64,000 bases of DNA from Planctomycetota bacterium (lineage in GTDB: Bacteria; Planctomycetota; Planctomycetia; Planctomycetales; Planctomycetaceae): assembly GCA_016872645.1 (NCBI GenBank), contig VGZH01000011.1, positions 1-64,000 on the forward strand, given 5' to 3'. Positions 1 to 64,000 of the stretch are shown piece by piece. The notes below the pieces were generated by a model. That model was given only the letters and a program-made list of their open reading frames with translations. It did no database searches and was not told the origin of the DNA. The first letter of the stretch is position 1. Each line of letters begins with the position of its first letter. The position numbers and the translations under genes were made by a program.

Positions 1-564
1 GTGTCACACTTGATCGTGTCGAACGCCAGCGGCGGTTTGAATCCGAAACTCCGTTCCGGGGACATCCTGCTGATCGACGACCACATCAACCTGATGGGTG
101 CCGGTGGAGGGGCACTCTTGCCCGTCTGCCCGGAAGAGAGGGACAAGAGCACGCACCCTACAACCGCAGCTTCCCGTTCGTTCTACGATCCAAGGCTGAT
201 GTCACTCGCAGAACGCATCGCGTGCGAACAGAACATTCCGTTGCGGCGCGGCACCTACATCGCGATGCTCGGCCCGAACTACGAAACTCGTGCCGAGTAC
301 CGCTGGCTGCGCACGCTTGGAGACGTCGTGGGGATGTCCACTGTCCCCGAAGTGCTCGCCGCCGGAGAACTCGGAATACCGGTCGTGGCATTCTCGATGG
401 TCACAAATGTTTTCCGCCCGGACGATGTTCAGCAAACCACCAGCGACGAAGTCATCAAGGCCGCCAGCAATGCCGAACCCAATCTCCGGAGAATTGTCAC
501 GAGGCTCCTGAAGGAGTGTACTTCCGACTCACCCCTCGCCCTTCGCCCCTCACCACTCCCATGA
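1..564 (+). CDS. Purine nucleoside phosphorylase, 3' part (5' end outside window)
   Basis: This enzyme cleaves purine nucleosides with phosphate to base plus ribose-1-phosphate in cytosolic salvage. The visible 187 residues carry family landmarks of the trimeric PNP type: SNASGGLNP (about 7-15), DDHINLMG (26-33), GPNYETRAEY (91-100) and GMSTVPEVLAA (111-121). The frame is open at the first base, so the N-terminal third is missing because of the window edge. Between LMG and YDPRL, where homologues carry a conserved loop, the protein has about 28 unrelated residues encoded by a palindromic repeat (see separate entry). The C-terminus (SPLALRPSPLP) is also low-complexity. The stop overlaps the deoA start (ATGA), so the two salvage genes are probably translationally coupled. 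Identity is clear, but whether this copy is active is uncertain because of the insertion. Confidence 0.9.
   Translation: MSHLIVSNASGGLNPKLRSGDILLIDDHINLMGAGGGALLPVCPEERDKSTHPTTAASRSFYDPRLMSLAERIACEQNIPLRRGTYIAMLGPNYETRAEYRWLRTLGDVVGMSTVPEVLAAGELGIPVVAFSMVTNVFRPDDVQQTTSDEVIKAASNAEPNLRRIVTRLLKECTSDSPLALRPSPLP
106..161. repeat. Palindromic element type I, in frame inside the PNP gene
   Basis: The left arm GGGCACTCTTGCCCGTC and the right arm (GGGACAAGAGC...CACCCTAC) are imperfect inverted repeats. The same core occurs intact at 49032-49104 and as a left half at 10867-10887. The element adds a multiple of three bases and has no stop in the PNP frame, so it is translated as residues about 34-55. 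It replaces or lengthens the loop between DHINLMG and YDPRL. Assignment rests on sequence likeness to the other two copies. Confidence 0.7.
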
Positions 565-1844
565 ACCCCACGCAACTGATCGCGAAGAAACGAGACGCCG
601 GCGAACTGACGGCGGAAGAGATCGCGTTTTTGATCGATGGGCATGTGCATGGTCGCATCCCCGACTACCAAATGGCTGCGCTGCTGATTGCGATGTTCCT
701 GCGCGGATTGACTGATGCTGAAACCACCGCACTCACTGACAGCATGTTGCGCTCCGGCGTGACGCTGACTTGGCCAGCGAATTGTTTGCCGCGCGTCGAC
801 AAACATTCGACGGGCGGCATCGGCGACAAAGTCTCGCTGCCGCTCGCGCCACTGCTCGCATGTTGCGACGTCTGTGTGCCGATGCTCTCCGGTCGAGGAC
901 TCGGACCAACTGGTGGAACTCTCGACAAGTTGGAATCGATCCCCGGCTTCCGCACGAATCTGTCGCTCGACGAAATCTACCGGCTCACTCAAGAGGTCGG
1001 CTGCGTCATCACCGGCACAACTCCAGAGCTGGTCCCCGCCGACCGTCAGCTTTACGCCCTCCGCGACGTGACCGCGACCGTCCCATCCGTCCCGTTGATC
1101 ACCGCCAGCATCATGAGCAAGAAGCTGGCCGAGAACCTCAACGCACTGGTACTCGATGTGAAGTACGGCTGCGGAGCGTTCATAAAATCTCGTTCGAGTG
1201 CACGCGAACTGGCCGCTGGAATGATCACGGTCGGGCAACGCATGGGAGTCGCGACGACGGCTTATTTGACCGACATGAATCAACCTCTTGGCCGCATGGC
1301 GGGGAATGCAGTCGAGGTCGCAGAGTCAATTGACTGTCTTCGCGGCGGTGGGCCGAACGACCTGCGCGAACTCGTGCTCGAACTCGGTGAGGACGTGCTC
1401 GTCGGTGCAAGAGTTTTTTCGACACGCACAGATGCGAGAGCCAAACTGCTCCGTGAACTCGATTCCGGCCGCGCGCTGGAACGCTTCGAGCGAATGGTCT
1501 CCACACAAGGCGGACGACTTGACGCGCCGCGACCGATCGCGCCTCCGAACGACGTGTGCGGCGAGCGCGCCGGGATCATCGAATCGATCGACACGGAATC
1601 GCTCGGCTGGATCATCATCGACCTTGGCGGAGGCCGCCGACAACTTACAGATCCAATCGATCACAGCGTCGGCCTCGAAATGCTCGTCCGCATCGGAGAC
1701 GAAGTTTCGTCGAATCAACCGCTCGTGCGAGTCTTCGCGCTGCCCGCCAAGTTCGACGCAGTGGCCGCACGAATTCGAACCGCAATTACCATCGGCGACG
1801 AACCCACCGACCCGCCGTTGTTGATCGCCGAACGCCTTGGATAA
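561..1844 (+). CDS. deoA: Thymidine / pyrimidine-nucleoside phosphorylase
   Basis: This 427-residue enzyme phosphorolyses thymidine or uridine to the base and (deoxy)ribose-1-phosphate. The start is the ATG that overlaps the PNP stop, and the longer upstream open frame is only PNP in another frame. The N-terminal helical domain (RDAGELTAEEIAFLIDG, 11-27) is followed by the phosphate-binding segment KHSTGGIGDK (81-90) and GRGLGPTGGTLDKLE (111-125). The substrate-site stretch ITASIMSKK and a C-terminal PYNP-type domain follow. Length matches the family (about 430-440). With the preceding PNP it forms a nucleoside salvage pair, probably co-transcribed. Confidence 0.96.
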   Translation: MNPTQLIAKKRDAGELTAEEIAFLIDGHVHGRIPDYQMAALLIAMFLRGLTDAETTALTDSMLRSGVTLTWPANCLPRVDKHSTGGIGDKVSLPLAPLLACCDVCVPMLSGRGLGPTGGTLDKLESIPGFRTNLSLDEIYRLTQEVGCVITGTTPELVPADRQLYALRDVTATVPSVPLITASIMSKKLAENLNALVLDVKYGCGAFIKSRSSARELAAGMITVGQRMGVATTAYLTDMNQPLGRMAGNAVEVAESIDCLRGGGPNDLRELVLELGEDVLVGARVFSTRTDARAKLLRELDSGRALERFERMVSTQGGRLDAPRPIAPPNDVCGERAGIIESIDTESLGWIIIDLGGGRRQLTDPIDHSVGLEMLVRIGDEVSSNQPLVRVFALPAKFDAVAARIRTAITIGDEPTDPPLLIAERLG

Positions 1845-1856
1845 ACCGTCACCCGC

Positions 1857-2303
1857 TTGTCGGTTCCCAACTTCCCCCTGGAGCCAATCAAGAGTTTACA
1901 AATCGCAACCGCCCGTCGGTTCCCCGTTTCATGCGCCGTGCGGGTGGTCTTCGCTGCCTTCGAAAGACAATCCGACGCTCGAAGGAATTACAACAAGTCG
2001 TTTGATTCGACGTACCCTGACATCGCCAAGTCCAACAAGACGACTTGCCACGTGTGCCACATCGGAGACAACAAGAAGAATCGCAACCACTACGGCGAAG
2101 CGTTACGCAAGGAACTCAAAGTTCCGAAGGGATCGGACGAGCAAAAGATCAAAGAAGCCTTTAAAGCGATCGAAGACGGCGAATGCAAAACCGGCAAATG
2201 GAAAGGGCGACTGGATGACGGCAAGGTATCCTGCGCCTGTGGAAATGGAGGCCCAGAAACGAGTTCCGATATTTTTCGGCAGTTGAATCGTGAGAACCGT
2301 TGA
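1857..2303 (+). CDS. Small c-type cytochrome-like protein, uncertain or truncated 5' end
   Basis: The C-terminal 90 residues resemble a planctomycete family of small exported haem proteins. One CHVCH haem-binding motif is followed by KKNRNHYGEALRKEL and a lysine-rich helix (DEQKIKEAFKAI). The upstream part lacks a convincing signal peptide. The only weakly hydrophobic stretch (PVSCAVRVVFAAF) precedes the conserved NYNKSFDSTYPD segment, and another start in the same frame is the GTG at 1938. A signal peptide may have been lost, or a frameshift may hide it, so the gene could be a remnant. It lies 12 nt after deoA on the same strand. Function is unknown beyond probable haem binding. Confidence 0.55.
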   Translation: MSVPNFPLEPIKSLQIATARRFPVSCAVRVVFAAFERQSDARRNYNKSFDSTYPDIAKSNKTTCHVCHIGDNKKNRNHYGEALRKELKVPKGSDEQKIKEAFKAIEDGECKTGKWKGRLDDGKVSCACGNGGPETSSDIFRQLNRENR

Positions 2304-2309
2304 GGCTCA

Positions 2310-3161
2310 TTATTTTCCAAACGGCCACCAGCGGCGGCGAGCGACCGCGCTGCGGCGATGGATGTCGATGACCTCGGTCACATTGTGATCGAATAGCCGG
2401 TGCATCAACGCTTCATAGCCTTGTTTCAGTTTGAATTCGGTTTCGTCGGCCAGCAGCGGCCACACGGCATAAAAATTGACGACTCGCCCGTCCGGCAGTT
2501 CGAGCTTTCGGAACTCCTGGCTGAATGCGAGCACCGGTACGATGACCGCACAACAAAACTGCGTGTTCTTCGCATACGGTTGCAAGTCTTTCCCGTTGGG
2601 CAGCGAGTGACCGGGACCGAGCCAGGTGTCGTACTCGTGCGGCAGTCGGGCCAGCTCTTTCATCAGCCGGATCGGCCAGTAGTTGGCTTGGTCGGCGAAG
2701 TCCTCGCGAGTCAGTTGCCAATCTGGTGGCAGGCACAGAACCAATTCCGCAAAACGAAACTCCTCGGCCCCTTCGGGGACCGCCATCGGCTTGTCGCTCA
2801 TACCGGTGGTGATGAGCGTGTGGAAATCACGACCCTCACTCGGCAAAACATGATGCACGTCGATGTGGACGAGATCGGAGACGATCTCGTGAAAGACCAT
2901 CGAGACCTCGCCGATGTGTTGCTCGATGTGCTCAACAATGGCCTCGATCTGTTCGCCGTCGCCAATGGCAAACTCGAACGGCTTCGTCCGCTCGGCGTGT
3001 CTCAGAATCGGCGAACCTGATTCAGACATCTCCGGCTGCGGAGCCGGGACTGGAACGCGCATGTCTGCTCCGCAGTGGCGGCACTTGGCGCGCTGGCCGG
3101 CGCGCGTCTCGTCCACTTTGTAATTCGTGCCACACTGCTCGCAGTCGAACGCGATCCGCAT
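2310..3161 (-). CDS. SUFU-domain protein with N-terminal zinc ribbon
   Basis: The protein has 283 residues. An N-terminal zinc ribbon has two CxxC pairs (CEQCG at about 7-11 and CRHCG at about 27-31). It is followed by a domain typical of bacterial suppressor-of-fused-like proteins: EEFRFAELVLCLPPDW, WPIRLMKELARLPHEYDTWLGPGHS and FYAVWPLLADE. Bacterial SUFU proteins often act as immunity or regulatory partners, but no toxin is visible here, so the role is unknown. AGGAAG lies just upstream of the ATG. It is 12 nt downstream of eutB on the same strand and probably co-transcribed. Confidence 0.85.
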   Translation of the reverse strand: MRIAFDCEQCGTNYKVDETRAGQRAKCRHCGADMRVPVPAPQPEMSESGSPILRHAERTKPFEFAIGDGEQIEAIVEHIEQHIGEVSMVFHEIVSDLVHIDVHHVLPSEGRDFHTLITTGMSDKPMAVPEGAEEFRFAELVLCLPPDWQLTREDFADQANYWPIRLMKELARLPHEYDTWLGPGHSLPNGKDLQPYAKNTQFCCAVIVPVLAFSQEFRKLELPDGRVVNFYAVWPLLADETEFKLKQGYEALMHRLFDHNVTEVIDIHRRSAVARRRWWPFGK

Positions 3162-3173
3162 GTTCTTCCTCGG

Positions 3174-4655
3174 TTACGAAAAAACGCGATCCAGTTTTCC
3201 AATTAATTGTCGCCGCGATTCGTCGACGGCAACCGCCAACTGTGAGCCATCGAACACGCCAGTTGCTTGCAGCCACTTGTTAAATTCCGGAGCGGGCCGC
3301 AGACCAAACAACCGGCGCATCGCCGCCGCGTCGTGATAGCTGGTCGATTGGTAGTTCAACATTACATCATCCGAGCACGGCACGCCCATGAAATAGTTGC
3401 AACCCGCCGCGGTCAGCAGCATCAGCAGGTTGTCCGCCGAGTTTTGATCGGCATCGGCGTGATTCGTGTAGCAGACGTCGCAACCCATCGGCAGGCCGAG
3501 CAGCTTCCCCATGAAATGATCTTCGAGTCCCGCGCGAATGATCTGCCGCTCGTTGGCGAGATACTCCGGCCCGATGAACCCGACGACGCTGTTGACCAGG
3601 AACGGCTCGAACACGCGAGCGACTCCATAGGCCCGCGCCTCCAAGGTCAACTGATCAACGCCATGATGAGCCTCCGCCGAAAGAGCACTCCCCTGACCAG
3701 TCTCGAAGTACATGACGTTGTGGGACGAGGAGCGAGGCTGCATGTCCCCCTCTCCCTTTGGGAGAGGGCTGAGATGAGGGTCTCGATCCGTTTGACTGTC
3801 ATTCGTTGTAACAAGACCTCGACGTGCGTGATGTTCCAGCACTCGCTCGCCTCCCTCGCGCAGCAACGACAATGACACACCGAAAGACTCGTTCGCCGTT
3901 TGCGTCCCTGCGATCGACTGAAACAGCAAATCAATCGGAGCACCGCGATCGAGCGCCGCCAGTTGCGTGCTGATGTGCGCGAGACAACACGACTGCGTCG
4001 GCACTCCCAGCACCTCCATCAACCGCTGCAAGGTGTGTTCGATCGCCACGACGCTTTCGACTGACTCGGCCGCTGGATTGACGCCAATCACCGCATCGCC
4101 GCAGCCGAACAGCAAGCCGTCCAAGGCGGACAACACGATCCCACGCAAGTCGTCACTCGGATGATTCGGCTGCACGCGAATCGCCAGGACGCCGCGTTCG
4201 CCGATCGTGTTGCGGCAGCGTGTCACGTTGCGAATCTTCGCGGCGGCGACCACCAGGTCTTGATTGCTCATCAGCTTCGCGACCGCCGCCGCGATCTCTG
4301 GAGTGATCGCCCACCTCAGCCGCCGCAGCGTCGCTTCGCTGGCTCGCTCGGAGAGTAAGTATTCGCGGAACTCGCCGACGGTCCGTGATCTGAGTTCGTC
4401 GAACGCGGCGCGGTCCTGCGTTTCGACAATCAGTCGCGAGACGTCGTCTTCATCAGGATCAATCACCGGATTCGCGACAATCTCACCGAGCGTCACATCG
4501 GCCAGCGCCCATTTCGCAGCGACTCGTTCCCGAGCGCTCGACGCCGCCAATCCGGCGAGAGAGTCGCCGGATTTTTCTTCGTTTGCCTTGGCGAGCAACT
4601 CGCGGAGGTCGACAAAGGTGAACGACTCATTGCGGATCGTCGCGTGGTATCGCAT
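3174..4655 (-). CDS. eutB: Ethanolamine ammonia-lyase heavy chain (EutB) with internal insertion
   Basis: EutB is the catalytic subunit of the adenosylcobalamin-dependent enzyme that converts ethanolamine to acetaldehyde and ammonia. The predicted 493 residues include NVMYFETGQGSALSAEAHHG, FIGPEYL, IIRAGLEDHFMGKLLGLPMGCDVCYTNH and SDDVMLNYQSTSYHD, all EutB signatures. The start is the ATG preceded by GGAG six bases upstream, and the open frame extends further without support. About 35 extra residues (GLVTTNDSQ...DMQPRSSS) lie directly before the NVMYFETG motif and come from a dispersed palindromic repeat. EutC, the light chain normally next door and needed for activity, is absent from the window, and no Eut microcompartment genes are seen. 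The gene may be non-functional or may work with a distant EutC. Confidence 0.92.
   Translation of the reverse strand: MRYHATIRNESFTFVDLRELLAKANEEKSGDSLAGLAASSARERVAAKWALADVTLGEIVANPVIDPDEDDVSRLIVETQDRAAFDELRSRTVGEFREYLLSERASEATLRRLRWAITPEIAAAVAKLMSNQDLVVAAAKIRNVTRCRNTIGERGVLAIRVQPNHPSDDLRGIVLSALDGLLFGCGDAVIGVNPAAESVESVVAIEHTLQRLMEVLGVPTQSCCLAHISTQLAALDRGAPIDLLFQSIAGTQTANESFGVSLSLLREGGERVLEHHARRGLVTTNDSQTDRDPHLSPLPKGEGDMQPRSSSHNVMYFETGQGSALSAEAHHGVDQLTLEARAYGVARVFEPFLVNSVVGFIGPEYLANERQIIRAGLEDHFMGKLLGLPMGCDVCYTNHADADQNSADNLLMLLTAAGCNYFMGVPCSDDVMLNYQSTSYHDAAAMRRLFGLRPAPEFNKWLQATGVFDGSQLAVAVDESRRQLIGKLDRVFS
3744..3780. repeat. Dispersed palindromic repeat inside eutB
   Basis: CCCTCTCCC and GGGAGAGGG form a 9-bp perfect inverted repeat with a TTT loop (3748-3768), followed by GCTGAGATGAGGG. 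On the coding strand it is translated DPHLSPLPKGEGD, a low-complexity peptide typical of this kind of interspersed repeat. It is in frame and lies at the junction of the extra residues in EutB. Confidence 0.75.
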
Positions 4656-4695
4656 GAATTGAACTCCATCCCGCTGGGTAACTAAGTCGCCGCAA

Positions 4696-4789
4696 ACGAA
4701 CCCGAAGCGTCCGCGGGAACGAGCGTTTCGCGAGACACCAAATTCATCGCGGCCTGAAACGTTCGCCCTCGCTGTCACTCTGGATTAAT
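4696..4789. repeat. Degenerate copy of palindromic element type V
   Basis: The left arm (ACGAACCCGAAGCGTCC...) and the right arm (...CGCCCTCGCTGTCACTC...) pair at about 19 of 30 positions. They resemble the well-preserved element at 36713-36807 (ACTAACCCGAAGCGCC...). The element lies in the gap between eutB and the dehydrogenase gene. It probably represents an old copy; the assignment is tentative. Confidence 0.45.
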
Positions 4790-4792
4790 TGG

Positions 4793-5854
4793 TCACGGCG
4801 GTACGACGCCGAGTTCCTTCGCCGCTTCGCATAACATCGTCCACGTTCCAGCGTCGAGCGGGATCCCGCTCGTAAGCCGTTCGCGACGGATCGCCGCGCT
4901 GCGATCACCGGGAAGCGTGATCTGATCGACTCCCGACTTGCGGGGGGTCGAGCGAACGTAGTCGATGAGCTTGTCGGCCTCACCGAGAAAATGCGAAGTA
5001 CCGGCGAATCGCGCGGCATCCCACAGAACCATCAGCACGTTGTTGGTTCCCTTCTCGGAAGGATCAGCCGGCGGGCACCAGCCTCCCGACAATCCGCCCA
5101 CCAGGACGTCCAACAGCAGTCCCAAGCCGAAGCCCTTGTAGCCGAACGCTTCGCCACCCAACGGAAGCAACGTACCGGGGTTCTCGCTGAACCGAGAGGC
5201 TGGATCGGTCGTGGGATTTCCGTTTGAGTCCTGCAACCAGCCGGAAGGACAAGGCTCGCCCGCCAACTGCTTGGCTTTGACTTTGCCGTTTGCCACAACG
5301 CTGGTTGAAAGGTCGAGCACCAGCGGTTCGCCACTGGTCGGTACCGCGAGGCCGAGTGGATTCGTGCTGATCCGCGCCTTGAGTCCTCCAGGTGGAGCGA
5401 CACACTTGAGCACACCGTTGTCATTCACGGACATCATTGCGGCGAAACCATGCCGAGCGGCCAGTTCTACCCATTCCGCCAATCTGCCGACGTGGCCGCA
5501 GTTCTTCAAGGTGCCACAAGCGATGCCGAGTGGCCGGCACTTTTCTGCCAACGCGAGAGCTAGTCTTCGAGCCAACACCTGTCCGAATCCTCGTCGGCCA
5601 TCTGCCACCAGCACGGCCGGCGTCTCGGTCAGCACCTGCCATTCGACGCCGCGACACAATTCACCAGTTCGCAAGGCGGCGAGATAATCTCCCACGCGCA
5701 GCACGCCGTGTGACTCGTGGCCGCGAAGGTTGGACTCCACCAAACTGGCGGCGACCTCGGCCGCTTCGAACTCTTCAACACCTGCGGCCCGAAAAAGATC
5801 GGTAACAAATCTTGTGAGTTTGTCCGAGGAATATTGGACTTTTTTCATTGCCAT
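4793..5854 (-). CDS. Malate/L-lactate dehydrogenase family (Ldh2-type) oxidoreductase
   Basis: This 353-residue NAD(P)-dependent 2-hydroxyacid dehydrogenase is of the MDH/LDH2 fold. Visible landmarks are the N-terminal helical region (DKLTRFVTDLFRAAGVEEFEA), SNLRGHESHGVLRVGDYL with the conserved histidine, NCGHVGRLAEWVELAARHG, the strand STNPLGLAVPT, and GEAFGYKGFGLGLLLDVL near the C-terminus. Translation probably starts at the ATG giving MAMKKV, with a second ATG two codons later. The long upstream extension of the open frame shows no homology. The substrate cannot be told from sequence; candidates include malate, sulfolactate and ureidoglycolate. Confidence 0.88.
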   Translation of the reverse strand: MAMKKVQYSSDKLTRFVTDLFRAAGVEEFEAAEVAASLVESNLRGHESHGVLRVGDYLAALRTGELCRGVEWQVLTETPAVLVADGRRGFGQVLARRLALALAEKCRPLGIACGTLKNCGHVGRLAEWVELAARHGFAAMMSVNDNGVLKCVAPPGGLKARISTNPLGLAVPTSGEPLVLDLSTSVVANGKVKAKQLAGEPCPSGWLQDSNGNPTTDPASRFSENPGTLLPLGGEAFGYKGFGLGLLLDVLVGGLSGGWCPPADPSEKGTNNVLMVLWDAARFAGTSHFLGEADKLIDYVRSTPRKSGVDQITLPGDRSAAIRRERLTSGIPLDAGTWTMLCEAAKELGVVPP

Positions 5855-5926
5855 GATCACTCTGCTATTAACGTCAAAAAAGACTGCGATGAATTCAAGC
5901 AGCTGACACGCTGAATCATTTCCCCT

Positions 5927-6628
5927 GTGATTGACACCCAGGGGATCGCCATCAAACGACTGATTGCATCCGCGTTGATTCCCAGCTTGGCCTTCGCAAT
6001 GCCCGGCGACGCGGACGAGTACGGATTCCCCAGCTTCATCGTGCTGGATTCCGCGCCCGTCAAAAACTGTCTCCAAGTTGTTCCCGTGCAAGTGCAGTAC
6101 GAGGTTCCGGTCGTCGCGGTACCCCAACTGCGGAAGGTGCGACGAGCCGTGCCACGCACAACGTATCAAACCGTGACGAAAACCATCATGGTGCCGACCA
6201 CAACACTCGAGACTCGGCAGTCGCAGTCATTCGAGCACCGCGACGAAGTTCCCGAGTGATCCGTCACGGTTTATCACCAAGTCCTCGAAACCGAACGAAT
6301 CACAACCGCAGAATCGTTCCTGGTTCAAGAAACTCGACTCCGCACCGAAGAATACACGGTGCAGGTACCAGTCGTGCGAACCGCTCGGCAGAATGTGACC
6401 GTGCAAAATGCTAAGGTGGAAACTCGCGGGGGGACTCGGCGAAGCGCTCGCTGTGTCCCTGGGATTAACCTGCAAACCATGGTGAACGGCGATGAACTTG
6501 TCCGCAACGGGGAGGTCTCGGATCGCGGTGGCGTCAAGGCGAGGGCCACGGTGGTTGGCGGTTGCGAGAAGCAAGTAGTCGTTCCGGTGACCACCTACGA
6601 CATCATCGAGGAAATGATCTGCCAGTGA
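5927..6628 (+). pseudogene. YTV-repeat-type exported protein, interrupted by one in-frame stop
   Basis: The reading frame shows a signal-like start (IKRLIASALIPSLAFA), then repeats of the type found in planctomycete YTV proteins: YQTVTKTIMVPTTTLETR, VTVYHQVLETER, EEYTVQVPVVRTARQNVTV. A single TGA (6257-6259) splits the frame, which then stays open in the same phase to a TGA at 6626. The pattern continues cleanly across the stop, so this is a recent nonsense mutation, a sequencing error, or read-through. The last 60 residues (VNGDELVRNGEVSDRGG) no longer follow the repeat. YTV proteins are thought to be envelope proteins of planctomycetes. Confidence 0.6.
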
Positions 6629-6751
6629 GCATTTGCCGTTTCCCTGCCGATCAGGTTTTCGAGGCCGACTGACGGTAAATTCGCGAGGTCGCTGGAAATC
6701 GAGCGTGTTGCCCCGGAAGATGCGCCACTTTGCAAGGCGTGCGAGGCGACG

Positions 6752-7696
6752 ATGGCTTTGGTTTTTCACTTGGCGTTTTTTTCTGTGCTCATCATGGCGG
6801 CGTCGCTGTCTGGTGGGTTGGCACCGGCCATGATGCGGTTTACGCATCGGGGGTTGCATCTCCTAATAAGTTTTGTGGCCGGTTTGATGTTGGGGGTTGG
6901 CGTTTTCCACCTGTGGCCGCATGCCACTGAGAAGCTGAACTACAACGTTCACGCCGCCGCCGGCTGGCTGATGGCGGGCCTATTGGGAATGTTCTTCCTG
7001 ATCCGTGCGTTTCACTTCCACCAGCACACCTCCCTCGAACCGGACGATGCACAAGCGTCTGGCAGCAACGCCGAAAGCAAACATTCCGGCTGCCTGGTCC
7101 ACGATCACGATCACGATGGAACGCACAGCCACGCGAGCCGCGGAAATAAACTTTCCGGTGCGCACCAGCTAAGCTGGGCGGGGATCGGCTTCGGCCTAGC
7201 GGTTCACACGTTGATCGACGGCATGGCGCTGGCTGCGAGTGTCCAAAGCGAGATGTCGCTGGGAGGAACGACTTGGGTTGCGGGAGTCGCAACGTTTATG
7301 GCGATCGTGCTGCACAAGCCGTTGGATGCGATGTCGATCACGACGTTGATGGCCTCATCCGGCTGGTCACCGCGTTCCAGAATGGCCGCGAACATGGCCT
7401 TCGCGGTGATGTGCCCCATCGGAGTGATTCTGTTCTTTGTGGTGGAAAGCGTGTTGCCCGGGAACGGCACATTCCTTGGTGCCGCGTTGGCTGTGTCGGC
7501 AGGAGTCTTTCTGTGCATCTCGCTGAGCGATTTGCTGCCGGAAATCCAATTTCACCATCACGACCGTCTGCAATTGTCGCTTGTGCTGCTGGCGGGAGTC
7601 CTGATTGCTTGGGCGCTGGTTTTCATTGAGCCGAGACACTCGCGCAAACATCAACCGGTCCGCCAACTGGGTTCCGTGATGCAGATCGAAATCTGA
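6752..7696 (+). CDS. ZIP-family metal transporter
   Basis: The protein has 314 residues and about eight hydrophobic segments, consistent with a ZIP (zinc/iron) importer in the inner membrane. Helix IV carries HTLIDGMALA and helix V carries HKPLDAMSITT, the metal-binding pair of the family. A histidine-rich cytoplasmic loop (HDHDHDGTHSH, around residue 115) lies between helices III and IV, as in many ZIPs. The ATG has GAGG five bases upstream. It stands after the broken YTV gene and 27 nt before a TPR gene. The metal specificity is unknown, and no Zur or Fur box was recognised. Confidence 0.88.
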   Translation: MALVFHLAFFSVLIMAASLSGGLAPAMMRFTHRGLHLLISFVAGLMLGVGVFHLWPHATEKLNYNVHAAAGWLMAGLLGMFFLIRAFHFHQHTSLEPDDAQASGSNAESKHSGCLVHDHDHDGTHSHASRGNKLSGAHQLSWAGIGFGLAVHTLIDGMALAASVQSEMSLGGTTWVAGVATFMAIVLHKPLDAMSITTLMASSGWSPRSRMAANMAFAVMCPIGVILFFVVESVLPGNGTFLGAALAVSAGVFLCISLSDLLPEIQFHHHDRLQLSLVLLAGVLIAWALVFIEPRHSRKHQPVRQLGSVMQIEI

Positions 7697-7723
7697 TTCG
7701 TTGCCGATCAGGGAGCAAATTCT

Positions 7724-8539
7724 ATGACCACACACTGGACCGTTTTCGGGGTGCGAGCCACCTTCGTTCTGTTGGCTGCCTTCGGACAACTCGCACACAC
7801 CCCGGCGATAACAGCGGATGAGCCGAAAGTGGACGGCAGCGATCAGCGCCAGCATCCACTCAGCGCAGAGGACCAGGCCAAGTTGCGAAAGCAATGGGAC
7901 GACGATCTGGCTGACGTGTCAAAGAAGCTCGAGACAACTCCCGACAACGTGTCGCTACTTTCCAAGCGAGGTGATGTGTTCTTCTTTCGAGGAGAATTCG
8001 CCAAGTCGGTTCGCGACTACGAACGCATGAGCGAACTGAACCCGACGCTCGACGCCTCTCATTGGCGACTGGGCATCGCATATTTCTACGCTGCGCAGCC
8101 GCAGAAATCGGCTGCGCAGTTCGACAAGTTTTTCGTCACCGACGATGTCGATCGCGAAGCGGGCTTGTGGAAGTACCTCGCGCAGGCTCCGACGCTGGGT
8201 GTCGAAAAGGCAAGATCCGGATTGCTCAAGTACAAAAAGGATGACCGCGAACCGATGCCGACGATTTACCGGTTGTTCGAGGAAGAACTCACGCCGGATG
8301 ACCTGCTGAAGTCGGTCGATGCGAAGTTGCCGCCAAACGTCCGCGAGCAGCGACTGTTTTACATCGAGTTGTATCTCGGCCTGTGGCACGACGCCGCCAA
8401 ACATCCCAAAGAGGCGTTACCGCACTTTCGAGCCGCGACCGCCAACCGCTGGGGGCGATCGGCCAGCTACGGTCCGAATTACATGTGGCACGTCGGCCGG
8501 CTGCACTATGAGCGGCTGGCCGAGAAGCCAAAGCCGTGA
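7724..8539 (+). CDS. Exported TPR-repeat protein
   Basis: This 271-residue protein has a probable Sec signal peptide (RATFVLLAAFGQLAHTPAITA, residues about 11-31). Tetratricopeptide-like helices follow: NVSLLSKRGDVFFFRGEFAK, DYERMSELNPTLDASHWRLG and AYFYAAQPQKSAAQFDKFF. The C-terminal half (IYRLFEEELTPDDLLKSVDA and FYIELYLGLWHDAAKHPKEA) continues the helical repeats. The layout resembles NlpI-like proteins. GGGAG lies nine bases before the ATG. It probably acts as a periplasmic interaction scaffold; no specific partner is evident. Confidence 0.75.
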   Translation: MTTHWTVFGVRATFVLLAAFGQLAHTPAITADEPKVDGSDQRQHPLSAEDQAKLRKQWDDDLADVSKKLETTPDNVSLLSKRGDVFFFRGEFAKSVRDYERMSELNPTLDASHWRLGIAYFYAAQPQKSAAQFDKFFVTDDVDREAGLWKYLAQAPTLGVEKARSGLLKYKKDDREPMPTIYRLFEEELTPDDLLKSVDAKLPPNVREQRLFYIELYLGLWHDAAKHPKEALPHFRAATANRWGRSASYGPNYMWHVGRLHYERLAEKPKP

Positions 8540-8625
8540 GTTGCGATTGGTTTTCATCCGCCAACTTGCTCAGTATCATCTGCTCGATCGAATTCTCATC
8601 GCCTCTCAAGAGACCGCAGTACGCC

Positions 8626-9309
8626 ATGTCTGCTCGATTTGAACAAGCCGAGTTGCTGAAGAAGCAGTACACCGACAAGTACGTCGTCGTAAAACCCGGA
8701 GTACCGGAATTGCGCCGTTTCGACGGTCTGACCGGCGTCGTGAAGACCGTCAATATGAGCTGCCGAGCGCTCGTGCTGTTCGACGGTCCGGCGGACATCG
8801 GCTGGTACGATATTGACCCCGCTTACCTGACGGTGGTTGATGCTCCGATCCCGAAAAAGAAGTCTGAAGAGAAGCCGACGAAAGAATCACCCGCCGCCAA
8901 GTCCGCACCGGCTGCGAAACCCGCAGCGGCCTCAGAGAAGAAGGCCAGCCCTCTTGACTTGATCCGTCAACAAGGTGCAGCCGGCGCAAAGCCTGCGGCG
9001 GCACCAGCGGCCGGTGGTGCGAAGCCCAGTCCACTCGATTTGATTCGCCAGCAGGGTGCTGCCAAAGCCGCGGGAACGGTGGGCAAGCCGGCAGCCGCAC
9101 CGACGACTGCGTCGAGCGGCGAAGGCAAGAAGTTGTCCCCCATCGAGATGATTCGTCAACAGCAAGCGACGAAGGCAGAAGGGGTAACTCCTGCGGCGGC
9201 ACCAGTGGCTGAAGCACCAAAGCCTGCGGCACCTGCGGCGGCGGATGGCAAAAAATTGTCACCGCTCGAATTGATTCGCATGCAAGGTGCATTCAAAGGA
9301 AACAAGTAG
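8626..9309 (+). CDS. KOW-like domain protein with four C-terminal SPLDLIRQQGA motifs
   Basis: The start is set at the ATG giving MSARFEQAELLKKQYTDK; the longer frame overlaps the TPR gene. Residues about 15-65 (RFDGLTGVVKTVNMSC and LVLFDGPADIGWYDIDP) look like a small KOW/SH3-type barrel. The remaining 150 residues are Ala/Pro/Lys-rich and presumably disordered. They contain four spaced motifs: SPLDLIRQQGA (108), SPLDLIRQQGA (135), SPIEMIRQQQA (171) and SPLELIRMQGA (212). Each could form one amphipathic helix. Very similar motifs (DILAAIRAQGA) occur in the Rieske protein at 14459. The stop TAG is followed by CCGC, like other genes here that end in a palindrome arm. Function is unknown; the motifs suggest docking to a shared partner. 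Confidence 0.7.
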   Translation: MSARFEQAELLKKQYTDKYVVVKPGVPELRRFDGLTGVVKTVNMSCRALVLFDGPADIGWYDIDPAYLTVVDAPIPKKKSEEKPTKESPAAKSAPAAKPAAASEKKASPLDLIRQQGAAGAKPAAAPAAGGAKPSPLDLIRQQGAAKAAGTVGKPAAAPTTASSGEGKKLSPIEMIRQQQATKAEGVTPAAAPVAEAPKPAAPAAADGKKLSPLELIRMQGAFKGNK

Positions 9310-9343
9310 CCGCTGAGTTTTCTCTTGCCGATGAGCCCCGACC

Positions 9344-9751
9344 GTGTCCAACTCTGTGCGGACAATTGTGGTCTTTGAGTCTCGGCCGCGCTGGGAACCG
9401 GAACTCCAACGCCAATTCCGAAATGAATCGGTGCTCGTGCGTGGAAGTCGCACGTTTGGCGAGCTCTCGGCATTTGCATTTCCGCCAATCGCCGATGTTC
9501 TGATCATCGACCTGCCCGAAGAGCTGACGGAATGCTTGCAATGGCTGAGCAAACTGGTCGCGCCACCGCAAGTCCCACCAATGATTGTACTGTGTTCGTC
9601 CGAGGCGATTGACCTGGAGTGGACCTTGCGCGACGTCGGAGTCCGCGAAGTCCTGGTCGGCAGCTTGTCTGGTGAGCAACTCGCGAGGACTTGCCGGAGA
9701 TTGATCTCCAAATCGGCGCGATGGACGACCCTCGTTGTTCGTCGTCAGTGA
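9344..9751 (+). CDS. Receiver-like (degenerate response-regulator) protein
   Basis: The 135 residues have a CheY-like alternating pattern: TIVVFESRPRWEPEL, ADVLIIDLPEELTECLQWL, MIVLCSSEAIDLEWTLRDVG and VREVLVGSLSGEQLARTCRR. An aspartate is present at the phosphoacceptor-like place (LIIDLP). The acidic pair after strand 1 is reduced to a glutamate, and the conserved lysine after strand 5 is missing, so it may not be phosphorylated. The start is a GTG, because the nearby ATG is out of frame. It lies between the KOW-like gene and mrp, and no kinase or output domain is linked. Confidence 0.6.
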   Translation: MSNSVRTIVVFESRPRWEPELQRQFRNESVLVRGSRTFGELSAFAFPPIADVLIIDLPEELTECLQWLSKLVAPPQVPPMIVLCSSEAIDLEWTLRDVGVREVLVGSLSGEQLARTCRRLISKSARWTTLVVRRQ

Positions 9752-9808
9752 GACCGCTACAACTCAAATCCACCGAATGATTCCTCAAACCTTGCCAGCA
9801 AAGAGACC

Positions 9809-10870
9809 ATGACAGACGCTGAAATTCGCTCGAAACTCGGGCAACTGACCGATCCTGAACTTGAAATCTCCTTCGATCGACTCGGCCTAATTCGGTCAGC
9901 GCAGTCGACGTCCGATGCCATCAAGATCGAAGTGCAACTGCCAACTCCAGCCTACCCGAAGCGTGAGCGACTTGGTGACTTGATCACCAGCGCGCTGGCC
10001 GGTTCTGCAGGCGGTCGCAGGGTCGACGTCACTTATTCATGGCAGGTGGTCGGCCGCGAAACTGGCGGGAAGATCGGGCTGCGCATCAAGAACGTCGTGG
10101 CGGTCGGCAGCGGCAAGGGCGGCGTTGGCAAGAGCACAACGGCAGCCTCGTTGGCCTATGGCCTGAAACATTTCGGAGCGAAAGTCGGACTGCTGGACGC
10201 CGACGTGTATGGGCCGAGCATTCCGCTGCTCACCGGCGCGAAAGGGACGCCGATCGTTCGCGAAGTCGAACTCGCCAACGGCCAGAAGATTCAGCGACTG
10301 GAACCAATTGACGCGGACGGCATGAAAGTCCTCTCGATTGGTTTCCTGATCCGCGAAAATCAGGCGGTCATCTGGCGCGGCCCGATGCTGCACAAGCTGC
10401 TGACGCAGTTCCTGCAAGAGACCGATTGGGGCGAACTCGACTACTTGATCATCGATCTGCCGCCGGGAACGGGAGACGTGTCGTTGACTCTGTCGCAATT
10501 ACTCGGCTTGGCAGGAGCGGTCGTTGTCTGCACGCCACAGAAGGTCGCGCTGCTGGACGCCATCAAAGCGATCAGCATGTTCGATCAAGTGAAAATTCCC
10601 GTGCTCGGCATTGTCGAGAATATGTCAGGAGACATCTTCGGACGTGGTGGCGCAAAGGCGAAGGCGCTCGAGCTCGGTCTGCCGTTTCTCGGTGAGATTC
10701 CCATCGATGCGACAATTCGCGTTCGCGGCGACGACGGCCAAATTGCCTCGCTGTTCGAGGACAACAATCCCGTGAAGTCACATCTGCTGCGAATGACCGA
10801 GAACATCGCGTTGCAAATCGCGAAGCGCGTGATCGTCGATGCGCCGATGCCGTCTCTGGAAATTCTGTAG
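9809..10870 (+). CDS. mrp: Mrp/ApbC-type Fe-S carrier P-loop ATPase
   Basis: The protein has 353 residues. An N-terminal MIP18/DUF59 domain (LTDPELEISFDRLG, 1-85) is fused to an NBP35-type ATPase. The deviant Walker A is GSGKGGVGKST (100-110), followed by GLLDADVYGPSIPLL, PPGTGDVSLTLSQL and the switch region GIVENMSGDIFGRGGAKAK. The C-x-x-C cysteines that bridge a 4Fe-4S cluster between monomers, normally right after VENMS, are absent, so it may carry the cluster differently or act only as an ATPase. The stop TAG lies within a GTAGGATGG palindrome arm. It probably functions in cytosolic Fe-S cluster delivery. Confidence 0.93.
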   Translation: MTDAEIRSKLGQLTDPELEISFDRLGLIRSAQSTSDAIKIEVQLPTPAYPKRERLGDLITSALAGSAGGRRVDVTYSWQVVGRETGGKIGLRIKNVVAVGSGKGGVGKSTTAASLAYGLKHFGAKVGLLDADVYGPSIPLLTGAKGTPIVREVELANGQKIQRLEPIDADGMKVLSIGFLIRENQAVIWRGPMLHKLLTQFLQETDWGELDYLIIDLPPGTGDVSLTLSQLLGLAGAVVVCTPQKVALLDAIKAISMFDQVKIPVLGIVENMSGDIFGRGGAKAKALELGLPFLGEIPIDATIRVRGDDGQIASLFEDNNPVKSHLLRMTENIALQIAKRVIVDAPMPSLEIL

Positions 10871-10887
10871 GATGGACACTCTTGCCC
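10867..10887. repeat. Left half of palindromic element type I, containing the mrp stop codon
   Basis: GTAGGATGGACACTCTTGCC matches the left arm of the complete element at 49032. The TAG inside it is the mrp stop codon. No matching right arm is visible downstream, so the copy is partial or decayed. Confidence 0.6.
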
Positions 10888-11035
10888 GTCCTGCCTTCCT
10901 TCTTTTTTGTCCCACGCACCTGCCGACGGCGGTCGGGCTAGAGCGCCCCGCCTGCGATGACGTTTCGAATTCCCAGCCGGTGGCTTGCATTACTGGGGCG
11001 ATGCCGCGAAGCCATGCTGACTCGGACAGAGTGGC

Positions 11036-11170
11036 TTAAGTGGAATTGCGGCCGATGTCGTGGACGACCTTCTGCAGGTGCTCGCCGGACAAGTTGCTCG
11101 ACGGCGCCGCGCAGGCTGCGTAGCGACTGCGCGGCCGAGTAAGCATAGCGAACGACTTTGATACGATGGT
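11036..11170 (-). pseudogene. Gene debris (possibly PolX-like helical domain)
   Basis: Of the 306 bases between mrp and the next gene, this part looks like old coding sequence. On the minus strand it reads IKVVRYAYSAAQSLRSL, then AVEQLV. After a one-base frame change it continues SGEHLQKVVHDIGRN. Joined, this resembles the N-terminal 8-kDa helical domain of family-X DNA polymerases (a basic AYxxAA helix followed by a G-x-L turn). The likeness was judged by eye only. The rest of the gap shows nothing recognisable. Confidence 0.22.
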
Positions 11171-11176
11171 CAGCGC

Positions 11177-11377
11177 CTACAGCGAGTTGCCTTCCATTGA
11201 ATTCGCGCGGTGCTGTCTGATTGCTGCGAATGTGATTCCCCAAATTGCTCCCATGCCACCAACGAGTAAACCGGCATATGCTCCGCCTTGCACAGAAGTG
11301 CTCATATTCAGGCCAATGATGAGCCCGGTAACTCCAAGTGCTGGACCAAGCCAAAAGCCAAACTTGCGATTTTTCAC
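11177..11377 (-). CDS. Small two-helix membrane protein
   Basis: From a GTG preceded by GGAG about ten bases upstream, 66 residues are encoded. Two hydrophobic helices are visible, FGFWLGPALGVTGLIIGL and AYAGLLVGGMGAIWGITFAA, with a short charged tail (RQHRANSMEG). The longer upstream part of the frame is probably not translated. The second helix resembles the last helix of the membrane protein encoded next to it (WGLIGGIGGSILGICGAI), so it may be a paralogous fragment. Function is unknown. Confidence 0.45.
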   Translation of the reverse strand: MKNRKFGFWLGPALGVTGLIIGLNMSTSVQGGAYAGLLVGGMGAIWGITFAAIRQHRANSMEGNSL

Positions 11378-11462
11378 AGGACATCTCCGTTGTTGGTAAC
11401 TGTGGATGCGACTTTGATGACTGCCGCTAACATCCCGAGTCACTCGCGCCACCCCGGCCGGC

Positions 11463-12413
11463 CTACCCGGCAGCCGATGCGGCCGAGGCATCGAGCCGCG
11501 CCCGGACTTCCGCGATCTTCGCCCGCTCAACCGTCATCCAGGTCCCGAAAATCGCGCCGCAGATGCCGAGGATCGATCCGCCAATGCCGCCGATGAGTCC
11601 CCATGTGCTCCCGTTCAGCGGGAACCAGGCCTGAAGGACGCTGAACGAACCGATGCAGAGAGGCAGCACGACACCCGAGCCCCAGAAGAGGCCGAGCACG
11701 CGCTTGCGGCGCTGCGCGGCGTACAGCTCAGCCAGTTCCGGCGAGCCCGCCGCGTCCATCGGCTCGGGTTCGGAGAGCGTGCGCCGAAGGCTGCGGGGAA
11801 GGATGGCGAGCAGGAACCCAAACGCCGACCCGAAGACGACGAGCGAGAGAATCCACCGCGAACGCTCTGATTCCGCGTAGACGACCCGTGCGGCCTCGGG
11901 GTCGACCGCCGAGTCGCCCGGGTACGGGCTGACGCCGAAGGGCAGGAGTCCGCGTGCGGCGATTGCCGCAAGGATCAGGACGAAGAGCGTGATCGGCACC
12001 GCCCACATGGCACGGGTCACGGGGCTCGTGCGTTCACGGTTCACGAGCGATGCGGTGCGTATGTCACCCGCAGCGGATCCGCTGCCGACCGTGCATCTCA
12101 AGTACGGGTTCTTCGCCATGATCGCGGGAATCGCGAGGAAGAACCACAGCGGGAAGAACCACGGCCACCAGAAGTGCGCGATGAGCATCGCAACATTGAA
12201 CGTCAGTCCGGTCAGGACCAGCCCGACCCAGATCGCAAGCAGCACGGCGGTGCTGATCGCGAGGGTGAGCAGCAGTCCGCGCGACTTGATGCGCGCCGAG
12301 TCGTCAACGGCGCGGTTCGGCACGAACGCCGCGAACACAAGCGGGAAAAGGAGGATCACCGGGACGAAGATGAGCAGGAGCAAGCGTCCGAGCGGGATGA
12401 AGGGATCCGACAT
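11463..12413 (-). CDS. Polytopic membrane protein in a YtrA-regulated pair
   Basis: Translation probably starts at the ATG of MSDPFIPLGRL, giving 316 residues with about seven hydrophobic helices and no catalytic motif I can name. N-terminal helices (LLLLIFVPVILLFPLVFAAF, LLLTLAISTAVLLAIWVGL) are followed by FWWPWFFPLWFFLAIP. A cytoplasmic charged stretch (SEPEPMDAAGSPELAELYAA) precedes two final helices. It is 62 nt downstream of a GntR/YtrA regulator on the same strand, a typical two-gene arrangement in which the regulator controls a membrane protein or ABC system. Codon use is GC-richer than in neighbours, suggesting transfer. Confidence 0.7.
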   Translation of the reverse strand: MSDPFIPLGRLLLLIFVPVILLFPLVFAAFVPNRAVDDSARIKSRGLLLTLAISTAVLLAIWVGLVLTGLTFNVAMLIAHFWWPWFFPLWFFLAIPAIMAKNPYLRCTVGSGSAAGDIRTASLVNRERTSPVTRAMWAVPITLFVLILAAIAARGLLPFGVSPYPGDSAVDPEAARVVYAESERSRWILSLVVFGSAFGFLLAILPRSLRRTLSEPEPMDAAGSPELAELYAAQRRKRVLGLFWGSGVVLPLCIGSFSVLQAWFPLNGSTWGLIGGIGGSILGICGAIFGTWMTVERAKIAEVRARLDASAASAAG

Positions 12414-12475
12414 GATGGGTTTCCGTGATCTGGGGTTTGACGTGATCTGGGGTTCGAAACGGCGTGTCGGTCGGT

Positions 12476-12865
12476 CTAGGCGTACTTCCACAAGTGCTCG
12501 ATCTGGCGTGCCGCCATGGCCTCCGCGGCCTCACGGGTGAGTCCCGCGAGCTTGGCATCGCCGAGCGCGGCGGCGATGCCAAGCTCGATGCGTTTTCGTT
12601 CCTCGGCCCTGGGGCCCGAGGCGCGTTCGACGGTGGCGATGACGATGGTGCCGCGCCCGCGCGCGGAAGCGAGCAGTCCTGCGTCGGTGAGCTCGCGGTA
12701 GGCGCGGGCGACGGTGTTCAGGTTGATGCCGAGGTCGGCGGCGAGCTGCCGGACCGGAGGCAGTTCATCGCCCTCGGCGAGCTTTCCCGAGGCGATGAGC
12801 CCGCGCAGCCCGGTTACAATCTGGTCGTGAATGGGCACGGGGCTGGCGATCGAAATTGAGATCAT
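12476..12865 (-). CDS. GntR-family transcriptional regulator, YtrA subfamily
   Basis: This 129-residue repressor-type protein has an N-terminal winged helix-turn-helix (IHDQIVTGLRGLIASGKL, then LPPVRQLAADLGINLNTVAR and RGRGTIVIA). A short C-terminal helical tail follows (residues 80-129) instead of a large effector domain, which is diagnostic of YtrA-type GntR proteins. The start ATG lies only 10 nt from a 17-bp palindrome, a good candidate for its own operator. The GC-rich codon use shared with the downstream membrane gene suggests they moved together. Confidence 0.88.
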   Translation of the reverse strand: MISISIASPVPIHDQIVTGLRGLIASGKLAEGDELPPVRQLAADLGINLNTVARAYRELTDAGLLASARGRGTIVIATVERASGPRAEERKRIELGIAAALGDAKLAGLTREAAEAMAARQIEHLWKYA

Positions 12866-12874
12866 GAATCATTT

Positions 12875-12891
12875 GTATCATACTAAGATAC
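12875..12891. promoter_or_regulatory. Probable YtrA operator and promoter
   Basis: GTATCATACTAAGATAC is an almost perfect 17-bp palindrome (GTATC-xTAxTAx-GATAC) directly upstream of the regulator gene. A TTGACA -35 box (minus strand, 12899-12894) lies beside it, and with a 16-17 bp spacer the -10 region would be TACAAAT, overlapping the palindrome. The TATGAT hexamer nearby is only 11 bp from the -35 and is probably not the -10. The overlap fits autorepression. Confidence 0.6.
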
Positions 12892-12899
12892 TTTGTCAA

Positions 12900-13158
12900 G
12901 CGACTCTTGAATTCGATTGGCATCCCGATCTCAGGGTGCGAAGAACCAACCTTGACCCGCTGTGGCGTGCGGGCAATCCGTTCGCACGCCTCTCAGTTGG
13001 CGCAGAACTCTTCAGCACCGAGCTTGCCGAGCAACTCGAAGTGCAAGATGCGCTCACGTTTCGTCGGCTCGTAGCTGACCGCCTCGGACTCGCGCAGCAA
13101 ATTGAAGCGGCTTCCGCAGGACGGGTACTCGATGTCGTGCAGCGACCGACGCATTTCA
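12900..13158 (+). other. Possible gene remnant between regulator and cyclase genes
   Basis: The plus-strand frame reads LEFDWHPDLRVRRTNLDPLW, then ELFSTELAEQLEVQDALTF and LVADRLGLAQQIEAAS. The codon use looks protein-like, but there is no start with a ribosome site and no family I recognise. It converges on the glutamate-cyclase-like gene. It is best treated as debris of a lost gene, and it may be chance. Confidence 0.2.
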
Positions 13159-14283
13159 TTACTCGCCGAAAAAAATTCGGTAAACGCCTTCCCACGGCTG
13201 GATGTAGGTCAAAAATGGCAAGCCGTCCACGGTTGCTTCACGCCGGCCGGTGACGCCGTCTACGGCGGGACCGTTCTCGACGAGATGTTCCAACCACTCC
13301 CGATGTCGCTCGCGCGTCCAAGGCTGTAAGACGTCGAATCGATCTCGCAGCAAGCAAACTCCCGCGGCGAGCGCCATTGCTCCCCAATTGCTGGTGCCGG
13401 AGACGATGTTAAAGTCACAGGCGATGCGACACGGAACTCGCCCCGCGTGTTCGCCGGTCAGACGACGACGCAACTCCGCCCACGGGATTGCACCCATACC
13501 GATTTCGTTGCCGCCGTCACCGACGCCAATCGTCCGCGCCGTCGCATGAAACTGCGGCAACCACTCAAACAGCAAATGCAGCGGAGCCGTGTGCGCATCG
13601 ATGCAAATGCCGCGCATGTTGTGACAGTGATCGTGATGCTCGGTGGCAACGTCGGCCATGAAAGCCTTGAGTGGCGAGTTATCAAACGCGCTGGCTTGCC
13701 CGCCTCTCGTCCCGCGTCCCTCGTCCCTCGCCCCCACCGACTCCGCTGTGTGGCTCGGACCGACCCGTTCGACGGCGATCAAGTGCGTCAGGCCGCGAGC
13801 GAACTCGGATTGCAAGAACTCACGGCACCAGCTTTCGGCTTTGAGCGGCGCGATGAAAACGCGATCCAGCGGAAAACCGATGCCGTTGGCTGCCGCTCGG
13901 ACAGCGGCGGCACACGGAGCATCGGTGATGACGGCCACGTCGATGCCGAGGGTTTGCAGGCAGTCAGCGAGAAACAAACTTCCCGGCGGGCCGTCGGTCT
14001 CGGCAGACGGCGACTGAGCGTGCGGGATGAAAAAGCCGGTGACAATGGCGACTCGGCGAGCGTTTTGCGCCAGGTCGGCCGCGGCTGCGGAGAGTTGGCC
14101 CGCTCCAAGCCGCGATGTCGCGCCCCGGCCGTCGGCAGCGAGTTCGCTGGCACATAACCCGCGTCGTGCGGGGTCGCGGTGAATGAATCGCTCGAATTCG
14201 TCGAGCGACGCCGCTCGCTCGGCCGAGATCGAAGCCGCTGGTTTTCGCTCGTCGCTCATTGCGGATCGCTCGCCATTGTGCAT
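13159..14283 (-). CDS. DUF4392 / D-glutamate cyclase-like protein
   Basis: The 374-residue protein matches the DUF4392 (DGLUCY C-terminal) pattern: RRVAIVTGFFIP with ETDGPPGSLFLADCLQTLG, VAVITDAPCAAAVRAA, LTHLIAVERVGPS, HNMRGICIDAHTAPL, TIGVGDGGNEIGMGAIPW and GTSNWGAMALAAGVCL. The human homologue converts D-glutamate to 5-oxo-proline. Between AVERVGP and CHNMRG there are about 30 extra residues with a low-complexity GARDEGRGTRGG stretch that comes from an interspersed repeat. A second possible start (MSDERK) is eight codons downstream. It is transcribed away from the respiratory cluster. Confidence 0.82.
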   Translation of the reverse strand: MHNGERSAMSDERKPAASISAERAASLDEFERFIHRDPARRGLCASELAADGRGATSRLGAGQLSAAAADLAQNARRVAIVTGFFIPHAQSPSAETDGPPGSLFLADCLQTLGIDVAVITDAPCAAAVRAAANGIGFPLDRVFIAPLKAESWCREFLQSEFARGLTHLIAVERVGPSHTAESVGARDEGRGTRGGQASAFDNSPLKAFMADVATEHHDHCHNMRGICIDAHTAPLHLLFEWLPQFHATARTIGVGDGGNEIGMGAIPWAELRRRLTGEHAGRVPCRIACDFNIVSGTSNWGAMALAAGVCLLRDRFDVLQPWTRERHREWLEHLVENGPAVDGVTGRREATVDGLPFLTYIQPWEGVYRIFFGE

Positions 14284-14458
14284 CTTCCCAGCCCTGAGAA
14301 CGTGATTTTGAGGGTTGTCCTGAGTTTGGGAAATCTCGCGTGACTGTGATTGCGAAAGGTTGCTGGCCCGCAGCGCGATTGCAAGAATCCGACGCTCTTA
14401 ATCTCGCCCCCTTTGACTGCGGCAGCATGCGCGGTTCGTTTTGAGCGTGCGAAGAGAC

Positions 14459-15580
14459 ATGTCTGAACCAAAACTTTCGACGGCCGAAATTCTGGCCAAA
14501 ATTCGAGCGGCGAAACCCAGCGCGAGCAGTGATGCTTCTGCCGCACAGGCGCCTCCGGCTCCCGTTGTTGAGTCCTCCGCTCCAGAAACAGCGGCAGCTG
14601 AGGCAGCACCCGTGTCTCCGAAACCGAAAGCGGCTCCGGCGGCAAAGCCCGGGTCAACAAGCGATATTCTCGCCGCAATTCGAGCTCAAGGCGCGAAGGG
14701 CGGAGCGTCAGGCGCGCCCCCCGAAACTGCAACTGCAAAACCTGCTGCGACACCGAAGGCGGCCCCCGCCGCCAAGCCCGGATCGACGTCGGACATTCTG
14801 GCGGCAATTCGAGCAGGCAAAGGTGGCGCCGCCGCTCCGACCGCAAGCGCCGAGTCTCCGGCCGTGAAATCTGATGTGGGGCCGGCCGCCGCCAAGGCAA
14901 GCGGTGGCGTTAAACCTTCCGTGGAAGAAATGCTCAAAGCGGTACGCGGGGACACAGCGAGCGCCGCAGTTGCGATCGCAGCTCCGGTAGTTCCCGTGAA
15001 GCCAACTCTGCCCCCAATTCCAGTGAAGCCCGTGGCGGCAAAGGACAAAAAGAGTGCTGGCACCGACCGTCGCAGTTTTGTCGCAGCCTGTCTCTCGCCA
15101 ATGGCGATTGGATTCGGATCGATGGCCGCGACATCGCTGATCTGGCTGCTCGATCTCGCGCGGTTCATGTTTCCAAATGTGCTGGTTGAGCCGCCGACGA
15201 AGTTCAAGATCGGGCCGCCGAGCGATTATCCATTGGGCGGTGTCAGCACAAAGTGGCTGGCAGCTCGCGGCGTGTGGATTGTGCATACCGATCAGTACAA
15301 GGGGCGAAATTTGATTTACGCGCTGGCCTCGGTCTGCACACATCTCGGCTGCACGCCCAACTGGCTCGAAGGGGAGCAGAAATACAAGTGCCCGTGCCAC
15401 GGTTCTGGTTTTTACATCAATGGCGTGAACTTTGAAGGTCCTGCACCGCGCCCGCTCGAACGAGTCGGCATCAAGCTGGCGTCGGACGGGCAGTTGGAAG
15501 TCGACAAGAGCGTCAAGTTTCAGGAAGAGATGGGACAGTGGGAGGATTCAAACTCCTTTGTCGAAGGAACCCTGGCCTAG
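14459..15580 (+). CDS. Rieske 2Fe-2S subunit of a bc complex with long motif-bearing N-terminus
   Basis: This 373-residue subunit carries electrons from quinol to a c-type haem. The Rieske fold is C-terminal: CTHLGC (Cys293, His295, Cys298) and CPCHGSGF (Cys311, Cys313, His314) give the two Cys, two His and disulfide pair. One transmembrane helix (about 205-235, around FGSMAATSLIWLLDL) anchors it, preceded by DRRSFVAACLSP. The first 190 residues are Ala/Pro-rich and carry four helical motifs: STAEILAKIRAA (7), STSDILAAIRAQGA (66), STSDILAAIRAG (109) and SVEEMLKAVRG (154). Such an extension is not part of usual Rieske proteins and faces the cytoplasm by the positive-inside rule. It is the first gene of the respiratory run; the start is the ATG after AGAG. 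Confidence 0.95.
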   Translation: MSEPKLSTAEILAKIRAAKPSASSDASAAQAPPAPVVESSAPETAAAEAAPVSPKPKAAPAAKPGSTSDILAAIRAQGAKGGASGAPPETATAKPAATPKAAPAAKPGSTSDILAAIRAGKGGAAAPTASAESPAVKSDVGPAAAKASGGVKPSVEEMLKAVRGDTASAAVAIAAPVVPVKPTLPPIPVKPVAAKDKKSAGTDRRSFVAACLSPMAIGFGSMAATSLIWLLDLARFMFPNVLVEPPTKFKIGPPSDYPLGGVSTKWLAARGVWIVHTDQYKGRNLIYALASVCTHLGCTPNWLEGEQKYKCPCHGSGFYINGVNFEGPAPRPLERVGIKLASDGQLEVDKSVKFQEEMGQWEDSNSFVEGTLA

Positions 15581-15609
15581 ACGATTGAACTCACGGAAAG
15601 TCTGAAGTC

Positions 15610-16383
15610 ATGTCGGTCGGTGATTACATTCGTGATTCCCAAATCTGGAAGAGCATCTTCCGGCATCCGGCTCCGTATGACCGCCGCAACCGCGTGGTCG
15701 TGATGCTGACCAATTTCTTTCTGCACCTGCATCCGGTGTCGATCAAACAGCACGGCATCGCGCTGTCGTACACTTGGTGTATGGGCGGAATCACGTTCTT
15801 CTTGTTTCTGGTTGAAACCATTACCGGCGTGCTGCTGATGTTTTACTACCGGCCGACGCTGGAATGGGCCTTCAATGACATCCTGGCTCTGCGCGACGTG
15901 ACGACGCTGGGGATCATGCGTGAGATTCATCGTTGGGGGGCTCACGCGATGGTTATCACGGTCTGGCTGCATATGTACCGCGTCTTTCTCACTGGCAGTT
16001 ACAAACCGCCACGAGAATTCAATTGGGTTGTCGGTGTGATCTTGCTGAAGCTGACGTTGTTGCTGTCGTTCACCGGCTATTTGCTGCCTTGGGATCAGCT
16101 GGCGATTTGGGCCATTACCGTCGGATCAAACATGGCTCGCGCGACGCCGGTGCTCGGGCACGAAGGCCCAGGCTTCCAGTTTCTGAATCTTGGCGGTTAC
16201 GACTTGATCACCAACGCCAGTGATGCCCGCTTTTTGTTGTTGGGCAGTCGGTTCGTCGGCGAAGAAACTTTGAATCGTTTCTACATCTTGCACTGTGTTG
16301 CTATCCCGCTGGCGTCGGCTGGCTTGATTGCCATTCACTTCTGGCGAGTTCGCAAAGACGGTGGGATTAGTCAGCCACTGTAG
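15610..16383 (+). CDS. Cytochrome b, N-terminal half (b6-type)
   Basis: The 257 residues contain four membrane helices with both bis-histidine haem b pairs. HRWGAHAMVITVWLH gives the first pair spaced as in b6, and LHCVAIPLASAGLIAIHF gives the second. LTGYLLPWDQ-like features (FTGYLLPWDQLAIWA) mark the Qo side. Cys57 in YTWCMGGIT sits where b6 has the cysteine that binds the extra haem ci, so a covalently bound third haem is predicted. The short length and the separate C-terminal subunit make this a split b6/PetD arrangement, not a fused mitochondrial-type cytochrome b. It lies 29 nt after the Rieske gene. Confidence 0.95.
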   Translation: MSVGDYIRDSQIWKSIFRHPAPYDRRNRVVVMLTNFFLHLHPVSIKQHGIALSYTWCMGGITFFLFLVETITGVLLMFYYRPTLEWAFNDILALRDVTTLGIMREIHRWGAHAMVITVWLHMYRVFLTGSYKPPREFNWVVGVILLKLTLLLSFTGYLLPWDQLAIWAITVGSNMARATPVLGHEGPGFQFLNLGGYDLITNASDARFLLLGSRFVGEETLNRFYILHCVAIPLASAGLIAIHFWRVRKDGGISQPL

Positions 16384-16406
16384 GAATTCGGAGCACGGGA
16401 ATTTCG

Positions 16407-17825
16407 ATGAACTCTCTGTCGCAGATCACTTCCTGCTTGATTTTGGGATCGACGGACCCGCATCCCAACGTCACGCCGAGCGTCTTGTTCGGCCTGGGGT
16501 GGCTGTATTTGATTCTGTTTGCCATGAATGTTGTCTGGACGTGGCGATCGTTCCACAAAGCTCGGCATTTTCGTCTGCCTGAATTCATGGGTGGCATGGA
16601 TATCCCGAACGCTGCGTTGTGGTCGATTTATTCAATCGCATTGTTGTTGGTGTCTGTGACCCACTTGACCTGCGCGAGCGTCCCGGAAGCGTTGCGATGG
16701 TTCGTGATGCCCGACTTCGCTAAGGCCGCTGTGGATAGCGTCGTCGCCGACGCACGCATTTATTTCGCGGTAACGACCGGTGCCTTCATTGCGATGCTCG
16801 CGTTGCGAGATTGGCTGGCGAAACCGAATGTCGGCTGGGGAATTCTCAATCTGTCGCTGCTTTTCCTGTGCGTCAGTTTGACGGACTGGGACTTCCGCCA
16901 GATCGTCGGCAAGCCGGACAACGTCCCGATCGTAGCCATGCTGTTCATCGTCGGGTATTTCACATGGTTGTATTTTTATCGAGCCAACCAAAACGACCGT
17001 CGCGCCGCCGAGGGAAAGGTTCCCGCCGAGGCGGAGAACAACGAGAAAGTGCTGACTTGGCCGGACCTCGTTTACACCGAAATGATCTGCATGATCGCGA
17101 TCACCGCACTGCTCATCCTGTGGGGCATCGCGTTGCAGGCTCCGCTGGAAGAGCCCGCTTCGGCCGTGAAGACGCCGAATCCCTCGAAGGCTCCGTGGTA
17201 CTTTCTGGGCTTGCAGGAAATGCTGGTCTATTACGATCCGTGGCTGGCGGGCGTTGTGTTCCCCAGCGTAATCATCGGCGGGATGATGGCCATCCCGTAC
17301 ATCGACTTCAACAAGCTGGGCAACGGCTACTACACGTTCAACGAGCGGAAGTTTGCCATCACGACGTTTATGTTCGGGTTCCTGCCGTTGTGGGTCGGGA
17401 TGATTATTCTTGGCACTTTCTTGCGCGGACCCAATTGGAACATCTTCGGCATTTATGAGTTTTGGGACGTTCACAAACTCGAAGCGCTCAACAACGTCAA
17501 CTTGTCTGAGTACTTCTGGTTGTACGGCTTGGGTCAACCGCTGCCGATAGCCCCAGCGGACTCGAGTTTCGTGGTGAAGTCCGGCTACATCTTGTTGCGT
17601 GAAGCTCCGGGCTTCATCGCGATCGGAGCCTATCTCGGAGCGATGCCGATGGTTTTGGCGATGTCGGTCTTCAAGACGTTTTTCCTCCGCATGGGTTTTC
17701 TACGATACATGGTCTTCTCGAACTTGGTGCTGATGATGGCGGCGTTGCCAATCAAGATGGTGCTTCGCTGGGCCGTCAATCTGAAGTACTTCATCGCGAT
17801 TCCGGAGTGGTTTTTTAACGTGTGA
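16407..17825 (+). CDS. Cytochrome b C-terminal half, enlarged (PetD-like core plus extra helices)
   Basis: This 472-residue membrane protein holds the subunit-IV core around APWYFLGLQEML (the PEWY-like Qo motif, about residue 260) and DPWLAGVVFPSVIIGGMMAIPY. About five helices precede the core (for example WLYLILFAMNVVWTW, IYSIALLLVSVTHL, LLFLCVSLTDW), and several follow (FMFGFLPLWVGMIILGTF, YILLREAPGFIAIGAYLG, FSNLVLMMAALPIKM). PetD is normally about 160 residues with three helices. The Qo motif has P-W-Y in place of P-E-W-Y, so the catalytic glutamate is not obvious. It follows the b6-type gene by 23 nt. Confidence 0.88.
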   Translation: MNSLSQITSCLILGSTDPHPNVTPSVLFGLGWLYLILFAMNVVWTWRSFHKARHFRLPEFMGGMDIPNAALWSIYSIALLLVSVTHLTCASVPEALRWFVMPDFAKAAVDSVVADARIYFAVTTGAFIAMLALRDWLAKPNVGWGILNLSLLFLCVSLTDWDFRQIVGKPDNVPIVAMLFIVGYFTWLYFYRANQNDRRAAEGKVPAEAENNEKVLTWPDLVYTEMICMIAITALLILWGIALQAPLEEPASAVKTPNPSKAPWYFLGLQEMLVYYDPWLAGVVFPSVIIGGMMAIPYIDFNKLGNGYYTFNERKFAITTFMFGFLPLWVGMIILGTFLRGPNWNIFGIYEFWDVHKLEALNNVNLSEYFWLYGLGQPLPIAPADSSFVVKSGYILLREAPGFIAIGAYLGAMPMVLAMSVFKTFFLRMGFLRYMVFSNLVLMMAALPIKMVLRWAVNLKYFIAIPEWFFNV

Positions 17826-17828
17826 TCC

Positions 17829-17893
17829 GTGGTGCACGCGGCTTGCGTGCGTCGGTTTTTGAGAATGGAACGCACGCGAACCGCGTGCGCCAC
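17829..17893. repeat. Palindromic element type II before the octahaem cytochrome gene
   Basis: A 24-bp left arm (GTGGTGCACGCGGCTTGC...) and a 24-bp right arm (...CGAACCGCGTGCGCCAC) pair with three mismatches around a 17-nt loop. A related copy is at 54315-54365. It fills the gap between the two genes. An open frame runs through it, but I place the start codon after it at 17898. Confidence 0.75.
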
Positions 17894-17897
17894 AAAC

Positions 17898-20800
17898 ATG
17901 CCAGCGACCGAAGATTATTTGCGTCCGCTTCCCAAGATGCACCGGTGGTTCGCCGTCAGCATGATCGTGCTGTTCGTAGCGACGCTGCTGATGATGTACT
18001 TCGACCACCACGACGAGTGGCGAGCGTATCAGCATCAGTTTTTCCAGCTCGAAGCGGACAAGCTTGTCGCCGAAGAAAACGCCAAGAAAGCGGAATTGAC
18101 CGGCGCGACGCTTGGCACGGGAGCTAAGGCGGTGGCGAGGTTAGAGAAATCCTACGAAGCCAAACGAGAGGAATTGACCAGGGCACTCGCCGATCAGAAG
18201 ACACAACTTAACGTGGCGGTCCAAGATCTTGCTGATCGGGAAGCGAACATCAAGAAGCTCGACAACGAGTATTCCATGCAGATGCGGCAGGTTCGAGAAC
18301 ACCGGGCCTATCGTGATGTGGCTCGTGCGAACTTCGACTTGGCGATTCGCGATCAGGTGTCCAAGGAACAAGCTGCCGCGAAGCGTGAAGAGTTCGACCT
18401 CAAGCAACAATACGTCGCCGAACTGGAAGCGGAACTCGATCGCCGCGATGACACTCGCAACAAAGCCACTGCGGAGCTGAAAGAAAAGACCAAGGATCGC
18501 GATGACGCCGCCGCTGCAGTTAAGGCGTTCGAAGCGGACATTCTGCGGTTGGAAACAGCGAAGGATCGCATTGAACCAGAGCCGAATTCCGTCGCCGGGG
18601 CGGTCAGGACGTTCAAGCGCTGGCTGATGGAGCAGCCGATTGTCGATGGCTTTAACTCGCATATCAGAATCCAGCAGGACTGGCTGCCGGACATGAAAAT
18701 CACGCTCGGGATGGCCAAGACGGCGCGGTTCGACCGCTGCCGCACATGCCATCTGGCGATTGACCGCGTTGGAGAAGGGAACGTGCCCGACTTTCCTCAT
18801 GGGGATGGCGCGAACGGAACATACGACCATCCGTTTTCGACGCATCCGCGGCCGGATGTTTATTTGACGGCCTCCAGTCCGCATCCACTCAATGATTTTG
18901 GTTGTACCTCCTGCCATGACGGACAAGGTTCAGGGACCAGTTTCCAGAATGCGTCACACACGCCGAATGATCCGCATCAGGCTCATGAATGGGAGCACGA
19001 CTTCAAGTGGTTCAACAACCACTTTTGGGAGTACCCGATGCAACCGGCTCGGTTGCGCGAATCTGCCTGTTTGAAGTGTCACCATTCGGTCGTCGAGCTT
19101 GGTCAGAACAACAAGTTCGGAGCAACCGCTCCGAAGGCTTACGAAGGCTGGCAGCTCATCAAGAAATACGGCTGCTTCGGTTGTCACGAGATCAACGGCT
19201 ATGATGCCGGCAAACCGGTTGGCCCCGACCTGAGACTTGAGCCGCAAACTCCCGAGGAAGCCAAGAAAATTGCCGAAGATCCGAAAGCGGTCGCCGGCGT
19301 CCAACGAAAAGTTGGTCCAAGCCTGAGGCACATCGCCAGCAAAACGACTCCTGAATGGTTGACGTACTGGACTGAAGAGCCAAGGCGTTTCCGTCCCACT
19401 ACCAACATGCCGCAGTTCTTCAATTTGACGAACAACAGCGATGAGCACGGCAAGGCGTTCACCAAGGTGGAACTCGCCGCGATCACGCATTATTTGTTCG
19501 ACAAATCGGCACAGATTGATCAACACGAAGAAAAGAGATTGAAGCTGGACTCGTCGGGACTGAAGTTCGACGCGTCGGGAAAGATTGATGAGCCCGAACA
19601 GGATTATGCCGCTCGGCTCAAACGTGGCGAAACATTCTTCGCTCAGAAGGGTTGCCTCGCGTGTCATAGCCACGACGCCGAGCGGTTCAAAAATACGCAA
19701 GCCGCGTTCGGGCCCAACCTCTCGAAGATTGCGGCCAAGCTCAAGCCGGGAGAAGCCGGTTTCAACTGGCTTTACACCTGGCTTCGTGAACCGGAACGAC
19801 ATCACCCGCGCACGAAAATGCCGAACTTGTTTCTCGATCCCGTCAAACAAGGCAATGAGTTGATTGATCCGGCCGCCGACATCGCGGCCTATCTGTTGTC
19901 CGGCGAAAAAGTGAAGTACGAGGCGATCGAGGTCAGCGACGCTGACTTGGACAAGCTGGTCGAAATGCTGCTCTGGCGACGCAAGACGGTCACGCCGGCG
20001 CAGGCGACCAGCGTGATGAAGGATCGCAAGTACCCCTACGCTCGCGAAACGGTGAAGGGGGACGAGATTGAACTCGTGGCCGAGAATGTCGACGGGGCGT
20101 TTTCGGATGAAGAGTGGCGCAAACGGAAGATGAACTATCTGGGCCGAGTGACGATTTCACGCTACGGCTGCTACGGTTGCCACGACATTCCTGAATTTGA
20201 CACCGCTCGCCCGATCGGCACCGCGCTTCAGGACTGGGGCTTGAAAGATCCGTCCCGCCTTGCGCCGGAGCACATCGAAGAGTACCTGCATCATCACGGC
20301 GAACCGGATGGCAGTTCCACAAAGACTCGTGTGGAAAATGCGATCAGAAGCGCTGCGGCCGACGCCTTCGATAATCACGAACAAGAAGAGAAGGAACTCA
20401 GCGCGGCCTTTTTCTACGAGAGCTTGTTACATCACGGCCGCCCCGGCTTCATCTGGCAAAAGCTCCGCGACCCGCGCAGCTACGACTACGAAAAAACCGA
20501 GACCAAGTTCTACGACGAACGACTGCGAATGCCGAAGTTTCCGCTCAATGAAAAGGAGATTGAAGCGATCTCGACGTTCGTACTGGGACTCGTTGCGCGA
20601 CCGCCGGCCGAAAAATATCAGTACCGGCCTAAAGGTCCCGAGCTGGCCAAGGTCGAAGGGGAAAAGCTGCTGCAAAAATTCAATTGCACCGGTTGCCATA
20701 TCATCGACCTGCCGGAAATCTCCTACGCGAACAAGCTGGAAGAAGTCGCCGCCTCGGAACTGGGTGTCGAAGATCACACAGAAGGCTTTGATCTGTTGAT

Positions 20801-21797
20801 GAAGCTCAAGCCCCCGCGTAAAGCACTGACCGGCAAGACGCATGTCGTCAAAAAGGCAGACGGCGCCGAGACATTACCGGTGGTGATGTTTAAGGGGCTC
20901 CCGTCATCGCGGCCGAACCCGGATGATGAACCGGAAGAACGCGAATACGGCTATGATCTCTGGGAAACGATTGACGTTGGCGGCAAGGTGCAGTGGCCTC
21001 CACAGCGCATCACGGTTCCCGAAGCGCAACTCGTTTCGGAGAAGCCGGCGCGGGGCGGATCTTTTTCGGAATGGCTGGTCGCGGACATCAAGAAGGGCGA
21101 CGCCGAGGCCAATGCCTGGCAGATGTCGCCTCCGCCGCTGTATCAGGAAGGGATCAAGGTACAGACGCCTTGGTTGTATTCGTTTTTGAAGAACCCAGGG
21201 CAACTGCGGTATGTGACGGTCTTGCGAATGCCCAAGTTCAACATGTCAGATGCAGAGGCGCAGGCACTGGCAAATTACTTTGCGGCATATGACGGTGCGC
21301 CTTATCCGTACCAGATCGTGCCTCAGCGCACCCCGGAGTATTTGTCGGCGGCAAATGAACGGTATCACGAACGACACCCCAACCGGCCAGGGGATTACTT
21401 GCAGGAATCGTGGCGAGTGCTCAACGCACCGATCTGCATCAAGTGTCACTCGGTGGCCGGCCAGGAATACAAAGGCGCGGATCCGAAGAAGGACATTCGT
21501 GGGCCGAACCTGGAACATGTCGCCGAGCGCTTGCGGCCGGATTGGCTGATGCTGTGGCTCCACAAGCCGGCGTGGATCACGCCGTACACGTCAATGCCGC
21601 CGGTATTCCGCAAAGATCAAAAGCAATTCCCGCCGCTGATGGACGCCGATCCGCTCGACCAAGTGGTTGGAGTGCGTGACGCGCTCATGAATTATGTGCG
21701 ACTGTTAGAAAGAGAAGGGAAGCTGCCGCTTGCGGCAGCACCCGCTCCCACCGATGCGGCTCCGGCCAAAGGCGGCGAGAAGGAAGGAGGCAACTGA
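17898..21797 (+). CDS. Octahaem c-type cytochrome with N-terminal anchor and coiled coil
   Basis: The product has about 1299 residues. An N-terminal membrane helix (MIVLFVATLLMMYF) is followed by a long charged coiled coil (about residues 45-245). Eight CxxCH haem sites then follow: CRTCH 281, CTSCH 336, CLKCH 391, CFGCH 426, CLACH 586, CYGCH 758, CTGCH 930 and CIKCH 1180. Several lie in repeated cytochrome c-like modules that share LREPxRxxPxTxMPNLF or similar (HPRTKMPNLF, RPTTNMPQFF, TPYTSMPPVF), which supply distal methionines. The location suggests it replaces cytochrome c1 as the electron exit of the bc complex on the outer face of the membrane. The start is the ATG after the palindrome; longer forms are unlikely. 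Confidence 0.88.
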   Translation: MPATEDYLRPLPKMHRWFAVSMIVLFVATLLMMYFDHHDEWRAYQHQFFQLEADKLVAEENAKKAELTGATLGTGAKAVARLEKSYEAKREELTRALADQKTQLNVAVQDLADREANIKKLDNEYSMQMRQVREHRAYRDVARANFDLAIRDQVSKEQAAAKREEFDLKQQYVAELEAELDRRDDTRNKATAELKEKTKDRDDAAAAVKAFEADILRLETAKDRIEPEPNSVAGAVRTFKRWLMEQPIVDGFNSHIRIQQDWLPDMKITLGMAKTARFDRCRTCHLAIDRVGEGNVPDFPHGDGANGTYDHPFSTHPRPDVYLTASSPHPLNDFGCTSCHDGQGSGTSFQNASHTPNDPHQAHEWEHDFKWFNNHFWEYPMQPARLRESACLKCHHSVVELGQNNKFGATAPKAYEGWQLIKKYGCFGCHEINGYDAGKPVGPDLRLEPQTPEEAKKIAEDPKAVAGVQRKVGPSLRHIASKTTPEWLTYWTEEPRRFRPTTNMPQFFNLTNNSDEHGKAFTKVELAAITHYLFDKSAQIDQHEEKRLKLDSSGLKFDASGKIDEPEQDYAARLKRGETFFAQKGCLACHSHDAERFKNTQAAFGPNLSKIAAKLKPGEAGFNWLYTWLREPERHHPRTKMPNLFLDPVKQGNELIDPAADIAAYLLSGEKVKYEAIEVSDADLDKLVEMLLWRRKTVTPAQATSVMKDRKYPYARETVKGDEIELVAENVDGAFSDEEWRKRKMNYLGRVTISRYGCYGCHDIPEFDTARPIGTALQDWGLKDPSRLAPEHIEEYLHHHGEPDGSSTKTRVENAIRSAAADAFDNHEQEEKELSAAFFYESLLHHGRPGFIWQKLRDPRSYDYEKTETKFYDERLRMPKFPLNEKEIEAISTFVLGLVARPPAEKYQYRPKGPELAKVEGEKLLQKFNCTGCHIIDLPEISYANKLEEVAASELGVEDHTEGFDLLMKLKPPRKALTGKTHVVKKADGAETLPVVMFKGLPSSRPNPDDEPEEREYGYDLWETIDVGGKVQWPPQRITVPEAQLVSEKPARGGSFSEWLVADIKKGDAEANAWQMSPPPLYQEGIKVQTPWLYSFLKNPGQLRYVTVLRMPKFNMSDAEAQALANYFAAYDGAPYPYQIVPQRTPEYLSAANERYHERHPNRPGDYLQESWRVLNAPICIKCHSVAGQEYKGADPKKDIRGPNLEHVAERLRPDWLMLWLHKPAWITPYTSMPPVFRKDQKQFPPLMDADPLDQVVGVRDALMNYVRLLEREGKLPLAAAPAPTDAAPAKGGEKEGGN

Positions 21798-22681
21798 TGA
21801 AAACGGTTGACTCGAAACTTTGTTGGACAATGGCCGCGTGTGCTGGACTGCTGACGCATGCGGTCGGTTGCGGCAATCTCGGTACGGGTGCTCACGCTGA
21901 ACCTTCGGTGCGGGTGAAGCCTGCTGAATCTGCAGTCGCGAAAGTTGATGGCGACAAGCCAGCGGCGACGGACGGTGCGGCTGGTGCTGGCGGCATCGGA
22001 ACGTTGGTTGGCCGAATCGTTTTCGACGGGACGCGGCCGACGCCGGGAGTGATCTACAAAATGGGGACCGCCGACAAAGACCCCAGCGTCTGCTCGAAAG
22101 ACGGCGATATTCCCAAAGAGGACCTGGTTGTTAGCGAGAGCAAGGGCGTGGCAAATGTGTTCGTGTTTCTCGACAAAGCTCCGGCAGGTTTCAAAGCCCC
22201 GCCTCCGGCTCAGGACATTCAGTTCGATCAAAAGAACTGCCGTTTCACGACGCACGCGCTGTTCTGTCAGGTTGGACAGACGATTCGGCTATTGAACGAT
22301 GATGGTGTGCTGCATAACACTCGCTGTGTTGGCAATCGCAATGGCAACGTAAATAACGCCATCTCGGCCAACGATCGAGCGGGAATCAAGCTGGTTTACA
22401 AACGACCGGAACGCGAGCCGTTCTCCGTCAAGTGCGACTTGCACGCTTGGATGAGCGCCTATCACTTGGTCTTGGATCATCCATTCGCGGCCGTGTCGGA
22501 CGCGGAGGGGAATTTCAAAATCGAAGGTCTGCCGGCGGGGAAATATCAGTTCAAAGTCTGGCACGAACGAGGTGACGTCGGCAAGCCGGGACTGTTGGAA
22601 TCGAAATACAACGTCGTCATCACGAGTGGCGACAATCCGGCCGTCGAGATCAAGACGGACGCGAAGAAGTTCGGACTGTGA
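21797..22681 (+). CDS. Cupredoxin-like exported protein
   Basis: The 294-residue protein has an N-terminal export signal with a possible lipobox (LLTHAVGC, Cys25). A disordered Ala-rich linker and a plastocyanin-like domain follow. The putative type-1 copper ligands are His in DGVLHNTRC and the C-x2-H-x2-M motif CDLHAWM. The C-terminus has a carboxypeptidase-regulatory-like strand set (SDAEGNFKIEGLPAGKYQFK). The start overlaps the cytochrome stop (TGATG), with a strong AGGAAGGAGG ribosome site. It probably shuttles or relays electrons between the bc complex and the oxidase. The domain is well supported; its redox role is inferred. Confidence 0.75.
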   Translation: MKTVDSKLCWTMAACAGLLTHAVGCGNLGTGAHAEPSVRVKPAESAVAKVDGDKPAATDGAAGAGGIGTLVGRIVFDGTRPTPGVIYKMGTADKDPSVCSKDGDIPKEDLVVSESKGVANVFVFLDKAPAGFKAPPPAQDIQFDQKNCRFTTHALFCQVGQTIRLLNDDGVLHNTRCVGNRNGNVNNAISANDRAGIKLVYKRPEREPFSVKCDLHAWMSAYHLVLDHPFAAVSDAEGNFKIEGLPAGKYQFKVWHERGDVGKPGLLESKYNVVITSGDNPAVEIKTDAKKFGL

Positions 22682-22684
22682 TTT

Positions 22685-22737
22685 GTAGCCGCATTCGCCA
22701 GAGTGCGGGTGTCCCGAAGTCTGGCGACTTCGGCTAC
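22685..22737. repeat. Palindromic element type IV
   Basis: GTAGCCGCATTCGCCAGAG...and ...GTCTGGCGACTTCGGCTAC are imperfect inverted repeats ending in GTAGCC/GGCTAC. The hairpin lies between the cupredoxin stop and the Shine-Dalgarno (TGGAGGA) of the next gene, so it could also affect mRNA stability there. Confidence 0.75.
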
Positions 22738-22751
22738 TGGAGGATCGTTTC

Positions 22752-24194
22752 GTGAGCGCGAGAGTGTGGCGATTATTGGTCATGGTGCTGGCAAGTGCTC
22801 TGGCCGGGTGTAGTGAGGACGCATCGCAGATGCGGTTCGCTCAGAATGCCAACATCGCAAAGCCAGTTCATCGCAAGGCGCGGGCGGTTGTTGAAAAGAC
22901 TTTGGAAGAGCACTTCGGCACACCGCTCGACAGCGTCGCTTGGCTGAAGCTGCCGGTGAATTACGGCAAGGCCGAGGGCAAAGTGAAGTCCGTCGATGGA
23001 CGGTCGCTGACCGTGGATTTCACTCAGGAGACAAGCGATCTGCAGAGCTTGAACTCTCCGGAACTCAACCACGCCGGTTTGTTATTCACTTCGGGAGCCA
23101 ATCAAGGAAAATCGTTTCTGCTGGCTGGTTACGATGCCAGCGACAAGTCTTTCGAACTGTTGACGACTCTTGAATCGACGCCTGCCGAGGGGGATCAATT
23201 CGTCGTCGCGGGACAGAACCTGCGGCACGGTCGCAAGTTGTATGCTCGGCATTGCCAACATTGTCACGGGATCAACGGCGATGGAGACGGGCCGACGGCA
23301 AAATACTTGAACCCGCGCCCGCGTGACTATCGGTTGGGAATCTTCAAGTTCACGTCGACCAACAAAGACACGAAAGTGTCCCGTGATGACCTGAAGAGAA
23401 TCCTCAGTCAAGGCATTCCTGGTACCTACATGCCGGCGTTCGTGCCGATGCTCAAAGACAACGAACTGACCATGGTGATCGAATACGTCCGTTGGTTGGC
23501 AATGCGCGGTGAGTTGGAAGTGCAGTTGCTCAAGGACTTGAAAAATGACTACGCCGCCGATCGTGCGAAGAAAGAAGCTCAGGAAACCAAGGCCAGCACC
23601 AGCGACATCGAAAAGCAAATCGCCAAGCAGCTTGAGGAGTACGTCGCGAACCCGACGGAGGGATTGTCGGCGTTCGTTGAGAATGTAACCGGCGATATGG
23701 TTTCCGCCTGGGAAAGTGCGGAAATGACCGATACGGTCATCATGCCGCCAGTTCCGCGAGTCCCGGACACGCCGGAATCTCGTGAGCGTGGCAAGTCGCT
23801 GTTCGTGAAAACCGATGGCGGCAAGTGCATCAACTGTCACGGGCCGACGGGACGTGGCAATGGTTTCCAAACGGAAGATTTTCAAAAGAACGATGCCACA
23901 GGTGGCTTCTACGCGAAACGCGGCCTGCATGATTCTTGGGGCGAGCCGATCAAGCCGCGCGATTTGACGCGCGGCATCTACCGCGGTGGGCGTCGGCCAA
24001 TCGACATCTATCGCCGCATCTCGCAAGGGATCAAAGGAACCCCGATGCCGCCAGTGGCTGCGACTGTCACTCCGGAACAAATCTGGGACTTGGTCAACTA
24101 TGTGTTGTCGGTGCCGTTTGATTCGGCGTCCCCCAAACCGGCGAAGTCGAACAGCGTGGCAGGACAGCCAAGCGAACAGGGAAATGCGAATTAG
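22752..24194 (+). CDS. Dihaem c-type cytochrome lipoprotein
   Basis: The 480-residue protein starts with GTG after TGGAGGA and carries a lipoprotein signal (LLVMVLASALAGC). An N-terminal region of about 120 residues (VEKTLEEHFGTPLDSVAWLK) is followed by a first cytochrome c domain with CQHCHG and MPAF. A charged linker then leads to a second domain with CINCHG and MPPV as the likely axial methionine. The gene stands between the cupredoxin and the oxidase subunit II gene, so it probably donates electrons to the CuA centre. No haem-binding domain is fused to CoxB itself, which fits a separate donor. Confidence 0.85.
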   Translation: MSARVWRLLVMVLASALAGCSEDASQMRFAQNANIAKPVHRKARAVVEKTLEEHFGTPLDSVAWLKLPVNYGKAEGKVKSVDGRSLTVDFTQETSDLQSLNSPELNHAGLLFTSGANQGKSFLLAGYDASDKSFELLTTLESTPAEGDQFVVAGQNLRHGRKLYARHCQHCHGINGDGDGPTAKYLNPRPRDYRLGIFKFTSTNKDTKVSRDDLKRILSQGIPGTYMPAFVPMLKDNELTMVIEYVRWLAMRGELEVQLLKDLKNDYAADRAKKEAQETKASTSDIEKQIAKQLEEYVANPTEGLSAFVENVTGDMVSAWESAEMTDTVIMPPVPRVPDTPESRERGKSLFVKTDGGKCINCHGPTGRGNGFQTEDFQKNDATGGFYAKRGLHDSWGEPIKPRDLTRGIYRGGRRPIDIYRRISQGIKGTPMPPVAATVTPEQIWDLVNYVLSVPFDSASPKPAKSNSVAGQPSEQGNAN

Positions 24195-24266
24195 CCGGAA
24201 TGTCGACCGATTTTCACAGCCGTCCGACCGGCCGGTTTGAGAGATCGGTCTAACGGGAGTTTCACC

Positions 24267-25085
24267 GTGCGTAAGTTTTGGTGTGCGTTTTTTGTCTTCT
24301 CGCCAATCGTGGCGATCATCTATTCGATCATCTCCTCGATGGTCCCCTCGTTGGGCTGGTGGTTTCCCGGTGCCTCCGTCACCGAACTGGGTCAGCGAAT
24401 CGACAACTTGTTCTATCTGATTCTGTACATTATTACGGCGGTCTTCATTGGCACGCAGGTTGCCATGGGATACGTCCTGTGGCGCGCTTCACGCAGCAAG
24501 GACGAAAGGTCCTGGTTCAGTCACGGCAGTCACAGTCTGGAGGTGATTTGGTCAGTTGTCCCCTCGGTAATTTTGCTGTTCCTTGCTTTGTATCAAATGG
24601 ATGTCTGGGCGCTATTTCGAGTGCAGGCGTACTTCCCGAAGGAGGCTCGCGAGGCTCCGGTCGCGGAAGTGACGGCGCGTCAATTCGAGTGGCGGATTCG
24701 ATATCCGGCTCCCGGCAAAAAGTTGCAACTCAAACCCCAGTCGGATGACTTGTACGATGTCAACGACCTGCACGTTCCTATCAATCGACCGGTGATGATT
24801 CAGCTTCGCAGCGAAGACGTACAGCACTCGTTCTTCCTGCCGCATCTGCGGGTCAAACAGGACGCCGTCCCCGGCCAGATCATTCCGATTTGGTTCAAGG
24901 CCGAGAGGCAGGGGATCTTCGACCTGACCTGCGCCGAACTGTGCGGCTGGGGACACTACAAGATGCGAGCACAACTGACCGCCGAACGCGAGGCCGAATA
25001 CGAAGCGTATTTGAAGAAGCTGCAAGCCGACCAGAACTACGACGGACATGCGACCCCCAGCGCCGTCGCGAAGAAGGACGAATAA
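24267..25085 (+). CDS. coxB: Cytochrome c oxidase subunit II
   Basis: The protein has 272 residues. I start it at the GTG preceded by CGGGAG at seven bases, because the TTG ten codons upstream has no ribosome site. Two membrane helices (AFFVFSPIVAIIYSIISS and FYLILYIITAVFIGTQV) are followed by an exported cupredoxin domain. It has the CuA site: His in HSFFLPHLR, then CAELCGWGHYKM (C-x3-C-x3-H-x2-M). A terminal charged tail has no fused cytochrome c. It transfers electrons from the periplasmic donor to haem a. Confidence 0.96.
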   Translation: MRKFWCAFFVFSPIVAIIYSIISSMVPSLGWWFPGASVTELGQRIDNLFYLILYIITAVFIGTQVAMGYVLWRASRSKDERSWFSHGSHSLEVIWSVVPSVILLFLALYQMDVWALFRVQAYFPKEAREAPVAEVTARQFEWRIRYPAPGKKLQLKPQSDDLYDVNDLHVPINRPVMIQLRSEDVQHSFFLPHLRVKQDAVPGQIIPIWFKAERQGIFDLTCAELCGWGHYKMRAQLTAEREAEYEAYLKKLQADQNYDGHATPSAVAKKDE

Positions 25086-25086
25086 C

Positions 25087-26931
25087 ATGAGTGCCGTTGG
25101 AGTCGCCCACGAACATGGGCACGAACAGGAACACGCTCATGGTGCTCACGGGCATCATCAGCAGTCGTTCATGCAAAAGTATGTGTTCTCGACCGACCAC
25201 AAGATGATCGGCATGCAGTTCTTGTTCACAACACTGCTGATGCTGATGGTCGGTGGCGCGTTGGCCTTGGGGGTCCGTTGGCAGTTGGCGTTTCCGTGGA
25301 CCAATATGCCGATCTTCGGTCCGTTGTTCGCGAATGCCGGAGGACAGATCTCACCAGAGTTCTACACGATGCTCTTCACGATGCACGCAACCGTGATGAT
25401 CTTTCTGGTCGTCATCCCGGTGCTCGCTGGTGCCTTCGGAAACTTCCTGATCCCACTGATGATCGGGGCTGACGACATGGCCTTCCCGGTGCTCAACATG
25501 CTGAGCTACTGGTTCATGATTCCGGCCATAGCCTGCTTTGGAATGAGTTTTGTCTATGGCGGGGCCGCAGCCGGTTGGACCTCGTACCCGCTGCTTTCGG
25601 AATTGCGTGTTGCCGCGCCGTCTTCAGGGCCCGCTCAAACCTATTGGCTGTTGGGAGTCACGTTTGTCGGCGTGTCGTCGATGATGGGATCGGTCAACTA
25701 CATGACCACGATCATCAACATGCGTGCTCCGGGAATGACGTTGTTCCGCATGCCGCTGACGATCTGGGGCATGTTCATCACGGCGATTCTGCAAGCGTTC
25801 GCCCTGCCAGTTTTAACTGCGGCGGGATTCATGTTGCTGTTTGATCGGTTCGCGTTCGGCGGCTGGTTGGAGGGAATTCATACGGTGTTCTTCACTCCGG
25901 CTGGTATTGTGGTGAACAACGCCGCGCCAACCGTCGGTGGCGGACAGCCGTTGTTGTGGCAGCACTTGTTTTGGTTCTACTCGCACCCGGCCGTTTACAT
26001 CATGTTGCTGCCAGCGATGGGAATGACCTCGGACATGCTGGCCTGCATGTGTCGCAAGCCAATCTTCGGCTACAAGCCGATGGTCTATTCGATGTCGGCA
26101 ATCGCCGGGCTGGGCTTCATCGTGTGGGGCCACCACATGTTTACCAGCGGCATGAATCCGGCGCTGGGCATGACCTTCATGGTCTCGACTGTGATGATCG
26201 CTCTGCCGTCCGCCGTAAAAGTTTTCAACTGGATCGGCACGATCTGGGGTGGCCGCTTGCAGTTCAACACGGTGACACTGCACTGCATCGCGTTCGTGTC
26301 GATGTTCATTGTTGGCGGCTTGAGCGGCATCTTCATGGCCGCCGTACCGGTCGACATTTACATTCACGACACCTACATCATTGTGGCTCACTTCCACTAC
26401 GTCGTGTTCGGAACCACGATGTTCGGCGTCTTTGGGGCGATCCAGTTTTGGTTCCCAAAGATGTTCGGACGAAAGATGAACGAGTCCGTCGGCAAGTGGC
26501 ATTTCCTGCTGACTTATATTGGCTTCAATGGGGCCTTCTTCCCGATGCACATGTTGGGCATTGCCGGCTTTCCGCGGCGCTACGCGGACCCGTACATCCA
26601 TCCGTATCTGGAACACCTGCTGCCGCTGAATCAATTCATCACCATTTCTGCCATGGTCATGGGGTTCGCCCAATTTTTGCTGTTGGGCAATTTTGTGATC
26701 AGCATCTTCAACGGCCAGAAGGCGGGACGAAATCCCTGGAATGCGAACGGCTTGGAATGGTTCGCCCCGTCGCCGCCTGGCCACGGAAACTTCGATATTC
26801 CCCCCGTCTGCTACCGAGGCCCGTACGAGTACTCAAATCCGAACCGTGCTGACCAGGATTTCTGGATGCAGACCGATCCAAATCGAGGTCCGAAGAAACC
26901 TGCAGAAGTGGTTGCCCACGGACATACCTGA
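25087..26931 (+). CDS. ctaD: Cytochrome c oxidase subunit I (A2-type haem-copper oxidase)
   Basis: The 614-residue catalytic subunit has about 12 helices and the histidine ligands for haem a, haem a3 and CuB (for example FWFYSHPAVYIMLLPAMG, WGHHMFTSG, HFHYVVFG). YSHPAVY lacks the helix-VI glutamate (GHPEVY) but has the Tyr-Ser pair that defines A2-type oxidases, and the cross-link tyrosine is present. The first 25 residues are histidine-rich (eight His in HEHGHEQEHAHGAHGHH). The start is the ATG after the coxB stop; the frame extends upstream within coxB. Confidence 0.97.
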   Translation: MSAVGVAHEHGHEQEHAHGAHGHHQQSFMQKYVFSTDHKMIGMQFLFTTLLMLMVGGALALGVRWQLAFPWTNMPIFGPLFANAGGQISPEFYTMLFTMHATVMIFLVVIPVLAGAFGNFLIPLMIGADDMAFPVLNMLSYWFMIPAIACFGMSFVYGGAAAGWTSYPLLSELRVAAPSSGPAQTYWLLGVTFVGVSSMMGSVNYMTTIINMRAPGMTLFRMPLTIWGMFITAILQAFALPVLTAAGFMLLFDRFAFGGWLEGIHTVFFTPAGIVVNNAAPTVGGGQPLLWQHLFWFYSHPAVYIMLLPAMGMTSDMLACMCRKPIFGYKPMVYSMSAIAGLGFIVWGHHMFTSGMNPALGMTFMVSTVMIALPSAVKVFNWIGTIWGGRLQFNTVTLHCIAFVSMFIVGGLSGIFMAAVPVDIYIHDTYIIVAHFHYVVFGTTMFGVFGAIQFWFPKMFGRKMNESVGKWHFLLTYIGFNGAFFPMHMLGIAGFPRRYADPYIHPYLEHLLPLNQFITISAMVMGFAQFLLLGNFVISIFNGQKAGRNPWNANGLEWFAPSPPGHGNFDIPPVCYRGPYEYSNPNRADQDFWMQTDPNRGPKKPAEVVAHGHT

Positions 26932-26948
26932 TTCACCGCAGCTCTGCC

Positions 26949-27944
26949 ATGACGACCGCATCCTCACCACGTTGGCTCTCGCGTTACGCCGTTTTTACGG
27001 CGGTGATCGCGTTGTTGCCAATTGGCATGGGTGCGCTCGTGACGACACTCGATGCGGGAATGGCGTTCTTGGATTGGCCCACCTCTGACGGACAGAACAT
27101 GTTTCTGTATCCGTGGCTGCAAGACTTTCACGCGAACCGCGAGAAGTTCGTCGAACACGGACATCGTTTGGCGGGAAGCTTGATCGGGATGTTTTCGATC
27201 GGTTTGGTGGCCCTGACGCTACGAACCGAATTACGTCGTTGGGTGCGTGCCTTCTCGGTGGGCATCCTGACGGCAGTGGTGTTGCAGGGATTGCTCGGTG
27301 GTTTTCGAGTGATCGCCGACGCGCGTGTGGCCGCGCTGGTTCACGGTTCGTTTGCCTCGCTGATCTTTTCGGCGATCACTCTCTTCGCGTTGGTGACCGG
27401 ATCGAAATGGAAAAACGGCGGACGTACGGTGAATTCGACGGCGGTCATCTCGAACCAGTTGAAAATTCTCGCTGTCGCAACTCCGATCGTCTTATTTGGG
27501 CAGTCGTTGGTTGGCGGATTGGTCCGGCACTTGGGGCTGGCTTTGGACGAACACTTGGCCGGAGCCATTCTGGCGACGTTGTTGGCGGTGTCGCTGGTTG
27601 TCATCAGTTGGCGATCAGGCCAAAGATGGCTGCGTTCGGCGGGCGTCGGATTGCTGATCGTCTTCCTTGTTCAGTTGGCGCTCGGAGCCGGAGCGTGGGT
27701 CACTCGGTTTGGATTTCCACCAGCGGGTTACGTGGCTGTGCAACAGGCTCCGGAGCAAATTCTATTTCGAACGGCACACGCTGTGGCGGCGATGTTCGTG
27801 TTGATGATGTCGCTCCAAATCACGGCGCGCGTCTTGCGATTGAACTGGCTCGACCATGGATTACGTTGTCAAGATTCCAACCCCACGCTTGTTGGCACAC
27901 ACGTGTTGGAATCGCGATCGAAGTTCGCGGGAGGGCCCGCGTAA
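26949..27944 (+). CDS. ctaA: Haem A synthase
   Basis: The 331-residue protein has eight membrane helices and converts haem O to haem A for subunit I. Family histidines are visible in EHGHRLAGSLIGM, AALVHGSFASL, DEHLAGAIL and FRTAHAVAAMF. It follows subunit I by 17 nt and overlaps the next gene by one base (TAATG). The C-terminal 30 residues (DHGLRCQDSNPTLVG) lie beyond the last helix and look unconserved. Confidence 0.93.
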   Translation: MTTASSPRWLSRYAVFTAVIALLPIGMGALVTTLDAGMAFLDWPTSDGQNMFLYPWLQDFHANREKFVEHGHRLAGSLIGMFSIGLVALTLRTELRRWVRAFSVGILTAVVLQGLLGGFRVIADARVAALVHGSFASLIFSAITLFALVTGSKWKNGGRTVNSTAVISNQLKILAVATPIVLFGQSLVGGLVRHLGLALDEHLAGAILATLLAVSLVVISWRSGQRWLRSAGVGLLIVFLVQLALGAGAWVTRFGFPPAGYVAVQQAPEQILFRTAHAVAAMFVLMMSLQITARVLRLNWLDHGLRCQDSNPTLVGTHVLESRSKFAGGPA

Positions 27945-28879
27945 TGAGTACCCTCGTGGAACCACAAGTTACACTGGAACTCCCTTCGCCGTTGTCGGCA
28001 CCGGTGCATGTCATTCCGCGTTGGCGCGAGTACCTCGCGCTCACCAAGCCACGCATCGCTGTGATGGGTTTGGTCACAGTCGCATTGGGCTTCCTGCTGG
28101 CGACCACCGGTGAGTGGTCGAGGATCACGTTGGGGCACTCGCTGTTGGGGATCGGTTTGATTGCAGCCAGTTGCAGTGCGCTCAATCAGTGGCTGGAGCG
28201 GGACTCAGATCGTTTGATGGCTCGCACGGCGAATCGCCCGTTGCCGAGCGGCCGGATGTCGCCCCACGAAGTTCTGGCATTTGGTCTCGGACTTTGGCTG
28301 CTCGGTGCAATCGAGCTGATTTGCTTCGTAAATGAACGGACCGCGGTGTTGGCTTCGGTAACTTTGTTGTTGTACGTCGTGATTTACACGCCGCTTAAGC
28401 GTCGCACTTCGTTATGCACGGCCATCGGAGCGATCCCCGGCGCCATGCCACCAGTCCTCGGATGGGTTGCTGCCGGAGGTGAGTTGGACGCTGGTGCGTT
28501 CGCGCTCTTCGCCACTTTGTTTGTCTGGCAATTCCCGCACTTCCTGGCGATCGCTTGGCTGTATCGCGAGCAATATGCGGCGGCTGGGTTGCGGATGTTG
28601 CCGCAAACGCGACCGGTTCCGCGAATTGTCGGTTGGATGTGCGTCGGCTATGCCTTGGCGGTGATTCCCGTCAGCTTGCTGCTTAGGGAGGCGGCCCTGG
28701 CAGGGGATCTGTTTGCGTTGTTCGCAATCGGCCTCGGTTTGGGCTACGTCGCGTTTTCCGTTCGCTTTCTGCTGGCCGAGTCGGTGCAGACGGCTCGCCA
28801 GTTGTTGTGGTTTTCGTTGGTGTATCTGCCGGCACTGTTGCTGGCTCTGACTTGGGATCATTGGAGATTGTTGAGTTAG
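27944..28879 (+). CDS. ctaB: Protohaem IX farnesyltransferase (haem O synthase)
   Basis: This 311-residue UbiA-family prenyltransferase adds the farnesyl tail to haem B. Landmarks are LALTKPRIAVMGL, the aspartate-rich NQWLERDSDRLMARTANRPLP, a stretch VVIYTPLKRRTSLCTAIGAIPGAMPP, and the second region WQFPHFLAIAWLYREQYA. Its start overlaps the ctaA stop, so translation is likely coupled. It is followed by a GTCGTG hairpin before the subunit III gene. Confidence 0.94.
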   Translation: MSTLVEPQVTLELPSPLSAPVHVIPRWREYLALTKPRIAVMGLVTVALGFLLATTGEWSRITLGHSLLGIGLIAASCSALNQWLERDSDRLMARTANRPLPSGRMSPHEVLAFGLGLWLLGAIELICFVNERTAVLASVTLLLYVVIYTPLKRRTSLCTAIGAIPGAMPPVLGWVAAGGELDAGAFALFATLFVWQFPHFLAIAWLYREQYAAAGLRMLPQTRPVPRIVGWMCVGYALAVIPVSLLLREAALAGDLFALFAIGLGLGYVAFSVRFLLAESVQTARQLLWFSLVYLPALLLALTWDHWRLLS

Positions 28880-28884
28880 TTCGA

Positions 28885-28918
28885 CACGAGGCCCACGACT
28901 CGCACAGTCGTGGCACGA
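28885..28918. repeat. Palindromic element type III between ctaB and subunit III
   Basis: CCACGACT and AGTCGTGG form a perfect 8-bp stem (28893-28913) with a CGCAC loop, flanked by GCC and CAC. It is too short of T residues to be an intrinsic terminator. It may be another small interspersed palindrome or an mRNA processing or stability hairpin. Confidence 0.5.
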
Positions 28919-28935
28919 AGAATTCGGAAAGAGAT

Positions 28936-29904
28936 ATGTCGCAAACACCTACTGCCGGTCACGCGGTTCCGCCCATCAAGATGGGGTTGGCGATTTCCAA
29001 CTCCAAGCTGTGCATGTGGCTGTTCCTCGGCACCGAGATCATGTTCTTTACGGCGTTCATCGGCACGTACATCGTGCTGCGGATGGGGTCCAAAGGCTGG
29101 CCGACCGATCCCGATGTGACACACATCCGTGTCGCGGCTGGTGGCATCAACACGTTTGTGCTGATTCTCTCAAGTTACTTCGTCGTGGTGGCGCACGAAG
29201 CGATGGGGGCGCACGATTACGGCAGAGCTCGAAAATTCTTGCAGTGGACGTTTGCGTTGGCTTTGGTGTTTCTCGGCATTAAGGGGTACGAGTATTACGG
29301 CAAGATCGACCATGACATTCTGCCTGGCCACATCGCTGAAAACGATCAACAGGCAAAAGCGAAAGTGCTCCGAGAATCGGAAGCAGCGGTTGCGAAGCGA
29401 CTGGAATATCTGGCCGCAGAAGCGATCAGTTCCAAAGTAGCCGAAAAACTGCCGGAGCCGAAGGACGATGCAACGAAGCTAAAGGCGTTGCTGGCTGAGG
29501 CTGGCAGCAAAGCAGAAGGCAAAGCGGGCGAGGAGTTTCGTGGCTTCGGCGAGATGTTCAAAAAGTTTGATTTGATGAAGCAAGGCATCCTGCGAGAAGA
29601 CTTGTCGTTGGACGACGTCGAATCGCAGCTGACAGCACTGAAGGCCAATGAGCAATGGGGCTATGTTTTCAAGTCGGTCCACGAGCCGCATCCGATTCTG
29701 TACGGCAACATTTTCGCATCGTGCTACTTCCTGATGACTGGTTTCCACGCGCTGCATGTGATCATCGGCATGCTCTTGTTTTGGATCGTTCTAAAGCAGA
29801 CCAACCTGCAAGGCTGGCATGACTTTGTAGAGAACAGCGGCTTGTATTGGCACTTCGTTGATTTGGTGTGGATCTTCCTGTTCCCGTTGCTCTACATCGT
29901 TTGA
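28936..29904 (+). CDS. ctaE: Cytochrome c oxidase subunit III with a ~115-residue charged insertion
   Basis: The 322-residue protein begins MSQTPTAGHAVPP, with GAGAT upstream of the ATG. Helices 1-3 (LCMWLFLGTEIMFFTAFIG, NTFVLILSSYFVVVAHEAM, LQWTFALALVFLGIKGYEYY) and helices 4-5 (YFLMTGFHALHVIIGMLLFW, YWHFVDLVWIFLFPLLYI) are normal for this subunit. Between them, residues about 130-248 form a charged, helix-rich segment (EAAVAKRLEYLAAEAI, KFDLMKQGILREDL) that the usual subunit lacks. The upstream extension of the frame overlaps ctaB and is not translated. Confidence 0.93.
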   Translation: MSQTPTAGHAVPPIKMGLAISNSKLCMWLFLGTEIMFFTAFIGTYIVLRMGSKGWPTDPDVTHIRVAAGGINTFVLILSSYFVVVAHEAMGAHDYGRARKFLQWTFALALVFLGIKGYEYYGKIDHDILPGHIAENDQQAKAKVLRESEAAVAKRLEYLAAEAISSKVAEKLPEPKDDATKLKALLAEAGSKAEGKAGEEFRGFGEMFKKFDLMKQGILREDLSLDDVESQLTALKANEQWGYVFKSVHEPHPILYGNIFASCYFLMTGFHALHVIIGMLLFWIVLKQTNLQGWHDFVENSGLYWHFVDLVWIFLFPLLYIV

Positions 29905-29963
29905 AGCTGCCAAATACTTGCCCTGCCGGGACAAACCCAGCGGGGATCTGAAGGACATCATTC

Positions 29964-30338
29964 ATGCACGACGACCATTCTCAGCACGAGCATCCCAAGT
30001 ACGCGGTTATCTTCGGGGCACTGTGTGTCTTCACGCTGATCTCGATCCTGGCGGACGTGGTGCATTTGCCCTGGGCAGTCAAAGTGGTGGCCGTGCTGTC
30101 GGTGGCAACGTGCAAGGCGCTGTGCGTCATGGCGTGGTTCATGCATTTGAAGTTCGAGCGGGGTTGGAAATATGTGCTGCTGGCACCAACGACGATTCTC
30201 GCGTTGGGACTGCCGCTGGCTCTGACTCCCGACATCGGCGAGCACTATTACCATCAGGATGTGCCGCAGGCGGCGGATTTTGCGGAGCACGAAGCCCGCG
30301 CGGCGGCGCATCACGGATCGGCTGCCACTGAGCACTAA
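29964..30338 (+). CDS. ctaF: Cytochrome c oxidase subunit IV (prokaryotic type)
   Basis: This small 124-residue membrane protein has three hydrophobic helices (YAVIFGALCVFTLISILAD, VAVLSVATCKALCVMAWFM, YVLLAPTTILALGLPLAL). The position, after subunit III, and the CKALCVMAWFMHLKFERGW segment identify it as the CyoD/COX4_pro family. The histidine-rich end (HYYHQDVPQ...HHGSAATEH) is extra-membrane. It is an accessory subunit without redox centres. Confidence 0.85.
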   Translation: MHDDHSQHEHPKYAVIFGALCVFTLISILADVVHLPWAVKVVAVLSVATCKALCVMAWFMHLKFERGWKYVLLAPTTILALGLPLALTPDIGEHYYHQDVPQAADFAEHEARAAAHHGSAATEH

Positions 30339-30359
30339 GATCGGTCGCTGTCCCGCATC

Positions 30360-31307
30360 ATGATCGCCATCCGCGTTGATGATCTGTCTCATGCCTATGG
30401 CGATCGGCCGGCGCTCAATCGTGTGACGTTTGAGATTCGGCGGGGAGAGATCTTTGGATTGCTCGGCCCGAATGGCGGCGGCAAGACGACGTTGTTTCGA
30501 GTTCTCTCGACACTGCTTGCGGTTCAGTCCGGGCGGGTGAAAGTGCTCGATCACGACGTCGCGACAAACTCGGCGGTGATTCGACAGCGGATCGGAGTCA
30601 CGTTTCAAGCGCCAAGTTTGGATCGGCGACTGACGGTGCGGGAGAACCTCGTCCATCAGGGGCATCTTTACGGACTGCGTGGGCGGGATCTGGGAGCGCG
30701 GATTGACGATCGGCTGGCTCGGTTGGGGCTGACCGATCGAATGCACGCCTCGGTCAATTCATTGTCTGGCGGCCTGCAACGCCGAGCCGAAATCGCGAAG
30801 GGAATGCTGCACGATCCGGAGTTGTTGTTGCTCGATGAACCAAGCACGGGACTCGACCCCGGTGCGCGGCATGATTTGTGGCGGTACTTGCAGCAGCTTC
30901 GGAGCGAGAACGGCGTGACGATCGTGGTGACGACGCACTTGATGGAAGAGGCCGAGAAGTGCGACAGTCTGGGCCTGCTGGATCGTGGTCAGTTAGTCGC
31001 GCTGGGTACTCCCGCTGAGTTGCGTGCGGAGATCGGCGGCGATTGCCTGACAATCGCGGCAGAGGAGCCAGCGAAATTGTCGGCGCGGATCGCCGAGCGA
31101 TATGGGATCGAATCGAAGTTGCTCGGCGGGACGTTGCGGATTGAGCGTGCTCGGGGACACGAATTGTTGCGAGAACTTGTGGAAGCGTTTCCGGAAGAGA
31201 TCACATCGGTGTCGCTCGGCAAGCCGTCACTGGAAGATGTGTTCATTGCCAAGACAGGGCATCGGTTTTGGAATGAAGCAGAAGACAACAACCGGGAAAC
31301 CGGGTAA
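30360..31307 (+). CDS. ABC transporter ATP-binding protein
   Basis: The 315-residue ATPase has Walker A (GPNGGGKTT), a Q-loop in GVTFQAPSL, the signature LSGGLQRRAEIA, Walker B with LLLLDEPSTGLDPG, and a switch histidine in VVTTHLMEEAEK. The C-terminal 90 residues are the extension typical of drug or lipid-type ABC-2 exporters. It pairs with the permease that follows. Its place within the oxidase run suggests export linked to oxidase or haem assembly, such as a haem or copper-related substrate. This is an inference; no substrate motif is seen. Confidence 0.9.
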   Translation: MIAIRVDDLSHAYGDRPALNRVTFEIRRGEIFGLLGPNGGGKTTLFRVLSTLLAVQSGRVKVLDHDVATNSAVIRQRIGVTFQAPSLDRRLTVRENLVHQGHLYGLRGRDLGARIDDRLARLGLTDRMHASVNSLSGGLQRRAEIAKGMLHDPELLLLDEPSTGLDPGARHDLWRYLQQLRSENGVTIVVTTHLMEEAEKCDSLGLLDRGQLVALGTPAELRAEIGGDCLTIAAEEPAKLSARIAERYGIESKLLGGTLRIERARGHELLRELVEAFPEEITSVSLGKPSLEDVFIAKTGHRFWNEAEDNNRETG

Positions 31308-31319
31308 TCGAGAATCATC

Positions 31320-32180
31320 GTGGCATCAGTTAACCAAACACTCCGACAACAACTGCCGGCCTTCTGGCTGCCGATCTGGACGCTGACGTGGCGTGAGCTG
31401 CTGCGCTTTTTTCGGCAGCGGACGCGCGTCGTCGGGGCGCTGGGGCAGCCGTTGATCTTTTGGGTACTGTTCGGAGCGGGATTACGTGGATCGTTTCACG
31501 CCCCGGAGTGGGCACCCAGCGGGATGAGTTATCAGGAATACTTCTTCCCCGGCGTGACGGTGATGATCGTGTTGTTCACGGCGATCTTCTCGACGATCTC
31601 GATTATCGAGGATCGTCGCGAAGGATTCTTGCAAGGAGTGCTCGTGGCGCCGGTGTCACGTTTGGCGTTGGTGTTGGGGAAGCTGTCGGGGGGAACCTTG
31701 TTGGCACTGATCCAGGCGGCGTTGTTTTTAGTAATCGGGCCGCTGTTGTATTTTGTCGGACTGGGGCCGAGTCTGGGTTGGCATCTGTCGCCAGTCGGCT
31801 GGCTGGCGATGGTAGGCTTCCTTGGTTTGGTCGCGTTCGCACTGACGGCGTTGGGATACTCGATGGCCTGGTCGCTCGATTCAACGCAGGGGTTTCACGC
31901 GTTGATGAGCGTTTTTCTCATGCCGATGTGGTTGCTGTCCGGGTCGTTCTTTCCGGTGCCGGAGTCGGGCTGGTTGTCGTGGGTGATGCGGTTGAACCCG
32001 TTGACTTACGGAGTTGCTGGCCTGCGGAGGTTGATGTCGCCGACATTGGCCGAGGTTGCGGCGAGCAGTTCGCTGCCGAACCTGTGGATCTGTGTCGCAG
32101 CGACGTGTGGATTCTGCCTGTTGACGGTGACGCTGGCCTGCTGGCTGACTCACCGCAGGAGCGTGATCAATGTCCGATAG
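31320..32180 (+). CDS. ABC-2 type transporter permease
   Basis: This 286-residue permease starts at a GTG. Six hydrophobic helices are visible, including PLIFWVLFGAGLRGSF, ALIQAALFLVIGPLLYFVGL, MSVFLMPMWLLSGSFFP (with a proline turn) and ICVAATCGFCLLTVTLACWL, as in ABC-2 family exporters. It follows its ATPase by 12 nt. The next gene (sco) starts inside its last codons, which couples translation. Confidence 0.88.
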   Translation: MASVNQTLRQQLPAFWLPIWTLTWRELLRFFRQRTRVVGALGQPLIFWVLFGAGLRGSFHAPEWAPSGMSYQEYFFPGVTVMIVLFTAIFSTISIIEDRREGFLQGVLVAPVSRLALVLGKLSGGTLLALIQAALFLVIGPLLYFVGLGPSLGWHLSPVGWLAMVGFLGLVAFALTALGYSMAWSLDSTQGFHALMSVFLMPMWLLSGSFFPVPESGWLSWVMRLNPLTYGVAGLRRLMSPTLAEVAASSSLPNLWICVAATCGFCLLTVTLACWLTHRRSVINVR

Positions 32181-33003
32181 TTTTTCGTCCGAGACTTCGG
32201 CGCGAGCAAACAGCACTCCGGCACCGACGAATGGCTCGCCGAGCGTGCTGCGTTGGTTCTTCGTGATCAATGGTCTGTTCTGCTTCGTGTTGATCGGAGC
32301 TTGGGTCGCGTTCGGGATGCGCGGTCGCGGAGATTCGGACAACGCTGGCTTGAATCCGTTTGCTCGCGGAAAGGACACGATCGAAGAAGAGGACGACAAC
32401 AACGGCCGACCAAAGGTCGTGAAGATCGAGATGAAGTGGAGCGAGAATGGCATCGCCGATTTTGAACTCACCGAGCGCGATGGGCGAGTCGTTCACAAGT
32501 CGGACCTCGAAGGGCATCCGTGGGTCGTGAGCTTCATCTTCACGAACTGCGCGGGGCCCTGCGCGAAGGTCTCGTCGGCGATGCAGCGGTTGCAGAAGGA
32601 GTTCTTCGCGGAGACCGATCTGCGACTGGTGACGATCACGGTCGATCCGGAGCGAGATCAGCCGGAGCAGCTTTCCAAGTACGCCGATGGATACGAGGCC
32701 GATCCCGATCGCTGGTTGTTTCTGACCGATCCAACAGGCAAGAAAGACAAAATCTATCCGATGATTAACGGGAGCTTCCTGATGCGCGTCGAAGAGGCGA
32801 CGGGAGCGATGCGAGAGCCGGGATACGAATTCATCCACACGAACAACGTGCTGTTGGTCGACGAGCGCGGAGTCGTGCAAGGAAAGTGGCTCTCAACGGA
32901 CGAGGCGGAGTTTTCGCAGTTGCGGCGTGAGTTGAAGAAGCGGCTGAAGAAAATCACGAAGGACGAAACACCCACTGACGAAAGAAAGTCGAAGCCCGAA
33001 TGA
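32170..33003 (+). CDS. SCO1/SenC-type copper chaperone for CuA
   Basis: The 277-residue protein has an N-terminal membrane anchor (VLRWFFVINGLFCFVLIGAW) and a thioredoxin-fold domain. The copper-binding motif is C127-AGP-C131 (FTNCAGPCAK), and the conserved histidine occurs in YEFIHTNNVLLVDERG. SCO proteins deliver copper to the CuA site of subunit II. The ATG lies inside the permease gene after AGGAG. The C-terminus is charged (KKRLKKITKDETPTDERKSK). It ends in an ATGA overlap with the DUF420 gene. Confidence 0.93.
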   Translation: MSDSFSSETSARANSTPAPTNGSPSVLRWFFVINGLFCFVLIGAWVAFGMRGRGDSDNAGLNPFARGKDTIEEEDDNNGRPKVVKIEMKWSENGIADFELTERDGRVVHKSDLEGHPWVVSFIFTNCAGPCAKVSSAMQRLQKEFFAETDLRLVTITVDPERDQPEQLSKYADGYEADPDRWLFLTDPTGKKDKIYPMINGSFLMRVEEATGAMREPGYEFIHTNNVLLVDERGVVQGKWLSTDEAEFSQLRRELKKRLKKITKDETPTDERKSKPE

Positions 33004-33491
33004 CGAAGCCTGACGTTCCGGATTGGGTGCTGTGGTTGCCGCCGCTGAATGCGTCGCTAAACGGGTTGGCGACGGTCTTGTTGCTGCTCGGCTGGTGGAT
33101 GATCCATCGCGGGAAGCGTGACGCTCACAAACGGACGATGCTGGGTGCGTTCGCTGTGTCGGCAGTGTTTCTAGCCTGTTATCTCGTGTATCATGGGATG
33201 CTCAAAAGCTACACGGGGAGCGGCTCGAAAGCCTTCACGGGAATTGGACTGATCCGGCCGGTTTACTACTCGATTCTGATCAGTCATGTGTTTTTGGCGT
33301 TCTTCGTGGCGGTGCTTGCTCCGCTGACGATTTGGAAAGGACTGGCGGCGGACAAGGTCGAGCGGCTCGGTCAGACCGCGGATTGGTCGGGACATCGGAA
33401 GATCGCGAAGGTGACATTTCCGATTTGGGTGTATGTTTCGGTGACAGGAGTGGTGATTTACTTCTTGGCGTATCACTGGCCGAGTTCATAA
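33000..33491 (+). CDS. ctaM: DUF420 (CtaM-type) membrane assembly factor
   Basis: This 163-residue membrane protein has four to five helices. Visible features are NGLATVLLLLGWWMIHRGKRD, AVSAVFLACYLVYHGML, YYSILISHVFLAFFVAVLAPLT and FPIWVYVSVTGVVIYFLAYHW, with histidines and an arginine typical of DUF420. Family members (CtaM, also called YozB) are needed for functional haem-copper oxidase in Bacillales. The start overlaps the SCO stop (ATGA), so the two assembly factors are coupled. Confidence 0.85.
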   Translation: MTKPDVPDWVLWLPPLNASLNGLATVLLLLGWWMIHRGKRDAHKRTMLGAFAVSAVFLACYLVYHGMLKSYTGSGSKAFTGIGLIRPVYYSILISHVFLAFFVAVLAPLTIWKGLAADKVERLGQTADWSGHRKIAKVTFPIWVYVSVTGVVIYFLAYHWPSS

Positions 33492-33527
33492 AATCTGTAC
33501 CGTTCCGGTTGAACAGGGGGATTGAAG

Positions 33528-33848
33528 ATGACTCGCACAATATTGTTGCTAACCGCGTTAGTGTTGGGGATCGGAATGTTTGGCCCGGTGGTCCAGCCGG
33601 CTCAGGCCTGTCCGATGTGCAAGATCGCCAACGAGCAGGACTCGTTGCTACCGAAGGCTTACATGTATTCGATCCTCTTTATGATGGGGATGATCTTCAG
33701 TCTGGCGGGGGGCGTCGCGTTCTGCGTGTATTCGCTAAGCCGCCGAGAAAATGCGGCTCTCGAAGCCTTGGGGCAGTACGGTGGATTCACGGCCGACGCG
33801 AACTCACTGAATCTGTTGCCCGACGGTGCATCGCCGGCAACTGCCTGA
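33528..33848 (+). CDS. Small exported membrane protein with CPMC motif
   Basis: The 106-residue product starts at the ATG after GGGGG. It has a signal-like N-terminus (LLLTALVLGIGMFGPVVQPAQA), then CPMCKIANEQ, a hydrophobic helix (YSILFMMGMIFSLAGGVAF), and a soluble tail. Homologues of similar design with CPMC/CKMC close to the membrane occur after oxidase assembly genes in planctomycetes. I infer a redox or copper-related accessory role. It closes the respiratory run. Confidence 0.6.
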   Translation: MTRTILLLTALVLGIGMFGPVVQPAQACPMCKIANEQDSLLPKAYMYSILFMMGMIFSLAGGVAFCVYSLSRRENAALEALGQYGGFTADANSLNLLPDGASPATA

Positions 33849-33953
33849 AGTCCGATGGATTCAAAATCAGCACGACACGCCGGCGAGTCATCGTATCCTG
33901 CGAGACTGTGACCACTCGCTTGCGCGTCGTGCTGATTCTCAAATCACGGCGCC

Positions 33954-34367
33954 TCATTCTTGCGACGGCATTCGGTCGTCGTACTCATCGCCGCCGCCAT
34001 CATCGGACTCGAAATCTGTCGAGTCGAAGTAGCAGTCGAAAGCCAGCCACAGACCGCGGGCGTAGCGGAACCAGAACAGCGGCCAGAGTACGCAATAGGC
34101 GGCCAGCGGCGGGACGACCCAATCCTTGGGAAGGTCGTAGCCGAAGTGCAAAATCATGTACGCGACGGCCATCGTTACGGTCGTCTGGCCGTAGTTGAAG
34201 TACGTTGAACCGAGAAAATAGCCGGGGGCTCGTTCGTACTTCAGGTTGCACGCGGAGCAACGCTCGTGCATGTGGAACCAGCCCGAAAAGAGCTTCCCTT
34301 CGCCGCAGCGCGGACAGCGAAGACGCATGGCTCGTGTCCAGAGTGTGGCGGGAGTGCGTTCGGGCAT
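33954..34367 (-). CDS. DUF983 membrane protein
   Basis: The 137-residue protein has a zinc-ribbon-like N-terminus (CPRCGEGKLF, then CSACNLKYER) and two membrane helices (TTVTMAVAYMILHFGY, PLAAYCVLWPLFWFRYARG). This is the DUF983 pattern, a family often near cytochrome oxidase genes. It is convergent with the preceding CPMC protein gene, with about 100 bp between. The C-terminus (DSTDFESDDGGGDEYDD) is acidic. Confidence 0.85.
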   Translation of the reverse strand: MPERTPATLWTRAMRLRCPRCGEGKLFSGWFHMHERCSACNLKYERAPGYFLGSTYFNYGQTTVTMAVAYMILHFGYDLPKDWVVPPLAAYCVLWPLFWFRYARGLWLAFDCYFDSTDFESDDGGGDEYDDRMPSQE

Positions 34368-34410
34368 GAGGCGTGAGGCAGGTGATTTATGAGTGTCGAT
34401 CGTGCCATTG

Positions 34411-34435
34411 GGTCAGCCTGGTAAGACTGACCTAC
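34411..34435. repeat. Short palindrome containing the stop codon of the Nif3-like gene
   Basis: GGTCAGCCTGGTAAGACTGACC forms a 6-bp stem. On the minus strand the sequence is GTAGGTCAGTCTTACCAGGC, and the TAG inside it is the stop codon of the next gene. The arrangement is like the element that ends mrp. Confidence 0.55.
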
Positions 34436-35232
34436 AGAAACTTCACCGGATCGTACTCGCTTTGGCTGGCTTGGACGACCAGTTCGGCGAATCGAGCGTG
34501 CAGCACGTTCGCGAGTTGTTCCATCGCAGGGCGTTCGGTCGCGAAGTGGCCAGGCAGGATGAGCGCGATGTTTGACGACTCGGCTTCGAGACACGAGTGG
34601 AATCGAGCCTCGCCGGTCAGTAGCGCCTCGCAGCCGTGTTGGGCCGCGTCGCGTAGAAACTCGGCGGCCGCTCCGCAGGCGATACCCAACTTTGTGATGG
34701 GACGGTCCAGGTCGCCGACGAATTGCACGGTCGAGACTCGCAGAGCCGGTTTGATCCGCTCGATAAATTCGCGCAGTGACGTCGCGTGCGGCAGCGTACC
34801 GAAGCGTCCGGAACCGATCGGCGATGAGTTGCGGTCGCTTCTGACGTTGGGCCGCAGCGGTTGAACGTCTTGCAGTTCCAGCAGTCGCGCGAGTTGGGCG
34901 TTGATGCCGTCGGCCGCGCTGTCGTAGCTGGTGTGCGGACTGTAGACGGAAATACCGGATCGGATCAGCGATAGCAGCATTCGGCCTTCGGAGGTCTCGG
35001 CGGTCAGTCGCTGAACGGGGCGGAAGAGGACTGGATGATGCGTAACGATCAACTGCACTCCGCGCGCGATCGCTTCGTCGGCGACGTTTGCAGTCAGCGT
35101 CAGGCAGGTGAGCACCGATCGAATTTCGTCCGCAGGGTCGCCGATCAGCAAGCCGACGTTGTCCCAATCTTCGGCAAGTTCTGGCGGAGCGAACTCGCGC
35201 AGAAACGAGATGACCTCTTGCAGTCGGATCAC
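34432..35232 (-). CDS. Nif3-like dinuclear metal centre protein
   Basis: The 266-residue protein starts at a GTG with GGAG six bases upstream, so the longer TTG form is unlikely. It carries the NIF3/YqfO metal-binding features: DNVGLLIGD, VTHHPVLFRP with the double histidine, and LLTGEARFHSCLEAESSN followed by LPGHFATERPAMEQL with the His/Glu pair. Homologues are called GTP cyclohydrolase I type 2 or YbgI-like, and their biochemical role is disputed. The stop lies within a small palindrome. Confidence 0.9.
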   Translation of the reverse strand: MIRLQEVISFLREFAPPELAEDWDNVGLLIGDPADEIRSVLTCLTLTANVADEAIARGVQLIVTHHPVLFRPVQRLTAETSEGRMLLSLIRSGISVYSPHTSYDSAADGINAQLARLLELQDVQPLRPNVRSDRNSSPIGSGRFGTLPHATSLREFIERIKPALRVSTVQFVGDLDRPITKLGIACGAAAEFLRDAAQHGCEALLTGEARFHSCLEAESSNIALILPGHFATERPAMEQLANVLHARFAELVVQASQSEYDPVKFL

Positions 35233-35234
35233 GG

Positions 35235-36674
35235 TCAACTCCAATCGCGGATGGGGTGTCCGGTGCAGATCGGGAACGACTCGCCAAGCAACGGAGCGTG
35301 ATACCGTTGGCTCGGATCGACACCCAGATGCGTCAGCAGCGTGGCGGCGAGATCGGCTGGTGAAACGGGTTTGTCGGCAACGTAGGCTCCAAGTCGGTCG
35401 GACGCCCCGAAAACGTGCCCGCGCGGAGTGCCGCCGCCGGCGACGAGCGCGGTGAAAACGTGCGGCCAGTGATCGCGGCCGGTCTTTTCCGTCGCGGCGT
35501 TCTGTGTGAACTGACCGATCTTCGGTGAGCGTCCGAACTCACCGAGCGCGACGACCAGCGTGTCGTCGAGCAAGCCGCGCTCCTGCAGATCGAACAGAAA
35601 CGCCGCGAATGCTCGGTCAAAAACGGGAGCGAGTTTCTTCAACCGGTTGAAATTGTCGTGATGCGTGTCCCAGAACGGAGATTGCTTTTCGTCGCGAGTT
35701 TCGTCGTCCCAGTTGACAGTGACCAGCGACACGTCCCGTTCGACGAGGCGTCGGGCGAGCAGCAGGCTCTGTCCAAATTTGTGCGGGCCATAACGTTCGC
35801 GAGTCGCGGGCGGCTCGCGATCCAGATCGAACGCGGCGGCGGTTTGCTCGCCGGAAATCATCGAGAAGGCTTGGCGGTATTGATCGCCGATCAGTTGACT
35901 ACGCAGGCCTTCGTTGAGGACTCGCCGCACGTCGTCTACTTCGCGGAGCAGGCCTTCTCGGCGCAGCAGTCGCGCGGCGGGAACGTCGCTCGGCAAACGA
36001 ATGCCGGGAACTGAGAAGTCGGGACGGCTCGGATCGCCGTCGATGAGAAAGGCATTGTGCATCTCTCCCATCAAGCCCCCCGACTGACCGGCGATGCGTG
36101 CTCCCTGGCTGGGAAACATCAAGTACCACGGCAGCACGACGGACGAGGGCATCCCGCCGACCGCTTTTCCGTAACGCATTACCGTCGCCGAAAGAGACGG
36201 CCAATCGTCCGGCGCGAGCGTGTCGGTCGTGCCCGGGCGGCGATGCGGGCGGCCGGTGATGACTTGGCTGCACGCGGTCCCGTGAACCGGATCGCCGTGA
36301 GTCATCGACCGCAGCAGGCAAAGCTTGTCTGTCTGCTGCGCGAGATTTGGCAGCAGCTCGGAAAGTTGAATCCCCGCCGCTGAAGTCGCGATTGGCTGGA
36401 AGATGCCGCGAACGTTGTCCGGCGCCTGTGTTTTCAAATCCCACAGGTCGATATGGCTTGGACCACCGAACAAAAAAATGAACACGCACCGCTTGGCTTT
36501 GCTCGGTGACTTGCGCGGCGCGTCGCCAAACGCGGCCGCTTCACGACGCAGACTGTGAAGCATGAATTCGTTCAGCCCCAGCCAGCTCAGGCCGCCGATG
36601 CGCAGCCACTCGCGCCGCGAGACTCGCGGTGGGAGGGCAAGGAGTGGTTGGCGATCGAGCCAGGACGCGGGCAT
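35235..36674 (-). CDS. DUF1501 family protein
   Basis: This 479-residue sulfatase-like protein of unknown function is abundant in Planctomycetes. Visible features are a twin-arginine-like start (SRREWLRIGGLSWLGL), KRCVFIFLFGGPSHIDLWDLK, TDKLCLLRSMTHGDP, HNAFLIDGDPSRPDFSVPGI, VTVNWDDETRDEKQSPFWDTH, ALGEFGRSPKIGQ and GRDHWPHVFTALVAGGG. The usual partner (a PSD1/DUF1549-DUF1553 protein) is not next to it. It shares a divergent intergenic region with leuD, which holds a palindromic element. Confidence 0.93.
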   Translation of the reverse strand: MPASWLDRQPLLALPPRVSRREWLRIGGLSWLGLNEFMLHSLRREAAAFGDAPRKSPSKAKRCVFIFLFGGPSHIDLWDLKTQAPDNVRGIFQPIATSAAGIQLSELLPNLAQQTDKLCLLRSMTHGDPVHGTACSQVITGRPHRRPGTTDTLAPDDWPSLSATVMRYGKAVGGMPSSVVLPWYLMFPSQGARIAGQSGGLMGEMHNAFLIDGDPSRPDFSVPGIRLPSDVPAARLLRREGLLREVDDVRRVLNEGLRSQLIGDQYRQAFSMISGEQTAAAFDLDREPPATRERYGPHKFGQSLLLARRLVERDVSLVTVNWDDETRDEKQSPFWDTHHDNFNRLKKLAPVFDRAFAAFLFDLQERGLLDDTLVVALGEFGRSPKIGQFTQNAATEKTGRDHWPHVFTALVAGGGTPRGHVFGASDRLGAYVADKPVSPADLAATLLTHLGVDPSQRYHAPLLGESFPICTGHPIRDWS

Positions 36675-36712
36675 ACGTAGCTCACGGTGATGGGTGGCAG
36701 AGTCGGAACCAG

Positions 36713-36807
36713 ACTAACCCGAAGCGCCAGCGAGGGCGAGTGTTTGTTCGCAGAGAGGCCGGGCAAAGCGGGTGAAGCGCTCGCCCTTGCTGGTGCTTCG
36801 GGTTAGT
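36713..36807. repeat. Palindromic element type V in the divergent region before leuD
   Basis: ACTAACCCGAAGCGCCAGCG... and ...CTGGTGCTTCGGGTTAGT pair over 30 bases with three mismatches around a 35-nt centre. A decayed relative occurs at 4696-4789. It occupies the space where promoters of DUF1501 and leuD would be expected; I do not see clear -35/-10 pairs. Confidence 0.8.
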
Positions 36808-36849
36808 ATGGGCTCCGTTTTCGAGAACTTCTAACTCGCGACGAGAATC

Positions 36850-37446
36850 ATGCAAACGATTGAAACTGTTTCTGGGACCTCCGTGCCGTTGTTGTTGAAT
36901 GACATTGATACCGATCGGATCATCCCCGCTCGTTACCTCCGCTGCGTGACATTCGACGGATTAGGCGAGCATACCTTTGAGGATGACCGCAAGCAGGACT
37001 CACGGCATCCCTTCGATGACCCACGATTTGCTGGGGCGAGCGTGCTCATCGCCGGCCGCAACTTTGGGTGCGGGTCGTCTCGCGAGCACGCTCCGCAATC
37101 GCTGTTGCGGTGGGGGATCAAAGCGATTGTGGCGGAATCGTTCGCGGAGATCTTTTTCGGCAACTGCACGTCGCTGGGGATTCCGTGCGTCTGTGCTTTG
37201 CGCGCGGACCTCGAAACGCTGGGAGCTGCTGTCCAAGCCGATCCGAACTTGGTTGTGACGGTCGACCTCGTGGCCCGTGAAGTTCGTGCCGGTTTCATCG
37301 TGGCCAAAGTGACGATGCTTGAAAGCGCTCGCCAGTCGCTGACCACCGGTCAGTGGGACTTCCTCGGCCAATTGCTCGACAACAAAGCTGGCATCGCGGC
37401 GACGGCGGCGAAGTTGCCGTACCTGAATCACTTTGCGGCGAGCTAA
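36850..37446 (+). CDS. leuD: 3-isopropylmalate dehydratase small subunit
   Basis: The 198-residue swivelling domain of isopropylmalate isomerase acts in leucine synthesis. Key motifs are [15 protein letters not shown] (near 18) and [18 protein letters not shown] (about 73-90), which sits over the substrate. The length matches LeuD (about 195-215). LeuC is not in the window, so the pair is split. A glyoxylate-type alternative for the family (homoaconitase small subunit) cannot be excluded without its partner. Confidence 0.93.
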
Positions 37447-37530
37447 TCCGCTCGCCGTCGAAGTTGGATTTTCTGCCTCGCGGCACGAGACTCACAATGA
37501 CGTTGCCACTTCGGTCGCGGGAAGAAAAAC

Positions 37531-38859
37531 ATGTGGAAATTCGCCCTTCGCAACTTGCTCAGCCGGCCTGCACGATCAACGCTGTCGTTGCTGGGTCTGA
37601 CCGTCGCAATCGCCGGGATGGTCGGATTGTTTTCGGTCGCGCGCGGGTTGGAGCAGACGTTTGACCGGAGCTTCAAGAGCATCCCCGGTTTGATCGTGAT
37701 GCAGGCGGGTGCGCCGATCCCGTTGTTCTCGCGACTGCCGAAGGACTGGAAGCCGGACATCGAGCGTATCTCCGGCGTGCATGTCGTGGCTTCCGAAGTT
37801 TGGATGCGAGCCAACATCATCGAAGAGAAACCGGTGATGGCTCCGCCACGTTTTCTGTTTGGCGTGGATATCCCCGCGCTGATCAAGCTACGGAAAGGGG
37901 TCTACACCGAGTCAATGATCGAGGGACGGTTCTTAAAGCCAGACGATCTCGGTGAGCGAAAGGTGGTCGTCAGCCGCCAGATCGCCGAGGAGCATCACAA
38001 GAAAATTGGCGACACGCTCAGCGTCAACGGCATCGACTTCGAGATCGTCGGCTTATATCACGTCGGTTCGCTGTTGTTGGACATCGCCATTCTGGTTGAT
38101 GGGGACACCTTGCGAAACCTCGGCTGGTTCGATCCGCAGGCAGTCAGCGGGTACTACGTCGAGCCGGACGGGAGCGTCTCGAACGAGGAAGTGGGACAGC
38201 GCGTCAAAGAACTGTTGCAGGATCGGCCGCTGACAACCGGGTCGCCGATATCACTGCTTGCGCTGGCCGGATTGGGGCAGCCAAGCGGGTCGGGCAAACC
38301 AGAATCGAAGAGCGTCGTCGGTTGGCTGGCCAACACATTCGCCGGGGCCAACTCCGAATCCGCTTCGACAGACGCTGAACCAACATCCGCGTCTCCCAAA
38401 GCGCCGTCGCCGGTTGAAGTTCGCAACGCTTCCGATTTCTCCGATCGATTCAAGGAACTAAGTGAGGATCTAAATTTAATCCTCACACTGCTGACCGGCA
38501 TCGGCATGACGATCGCCGTCCTGAGCATCGTCAACACAATGCTGATGAGCGTCACCGAACGGGTGATCGAATTCGGAATCCTCAAAGCCAACGGCTGGTC
38601 CCCGTGGGACGTGCTGAAGCTGATTACGGTCGAGAGTGCGTCGCTCGGCCTGGGTGGCGGAGCGTTGGGTGTGGCGATTGGCTGGACGGCAACGCAGATC
38701 ATCAACGCTCGCTGGCCCGACCGAGTGAACTTGTTCGCGAGTCCGGGCCTGCTGGCATTCAGCGTCGTCTTCAGCACGATCGTCGGCTTGTTGGGGGGAT
38801 TGTACCCCGCCGTCTGGGCAATGCGATTATCGCCGATGGAAGCGATCCGGCGCGGATAA
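37531..38859 (+). CDS. MacB/FtsX-type ABC transporter permease
   Basis: The 442-residue protein has the MacB layout. An N-terminal helix (SRPARSTLSLLGLTVAIAGMVGLFSVARG) is followed by a large exported domain of about 290 residues with GVYTESMIEGRFLKPDDLGE and VVSRQIAEEHHKKIGD. Three C-terminal helices follow (LILTLLTGIGMTIAVLSIVNTMLM, SLGLGGGALGVAIGW, AFSVVFSTIVGLLGGLYPAVWA). The ATG follows GGGAAG. The partner ATPase is not adjacent, so it probably works with an ATPase encoded elsewhere, as for lipoprotein-release or MacB-like exporters. Confidence 0.88.
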   Translation: MWKFALRNLLSRPARSTLSLLGLTVAIAGMVGLFSVARGLEQTFDRSFKSIPGLIVMQAGAPIPLFSRLPKDWKPDIERISGVHVVASEVWMRANIIEEKPVMAPPRFLFGVDIPALIKLRKGVYTESMIEGRFLKPDDLGERKVVVSRQIAEEHHKKIGDTLSVNGIDFEIVGLYHVGSLLLDIAILVDGDTLRNLGWFDPQAVSGYYVEPDGSVSNEEVGQRVKELLQDRPLTTGSPISLLALAGLGQPSGSGKPESKSVVGWLANTFAGANSESASTDAEPTSASPKAPSPVEVRNASDFSDRFKELSEDLNLILTLLTGIGMTIAVLSIVNTMLMSVTERVIEFGILKANGWSPWDVLKLITVESASLGLGGGALGVAIGWTATQIINARWPDRVNLFASPGLLAFSVVFSTIVGLLGGLYPAVWAMRLSPMEAIRRG

Positions 38860-38872
38860 TCGAGGGGATATC

Positions 38873-40048
38873 ATGTCGTTGAGTTCGTTGCCTTTGAGTT
38901 ATTGCACCAACGTGCATCCGGGCCTGACGGTGGCTCAAGTCGAGCGTGGACTGACCGATTTCACGGTTCCCGCCGGACAGCGATTTGGTTCGTCGCTGGC
39001 GGCAGGGTTGTGGTTGGCTCAGCCAGTGATCCGTGAGTTGCTGGCGGAAGTGGACGGGTCAAAACGCTTCGCGGCGCGCGTCGCGAAATTGGGGCTGTAT
39101 ACTTACACGCTCAATGCATTTCCGTTTGGCGACTTTCACAGCGAGCGGGTCAAAGAGAATGTCTACCTGCCCGATTGGACGCAGCCCAGCCGGTTGGAGT
39201 ACTCGTGGGATTGTGCTCGCGTGCTGGCGGATTTGATTCGCGCGACACTGCCGGCCGGTGCGGACGGCAGCCTCTCGACCGTGCCGCTCGGCTTCAAGAC
39301 GCTCGCGACGGCGGCGGACTTCGAGACGAAGTGCATTCACAACTTGATCGAATTCGCGCAGCGGCTGGCTCGATTGGAGTCTGAGTCCGGACAGACGATT
39401 CGACTGGCCATCGAACCAGAACCGTGCTGTGTGCTCGAAACAACGGCCGAAACGATCGCCTTCTTCCGTCGATTGCGTGATCGCGCGGCAGTCGTCGGAG
39501 GACTCGATGCCGTCCAAAGGCATCTGGGTGTCTGCTACGACGTCTGCCATCAGTCAGTTGAGTTCGAGGATGTCGCCGAGTCGATCGCCTCGCTGGCTCG
39601 CGAAGAGATTCGGATCAACAAAGTTCACATCACCTGTGCTCTGCAAGTGACAAGTCCTGGCTCGAACCCGGCGGTACGCGAGGCACTGGCTCATTTCGTC
39701 GAGCCGCGTTATCTGCATCAGACGTTCGCGCGGTCACCGTCTGGCGAGGTACGGCGAGTGTTGGATCTGACTACCCAGTTGGCTCGGACTCCCCCTTCGG
39801 AGTTCGCCAACGCCGACTGCTGGCGGATTCACTTTCACGTTCCGGTCGATGCCGAGCGGGTCGGGCCGCTGGAGACGACGCGAGCCGATCTCAAAATCGC
39901 GTTGGACGCAGTCACAAAGTTGGCCTATGCCCCCCATTTGGAAGTCGAGACTTACACCTGGAACGTCCTCCCCGGCGGTGACAAGCCAGATCTGGTCACC
40001 GGCTTGGCCCGCGAACTGTCCGCCACCCGCGACTTGCTGGCCCGATAG
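38873..40048 (+). CDS. eboE: EboE-like TIM-barrel metabolite traffic protein
   Basis: The 391-residue protein opens YCTNVHPGLTVAQVERGL, the hallmark of EboE proteins, which adopt a xylose-isomerase-like TIM barrel. Further features are LGLYTYTLNAFPFGDFH, EPEPCCVLET, GVCYDVCHQSVEFED and KVHITCALQV, and a late FHVPVD followed by VETYTWNVLP. These supply acidic and histidine residues that could bind metal. In cyanobacteria and other bacteria, EboE belongs to an ebo operon for exporting precursors; the other Ebo genes are not next to it here. GAGGGG lies seven bases before the ATG. Confidence 0.82.
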   Translation: MSLSSLPLSYCTNVHPGLTVAQVERGLTDFTVPAGQRFGSSLAAGLWLAQPVIRELLAEVDGSKRFAARVAKLGLYTYTLNAFPFGDFHSERVKENVYLPDWTQPSRLEYSWDCARVLADLIRATLPAGADGSLSTVPLGFKTLATAADFETKCIHNLIEFAQRLARLESESGQTIRLAIEPEPCCVLETTAETIAFFRRLRDRAAVVGGLDAVQRHLGVCYDVCHQSVEFEDVAESIASLAREEIRINKVHITCALQVTSPGSNPAVREALAHFVEPRYLHQTFARSPSGEVRRVLDLTTQLARTPPSEFANADCWRIHFHVPVDAERVGPLETTRADLKIALDAVTKLAYAPHLEVETYTWNVLPGGDKPDLVTGLARELSATRDLLAR

Positions 40049-40203
40049 TGAACACCCCATTTTTTCGCTCGGCCTCCGCGCTTTTTTTGGTCCTGTTTCT
40101 TCGCTCGGAGGCCGAGCTTCATTCTGTCTTTAGGTTCGCATGGTATTTTCCCGGCCAGTTTTGTTCGTTATTCGTTTTTTTGACTCTTGTTGAGGGTTTC
40201 AAA

Positions 40204-40392
40204 ATGTCTGTCCTCTTTTCGACGGAAGAGCCAACCGCGAAGGATCGTGCACCGATTCGATTGACTGATTTGGGGTTGGTCTCGCTGGGCCAGGAGTTCG
40301 ACATGGCTGAAGTTGATTGCCAGCCGCTGCTCGCGGCGGACTTGCCGCTGAATTCGGAACTCGAAACACAGAAATCCGCTGGAAATCTGTGA
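40204..40392 (+). CDS. Small hypothetical protein (62 aa)
   Basis: A short open frame from an ATG with GAGGG seven bases upstream encodes 62 residues, rich in acidic and Leu residues (PIRLTDLGLVSLGQEFDMAE, PLLAADLPLNSELE). It ends 26 nt before a strong bidirectional terminator, so it is an independent or last gene of its unit. No family is recognised. The good ribosome site, terminator and AT-rich leader (many T runs before it) are the reasons to keep it. Confidence 0.5.
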   Translation: MSVLFSTEEPTAKDRAPIRLTDLGLVSLGQEFDMAEVDCQPLLAADLPLNSELETQKSAGNL

Positions 40393-40417
40393 CCACGGAT
40401 TAGCCACCGCAAGAACC

Positions 40418-40453
40418 AAAAAGGTCTTCTCGCTCGCGTGAGGAGACCTTTTT
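40418..40453. terminator. Bidirectional intrinsic terminator
   Basis: AAAAAGGTCTTCTC pairs with GAGGAGACCTTTTT around a GCTCGCGT loop, with one G-T pair. The A5 and T5 tails make it symmetric, so it could stop transcription from either side. It lies between the small hypothetical gene and xdhC. Confidence 0.9.
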
Positions 40454-40518
40454 GTTTGGAATGTCACCAATCGCCTCGTTCCGAGGCGACGTCATTTGAC
40501 CGGAGCTTCTGATTCGTC

Positions 40519-41622
40519 ATGCACCATGTACTTCAACAACTCAGCGAAGCGGTTTCGCGTCATCAAGCCGTCGCGTACACCGCACTCGTCGAGACTCGCG
40601 GATCGACGCCGCAAAAAGCGGGAGCGACGATGCTCGTCTTCCCGGACGGCTCGCAAGTCGGCACGCTCGGCGGTGGCTGTGTCGAGGCGGAGGTCAAGCG
40701 TCGCGCGTTGCGACTGCTCGATGCAGGTCAGACCGAGCTGCTGACGTTCAATCTCGACAGCGATTACGGTTGGGATGACGGACTGATCTGTGGCGGCCGG
40801 ATGAAAATGCTGGTCGATCCGGTGCGTGGCGAAGCGGAGTTCAGCTACTACCGTCACCTGCTGGAGCACCTTGCGACAGACCAAGGTTGCACCGAGGCCG
40901 TGATACTCGATCCGGAGAAGGCGGACGGACAAGTCGCCGACCGTTTTCTGCTCAACGATTCTGGAGAGGTGATCGCGACCGCCAGCCAGGACGGCACGAC
41001 GAATCCGCTACCAAATTCGATCGCGCAGCAGTTGCGACCGTTGTCGCAGCGTCCTCGGCCGTATGTCGCGGGGGGCGTGTCGTTCTTGCCGCATCTGCGT
41101 CGCTGCCGATTGGTTATCGTCGGAGCTGGTCACGTCGGCCAGAAGGTCGGCGAACTGGCCGCCGCCTGCGACTTCGACGTCTGGGCCGTCGATGATCGCG
41201 AGCAATACTGCAACGCCGAACGCTTCCCACAGGCCAAACGGTTGATCGTCGGCGAGATTGATGCGGCGCTCAGCGGACTCGACATCGACCACAACACTTA
41301 CTGCCTGATCGTGACTCGCGGACATCAGCACGACGAAGAGGCGTTGTATCACCTCGCCGAAACACCAGCTCGCTACGTCGGCCTGATTGGCAGCCAGCGA
41401 AAGATCAAAATGATCTTCGAGGACTTGCTGCGAGATGGAATCTCGCGCGAGGCGTTGTCGCGCGTGTACGCTCCGCTAGGTCTCGACATCGGTTCGCAAA
41501 CCGTGCCGGAGATCGCCGTCAGCATCGTGGCGGAACTGATCGCGCACCGGAATCTCGGCGAGATTCCCGAACGGTATCGCCGCCCTAGCTTGTTGGATTC
41601 TCTGACGGCATCGCAAACGTAG
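40519..41622 (+). CDS. xdhC: XdhC/CoxI family protein
   Basis: The 367-residue protein has an N-terminal XdhC/CoxI domain (LVETRGSTPQKAGATMLVF, GTLGGGCVEAEVKRRAL) and a C-terminal Rossmann fold (LVIVGAGHVGQKVGELAAAC). XdhC inserts or sulfurates molybdenum cofactor in xanthine dehydrogenase-type enzymes. The structural enzymes (XdhA/XdhB) are not in the window. The stop TAG is followed by CCG, the start of an interspersed palindrome type. The neighbour SixA gene converges from the other strand. Confidence 0.9.
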   Translation: MHHVLQQLSEAVSRHQAVAYTALVETRGSTPQKAGATMLVFPDGSQVGTLGGGCVEAEVKRRALRLLDAGQTELLTFNLDSDYGWDDGLICGGRMKMLVDPVRGEAEFSYYRHLLEHLATDQGCTEAVILDPEKADGQVADRFLLNDSGEVIATASQDGTTNPLPNSIAQQLRPLSQRPRPYVAGGVSFLPHLRRCRLVIVGAGHVGQKVGELAAACDFDVWAVDDREQYCNAERFPQAKRLIVGEIDAALSGLDIDHNTYCLIVTRGHQHDEEALYHLAETPARYVGLIGSQRKIKMIFEDLLRDGISREALSRVYAPLGLDIGSQTVPEIAVSIVAELIAHRNLGEIPERYRRPSLLDSLTASQT

Positions 41623-41632
41623 CCGTCATCGC

Positions 41633-42097
41633 TCAACGGGGTTCCAGCATCCAAAGTAGCCGGCCCTGTCCGACTTCAATGACTTTGTCAAACTCCAGAC
41701 AGGCACTGGTTCCGGGCGAAAACGACACTCGCCCGCTCCTCATCAGCAGCGACGTCAACGAACTCATGATCGGCTCGTGTCCGACCAGCGCGGTCAAATC
41801 GGCTGGGAGTTGTGCCAGTTTGGGTAGGACGTCCTGGCAACCGCTCCCCAGCGCCAACCACGGCGCGATTTCCAAAGTGTGAGGCGGTAAACCGCACGCC
41901 GCGGCCAGGATGCTCGCGGTTTCGCTGGTGCGTCGCGCCGGGCTATGAAAAATGAAACCGGGAGTGACTCCCCTTTCGACGACATCTCGAGCCAGGCGCG
42001 CAAATTCTGATCGGCCTTCATCGGTGAGTGGTCGTTCGGCATCCGGCAGGTGGTGACAGGCTTCGGCACGCGCATGTCGAATTAACAACAATCGCAT
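41633..42097 (-). CDS. sixA: SixA-type phosphohistidine phosphatase
   Basis: The 154-residue member of the histidine phosphatase superfamily begins MRLLLIRHARAEA, with the catalytic RHA motif at residues 7-9. LTDEGRSEFARLARD, FHSPARRTSETASIL and VGHEPIMSSLTSLLM follow. It is close in length to SixA (about 160). It removes phosphate from a histidine in phosphotransfer proteins; the target in this organism is unknown. Confidence 0.9.
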   Translation of the reverse strand: MRLLLIRHARAEACHHLPDAERPLTDEGRSEFARLARDVVERGVTPGFIFHSPARRTSETASILAAACGLPPHTLEIAPWLALGSGCQDVLPKLAQLPADLTALVGHEPIMSSLTSLLMRSGRVSFSPGTSACLEFDKVIEVGQGRLLWMLEPR

Positions 42098-42168
42098 CGC
42101 GGCTTTTCCCGAAAACGAAGAGCGGCCAAGTAGCCGCTCCTCTGGAAGAGTTTCATCGCGTCACAAAA

Positions 42169-43113
42169 TCAGGGTTGCCGAACGGCTTCGCTCTCGATGG
42201 TCAAATCCAGCTTTCCAGGCAACGCCTGACCGTTAATCGTGAAATTCAGGTCGCCTTGGACGCGAAGCTTGCCTTTCGTGGAATGAACCTGTCCGGCCGC
42301 ACGATCGAAAAGGATCGTCTCAGCAGACTCGGTTGGCTTCAGATCACTCTTGGTAACCTTCAACGGCAACGCCGAGTTCTCAGCGATCGAGAACGAGACC
42401 GTTGTCGTTTTCGCTTGGATCTTGTCGAACGTCTTGCCTCCTTCTTTCACTTCGCCGAGGTACTTGTATTCGACTGTCATGGCCATGACTTGGCCGCTGC
42501 CCAGCGGGAGGTCGACATTCCTCGTCCAAGTATCGCCTGCTTTGACGGGCTTACCCGGCAGATTTTCCAATTCTTGATTGGCGGTCTTTTTGGCATTCTC
42601 TGGATTGAAGTCTCCACGCAGTTCTTCCGGCAGTTCTTCGGCGGCCTTTTCGAGCCCTTCGACCGCGATCACCTTGCCCGATTGATCTCGCACAAAAACT
42701 GGTTTCGACTTCACCGCCGCGCGCATGGCTTGCATGAATGGTTCCAGAGCCGGGTTCTCGGCCTTCTTATTCGGATCGTCCGAATCGAATGTCAAATTGA
42801 GACCACCGGGGAGTTTCGCAGTCGAGGTGAGTTTGTCCGTTTTTTGCTCAATCCGAATCTTGCCATCCGCATCCCGTTTTCCATTTTGGGACGTCGAAAT
42901 CACGAACCGATCTTGTTCGGAGTCGAGCCCCATGCCTGCCAGTGTCAACGTTTGTTTGATCTTCATGTTCGTGTGAGTGACGGTCTTCACGCCGTCGGCG
43001 AACTTGTGTTCCAGCTTCACTTGAGCCATTGCCGGTGCGGCCCAGCCTGCTGCCAGCAGAGAGAGCGACAACAGACTTCCCAATCGAAAACCTCGAACGA
43101 TGTGCGACAACAT
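42169..43113 (-). CDS. DUF6263-like exported protein
   Basis: The start is the ATG that has GAGG nine bases upstream; the 314 residues begin with a clear signal peptide (GSLLSLSLLAAGWAAPAMA). The mature protein is all-beta looking (KLEHKFADGVKTVTHTNMKI, GKIRIEQKTDKLTSTA, VEYKYLGEVKEGGKTFDKIQ, KLRVQGDLNFTINGQ). This pattern fits the planctomycete DUF6263 family. Function is unknown; a periplasmic or envelope location is likely. Confidence 0.75.
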   Translation of the reverse strand: MLSHIVRGFRLGSLLSLSLLAAGWAAPAMAQVKLEHKFADGVKTVTHTNMKIKQTLTLAGMGLDSEQDRFVISTSQNGKRDADGKIRIEQKTDKLTSTAKLPGGLNLTFDSDDPNKKAENPALEPFMQAMRAAVKSKPVFVRDQSGKVIAVEGLEKAAEELPEELRGDFNPENAKKTANQELENLPGKPVKAGDTWTRNVDLPLGSGQVMAMTVEYKYLGEVKEGGKTFDKIQAKTTTVSFSIAENSALPLKVTKSDLKPTESAETILFDRAAGQVHSTKGKLRVQGDLNFTINGQALPGKLDLTIESEAVRQP

Positions 43114-43293
43114 GACGTGCATCCTCACAGAAAGACTTGGCCGCACGGACTCGACCGCGACACGCCGTCGAGACCACCAGCCACGAACGTTTTGTATTGA
43201 ATCGATTTTCCAGGCCACTCGCCATCGAGCAACGGTCAGGCTGATTCGGCCGAACGGTCGAAATCTTGAGCAGCCGGCCGTTATTCTGCGGCA

Positions 43294-44172
43294 ATGTCAC
43301 ACGAAACCGACTACCAACGCCGCGTCACCGAGATCGGCCCGACACGATTTTTACCCAGCACCTCGATTGAAATCGTCCGCGAAGTCACGCTCCCTGAGCC
43401 ACCGTGTCACGCCGTCTTCGATTTCGATGGCACTCTCAGCCTCGTCCGCGAAGGCTGGCCGGAAGTGATGGTCCCGCTGATGATCGAAGTGCTCCGTGCG
43501 ACCGGCACTTCCGAATCGGATGCCGAACTGGGGAAGCTCTCGCTCGACTTCATTATGCAACTCAACGGCAAGCAGACGATCTATCAGATGATCCGCTTGG
43601 CCGAGGAAGTCCGGCAACGAGGCGGCACTCCTGCAGACCCGCTGGTTTACAAACAGCGCTATCACGATCGGCTGCTCGAACGGATCAATCACCGCCGCGA
43701 AGGACTCCGAAGCGGCCGCGTCGCCGCCGAGGAATGTCTCGTCCCCGGCTCCGTCGATTTGCTGCGCGATCTGCAAGCGCGCGGCGTCGCTTTGTACCTC
43801 GCAAGTGGCACGGACGAAGTCTACGTCCGCGAAGAGTGTGACTTGCTCGGCCTGACGCCGTTCTTCGGCCGGCACATTTACGGTGCTCGCGACGACTTCC
43901 AAAACTTCTCGAAGCAGATGGTTATCGAACGCATCCTGCGCGAGAACAACGCGGCTGGCTCACGGCTGCTCGGCTTCGGTGACGGCTACGTCGAGATCGA
44001 CAACATCAAAACCGCTGGCGGCACCGCCATTGCCGTCGCCAGCGACGAGAAGGACAAAAGCGGCAAGCCCGATCCGTGGAAGCGCGATCGCTTGATCGGC
44101 GTTGGTGCGGACGTCGTCGTCCCCGACTACCGCCACGCCAAAACGCTGTTGGATTACCTCTGGCGAACGTAG
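43294..44172 (+). CDS. HAD-superfamily hydrolase
   Basis: The 292-residue phosphatase-like protein carries the nucleophile motif FDFDGTLSLV (about residue 48), DLQARGVALYLASGTDEVYV as motif II, and GFGDGYVEIDN as the acidic motif IV. A four-helix cap (LIEVLRATGTSESDAEL, YQMIRLAEEVRQRGG) lies after motif I. The substrate cannot be told. The stop TAG is followed by CCGCG, a palindrome-like arm. The first 45 residues are unusual for HAD proteins, and the true start may be slightly downstream. Confidence 0.85.
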   Translation: MSHETDYQRRVTEIGPTRFLPSTSIEIVREVTLPEPPCHAVFDFDGTLSLVREGWPEVMVPLMIEVLRATGTSESDAELGKLSLDFIMQLNGKQTIYQMIRLAEEVRQRGGTPADPLVYKQRYHDRLLERINHRREGLRSGRVAAEECLVPGSVDLLRDLQARGVALYLASGTDEVYVREECDLLGLTPFFGRHIYGARDDFQNFSKQMVIERILRENNAAGSRLLGFGDGYVEIDNIKTAGGTAIAVASDEKDKSGKPDPWKRDRLIGVGADVVVPDYRHAKTLLDYLWRT

Positions 44173-44207
44173 CCGCGCACGAGACTCACACCAAGGACGT
44201 TGGTTTT

Positions 44208-44495
44208 TCAAAACCGCGTCGCAGCCACGTCGAGATCGTCGACTCCCAGGTGCGTCCAGCTCTCTCCGAAGTTGAGACCGATGGTGATTCGACTTCCGTT
44301 GTGTCCAAAGATGACGTCTTGTGAATTGCTGGAGAAGTTGAAGTTGATGCCTCGGACCCAGATCGCATGTGAAGGGATTTCACGCCAGCGATGCAGGGTT
44401 CCGAGACCAAACAATTCCACGGGATCAGGGCTGGTTGCCAAGATGAGGCCGTCAGGAGTGAAGTTGACCGCCCACTGCCGCTTTGCCCACATCAA
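44208..44495 (-). pseudogene. Probable WD40-repeat fragment
   Basis: The 410-bp gap between the HAD and protease genes holds this 95-residue frame. It reads WAVNFTPDGLILATSPD and INFNFSSNSQDVIFGHNGSRI, the D-G/S-N-S pattern of a WD40 blade. It is far too short for a propeller and has no ribosome site, so I take it as debris of a longer WD40 gene. Low-complexity repeats (CAGCAGGCTG) follow at 44525-44560. Confidence 0.4.
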
Positions 44496-44584
44496 ACTCC
44501 TTCAAACCCATCAAACTCTTCCAACAGCAGGCTGTTGGAGGGCAAGGGGCAGCAGGCTGCCGCAGTCCGAAGCTAAGGGGAGGC

Positions 44585-47500
44585 CTACGGAGCACTCACC
44601 GGCAGATGCCGATGCAGGTAATCAGTCATCAGTTGATAGAGATGCCGCGTCGTGTTCTGGCCCTCGGAGATGGAATGGCTGCGGTTGGGATAGGCCATTT
44701 GCGAGAACTGTTTGTTGTGAGCGATCAGTTCGTTCATCAGCATCTCGACACCTTGGTAATGACAGTTGTCGTCGCCAGTGCCGTGGATGATCAGCAGGTC
44801 ACCCTTGAGGTTCTTGGCGTGCGTGATCGGCGAACCTTTGGTGAAGTTGTCACCGTTGTCGGAGGGCAGGCCCATGTAGCGCTCTTGGTAGATCGTGTCG
44901 TAGAGCTTTTGATTCGGCACCGGCGCGACCGAGATGCCGGTGCGATAGAGGTCAGGATGTTGAAACATCGCGTGCAGCGTTGACGAGCCTCCGCCGCTCC
45001 AGCCCCAGACTCCGATACGCGCGGGATCGAGTTGCGGCATTCGCTTGAGCAACTCGCGCACGGCGGCGGCTTGTTCGGTCGGATGCAGGATGCCGACTTG
45101 GCGATGGACTATCTTGCGGAACTCGCGGCCGCGTGGCGACATCGTGCCACGATTATCGATGCTCGCGACGACGTAGCCTTGTTGAGCCAGCAGCCAATGC
45201 CACATCCCGCGTTTGCCGGCCCAGCCGTCCCGCACCGTCTGGCCGTGAGGCTCGCCATAGACGTGGATCACCAATGGATATTTCTTGTCGGCCTTCTCGT
45301 CGAAGTCGGGAGGCTTCAGGCACCACGCATCAAGCTGGACTCCGTTGCCGATGTCCACGCGAGAGAACTCGACGGTCGGCTGTTTGAGCGCATCGAGTTT
45401 CGCGCACAGTTTTGTGTTCGCAGCGAGCACCCGCAAGACTTTGTGATCGGGCAGCGATATCAATTGCACGATCGGCCGGTGCATGAAGGTCGAATAGTGA
45501 TGCACCGCGAATTTGCCATCGGGCGAGATGTTGTAGGTGTGCCAGCCCGGTTGATTGTCGGGAGTCAGCCGCTCTCCTTTTTCGCCGTCGAGCTGCGCAC
45601 GGTAGAGGTATCGTTGCGTCGCATTGTCCGGAGACGCGGAATAGTAAATCGCGTTCGGGTATCCGTAGCTCTCGAAGGCGATCATGTCGTGCTGGTCTTG
45701 AGTGATCCTGTGCAGAGCACGGGGATTCTTTTCTGGCTTGGGAGGCTCGACCTTGGGAATGACCGGCTGATTCGGGTCCCTCGGTGGTTCGGCGGAACCA
45801 AAGAAGTCACCCGCCGCCGACGCGGTCAAGTACGGTCGTCGCCAGCCATCGCGCTCGCTGATCCAGAGAAACTGATCACTGTTTCCGAGCCACCGAAATG
45901 GGTTCTCGTTTTCGAGCCACGCCGGATCGGTCTCGGTTAGTATCGTGCGTGTCGCTCCGGTCTTTGGGTCGGCGAACATGACACGGTTCGTGTTCTGCAA
46001 ACGATTGAACTGTTGCAGCGCGATTTGCGAGCCGTCCGGCGTCCATTCCATTTGGGCGATGTAGTGATTGCGCGGATCGCCGGGCACGTCGAGCCACTTC
46101 GGTTTACCGCCACGAGTTGGAATGATGCCGATCCGCCCAGACGAATTCTGCTCGCCGACTTTCGGATACCGAATGCCGATCGGTTTCGAGTACGAGTCAT
46201 CGGTGTTGTTGATGAGGAAGAACTCGCGCACGCCGGACGAATCGATCTGCCAGAACGCAATCGACTGGCCATCGGGGGACCAACGATAGCCGTCACGCAA
46301 GTCGAGTTCCTCTTCATAGACCCAATCGGCCGTTCCGTTAATGAGCGTTGCCGAGCCGTCGGTGGTCAGCGCGGTAATCTCCAGGTTCGTGACGTTCTGC
46401 ACGTAGAGATTGTTGTCCCGCACGAAGGCGACGCGATAACCGTCCGGCGAGAACTTGGCGAACATCATTGACGGCTTCGCGTCGCCGCCGAGCTTCTTCA
46501 GTTCGCGCTTCACGATATCCAGCACCCAATAGTCGCCTCGCGTGTTGCGCCTCCAGACGCGCCGGCTGTTCGTGAAGATCAAGAGCTTCGATTCGTCATC
46601 CGAGAACTGAAACGACTCGATGTTGAGCGGCTTGCGGTCCACAGTGGGGTCGGCATCGGGCGGGATAAACGCTGCGGCGGGAACGATGATCTTTGATTCT
46701 TCGGTCGCGGAATCATGCCACACCAAATCCCGACCAGACTTCGCGGCCCCGTTCTTGTTGCCTGGGTCTTCTTTCGGCTTTTCGAGCGTGTAGTAACCGG
46801 CGCCACGCTTTTTCCAGACGAATGCACCGAGTCCCTCTTCGTCGAATTCGTTTGAGGCGAACAGGCGATCGATGCTCAGGAGCGGATTTGGCTTCGCGTC
46901 CTCTTTCTTTTCTTTCGCATCACCGTCGGACTTCTTGTCCTCAGCGGCGTTCGAGCGAGCGACCGCCTTTTCGCGAATTTGGCGGCGTGACTCGTTGAAG
47001 CGTTCCGGCCAGACGAATTTGGGAGCGGTCGTCGGATCGTAGCCCGCGAGGTGATCCTTCAACCGAGTCGCGGGCTTCGTGTAAACGAGTTTCGTCTCGC
47101 CGAAGACTTCGCGGCACATCTCCGCGAGGCCGCGGTCGTATTCGAGCAGCTCGGCCCGCGTGTTGACGTGGTTGTGGTCGTGATCGTTCTCGCGGTTGTT
47201 GTCGAACCAGGACTGCACTCCTTCGGCGAAGTACTCATGGTGATTCGTCGCCGCGTACTTCCCCTTCCAGAGTCCGGCGGTCATCGCGCGGTCGTAGGTC
47301 TCCTTCAGCCGGCGATCGAACGTCGGATCGACGTTGACCATGCCGCGCAGATGAATGTTGTGCGCGAACTCGTGAATCAGAATGTTCTCGGTCGAGTACG
47401 GATCGCCGGGATAACAGAGCAAATTTTCCTCGCCACACGAGCAATACGGATCGGTTTGCGACCCGCCCGTCCCGCGCGCCCGTGCGTCCCAATAGTCCTT

Positions 47501-47848
47501 CGGTTTGAGCCAAGCAAATTCCGGCACATCGGTTGTGAACTCGTTGTGGGCGATGATGCACAGCCGCGAGCCGCTCTTGATCATCGCCTCGCGCACGTCG
47601 GGCCGTTTCGCCAGCATGAGGTTGACGAGGTACGCCGCCTCCTTCAGCGCGAAGTCGTTGACCGTTCCCGATGCGACAATCGAATAACCATTCGCGCTGA
47701 CGTACTTCTTGTGAAACGGATCGACCTTCAATTCTGCGGGTGGGGAACTGACGGTGAATTCCTCGGCGTGCAGCGGCGATGGCAACATCGCCGCGATCAA
47801 CAAAATCAATTCCGCTCGAATCCGTCGAGCACGCATAGAGAGTCTCAT
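44585..47848 (-). CDS. Exported zincin-S9 fusion protease (HExxH domain plus DPP4-like peptidase)
   Basis: The protein is about 1087 residues. A signal peptide (AELILLIAAMLPSPLHA) is followed by a metallopeptidase-like domain of about 250 residues with GSRLCIIAHNEFTTDVPEF, CSCGEENLLCYPGD and the zinc motif HEFAH (159-163). A candidate third ligand is the Glu in EYFAEGVQSWFD, about 45 residues on. After a charged linker comes a DPP4-type beta-propeller and an S9 alpha/beta-hydrolase domain with GVWGWSGGGSS (Ser nucleophile), LLIIHGTGDDNC (Asp) and NRSHSISEG (His). Both active sites appear intact. The start is the ATG with GAGG nine bases upstream. Confidence 0.9.
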   Translation of the reverse strand: MRLSMRARRIRAELILLIAAMLPSPLHAEEFTVSSPPAELKVDPFHKKYVSANGYSIVASGTVNDFALKEAAYLVNLMLAKRPDVREAMIKSGSRLCIIAHNEFTTDVPEFAWLKPKDYWDARARGTGGSQTDPYCSCGEENLLCYPGDPYSTENILIHEFAHNIHLRGMVNVDPTFDRRLKETYDRAMTAGLWKGKYAATNHHEYFAEGVQSWFDNNRENDHDHNHVNTRAELLEYDRGLAEMCREVFGETKLVYTKPATRLKDHLAGYDPTTAPKFVWPERFNESRRQIREKAVARSNAAEDKKSDGDAKEKKEDAKPNPLLSIDRLFASNEFDEEGLGAFVWKKRGAGYYTLEKPKEDPGNKNGAAKSGRDLVWHDSATEESKIIVPAAAFIPPDADPTVDRKPLNIESFQFSDDESKLLIFTNSRRVWRRNTRGDYWVLDIVKRELKKLGGDAKPSMMFAKFSPDGYRVAFVRDNNLYVQNVTNLEITALTTDGSATLINGTADWVYEEELDLRDGYRWSPDGQSIAFWQIDSSGVREFFLINNTDDSYSKPIGIRYPKVGEQNSSGRIGIIPTRGGKPKWLDVPGDPRNHYIAQMEWTPDGSQIALQQFNRLQNTNRVMFADPKTGATRTILTETDPAWLENENPFRWLGNSDQFLWISERDGWRRPYLTASAAGDFFGSAEPPRDPNQPVIPKVEPPKPEKNPRALHRITQDQHDMIAFESYGYPNAIYYSASPDNATQRYLYRAQLDGEKGERLTPDNQPGWHTYNISPDGKFAVHHYSTFMHRPIVQLISLPDHKVLRVLAANTKLCAKLDALKQPTVEFSRVDIGNGVQLDAWCLKPPDFDEKADKKYPLVIHVYGEPHGQTVRDGWAGKRGMWHWLLAQQGYVVASIDNRGTMSPRGREFRKIVHRQVGILHPTEQAAAVRELLKRMPQLDPARIGVWGWSGGGSSTLHAMFQHPDLYRTGISVAPVPNQKLYDTIYQERYMGLPSDNGDNFTKGSPITHAKNLKGDLLIIHGTGDDNCHYQGVEMLMNELIAHNKQFSQMAYPNRSHSISEGQNTTRHLYQLMTDYLHRHLPVSAP

Positions 47849-48016
47849 TAGTTTGGCCTCATTCATCTGTCGACATAATGTCCGCAGTAAGATTCAGAGG
47901 GATACCCTGACTCGCGCCGGACTGCAAACGAGAAAGGGACTGTGCCTCCCGCTGCGTCGCTTAGATCGCCACACTGCTTCGCAACTCAGATCTGTTGAGT
48001 GTCCTTGGAGTTCCTC

Positions 48017-48988
48017 ATGCCATTTCCGCAATTTGATCGCAGCCAACTCAAAATCCTGCCGCTGGGCGAGCGAGTCCATGACCTGCACCGCGAGGCAATT
48101 CTCAACGTTCCAGGTGGCTCGCGCGTGCCGTTCGAGCATTCCGCGATTCCGATCCTTGCCGAGCGGATCGTCGACGCCAAACGAAACGGCCGAGCGATCA
48201 TCCTGCTCTGCGGTGCTCACGTCTTGCGAGCCGGCAATGCTCCGCTGTTGATCGACCTGATGCAGCGTGGACTGCTGACGCACATCGGCTTCAACGGTGC
48301 GGGAGCGATCCACGACTTTGAACTCGCCATGATTGGGCAGACGTGTGAGAGCGTGGCGAAGTACGTCAAAGAAGGTCAGTTCGGTTTGTGGCAAGAAACG
48401 TCGCGGTTGAACGATGCCGTGACGGCGGGCTATCGCGATGGACTTGGCTTTGGCGAGGCCGTTGGTCGCACGATCGAGAACGAAAAGTTCCCGTTCCGCG
48501 AGACGAGCATCTTCGCGGCCGGTTATCGGCTGCGAGTCCCAACGACGGTCCACGTCTGCATCGGTCAGGACATCGTCCACGAACACCCGAACTTCGACGG
48601 AGCCGCTGCCGGTGCGACCTCGTACACCGACTTTCTGATCTTCACGCAGTCGGTGACAAACCTTGAAGGGGGGGTGTTTCTCAACATCGGCTCGGCAGTC
48701 ATGGGGCCGGAGGTCTATCTCAAGGCTCTGGCGATGGCTCGCAACGTCGCGCATCAGCGGGGCGAGAAGATCTGCCACTTCACAACTGCGGTCTTCGATT
48801 TGCCAAGCCTCGGCGACGACCTCTCGCACGAGGCTCCGAAGAACGACCCGCGCTACTACTTCCGCCCGTTCAAGACGATCCTGGTTCGCACCGTTGCCGA
48901 CGGCGGGCAGAGCTTCTACGTCCAAGGGGACCACAAGGGGACCGTCCCCGCGCTGCACGACGCAATCATGCAACGACTCAACGGCTGA
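48017..48988 (+). CDS. Deoxyhypusine-synthase-like protein
   Basis: The 323-residue protein matches the bacterial deoxyhypusine-synthase-like family: AIILLCGAHVLRAGNAPLLI, THIGFNGAGAIHDFELAM, FDGAAAGATSYTDFLIF and FLNIGSAVMGPEVYLKAL. The family uses NAD and a polyamine; true DHS modifies eIF5A, absent from bacteria, and some bacterial members make homospermidine. The active-site lysine of DHS cannot be verified by eye. The ATG has GGAG six bases upstream. It is the divergent neighbour of the fusion protease and precedes purH. Confidence 0.8.
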   Translation: MPFPQFDRSQLKILPLGERVHDLHREAILNVPGGSRVPFEHSAIPILAERIVDAKRNGRAIILLCGAHVLRAGNAPLLIDLMQRGLLTHIGFNGAGAIHDFELAMIGQTCESVAKYVKEGQFGLWQETSRLNDAVTAGYRDGLGFGEAVGRTIENEKFPFRETSIFAAGYRLRVPTTVHVCIGQDIVHEHPNFDGAAAGATSYTDFLIFTQSVTNLEGGVFLNIGSAVMGPEVYLKALAMARNVAHQRGEKICHFTTAVFDLPSLGDDLSHEAPKNDPRYYFRPFKTILVRTVADGGQSFYVQGDHKGTVPALHDAIMQRLNG

Positions 48989-49031
48989 CGCTTTGAAGTG
49001 TTCGCGCCGCCAACTAGCATCGGCCGTGTTT

Positions 49032-49104
49032 CGTAGGATGGGCACTCCTGCCCGTCCTTATGACTTGGTGAAACGAACGGACGGGCGGGGGTGCCCATCC
49101 TACG
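49032..49104. repeat. Complete palindromic element type I before purH
   Basis: CGTAGGATGGGCACTCCTGC... and ...GGTGCCCATCCTACG form 26-bp arms with two mismatches around a 21-nt loop. It is the best-preserved copy of the element found inside the PNP gene and at the mrp stop. The GGAGAGG ribosome site of purH begins two bases after it, so transcripts could carry this hairpin in the purH leader. Confidence 0.85.
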
Positions 49105-49113
49105 GAGAGGATC

Positions 49114-50733
<1,620 letters not shown>

Positions 50734-50871
50734 GAGATTCGTCGGGGGAAACAAGCTCGCTTCGAGTGCCAGCCCATCATCCTTCGCCGTCAACGATGGA
50801 AATGCTCCTCGGGTGGCAGGCCGACGCGGCAAAGCGCCGCTGATCCCACCCCATAACAAACGATTTCGGTT

Positions 50872-51810
50872 CTACGAACCGGCCAGCAACTGCCGGTAGT
50901 ACTCCACCGTCTTGGTCAAACCGACGTTCAACGGTACGCGGGGTTCCCAGCCGAGCCAGGTGCGGGCGCGGGTGATGTCAGGGCAGCGTTGCTTGGGGTC
51001 ATCTTTGGGGAGCGGTTCGAATTTCAGTTCGCTGTTGGAGCCGGTTGCAGCGATGACTGTTTGGGCAAGTTCGAGCATCGACTTTTCGTCGGGGTTGCCG
51101 ATGTTGACCGGGCCGGTGTGATCGTTGTTGTCCATCAAGCGGATCATCCCTTCGATGAGGTCGTCGCAGAAACAGAACGAGCGGGTCTGTTGGCCATCGC
51201 CGTAGATCGTGATCGGCTCCCCTCGCAGTGCCTGACAGATAAAGTTGGAGATGACTCGGCCGTCGTTGGGGTCCATGCGCGGGCCGTAGGTGTTGAAGAT
51301 GCGGATGATCCGCACCTCGACGCCGTTTGAGGTGTGGTAGTTCATGCAGAGCGACTCGGCGATTCGCTTCCCTTCGTCGTAGCAGCTCCGAGGTCCGAGC
51401 GGGTTGACGTAGCCCCAATAGTCCTCGGTCTGCGGATGCACTTGAGGGTCGCCATAGACTTCCGACGTGCTGGCTTGCAGAAAGCGCGCTCGGCAGCGCT
51501 TTGCCAGGCCGAGCATGTTGACCATGCCAACAGTCGAAGTCTTGATCGTCTTGATCGGGTTGAACTGGTACGCGACCGGCGACGCGGGGCAGGCGAGGTT
51601 GTAAATCTGGTCGCACTCGACGACGAGCGGATGCACGATGTCGTGCCGAATCAGTTCAAAATGCGGATGGCCGATCAAGTGTTTGATGTTCGCCTTGCGG
51701 CCAGTGAAAAAGTTGTCGACACAGATGACGTCGTCTCCGCGAGCGATCAGTCGGTCGCACAAGTGACTTCCGAGGAATCCGGCACCGCCGGTGACGAGGA
51801 TTGTGGTCAT
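50872..51810 (-). CDS. UDP-glucuronate decarboxylase (UDP-xylose synthase)
   Basis: This 312-residue short-chain dehydrogenase has the NAD-binding [15 protein letters not shown] motif and the SxnYxxxK catalytic set ([15 protein letters not shown]). Family marks are [18 protein letters not shown] and [17 protein letters not shown]. It converts UDP-glucuronate to UDP-xylose for cell-surface sugars. It is the only visible sugar-nucleotide gene of the window. The close family members UDP-galactose 4-epimerase and RmlB lack the PASPVAY segment. Confidence 0.93.
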
Positions 51811-51962
51811 GGTTTTTCTCGACGATTTTGGGAGTTCTCCGCAGAGACGTTAGCAGCCTTTCGACGACGCTGGCAACGTGGCTGCGTTGTCTGTGAATCG
51901 ACGGAAACAGCCAGTAACATCCAATTTGACGCGATGCTGGCTTTGCCGCGGCTTCGTTGACG

Positions 51963-52045
51963 CAGTGCAAAATGAAGAGCGCAATTGCAAAGTGCAAAAA
52001 ATCCTCCAAGGACACTTTGCAGTTTGCAGTCTTCACTTTGCACTG
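51963..52045. repeat. Inverted repeat of the TTTGCA type (element type VI)
   Basis: CAGTGCAAAATGAAGAGCGC... and ...TCTTCACTTTGCACTG are inverted repeats with several mismatches in the inner part. They belong to a low-complexity class built from GCAAA/TTTGC units. The element fills most of the 300-bp gap between the decarboxylase and the SEC-C gene; the remainder of the gap shows no gene. Confidence 0.6.
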
Positions 52046-52116
52046 TTTCGCCGCGACGCAGAAGTCATCGGTTGGCCGTAACCAAAACACTGACCTGACA
52101 CGAATGGATCCCGCTC

Positions 52117-54318
52117 ATGGCTTTGGATGTTTACGCTCCCTGTCCTTGCGGCAGTAACAAGAAATTGAAGTTTTGCTGTCACGGTCTGGAAGGCTCAATC
52201 GAGCAGGTCGTGCGGCACCAATCGGCCAAGCAGTACAAGCAGGCATTGCAGTTGCTCGACGCGCTGGACAAGAAGCATCCGCAAAATGCGTGGATCAAGA
52301 ACCTGCAAGCTTTTACGCTGATGATGGACAAGCGCGGGCCAGAGGCGATCGAGCCGCTGACGAAAGTGCTGCAAGTCCAGCCGGACAATCTGTATTCGAT
52401 CTCGCTTTTCGGGCTGGCGTCGTTTTTGAGCAGCGGCTGGAAGGCGGGCAAGACCGCGATCCAACGAGCGTTCCAGCGCTGCTCGAACGCGTATCCGCAC
52501 ATCATATACTTCCTGGCGCGGTCAATCGCCGAATTCATGGGTTCGTCTGGAAGCCCATTGGCTCATCGACAGTACCTTGGACTCGCGATGCGGTTGGCCA
52601 GCGAGGAAAACCGCGAGAACGTCTTCATGGAACTGATCGAGTTCGATGGGGACACCAAGATTCCATACATCCTGCGCGGCAGTCATGATCTCGTGCCGGT
52701 CGCGGGGGACGAGGCGTTCGAGAAAGAACTCCGCAAGTCGGCGAAGCTGGCATTTCTGGGCTGCAACGAGGCGGCGGCGGGCTTGTTCGCCAAATTGGCG
52801 GAGACCGCTGAATCCGAACTGGCTGGTTTGTCGGGTGACGACGCAGCCAAGAAGCGTGTTGCCGTTGCGAACCTCTGGTGGAACGCGGGGCTGTGCCGAG
52901 CTTGGGATGGGGACGAGAAGTCCGCCGCCGAAGCTCTGCATCGTTCGGCTGAGCATTCCGCTGACTTCGAAGCGGCGGTTGAAGCGGAGACGTTGGCTCA
53001 AACTCTCGGACGGCGAGGCGATCGCGAGAACGCTCATCGAGTCGTGCAAGCGACCTTCAAAGTCAAAACCGTGTCGAAGTTGCTGACGCTGCTCGATGCA
53101 ACTCCGCTGGTTGTGCGTGTGCCGCAGCCGGAAGGACAGGCTCCCGACCCGCGTCAGCCAGTGGCGACGTATCGAGTGCTCGACAAAGCGGTCGTGACCG
53201 GCACGGATTCCGCCAGTTACACGCTCGACAGCGTGCCGCGTGTGGCGGCCGAGATCGTCGTTTTCGCCAGCGGTACTCAAGGTCCAATGGAAGCCGCACT
53301 GGCAATCATCGGTATCGAAGGGAACACCTTCACCGACGCCGTCGCAAAACTCGAAGCGGCCGGTGGCGAAGAAATCGAGAAGCTGAAGGCTCCCAACTCG
53401 GACGAGTCCATCACGACGAACACCTTCTTCGAGAAGGAATTCCTGCCGCTGCAATTCAAGCGGCACTTTGAGTCGGCGACTCCGCTGGGAATCATTCGTC
53501 GGATCAACCGCAGCAACTGGTCGAAGTTCCTGACGAGCGATTGGCCGGAAACGCCGCTGGCCTCGCTGGGTGGCAAGACGCCAAATCAGGCGGCGGGCGA
53601 CGAGTCGGCTCGCGTCACGCTGGCCGCGTGGTTGCAACAGATCGACATGTACGCCGATCGCTTCGGCCTGCCGTTCGATGTTGCGACCGAGCGAGCGAAG
53701 TACAAGTTGCCGGCCGCGTCCTCGCTGGACGTGAACGAACAGACGAACGTCGGGACGTTGTCGGTGCTGCAATTCGGTCGAGTGTCGTTCGACAAACTCA
53801 GTGATGCGCAGCTCGTCGCGGCGTTCAAGCGAGCGGCTCTGATCCAGCACAAGGGCAGCCTTCGTCCACTGCTGCTGACGATCGTCGAGCGGACCGGTTG
53901 TCATGGCCAGCTCGACATGTCGCGCGTCTACCGCTTCCTCTCGGACCTCGGTGCCCTGCTGATGGAATCGAGCGAGGCGATTCGTTGGCTCGACAAGGAG
54001 CGGACTCGCACCGTCTCGGCGTCAGAGCGATTCGAACACGAACTCGACTGTGACATGCGCGAGCTGCAATACCGCTTGGACGATCCGCACGACCCGACCT
54101 GCAACAACTTGCTCCGCCGGATGTGGGAACACTACGGAGCCAAAGTGCCGGAGCTACGCAACTACGTCAGCGGCATCGTCAGTCACTACAAGGTCTCGGC
54201 CCCGTGGATGCTCGACGGCGGCGCTGGCGGAGCCATCACCAGCGGCGGAGTCTGGACCCCCGACACCGCCGCCGAGAAACCGGCCGGCGAAAGCAAGCTG
54301 TGGTTGCCAGGTACGTAG
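52117..54318 (+). CDS. SEC-C motif and TPR protein
   Basis: The 733-residue protein starts with a SEC-C zinc motif (CPCGSNKKLKFCC, residues 9-21), as found at the C-terminus of SecA and in many nucleic-acid or ribosome-associated proteins. The next 250 residues are TPR-like (QLLDALDKKHPQNAWIKNLQ, KVLQVQPDNLYSISLFGLAS, GLCRAWDGDEKSAAEALHR). The remaining 400 are a helix-rich domain I do not recognise, ending in a Gly/Pro-rich tail. No catalytic motif is seen. Its stop TAG is inside a palindromic element. The role may be protein or RNA handling; this is a guess from SEC-C/TPR design. Confidence 0.75.
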   Translation: MALDVYAPCPCGSNKKLKFCCHGLEGSIEQVVRHQSAKQYKQALQLLDALDKKHPQNAWIKNLQAFTLMMDKRGPEAIEPLTKVLQVQPDNLYSISLFGLASFLSSGWKAGKTAIQRAFQRCSNAYPHIIYFLARSIAEFMGSSGSPLAHRQYLGLAMRLASEENRENVFMELIEFDGDTKIPYILRGSHDLVPVAGDEAFEKELRKSAKLAFLGCNEAAAGLFAKLAETAESELAGLSGDDAAKKRVAVANLWWNAGLCRAWDGDEKSAAEALHRSAEHSADFEAAVEAETLAQTLGRRGDRENAHRVVQATFKVKTVSKLLTLLDATPLVVRVPQPEGQAPDPRQPVATYRVLDKAVVTGTDSASYTLDSVPRVAAEIVVFASGTQGPMEAALAIIGIEGNTFTDAVAKLEAAGGEEIEKLKAPNSDESITTNTFFEKEFLPLQFKRHFESATPLGIIRRINRSNWSKFLTSDWPETPLASLGGKTPNQAAGDESARVTLAAWLQQIDMYADRFGLPFDVATERAKYKLPAASSLDVNEQTNVGTLSVLQFGRVSFDKLSDAQLVAAFKRAALIQHKGSLRPLLLTIVERTGCHGQLDMSRVYRFLSDLGALLMESSEAIRWLDKERTRTVSASERFEHELDCDMRELQYRLDDPHDPTCNNLLRRMWEHYGAKVPELRNYVSGIVSHYKVSAPWMLDGGAGGAITSGGVWTPDTAAEKPAGESKLWLPGT

Positions 54319-54365
54319 CGCACGCGGCTCGCGGGCGACGGACACACGCGAGCTGCGTGTGCTAC
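54315..54365. repeat. Palindromic element type II containing the SEC-C gene's stop codon
   Basis: GTAGCGCACGCGGCTCGCGG and ...GCGAGCTGCGTGTGCTAC are imperfect inverted repeats. They resemble the element at 17829-17893 (GTGGTGCACGCGGC...). TAG within the left GTAG is the stop codon of the upstream gene, and ribD starts four bases after the right arm. Confidence 0.75.
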
Positions 54366-54369
54366 AGAA

Positions 54370-55548
54370 ATGCGATTCCACGATCGAGACTCCGTGATGC
54401 GACACGTCTTCGAGCTGGCAGCTCGCGGACAGGGATTTGTTGAACCCAATCCGATGGTCGGGGCGGTGCTCGTCGATGACGAGTTGCGGCTGCTGGGTGA
54501 GGGCTTTCATCGGCAGTTCGGCGGGCCGCACGCGGAGATCGAGGCGATTGCCGATGCGACGATGCGTCGTCGCAAGAACAGGCTGAAAGACGCGACGCTG
54601 TTCGTGTCGCTGGAGCCGTGCTGCCACTTCGGCAAGACGCCACCCTGTTCGCAAGCGATTCTCGCAGCGGGTATTCGTAAAGTCGTCATCGGGCGCACGG
54701 ACCCGAACCCGCAAGTCGCTGGCGGGGGCATCGCCGAACTGCGAGCAGCTGGTGTCGAGGTCGAAGTCGGACTGCTCGAAGATGAGGCGAAGCGGCTTAC
54801 AGCGCCGTTTGCCAAACGGCTGATCATTGGAATGCCGTGGGTGATCGCCAAGTGGGCGATGAGCTGGGACGGCAAGATCGCGACCAGCTCGGGCGACTCA
54901 AAATGGATCAGCAATGAAGCCTCACGCGCTGTCGTACATCGACTTCGCGGACGCATGGATGCGATCATCGTCGGAGCGGAAACCGCGCGACGCGACGATC
55001 CGATGCTGACCGCTCGGCCCGCCGGGCCGCGAGTTGCAACGCGCGTGGTGCTCGATTCGATGGCCTCGCTGCGGACGGAGTTGCAGTTGGTACAGACGGC
55101 GAATGACGTTCCGCTGCTAATTCTCACCAGCCCGGACGCACCGACTGACAACGTTGCTCGCTTGCGAGCAGCCGGTGCCGAGGTTTGTGCGCTGGGTGTC
55201 GAAACTAATCAAACTGCTGCACCCGCAACCGCCAAGGATCCCAAGAAGATCAGGCCGGTCGAGCCGCACGCGGTGTTGGCCGAACTCGGACGCCGCGGAA
55301 TGACCAATGTGTTGATCGAAGGAGGCGCGGCCGTGTTGGGAGCGTTCGCCGATTTGGATTTGATTGATGAAGTGCAGGTCTTCATCGGCTCCAAGCTGAT
55401 CGGCGGGCAAGCGGCCCCGGGCCCCTTGAGCGGCATCGGCTGCGGTCCGCTGTCACAAGCTCGACTGCTGGAAGACGTGCAGGTCGAAGCATTGGATGGC
55501 GACTTGTTTTTATCCGGCCGAGTACGCGGGAAAGCGGGATCGAAGTGA
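54370..55548 (+). CDS. ribD: Riboflavin biosynthesis deaminase/reductase
   Basis: The 392-residue bifunctional enzyme acts in riboflavin synthesis. The N-terminal cytidine-deaminase-like zinc domain has HAEIEAI and EPCCHFGKTPPC (with the catalytic Glu and three zinc ligands). PNPMVGAVLVDD lies near residue 26. The C-terminal NADPH reductase domain (KWAMSWDGKIATSSGDSKWIS, NVLIEGGAAVLGAF) follows. The start is close to an upstream palindrome and lacks a clear Shine-Dalgarno; the alternative ATG at 54397 is possible but would cut off residues usual for RibD. Confidence 0.94.
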   Translation: MRFHDRDSVMRHVFELAARGQGFVEPNPMVGAVLVDDELRLLGEGFHRQFGGPHAEIEAIADATMRRRKNRLKDATLFVSLEPCCHFGKTPPCSQAILAAGIRKVVIGRTDPNPQVAGGGIAELRAAGVEVEVGLLEDEAKRLTAPFAKRLIIGMPWVIAKWAMSWDGKIATSSGDSKWISNEASRAVVHRLRGRMDAIIVGAETARRDDPMLTARPAGPRVATRVVLDSMASLRTELQLVQTANDVPLLILTSPDAPTDNVARLRAAGAEVCALGVETNQTAAPATAKDPKKIRPVEPHAVLAELGRRGMTNVLIEGGAAVLGAFADLDLIDEVQVFIGSKLIGGQAAPGPLSGIGCGPLSQARLLEDVQVEALDGDLFLSGRVRGKAGSK

Positions 55549-55585
55549 GCGGCAAGGTGCCAGCCTGACTCCACGTGACGATTAA

Positions 55586-55666
55586 CTGGATTGGCCGCCG
55601 GGATTCAAAGGAAAGCTGTTCTACCACGATGTCGGCACGAAAAAGCCGAACGCCTTCGGCCTGTGA
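55586..55666 (+). pseudogene. Possible 26-residue C-terminal remnant
   Basis: In the 170-bp gap after ribD a short frame begins right after a stop and reads LDWPPGFKGKLFYHDVG, ending NAFGL and TGA. The composition is protein-like, but there is no start or known family. It looks like the tail of a lost gene. This is low confidence. Confidence 0.2.
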
Positions 55667-55718
55667 GTCGCGCATGGCGGAGTCTGGGAAGGGTGCTCCG
55701 ACAAGTAGGAGAGAGCTG

Positions 55719-57173
55719 CTACTTCGCTTCGGCAATCTTCCGTGCGAGGGCCTGATCATCTTTGCTGAGACGATTGAGGGACATCTTGACTTCTTTGCCG
55801 TCTTTTCGCTTCAGAGTCACCTCACCGTTCTTGAGAGAAACGAATTCGGCCTCGATCGCGAACTTGCCAGTGCTGTCAGTCCAGGTTCGTATGACATTCA
55901 GGTCGGACCGAAGTTCGAAGGGATTCTCATTCTCAGACGCAACAGTCGACTTCATCTCCCCCTTTTTCTCGTCCGATTTCGAATCAGGCCCTTCCACCAG
56001 AACCTTCCAACGGGACCAGGCAGCCTCGGCCATCACTCGAGTCGGCCGATTTGCAGCCTTCAGATGTGGCTGAATGGCAAGAGCGATGTCTTTGTCATCC
56101 GGATGGGGATTCATGATCTTCAGTTTGACCAACTGTCCCGTCAGCCGACTGAATTCTGTAGAGCTCAGATCTTCCAGAATCTTTTTCTTTTCATCGGCCG
56201 AAATCGGTTTTGGTTTTCCGGCGATCCGATCCTGAAGAGCCTGCTGCTCTTCGGCAGCTCTTTTCTCGCGCTCCGCGAGGAATGACTCCAGCTTGTCTTC
56301 CGATATTCGCTGGTAATTGACTTTGACGGGAATTTCCAGAGTTGAGTTCTTCGTTTTCAAGACCATTCTCTGACTGAAGTTCATTGAAGCCGGAAGCCCG
56401 ATCTTCGTATCAAATCCCCAGTTCCCTTCGCCGTTGACTTCAATTGCAGGATCATCCGGACCGGAAGAGGGCATTGAAAATGAGTACTTCCTGCTAATGG
56501 TCGCGACATCCCTGTTAACGGCACCCACTTTGTATTCGGATCGTTCTTTAGCGGACGTCTGGCGTTCAGGCTTATCAAACGGAGTCCTCGGAAACGGAAA
56601 GTCAGAATCACGGCCACCTTGGCGAACAGTGACCCCGTTTTCAGCAACCCACGACTGTTGTCCGGCATCAGGCAAGGGCTCAAAGAACAGAAGCGAAAGA
56701 TTCCCCAGCAAGTAGGGCAGTTGAGAATTGCTCTGCAGCGACACCACATCTCCATTCGAGGTCAGCGTCACTTGGTTTTCCGCCTGAAGCAGTCCACGCA
56801 GTTGATTGCCTCCAAAGGGACCGTCCGGTCGAAACGACGACATACCACCGGGACCAAAGGGGCCGCCCGGACCGAATCCGCGTCTTCGACTTGACCCGTC
56901 AGAATCCGACTTAACGGATTTTTTCAGGCCACCTTTGTAATGAAGCTGCACCGAACCATCCGCGATGCGGACAACTCGGAAAACTGCGACCCCCTTGTGT
57001 GTTTCAACGCTGCCTGGAACTTCCCCGATGATTTCAACATCAAATGCAAATTTCTGATCCTGCTTGAATTGATATTTCAGGTCGGCACCCTGACCGTCGC
57101 TGAGGCTCAGCAGTAAGATGATCGTTGCGCTAGTAACTCGAGGAACACTCAGCAGGGTTCGCAACGCCAACAT
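55719..57173 (-). CDS. SHD1-domain exported protein
   Basis: The 484-residue protein has a signal peptide (RVTSATIILLLSLSDGQG) and begins at the ATG with GGAG seven bases upstream. The C-terminus (about 425-484) is an SLA1 homology domain 1: WTDSTGKFAIEAEFVSLKNG and VTLKRKDGKEVKMSLNRLSK. The central part has glycine/proline-rich loops (RRRGFGPGGPFGPGGM) and a long helix (LESFLAEREKRAAEEQQALQ). SHD1 domains are common in planctomycete exported proteins of unknown role. There is a probable regulatory gap of about 110 bp before the next, divergent gene. Confidence 0.85.
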   Translation of the reverse strand: MLALRTLLSVPRVTSATIILLLSLSDGQGADLKYQFKQDQKFAFDVEIIGEVPGSVETHKGVAVFRVVRIADGSVQLHYKGGLKKSVKSDSDGSSRRRGFGPGGPFGPGGMSSFRPDGPFGGNQLRGLLQAENQVTLTSNGDVVSLQSNSQLPYLLGNLSLLFFEPLPDAGQQSWVAENGVTVRQGGRDSDFPFPRTPFDKPERQTSAKERSEYKVGAVNRDVATISRKYSFSMPSSGPDDPAIEVNGEGNWGFDTKIGLPASMNFSQRMVLKTKNSTLEIPVKVNYQRISEDKLESFLAEREKRAAEEQQALQDRIAGKPKPISADEKKKILEDLSSTEFSRLTGQLVKLKIMNPHPDDKDIALAIQPHLKAANRPTRVMAEAAWSRWKVLVEGPDSKSDEKKGEMKSTVASENENPFELRSDLNVIRTWTDSTGKFAIEAEFVSLKNGEVTLKRKDGKEVKMSLNRLSKDDQALARKIAEAK

Positions 57174-57286
57174 CGTCACACTCCAAGCGGGAAACTATCA
57201 ACGCGATCCGACTCATATCACACGCGCATGGGAGTAAAGGATGAACGGCTGAGGCTCAACTGAATTGATTGGTATTGGAGAGGCTC

Positions 57287-57640
57287 ATGCGACTCTTCAA
57301 CTCAACACACAGTCCTCTCGACCGGGCGCTGATGGCGATCGGTCTGTGTTTGCTGAGCGGGTTTGGTTCCACGACTTTCGCGGAGCCTCATGACGGCGCC
57401 GAAAAGGGGCCTGCCAACAAGGTCTCATTCGACCGCGATGTCCGGCCGATCCTTTCGAATCATTGTTGGAAGTGTCTGCCACGACGCTGCATCGCCGCGA
57501 TTACGCACGCGATCCAACAAACTCGTTGAGGTCTCTGAGGACATGGCCCGTTCTCACCTGCGTCGTCTCGCCGCCCGTCTGGGCGAATTTGACCGATCAC
57601 GCCTCAACGCGCCCATAGCTCCAAGAGGTCCGGTACTACG
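57287..57640 (+). pseudogene. Truncated PSD1-type cytochrome protein
   Basis: After GGAGAGG and an ATG, the frame reads a signal peptide (LMAIGLCLLSGFGSTTFA) and then KVSFDRDVRPILSNHCWKC, the canonical N-terminus of planctomycete PSD1/DUF1549 cytochromes. Homology stops at CWKC, where the expected CH and the HGPD segment are missing, and the frame ends at 57529. The following 100 bases read VCHDAASPRL in one frame and PPVWANLTDH in another, suggesting deletion and frameshift debris. DUF1501, its usual partner, is 21 kb away. Confidence 0.6.
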
Positions 57641-59453
57641 CCAGCACAAACTCGTGGGCTTCGAGTTCCTCTCTCAGGTTATCTTCCGACGGGATGTTCT
57701 CGCCGGTCCAGACGATCGATGCGAACTGCCCGACGTCGTCGATCCAATCCAGACCAACAGACTCGCGGCTCGACCACGGCAGCCGAATGACGATGTGCTT
57801 CGCTCCCTTTGGCCGGCCGAGCTGCATGGAATAAAACCGATCGAGATACGAGGGGTCTTGTAGGCAGGCGGTGCGAATTGCTTGCAGGAACGACATCGTC
57901 AAAGACGCGTGATCGCTGGTAGGTTCGAGAACGATTCGCAATGTCGAGTGCGGGTTGTCCTCTAGCAGCTGACGAATGATCTGACAGGCTTCGTCACGGT
58001 GTTGACGAAAGTCGGCCGCCTGCAAAAGCAACTCAAACGCCCCGCTGCGCTGCGCCGCCAAGGGGAGCGACTGGCGACTAGATTTATCGAAGTTCACCGA
58101 ATGGGTGAAGAAAATGGTATCACGGCACTCGGCCAGCGGTATTTGGCGTTCAGTCGGCGAAGGCAGAGCGTCGAATTCGGTCTCGAAGATGTCCTCGGCT
58201 TCTTCCATCAGCTCGTACATCGTCGGCAAGTCGATGGTCGGCGTCTTGAGGACGTAATACGGCGAACGTGTCTGGTACTGCAGGCCGTGCATTGTTGCTT
58301 CCTGACGGAAAGCAGTGCCCGGCAAAATCGCGAGATTGAAGACCTGTACGCTGGAGTACAGTCCGGTGTCTCGCAAGTAGTGCATGCCTCGGCGAACGGA
58401 GTCGGGTGTGTCGCCGGGAAGGCCGATGATCAGATCGACTTTGACCTTGATGCCGACATCGAGCATCGCTTTCACGCCACGCTCGAAGGACTTCATGTTG
58501 TTCTTGCGGTCCATCAACTCCATCGCCAGCGGGTCGATGGATTGCAGGCCGATTTCGACTTCCGTGAAATTGGCCTCGCGGAGCAGTTTCGCGATGTCGG
58601 CCGTGAGCCCCTCGGCTCGGAGTTCGCCGAAGTATTGCCACTGGTGCTCGGGATTCTGATCGGACAGCAGCCGCACGAACTCGGCGAAATTGCGGGCTTG
58701 ATTCAGCGTCGGGTCGAGCAGCACGACCTCTTTGACCCCTCGTTCCCGAGCGTATTGCAGATTGGCGATGATCTTGTCGCGCGAGACGAAATACAGGTCG
58801 TCGTAGCTCTTGGGGTAGTAGCAGAACTTGCACTTGAAGATGCAGCCGCGAATTGTCTCCAGCAGCAGCAGCTCCTCGTCGGCTGCATCGAGAATGCCTT
58901 CGAGGTACGGCGAACTGATTTCGTCTAAGCTCGCCAACGGCTGCCGAAACCCGGGCAGCGGACCGAGCACCGTACCCATCGAAACGTACAGCCCGGCGAT
59001 CGGGTCGCGCGGGTGATTGTTGAACCGCAAAGCCGTCAGCAGCTCGGAAAAGGTCTGCTCTCCCTCGCCGATAGCGGCGAAGTCGATGGCCGGGTGTTGC
59101 AACACCCAGGCGTTGTCGGCGGTGACTTCGGGGCCACCGATGATGATCCGCAGGTCGGGCTGACGCTCCTTCAATCGGCTAGCGATCCAGAGGGTTCGGT
59201 CGATGTTCCAGAGGTAGCAAGTAAAACCGACAATCCACGGTTCGCGTGACAGGATTTCTTCGACTAAACCGCAGTCGCTGAGCGTGTTGGAGAGGCTCGG
59301 CGGAAAGATTTCGATGTCGTAGAACTCGTGCAATCCGCGCCGTTGGGCATACATCTTGAGGTAGCCGGCCGCAAGTGGAACGTTCCCCTTGGCTGGCTCC
59401 AGGCCCGGCTGAGGAATCGGCAGTTGCAGGAGTTGGATCGAACGGCGTGGCAT
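57636..59453 (-). CDS. B12-binding radical SAM protein
   Basis: The 605-residue protein has an N-terminal cobalamin-binding fold (IQLLQLPIPQPGLEPAKGNV; ADNAWVLQHP; AIGEGEQTF). A radical SAM domain follows with CIFKCKFC (C-x3-C-x2-C) in ETIRGCIFKCKFCYYPKSY, then EVEIGLQSIDPLAMEL and LIIGLPGDTPDSVRRGMHYL. It probably methylates or rearranges a substrate, but no substrate-specific motif is visible. The start chosen is the ATG giving MPRRSIQ; a frame extension of 31 codons lacks support. Confidence 0.9.
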   Translation of the reverse strand: MPRRSIQLLQLPIPQPGLEPAKGNVPLAAGYLKMYAQRRGLHEFYDIEIFPPSLSNTLSDCGLVEEILSREPWIVGFTCYLWNIDRTLWIASRLKERQPDLRIIIGGPEVTADNAWVLQHPAIDFAAIGEGEQTFSELLTALRFNNHPRDPIAGLYVSMGTVLGPLPGFRQPLASLDEISSPYLEGILDAADEELLLLETIRGCIFKCKFCYYPKSYDDLYFVSRDKIIANLQYARERGVKEVVLLDPTLNQARNFAEFVRLLSDQNPEHQWQYFGELRAEGLTADIAKLLREANFTEVEIGLQSIDPLAMELMDRKNNMKSFERGVKAMLDVGIKVKVDLIIGLPGDTPDSVRRGMHYLRDTGLYSSVQVFNLAILPGTAFRQEATMHGLQYQTRSPYYVLKTPTIDLPTMYELMEEAEDIFETEFDALPSPTERQIPLAECRDTIFFTHSVNFDKSSRQSLPLAAQRSGAFELLLQAADFRQHRDEACQIIRQLLEDNPHSTLRIVLEPTSDHASLTMSFLQAIRTACLQDPSYLDRFYSMQLGRPKGAKHIVIRLPWSSRESVGLDWIDDVGQFASIVWTGENIPSEDNLREELEAHEFVLA

Positions 59454-59808
59454 GAAAATGACTCTACTGGTGCTCTCCGGCAGCGGCAACGAGGGGTCGC
59501 GGCTTGAGTCGAGTCTGTCGTAATTCCAGAAAACTCCCACGGACAATCGGGTTGAACGTTACGACACGCAGGACTGTCACAACTTCGCAAAATGTCGAGA
59601 TCGGACTACCCGCTGTGTTATGGCCAGCCGGTTGGGTATGACCAGAAAATTCTGATTATCAGCTTTGCCCCTCCTTAATGGTCGGGTACTTTAGTCAGGT
59701 TGGGAAGCTTATTGTTGCTTCGCGGGCCAAATCGAAGTGCGGCGTGATTGGCACAATCGCTTTTATTGAGCTGAAAATCCGTTCGCCACAGAGTCAGGGA
59801 GTGCTTTC
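59454..59808. other. Intergenic region without recognised gene
   Basis: About 355 bases separate the radical SAM gene and the giant surface gene. The sequence is AT-richer toward the right (for example TTATCAGCTTTGCCCC). It probably contains the promoter of the surface-protein gene, but no consensus pair is convincing. Confidence 0.4.
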
Positions 59809-62800
59809 ATGTTCTTGTTGTCCTGGCTGAAGTCGTTTGAAGAAACGGTTCGCTTGTCATCTCCCCGCGCTAGGTCGCACCGCAAACACCAGGGGCATCG
59901 CCCTTCTCAGTCACATTTGGTGGAACGCCTGGAAGAGCGTTTGGTGCTGACGTTTTCTCCGGCTATGAATGCGATCCCCACACCGTCACCGATTGCCAAC
60001 AACTTGGTGTCGACGCAGCTGACCAATTCCGTTCCAGTTGGCTCAGGTTCCTTCGTGGTGACGGACGCCAGTGTATTTCCAGCGGCCCCGTTCGACATTC
60101 GCTTGGAAAGCGAGACACTGACAGTCACTAATGTGACGGGGAACGCGTTGACGCTGTTGACTCCCACGACTGCGGCTCACAACGGATCGGCGACTGCTCC
60201 GCTGGAAGTAGCGTATGTCCTGACGATCAACCTCAGCGGCATCACGAACGGAGACGGCGGCTTTTTGACGGCCGGACAGATCACTGTCGACTCGGTGACT
60301 CCGACCGCCTTCACCAATGACCTATTGCTGCGCAATTTGAGCGTGGTCTTTCCCGGAAATCAGACGACGGCGAGGCTGCGCTATGAAATTGATGCGTTGG
60401 GACTCTCGGGCACGAATGTTGTGAACTTGAAGCTCGATGATGGTGTCGATGCTCCGTCGATTTTCTCAGTGACGATTTCGGTCTATGACCCCACTGTCTT
60501 GATCTCGAACTGGCGCGGCGGGGCACCGGGCGAGTTTGCTCAGGTCATTGATCAGAGCGATACGGCAACCGGACCTGTCACAACCTGGCCCGGACAATCC
60601 AGCCCGGACCTTTCAAACGTCACGCAGATCAATTCCACCGCCAACAGCGTCTACATTTCGGCGCCTGAACTCGCGGACTACGTGATGGGGCCTTGGAACG
60701 GCCTAAACCCGTCCACGACCTTGCCCAAGGATCAGCAGACGATCTTTCGATTCAATCAGGGTCCAACCCCGGCGGTGATGGGCAGCCATACCCAGACGGA
60801 TGAACTCAAAGCGGTTGGATTGCTCGTAAATGGTGTTGCGATCCATGACCAGCGGGACGGATTCTCGTGGAATAACAACCCTTCCCCTCCGTTTAACCCG
60901 GGTGTTTATAAGACAAGCGGCAGCGGATTCGGGATGCCCAAAGGTGATGGATTTTGGAATCGCAACACGGCAGAGAAGGACCCAGCGACGTTGGATCATG
61001 CCAACGGACATCCTTCCACCTCGATTTCCGGCGAGTACCACAACCACATCAATCCTGTCGCTCTGCGAGCGGAACTGTACGACAACATTTATTACTCCGG
61101 TTCGACTGCAACGGGGCTCTTTCCGTTCGATCGTGGAGTCGTCACCGGTGCCTCGAATACCAGCCCGATTGTGATCACTTCGGCTGGACATCATCTGGCG
61201 AACGGCTGGCAGATCACGATCTCCGGCGTCAACGGCAACACGGCCGCCAATGGCAACTTCAAGGTGGACAACGTCACGGCGAATACCTTCGAACTGGTCG
61301 ACTCCGACGGCAATGGGACGTATACAAGCGGTGGGACTTGGTCCACCGTCGAAATTCGGCCCGACTTTGACAGCGACAATTACGACGAGGAAACCGATCC
61401 GAACCTTCTGCGGCACTCGCCGATTATCGGCTGGGCTTTGGACGGCTATCCGATCTATGGACCGTATGGCTATTCCGATCCGCTGGATGACAGCAGTTCG
61501 ATCGAGCGGATAGATTCCAGCTTTCAATTGCGGAGCATCACGACCCGCACAGCGCTCCCCGGATTCGCGGCACAGGCGCGATTTGGCGACAACGTGACGC
61601 TCATTGGCGGTGAGTTTCCGTTGTTGCCGAACCGATTCGGCCCGGACGTGAGCGGGGCGTTTCCGCTGGGTTACTTTGTGGAAGACTTCGAGTACGTTCC
61701 AGGACTGGGTGACCTGGATCAGTACAACTCGCGCTTCACGGTCACGCCGGAATTTCCCAACGGCACGCAAGCCTATTTCATGACGATCGACGCCTCGGGC
61801 GATGCCGCGTTTCCGTTCTCCGTGGGCCGGCAATTCTTTGGGAAGGTGACGGCGGCACGCGTTACCAGCATTCCCACGACCGCGACGTTGGAGTTCGACG
61901 CAAACAACACCCCTCCGTCATTCAGTTTCATCTCGGATCGAACCATTTATCTCAACACCAGCACCGGTCCTCTGAATTTCACCTTCAGCGATACGCAGAC
62001 ACCGATCTCGCAATTGAACGTGGAGTTCGATTCGTCCAACCGGACATTGGTGCCACTGTCGGGAGTCGTGTTGAACGGCAGCGGCGCGAGCCGCACGGTG
62101 ACTGTCACTCCCGCCGCCAATCAGGTGGGGACGACGACGATCAAGTTGTCCGCCGTGGATGGCTTGGACGCGCGCGGCAGCGTCTCGTTTACGGTGAACG
62201 TCGTGTCGGGACGCAACATTCCGACGCTCGACGATCTCCTCGCAATGACTGGCTCAGACTTCCTGACGATCGAGGATGCGGGGCAACACGCCTTGGCGTT
62301 GCGAGGCATTACGGATGCGGACGGTAATACGCAGCCGCTGAACGTCACGGCGACCACATCGGATTCCACCCTGATCCAAAATTTGCTCGTCGCCTACTCG
62401 TCGAACCTGACCACCGCGACGGCGTTCTTTAAGACAGCTCCCAACGCTTCGGGGACCGCCACGATTTCCGTCAAGGTTGAAGATGGCGGATTCGACCGCA
62501 ATCTGGCGACACCTGGCGATAATCAATTCACGACGAAAACGATCTCGGTGCAAGTCGGCCCCTCCGCCGACGCGCCAACCTTGAATACCCCCGCGTCGCC
62601 GACCATCGCCGAAAGTCTGACAGCGACACAGCGGTCGGTGGAGTTTGGAAACCTCACGGATGGAGACGCGAATACTCAGAGCTTGCGAATCAGCGCCACG
62701 AGCAGCAATCAAACTTTGATCCCGGATGCCAGTTTGCTCTTCAACTTTGGCGGTGCCGATCTCGCGGCGACTCCGTTTGTCCAATTGGCTAAGCCGGCTC

Positions 62801-64000
62801 CGAATGCCGGCATTCTCAGATATACGCCGGCGGCACAACGCAGCGGCGTGGCGACCATCACGATGGTGGTGACCGATGCGGGTCCCGACCTGAATTTCGG
62901 AACGACGGATGACCAGACCATCACTCGGTTCTTCACGGTGACGGTCACGCCGGTCAACGATCGGCCGCGAGTGGACGCGGCAGTCTCGTTGGATAGTGGA
63001 GTTCCCACGACTGGCCCGCTTGAAGTGAATGCCAATCTGACGCTGCCGCTCGTGTCACACACGATCGACTTGACGGGGATCGACCCCGGCCCGTTTGAAT
63101 CCACGCAACAATTGCGAGTGACGGTCAGCAGTAACAATGGCACGCTGATCTCAAATCCAACGGTGAGTTACACGCCCGGAAGCAGTGTCGCCCAAGTGAC
63201 CTTTACGCCCAATCAGAACCAATCCGGGATCGCCAATTTGACGGTTCAGATTGTGGACGAAGGAGCGGACGGAGACATCAATCGAACGTTCGACAATCTC
63301 GTTTTCAACAAAGTCATCAGTGTCAAAGTCAAGCCGTTCAATAATCCTCCGACGTTGAATCCCGTCGCGTTGCCGACGGGAGCTTTGTCGGCCGCCGTGG
63401 TCTCGCCGACCGTCACGACGATCACGCTGGTTGATGCGTCCAAATTCCCAGCCACGGCGTCGGTCGCGAATCCATTTGCGATTCAAGTTGGTAACGAACG
63501 AATGCGCGTGGTCGGTGTTTCTGGGAAAACGTTTACTGTTCAACGCGGAACTTTCTTTGGAACGACGCCCGCATCGCATCCCGTGACGGACGCCGTCAGT
63601 CAGATCGTGATGGAAGATACCAACGAAACCCAGATCGCGTTGCCGGGCATCACGGCCGGTGCGCTGGGAACCGCCGGTGGGACGGAAACGCAAATTCTAA
63701 AGGTCACTCCGTCGATCGTTGCCAGTTCGATTCCCGGACTGATTTCAAATCTCGCGGTCGATTATGCGTCGCCGAATACGGCCGGCACGCTCAGGTTTAC
63801 TCCGGCACCAAATCTGTTCGGCACCGCGACGATCCGTGTCACGGTCGAGGACGCGGGACTTAACGGCACGCTGGTGGATTCTGGGACTACGGATAACGCG
63901 ACGTTCTTCCGCGATATTACGATCACGGTCAACAACATTGCCGACCTGCCGACTTTGAATCAGCCCGCTAACTTGGTCTTCGTCGAAGGAGTCTCGAGCA
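59809..64000 (+). CDS. Giant YHYH-domain surface protein, 5' part (3' end outside window)
   Basis: The frame is open from the ATG to the end of the window (at least 1397 residues) and has AGGGAG eight bases upstream. The N-terminus (LVERLEERLVLTF, about 43-55) resembles the LEPR-XLL-type tag of planctomycete surface proteins. Residues about 290-560 form a YHYH domain (VMGPWNGLNPSTTLP, GEYHNHINPVALR, GWALDGYPIYGPYGY). An insert with SNTSPIVITSAGHHLANG looks like a viral-type fibre repeat. From about 700 on, Ig/cadherin-like beta repeats follow (PTLDDLLAMTG, PTLNTPASPTIAES, PPTLNPVALP), with TVTVTPVNDRP and similar endings. It is probably an adhesin or cell-wall protein. Confidence 0.9.
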   Translation, partial: MFLLSWLKSFEETVRLSSPRARSHRKHQGHRPSQSHLVERLEERLVLTFSPAMNAIPTPSPIANNLVSTQLTNSVPVGSGSFVVTDASVFPAAPFDIRLESETLTVTNVTGNALTLLTPTTAAHNGSATAPLEVAYVLTINLSGITNGDGGFLTAGQITVDSVTPTAFTNDLLLRNLSVVFPGNQTTARLRYEIDALGLSGTNVVNLKLDDGVDAPSIFSVTISVYDPTVLISNWRGGAPGEFAQVIDQSDTATGPVTTWPGQSSPDLSNVTQINSTANSVYISAPELADYVMGPWNGLNPSTTLPKDQQTIFRFNQGPTPAVMGSHTQTDELKAVGLLVNGVAIHDQRDGFSWNNNPSPPFNPGVYKTSGSGFGMPKGDGFWNRNTAEKDPATLDHANGHPSTSISGEYHNHINPVALRAELYDNIYYSGSTATGLFPFDRGVVTGASNTSPIVITSAGHHLANGWQITISGVNGNTAANGNFKVDNVTANTFELVDSDGNGTYTSGGTWSTVEIRPDFDSDNYDEETDPNLLRHSPIIGWALDGYPIYGPYGYSDPLDDSSSIERIDSSFQLRSITTRTALPGFAAQARFGDNVTLIGGEFPLLPNRFGPDVSGAFPLGYFVEDFEYVPGLGDLDQYNSRFTVTPEFPNGTQAYFMTIDASGDAAFPFSVGRQFFGKVTAARVTSIPTTATLEFDANNTPPSFSFISDRTIYLNTSTGPLNFTFSDTQTPISQLNVEFDSSNRTLVPLSGVVLNGSGASRTVTVTPAANQVGTTTIKLSAVDGLDARGSVSFTVNVVSGRNIPTLDDLLAMTGSDFLTIEDAGQHALALRGITDADGNTQPLNVTATTSDSTLIQNLLVAYSSNLTTATAFFKTAPNASGTATISVKVEDGGFDRNLATPGDNQFTTKTISVQVGPSADAPTLNTPASPTIAESLTATQRSVEFGNLTDGDANTQSLRISATSSNQTLIPDASLLFNFGGADLAATPFVQLAKPAPNAGILRYTPAAQRSGVATITMVVTDAGPDLNFGTTDDQTITRFFTVTVTPVNDRPRVDAAVSLDSGVPTTGPLEVNANLTLPLVSHTIDLTGIDPGPFESTQQLRVTVSSNNGTLISNPTVSYTPGSSVAQVTFTPNQNQSGIANLTVQIVDEGADGDINRTFDNLVFNKVISVKVKPFNNPPTLNPVALPTGALSAAVVSPTVTTITLVDASKFPATASVANPFAIQVGNERMRVVGVSGKTFTVQRGTFFGTTPASHPVTDAVSQIVMEDTNETQIALPGITAGALGTAGGTETQILKVTPSIVASSIPGLISNLAVDYASPNTAGTLRFTPAPNLFGTATIRVTVEDAGLNGTLVDSGTTDNATFFRDITITVNNIADLPTLNQPANLVFVEGVSS

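Follow-up and report, generated by a model that had tools for sequence, protein, structure and literature searches.

A palindromic element within a purine nucleoside phosphorylase gene

The window (the whole stretch of 64,000 nucleotides analysed here) is the start of contig C11 and opens in the middle of a gene, whose beginning lies on contig C99. The end of C99 overlaps window positions 1–285 with two SNPs; because of this overlap, the full gene, designated PNP2, can be read across both contigs, and the element described below is present in both. SNP 127 falls within the element, in a Cys/Arg codon, and SNP 171 is the second difference between the contigs; the two suggest strain variation. 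PNP2 is predicted to be a purine nucleoside phosphorylase (PNP) by profile and fold, as tested on its ortholog in genome G009. This ortholog matches Pfam family PF01048 (1.5e−39) and, both by sequence and by its AlphaFold model, resembles PNPs, best of all that of Planctomyces limnophilus (4m1e). The fold and most active-site motifs are those of trimeric PNPs (PF01048; 4m1e).

Table 1. Positions of the PNP2 fragment and of type-A elements in the window
Feature	Position	Strand	Remarks
3′ part (187 codons) of PNP2, predicted purine nucleoside phosphorylase paralogue	1..564	+	5′ part on contig C99
Type-A palindromic element, decayed, reading in frame as GGALLPVCPEERDKSTHPT	106..161	+	orthologs G002, G003, G007 and G009 also carry type A here
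Left arm of the element, GGAGGGGCACTCTTGCCCGTC	106..126	+	106–127 identical (22/22 nt) to C32:42475-42496, another copy in the window genome
Centre of the element, variable, TGCCCGGAAGA; contig C99 version CGCCCGGAAGA	127..137	+	
Right arm of the element, GAGGGACAAGAGCACGCACCCTAC, degraded	138..161	+	
Type-A half-element, GTAG end	10867..10891	+	gives the TAG stop of the Mrp/ApbC-like gene 9809–10870
Intergenic type-A palindrome, intact; arms of 26 nt with 92% complementarity	49032..49104	.	clean palindrome, dozens of relatives in the genome

The original prediction held that a palindromic repeat is translated in frame inside this gene at 106–161, at a normally conserved loop after DHINLMG, and that the same palindrome lies intact at 49032–49104. 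The coordinates proved right. The PNP frame runs without a stop across the element (DHINLMG-AG-GGALLPVCPEERDKSTHPT-TAASRS-FYDPRL), which matches a type-A element of a relative with 89% identity over 44 nt (E = 1.1e−9) and has about 40 weaker matches in the window genome, many of them from the same family. Its left arm agrees with the 49032 copy at 19 of 21 nt. Folding of the latter gives z = −9.1, against −11 and −10 for the copies within PNP2 of G002 and G006, respectively; the element at 106–161 is degraded and now a poor palindrome (z = −1.6).

NPLxGxNDxxLGPRFPDM stands at this place in 4m1e, in distant planctomycete PNPs and in PNP1, the second PNP of the genus, and all non-PNP2 PNPs examined, PNP1 included, keep it. 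What has to be amended is the idea of an inserted copy. The copy is a member of the family and lies in frame, but it has decayed and takes the place of the canonical loop rather than being added to it. Unlike trimeric PNPs with their loop NPLxGPNDxxLGPRFPDMS, PNP2 carries repeat-derived sequence, and the conserved RFPxMS is not found in it. By the established numbering, the Phe of RFP is the equivalent of human Phe159. Human Phe159 reaches into the active site of the neighbouring subunit, and PNP2 lacks a corresponding residue.

Several other repeats occur in the window. The palindrome at 49032–49104 ends 9 nt upstream of a purH-like gene (ATG at 49114) and may affect translation initiation of this purine-synthesis gene. 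The stop codon of the Mrp/ApbC-like ATPase gene (10868–10870) is part of the initial GTAG of the half-element. Large imperfect inverted repeats at 36709–36811 and 33860–33942, with arms of 37 and 29 nt, respectively, belong to neither type A nor type B, and an Rfam scan of the window gave no match.

Turnover of the PNP2 loop

We compared the window genome with eleven others of the same genus, apparently mostly from freshwater lakes, all genomes compared being metagenome assemblies; several public records of these relatives bear misleading species labels. Ten of the eleven encode a PNP2 ortholog. Outside the loop, these ten are 60–85% identical, and the flanks are strongly conserved but the loop is not. 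With the window genome included, 10 of the 11 loops derive from repeats: type A is found in the window genome and four relatives, type B in four, type C in one, and type D in one, nested in A. Near-perfect type-A palindromes occupy the site in G002 and G007, giving the peptide VGRALLPVSS(A/E)ETGKSARPT (the tryptic peptide spanning the element in G002 would be ALLPVSSAETGK). The loop of G009 is a rearranged type A akin to that of the window, with a small palindrome, TCCGCCATTGGCGGA, in place of part of the left arm, and in G003 a type-A element (VGRALLPVS...) has lost its right arm to the nested type-D palindrome; partial replacement is directly visible in both. G006 and G010 have type B (VGQVFNLP...GQVENLP(H/Y)), whereas G004 and G011 have a 27-nt single-hairpin form of it (VGQVFNLPH), as expected from a deletion between the internal direct repeats of B. 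In G005 the loop consists of a repeat rich in GCCGA (type C), of which the retrieved loci of the genus contain several further copies. The exception is G001, a distant relative with a long loop, for which a search among the retrieved loci found no recognisable repeat. At least four families are therefore represented at one site of PNP2. As a separate observation, PNP2 of G002 and G010 (L068 and L072) ends in ..RGQVF, apparently the start of a type-B element supplying the end of the protein.

In a tree based on PNP2 without the loop and the downstream pyrimidine phosphorylase, the window genome, G009, G006, G004, G005 and G011 form clade 1 (support 98–100%), the other branches being weakly supported. 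Since each clade includes both A and B, and clade 1 also C, the loop type changed at least three times, whatever the weak branches are. The type-A copies of PNP2 have a common centre, CGGAAG, in forward orientation in the window genome, G009 and G003 and reversed in G002, with CGAAG in G007. This hints at an old single insertion of A that was inverted once (G002/G007) and later replaced in some lineages. All type-A copies in PNP2 may thus stem from one insertion, in which case there would have been fewer independent insertions of A. A single type-A insertion behind all PNP2 loops is ruled out by the B, C and D loops.

Element families across genomes

The genome-wide search for the element suggested by the original prediction revealed many copies within genes, read in one frame, and an empty site. 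The statistics are based on the retrieved loci together with 20 randomly chosen 20-kb pieces of G006, and the gene calls behind the frame, length and depletion counts on a home-made codon model. In type B, a hypervariable centre is enclosed by near-invariant arms (CGTGGGGCAGGTTTTCAACCTGCC ... GGGCAGGTTGAAAACCTGCCCCACG), with a modal total length of 59 nt, and type A follows the same design at about 59–73 nt; overall, elements measure about 57–73 nt. Type A is present in all 12 genus genomes and seven further members of the family, type B in 11 of the 12 (window genome included) and four further members; both are absent from the sampled genomes of other families.

G006 has about 200 candidate type-B sites. 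Only 16 of 43 sampled copies are genic, compared with 86.8% genic sequence (p = 5e−14), i.e. type B is depleted from genes. Net length is a multiple of three in 15 of the 16 genic copies versus 15 of 27 others (Fisher p = 0.014). All 14 distinct genic type-B copies in the first G006 sample are in the VGQVFNLP frame, as are 28 of 29 over all loci, orthologs included; this frame reads VGQVFNLP..GQVENLPH. For type A, 10 of 11 genic copies over all loci lie in one frame. The host proteins include CinA, an ATP-grasp enzyme, a glycosyltransferase, DUF1549/1553 proteins and a halogenase-like oxidoreductase, and in-frame elements are located within the Pfam domains CinA and ATP-grasp_3. The ATP-grasp gene provides an empty site in G009 and G011 (LPN|GEPIL and LPR|GEPIL), which in G006 is filled as LPD-VGQVFNLPVPAGQVENLPH-GEPIL, a clean insertion of exactly 57 nt. 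CG stands at both ends, and with one empty site a 2-bp duplication and a plain insertion are indistinguishable. In CinA, one old in-frame insertion is shared by five species and diverges roughly as fast as the flanking sequence.

Two further loci are worth recording. A CusA-like RND efflux protein of G005, G006 and G009 (L101, L108, L112) has a long extra region in which a type-A element lies in frame, together with other sequence resembling repeats. In a GTPase-like protein (L196, L236), G005 and G006 share the position of a type-B element, but its arms differ (VGQVFNLP versus VGQVSNLP), possibly through arm conversion or as a second case of turnover. A plasmid search for the type-B peptide returned none.

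Relationship to known repeats

Rickettsia palindromic elements (RPEs) are palindromic repeats found in and between genes, including in-frame copies that appear as a conserved peptide in conserved proteins (PMC2229807, PMC10969869). The likeness to RPEs put forward in the original prediction holds in that the planctomycete elements are palindromic, occur in many genic and intergenic copies and are inserted in frame in conserved protein genes, with a single preferred frame and a clean empty site. However, RPEs measure 105–146 bp, whereas the elements described here have 57–73 nt, come from Planctomycetota, combine near-invariant arms with a hypervariable centre, and succeed each other as different families in one loop. 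By this comparison, they are best regarded as analogues of RPEs rather than RPEs, set apart by length and phylum.

GTAG REPs are also reported inside genes and in R. baltica, and the closest earlier parallel to the landing-site pattern is Xanthomonas recB, where different REPs are reported at about the same site (PMC3733652). Type A is similar to these repeats in starting with GTAG and in being able to give a gene its TAG stop. Yet its GTAG is paired with the CTAC of the far end inside the stem, leaving no unpaired tag, and type B is devoid of GTAG. RAYT transposases were considered as the mover and rejected, because the elements do not flank the Y1_Tnp genes, common as these are (0–16 per genome): 1 of 30 Y1_Tnp (RAYT-like) loci has an A or B element within about 1.5 kb, and G011 contains type B with no Y1_Tnp match. 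MITEs with coding potential (Correia, ERIC and QMITE, reviewed in PMC2229807 and PMC10969869) are likewise short, non-autonomous and bounded by terminal inverted repeats, and can fuse in frame with genes. The elements studied here differ from them in being palindromic over their full length, with a tiny variable centre; a possible 2-bp CG duplication was seen once, and a parental transposon was not found.

How the loops arose

If the PNP2 loop were an ordinary one, conserved or variable, its likeness to the palindrome would be due to chance. The window copy alone, degraded and poorly folding, would fit this, but the family match (E = 1e−9), the near-perfect palindromes of two families at the same site in G002, G006, G007 and G010, and the conservation of the canonical loop in PNP1 and other planctomycetes speak against it. 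The original prediction had raised the possibility of the same loop in close relatives that lack the palindrome; the orthologs contradict it, their loops being entirely different and mostly encoded by other palindromes. These loops refute the ordinary-loop explanation, which retains practically no probability. It is also very unlikely that PNP2 is a decaying pseudogene in which insertions are neutral, even though most genomes have the canonical PNP1 as well and PNP2 has no Phe159-bearing loop. Outside the loop the gene is under purifying selection (pairwise dN/dS of 0.08–0.20 across the genus), the orthologs contain no frameshifts or stops and have many invariant columns, and in G006, G007 and G009, assemblies 91–94% complete, PNP2 is present and PNP1 was not detected. 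Strong hairpins lie within the coding sequence here, as they do in known bypassing elements, and the hairpin could in principle be removed from the product by ribosomal bypass or mRNA splicing, so that the peptide never appears. Such removal needs neither a single frame nor a stop-free insert, yet 28 of the 29 genic type-B copies share their frame, and the window copy kept its frame though its hairpin was lost. This preference for one frame favours translation through the element, and we consider either form of removal extremely unlikely.

The repeats might instead be positively selected as new substrate-gating loops with adaptive turnover, which we regard as improbable. At this position Phe159 from a neighbouring subunit would normally close off the active site, the loop is exchanged between lineages in an otherwise conserved enzyme, and nearly all PNP2 loops (10 of 11) are repeat-derived. 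However, the loops range from 15 to about 50 residues with no common length or sequence, and, overall, genes contain fewer of the elements than expected. In addition, modelling of the loop, as the original prediction had proposed, gave for G009 and G002 PNP2 a confident AlphaFold core and a loop with pLDDT below 50, as if disordered. All three observations fit mere tolerance. It is similarly improbable that the palindromes constitute a natural loop-swapping system in which successive PNP2 active-site loops are selected for altered substrate use; if true, selfish DNA would be driving the diversification of a metabolic enzyme.

We favour a scenario, to which we assign a probability of about 0.82, in which mobile palindromes are mostly purged from genes and the PNP2 loop is a tolerant, recurrent landing site. 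Several families of palindromic elements of about 57–73 nt would be, or would formerly have been, active in the genus, probably moved by a putative transposase. Most genic insertions would be purged, through selection against frameshifts and newly introduced stops. Survivors would combine a net insertion that is a multiple of three, reading of one of the open frames of the palindrome, yielding a mild peptide, and a site in a flexible loop. PNP2 presumably lost the canonical loop after DHINLMG, with its Phe159 equivalent, and the remaining loop would tolerate almost any peptide rather than benefit from it. Freed in this way, the loop would have received insertions again and again, one palindrome being overwritten or replaced by another (types A, B and C, with D inside A), while purifying selection continued to act on the remainder of the enzyme. 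In this scenario, the elements would be translated into protein through the hairpin.

Implications

Protein-coding palindromes have been presented as almost peculiar to Rickettsia and Wolbachia. Coding palindromes would now appear to be widespread in a free-living freshwater planctomycete genus, with statistics on frame, length and depletion. In the literature searched we found no mention of these peptides or of this pattern in planctomycetes, nor four-family loop turnover in one enzyme or frame statistics for Planctomycetota. PNP2 adds an enzyme loop occupied in turn by different repeat families, and its orthologs provide a natural series for testing how far an enzyme tolerates selfish inserts and whether such inserts become useful.
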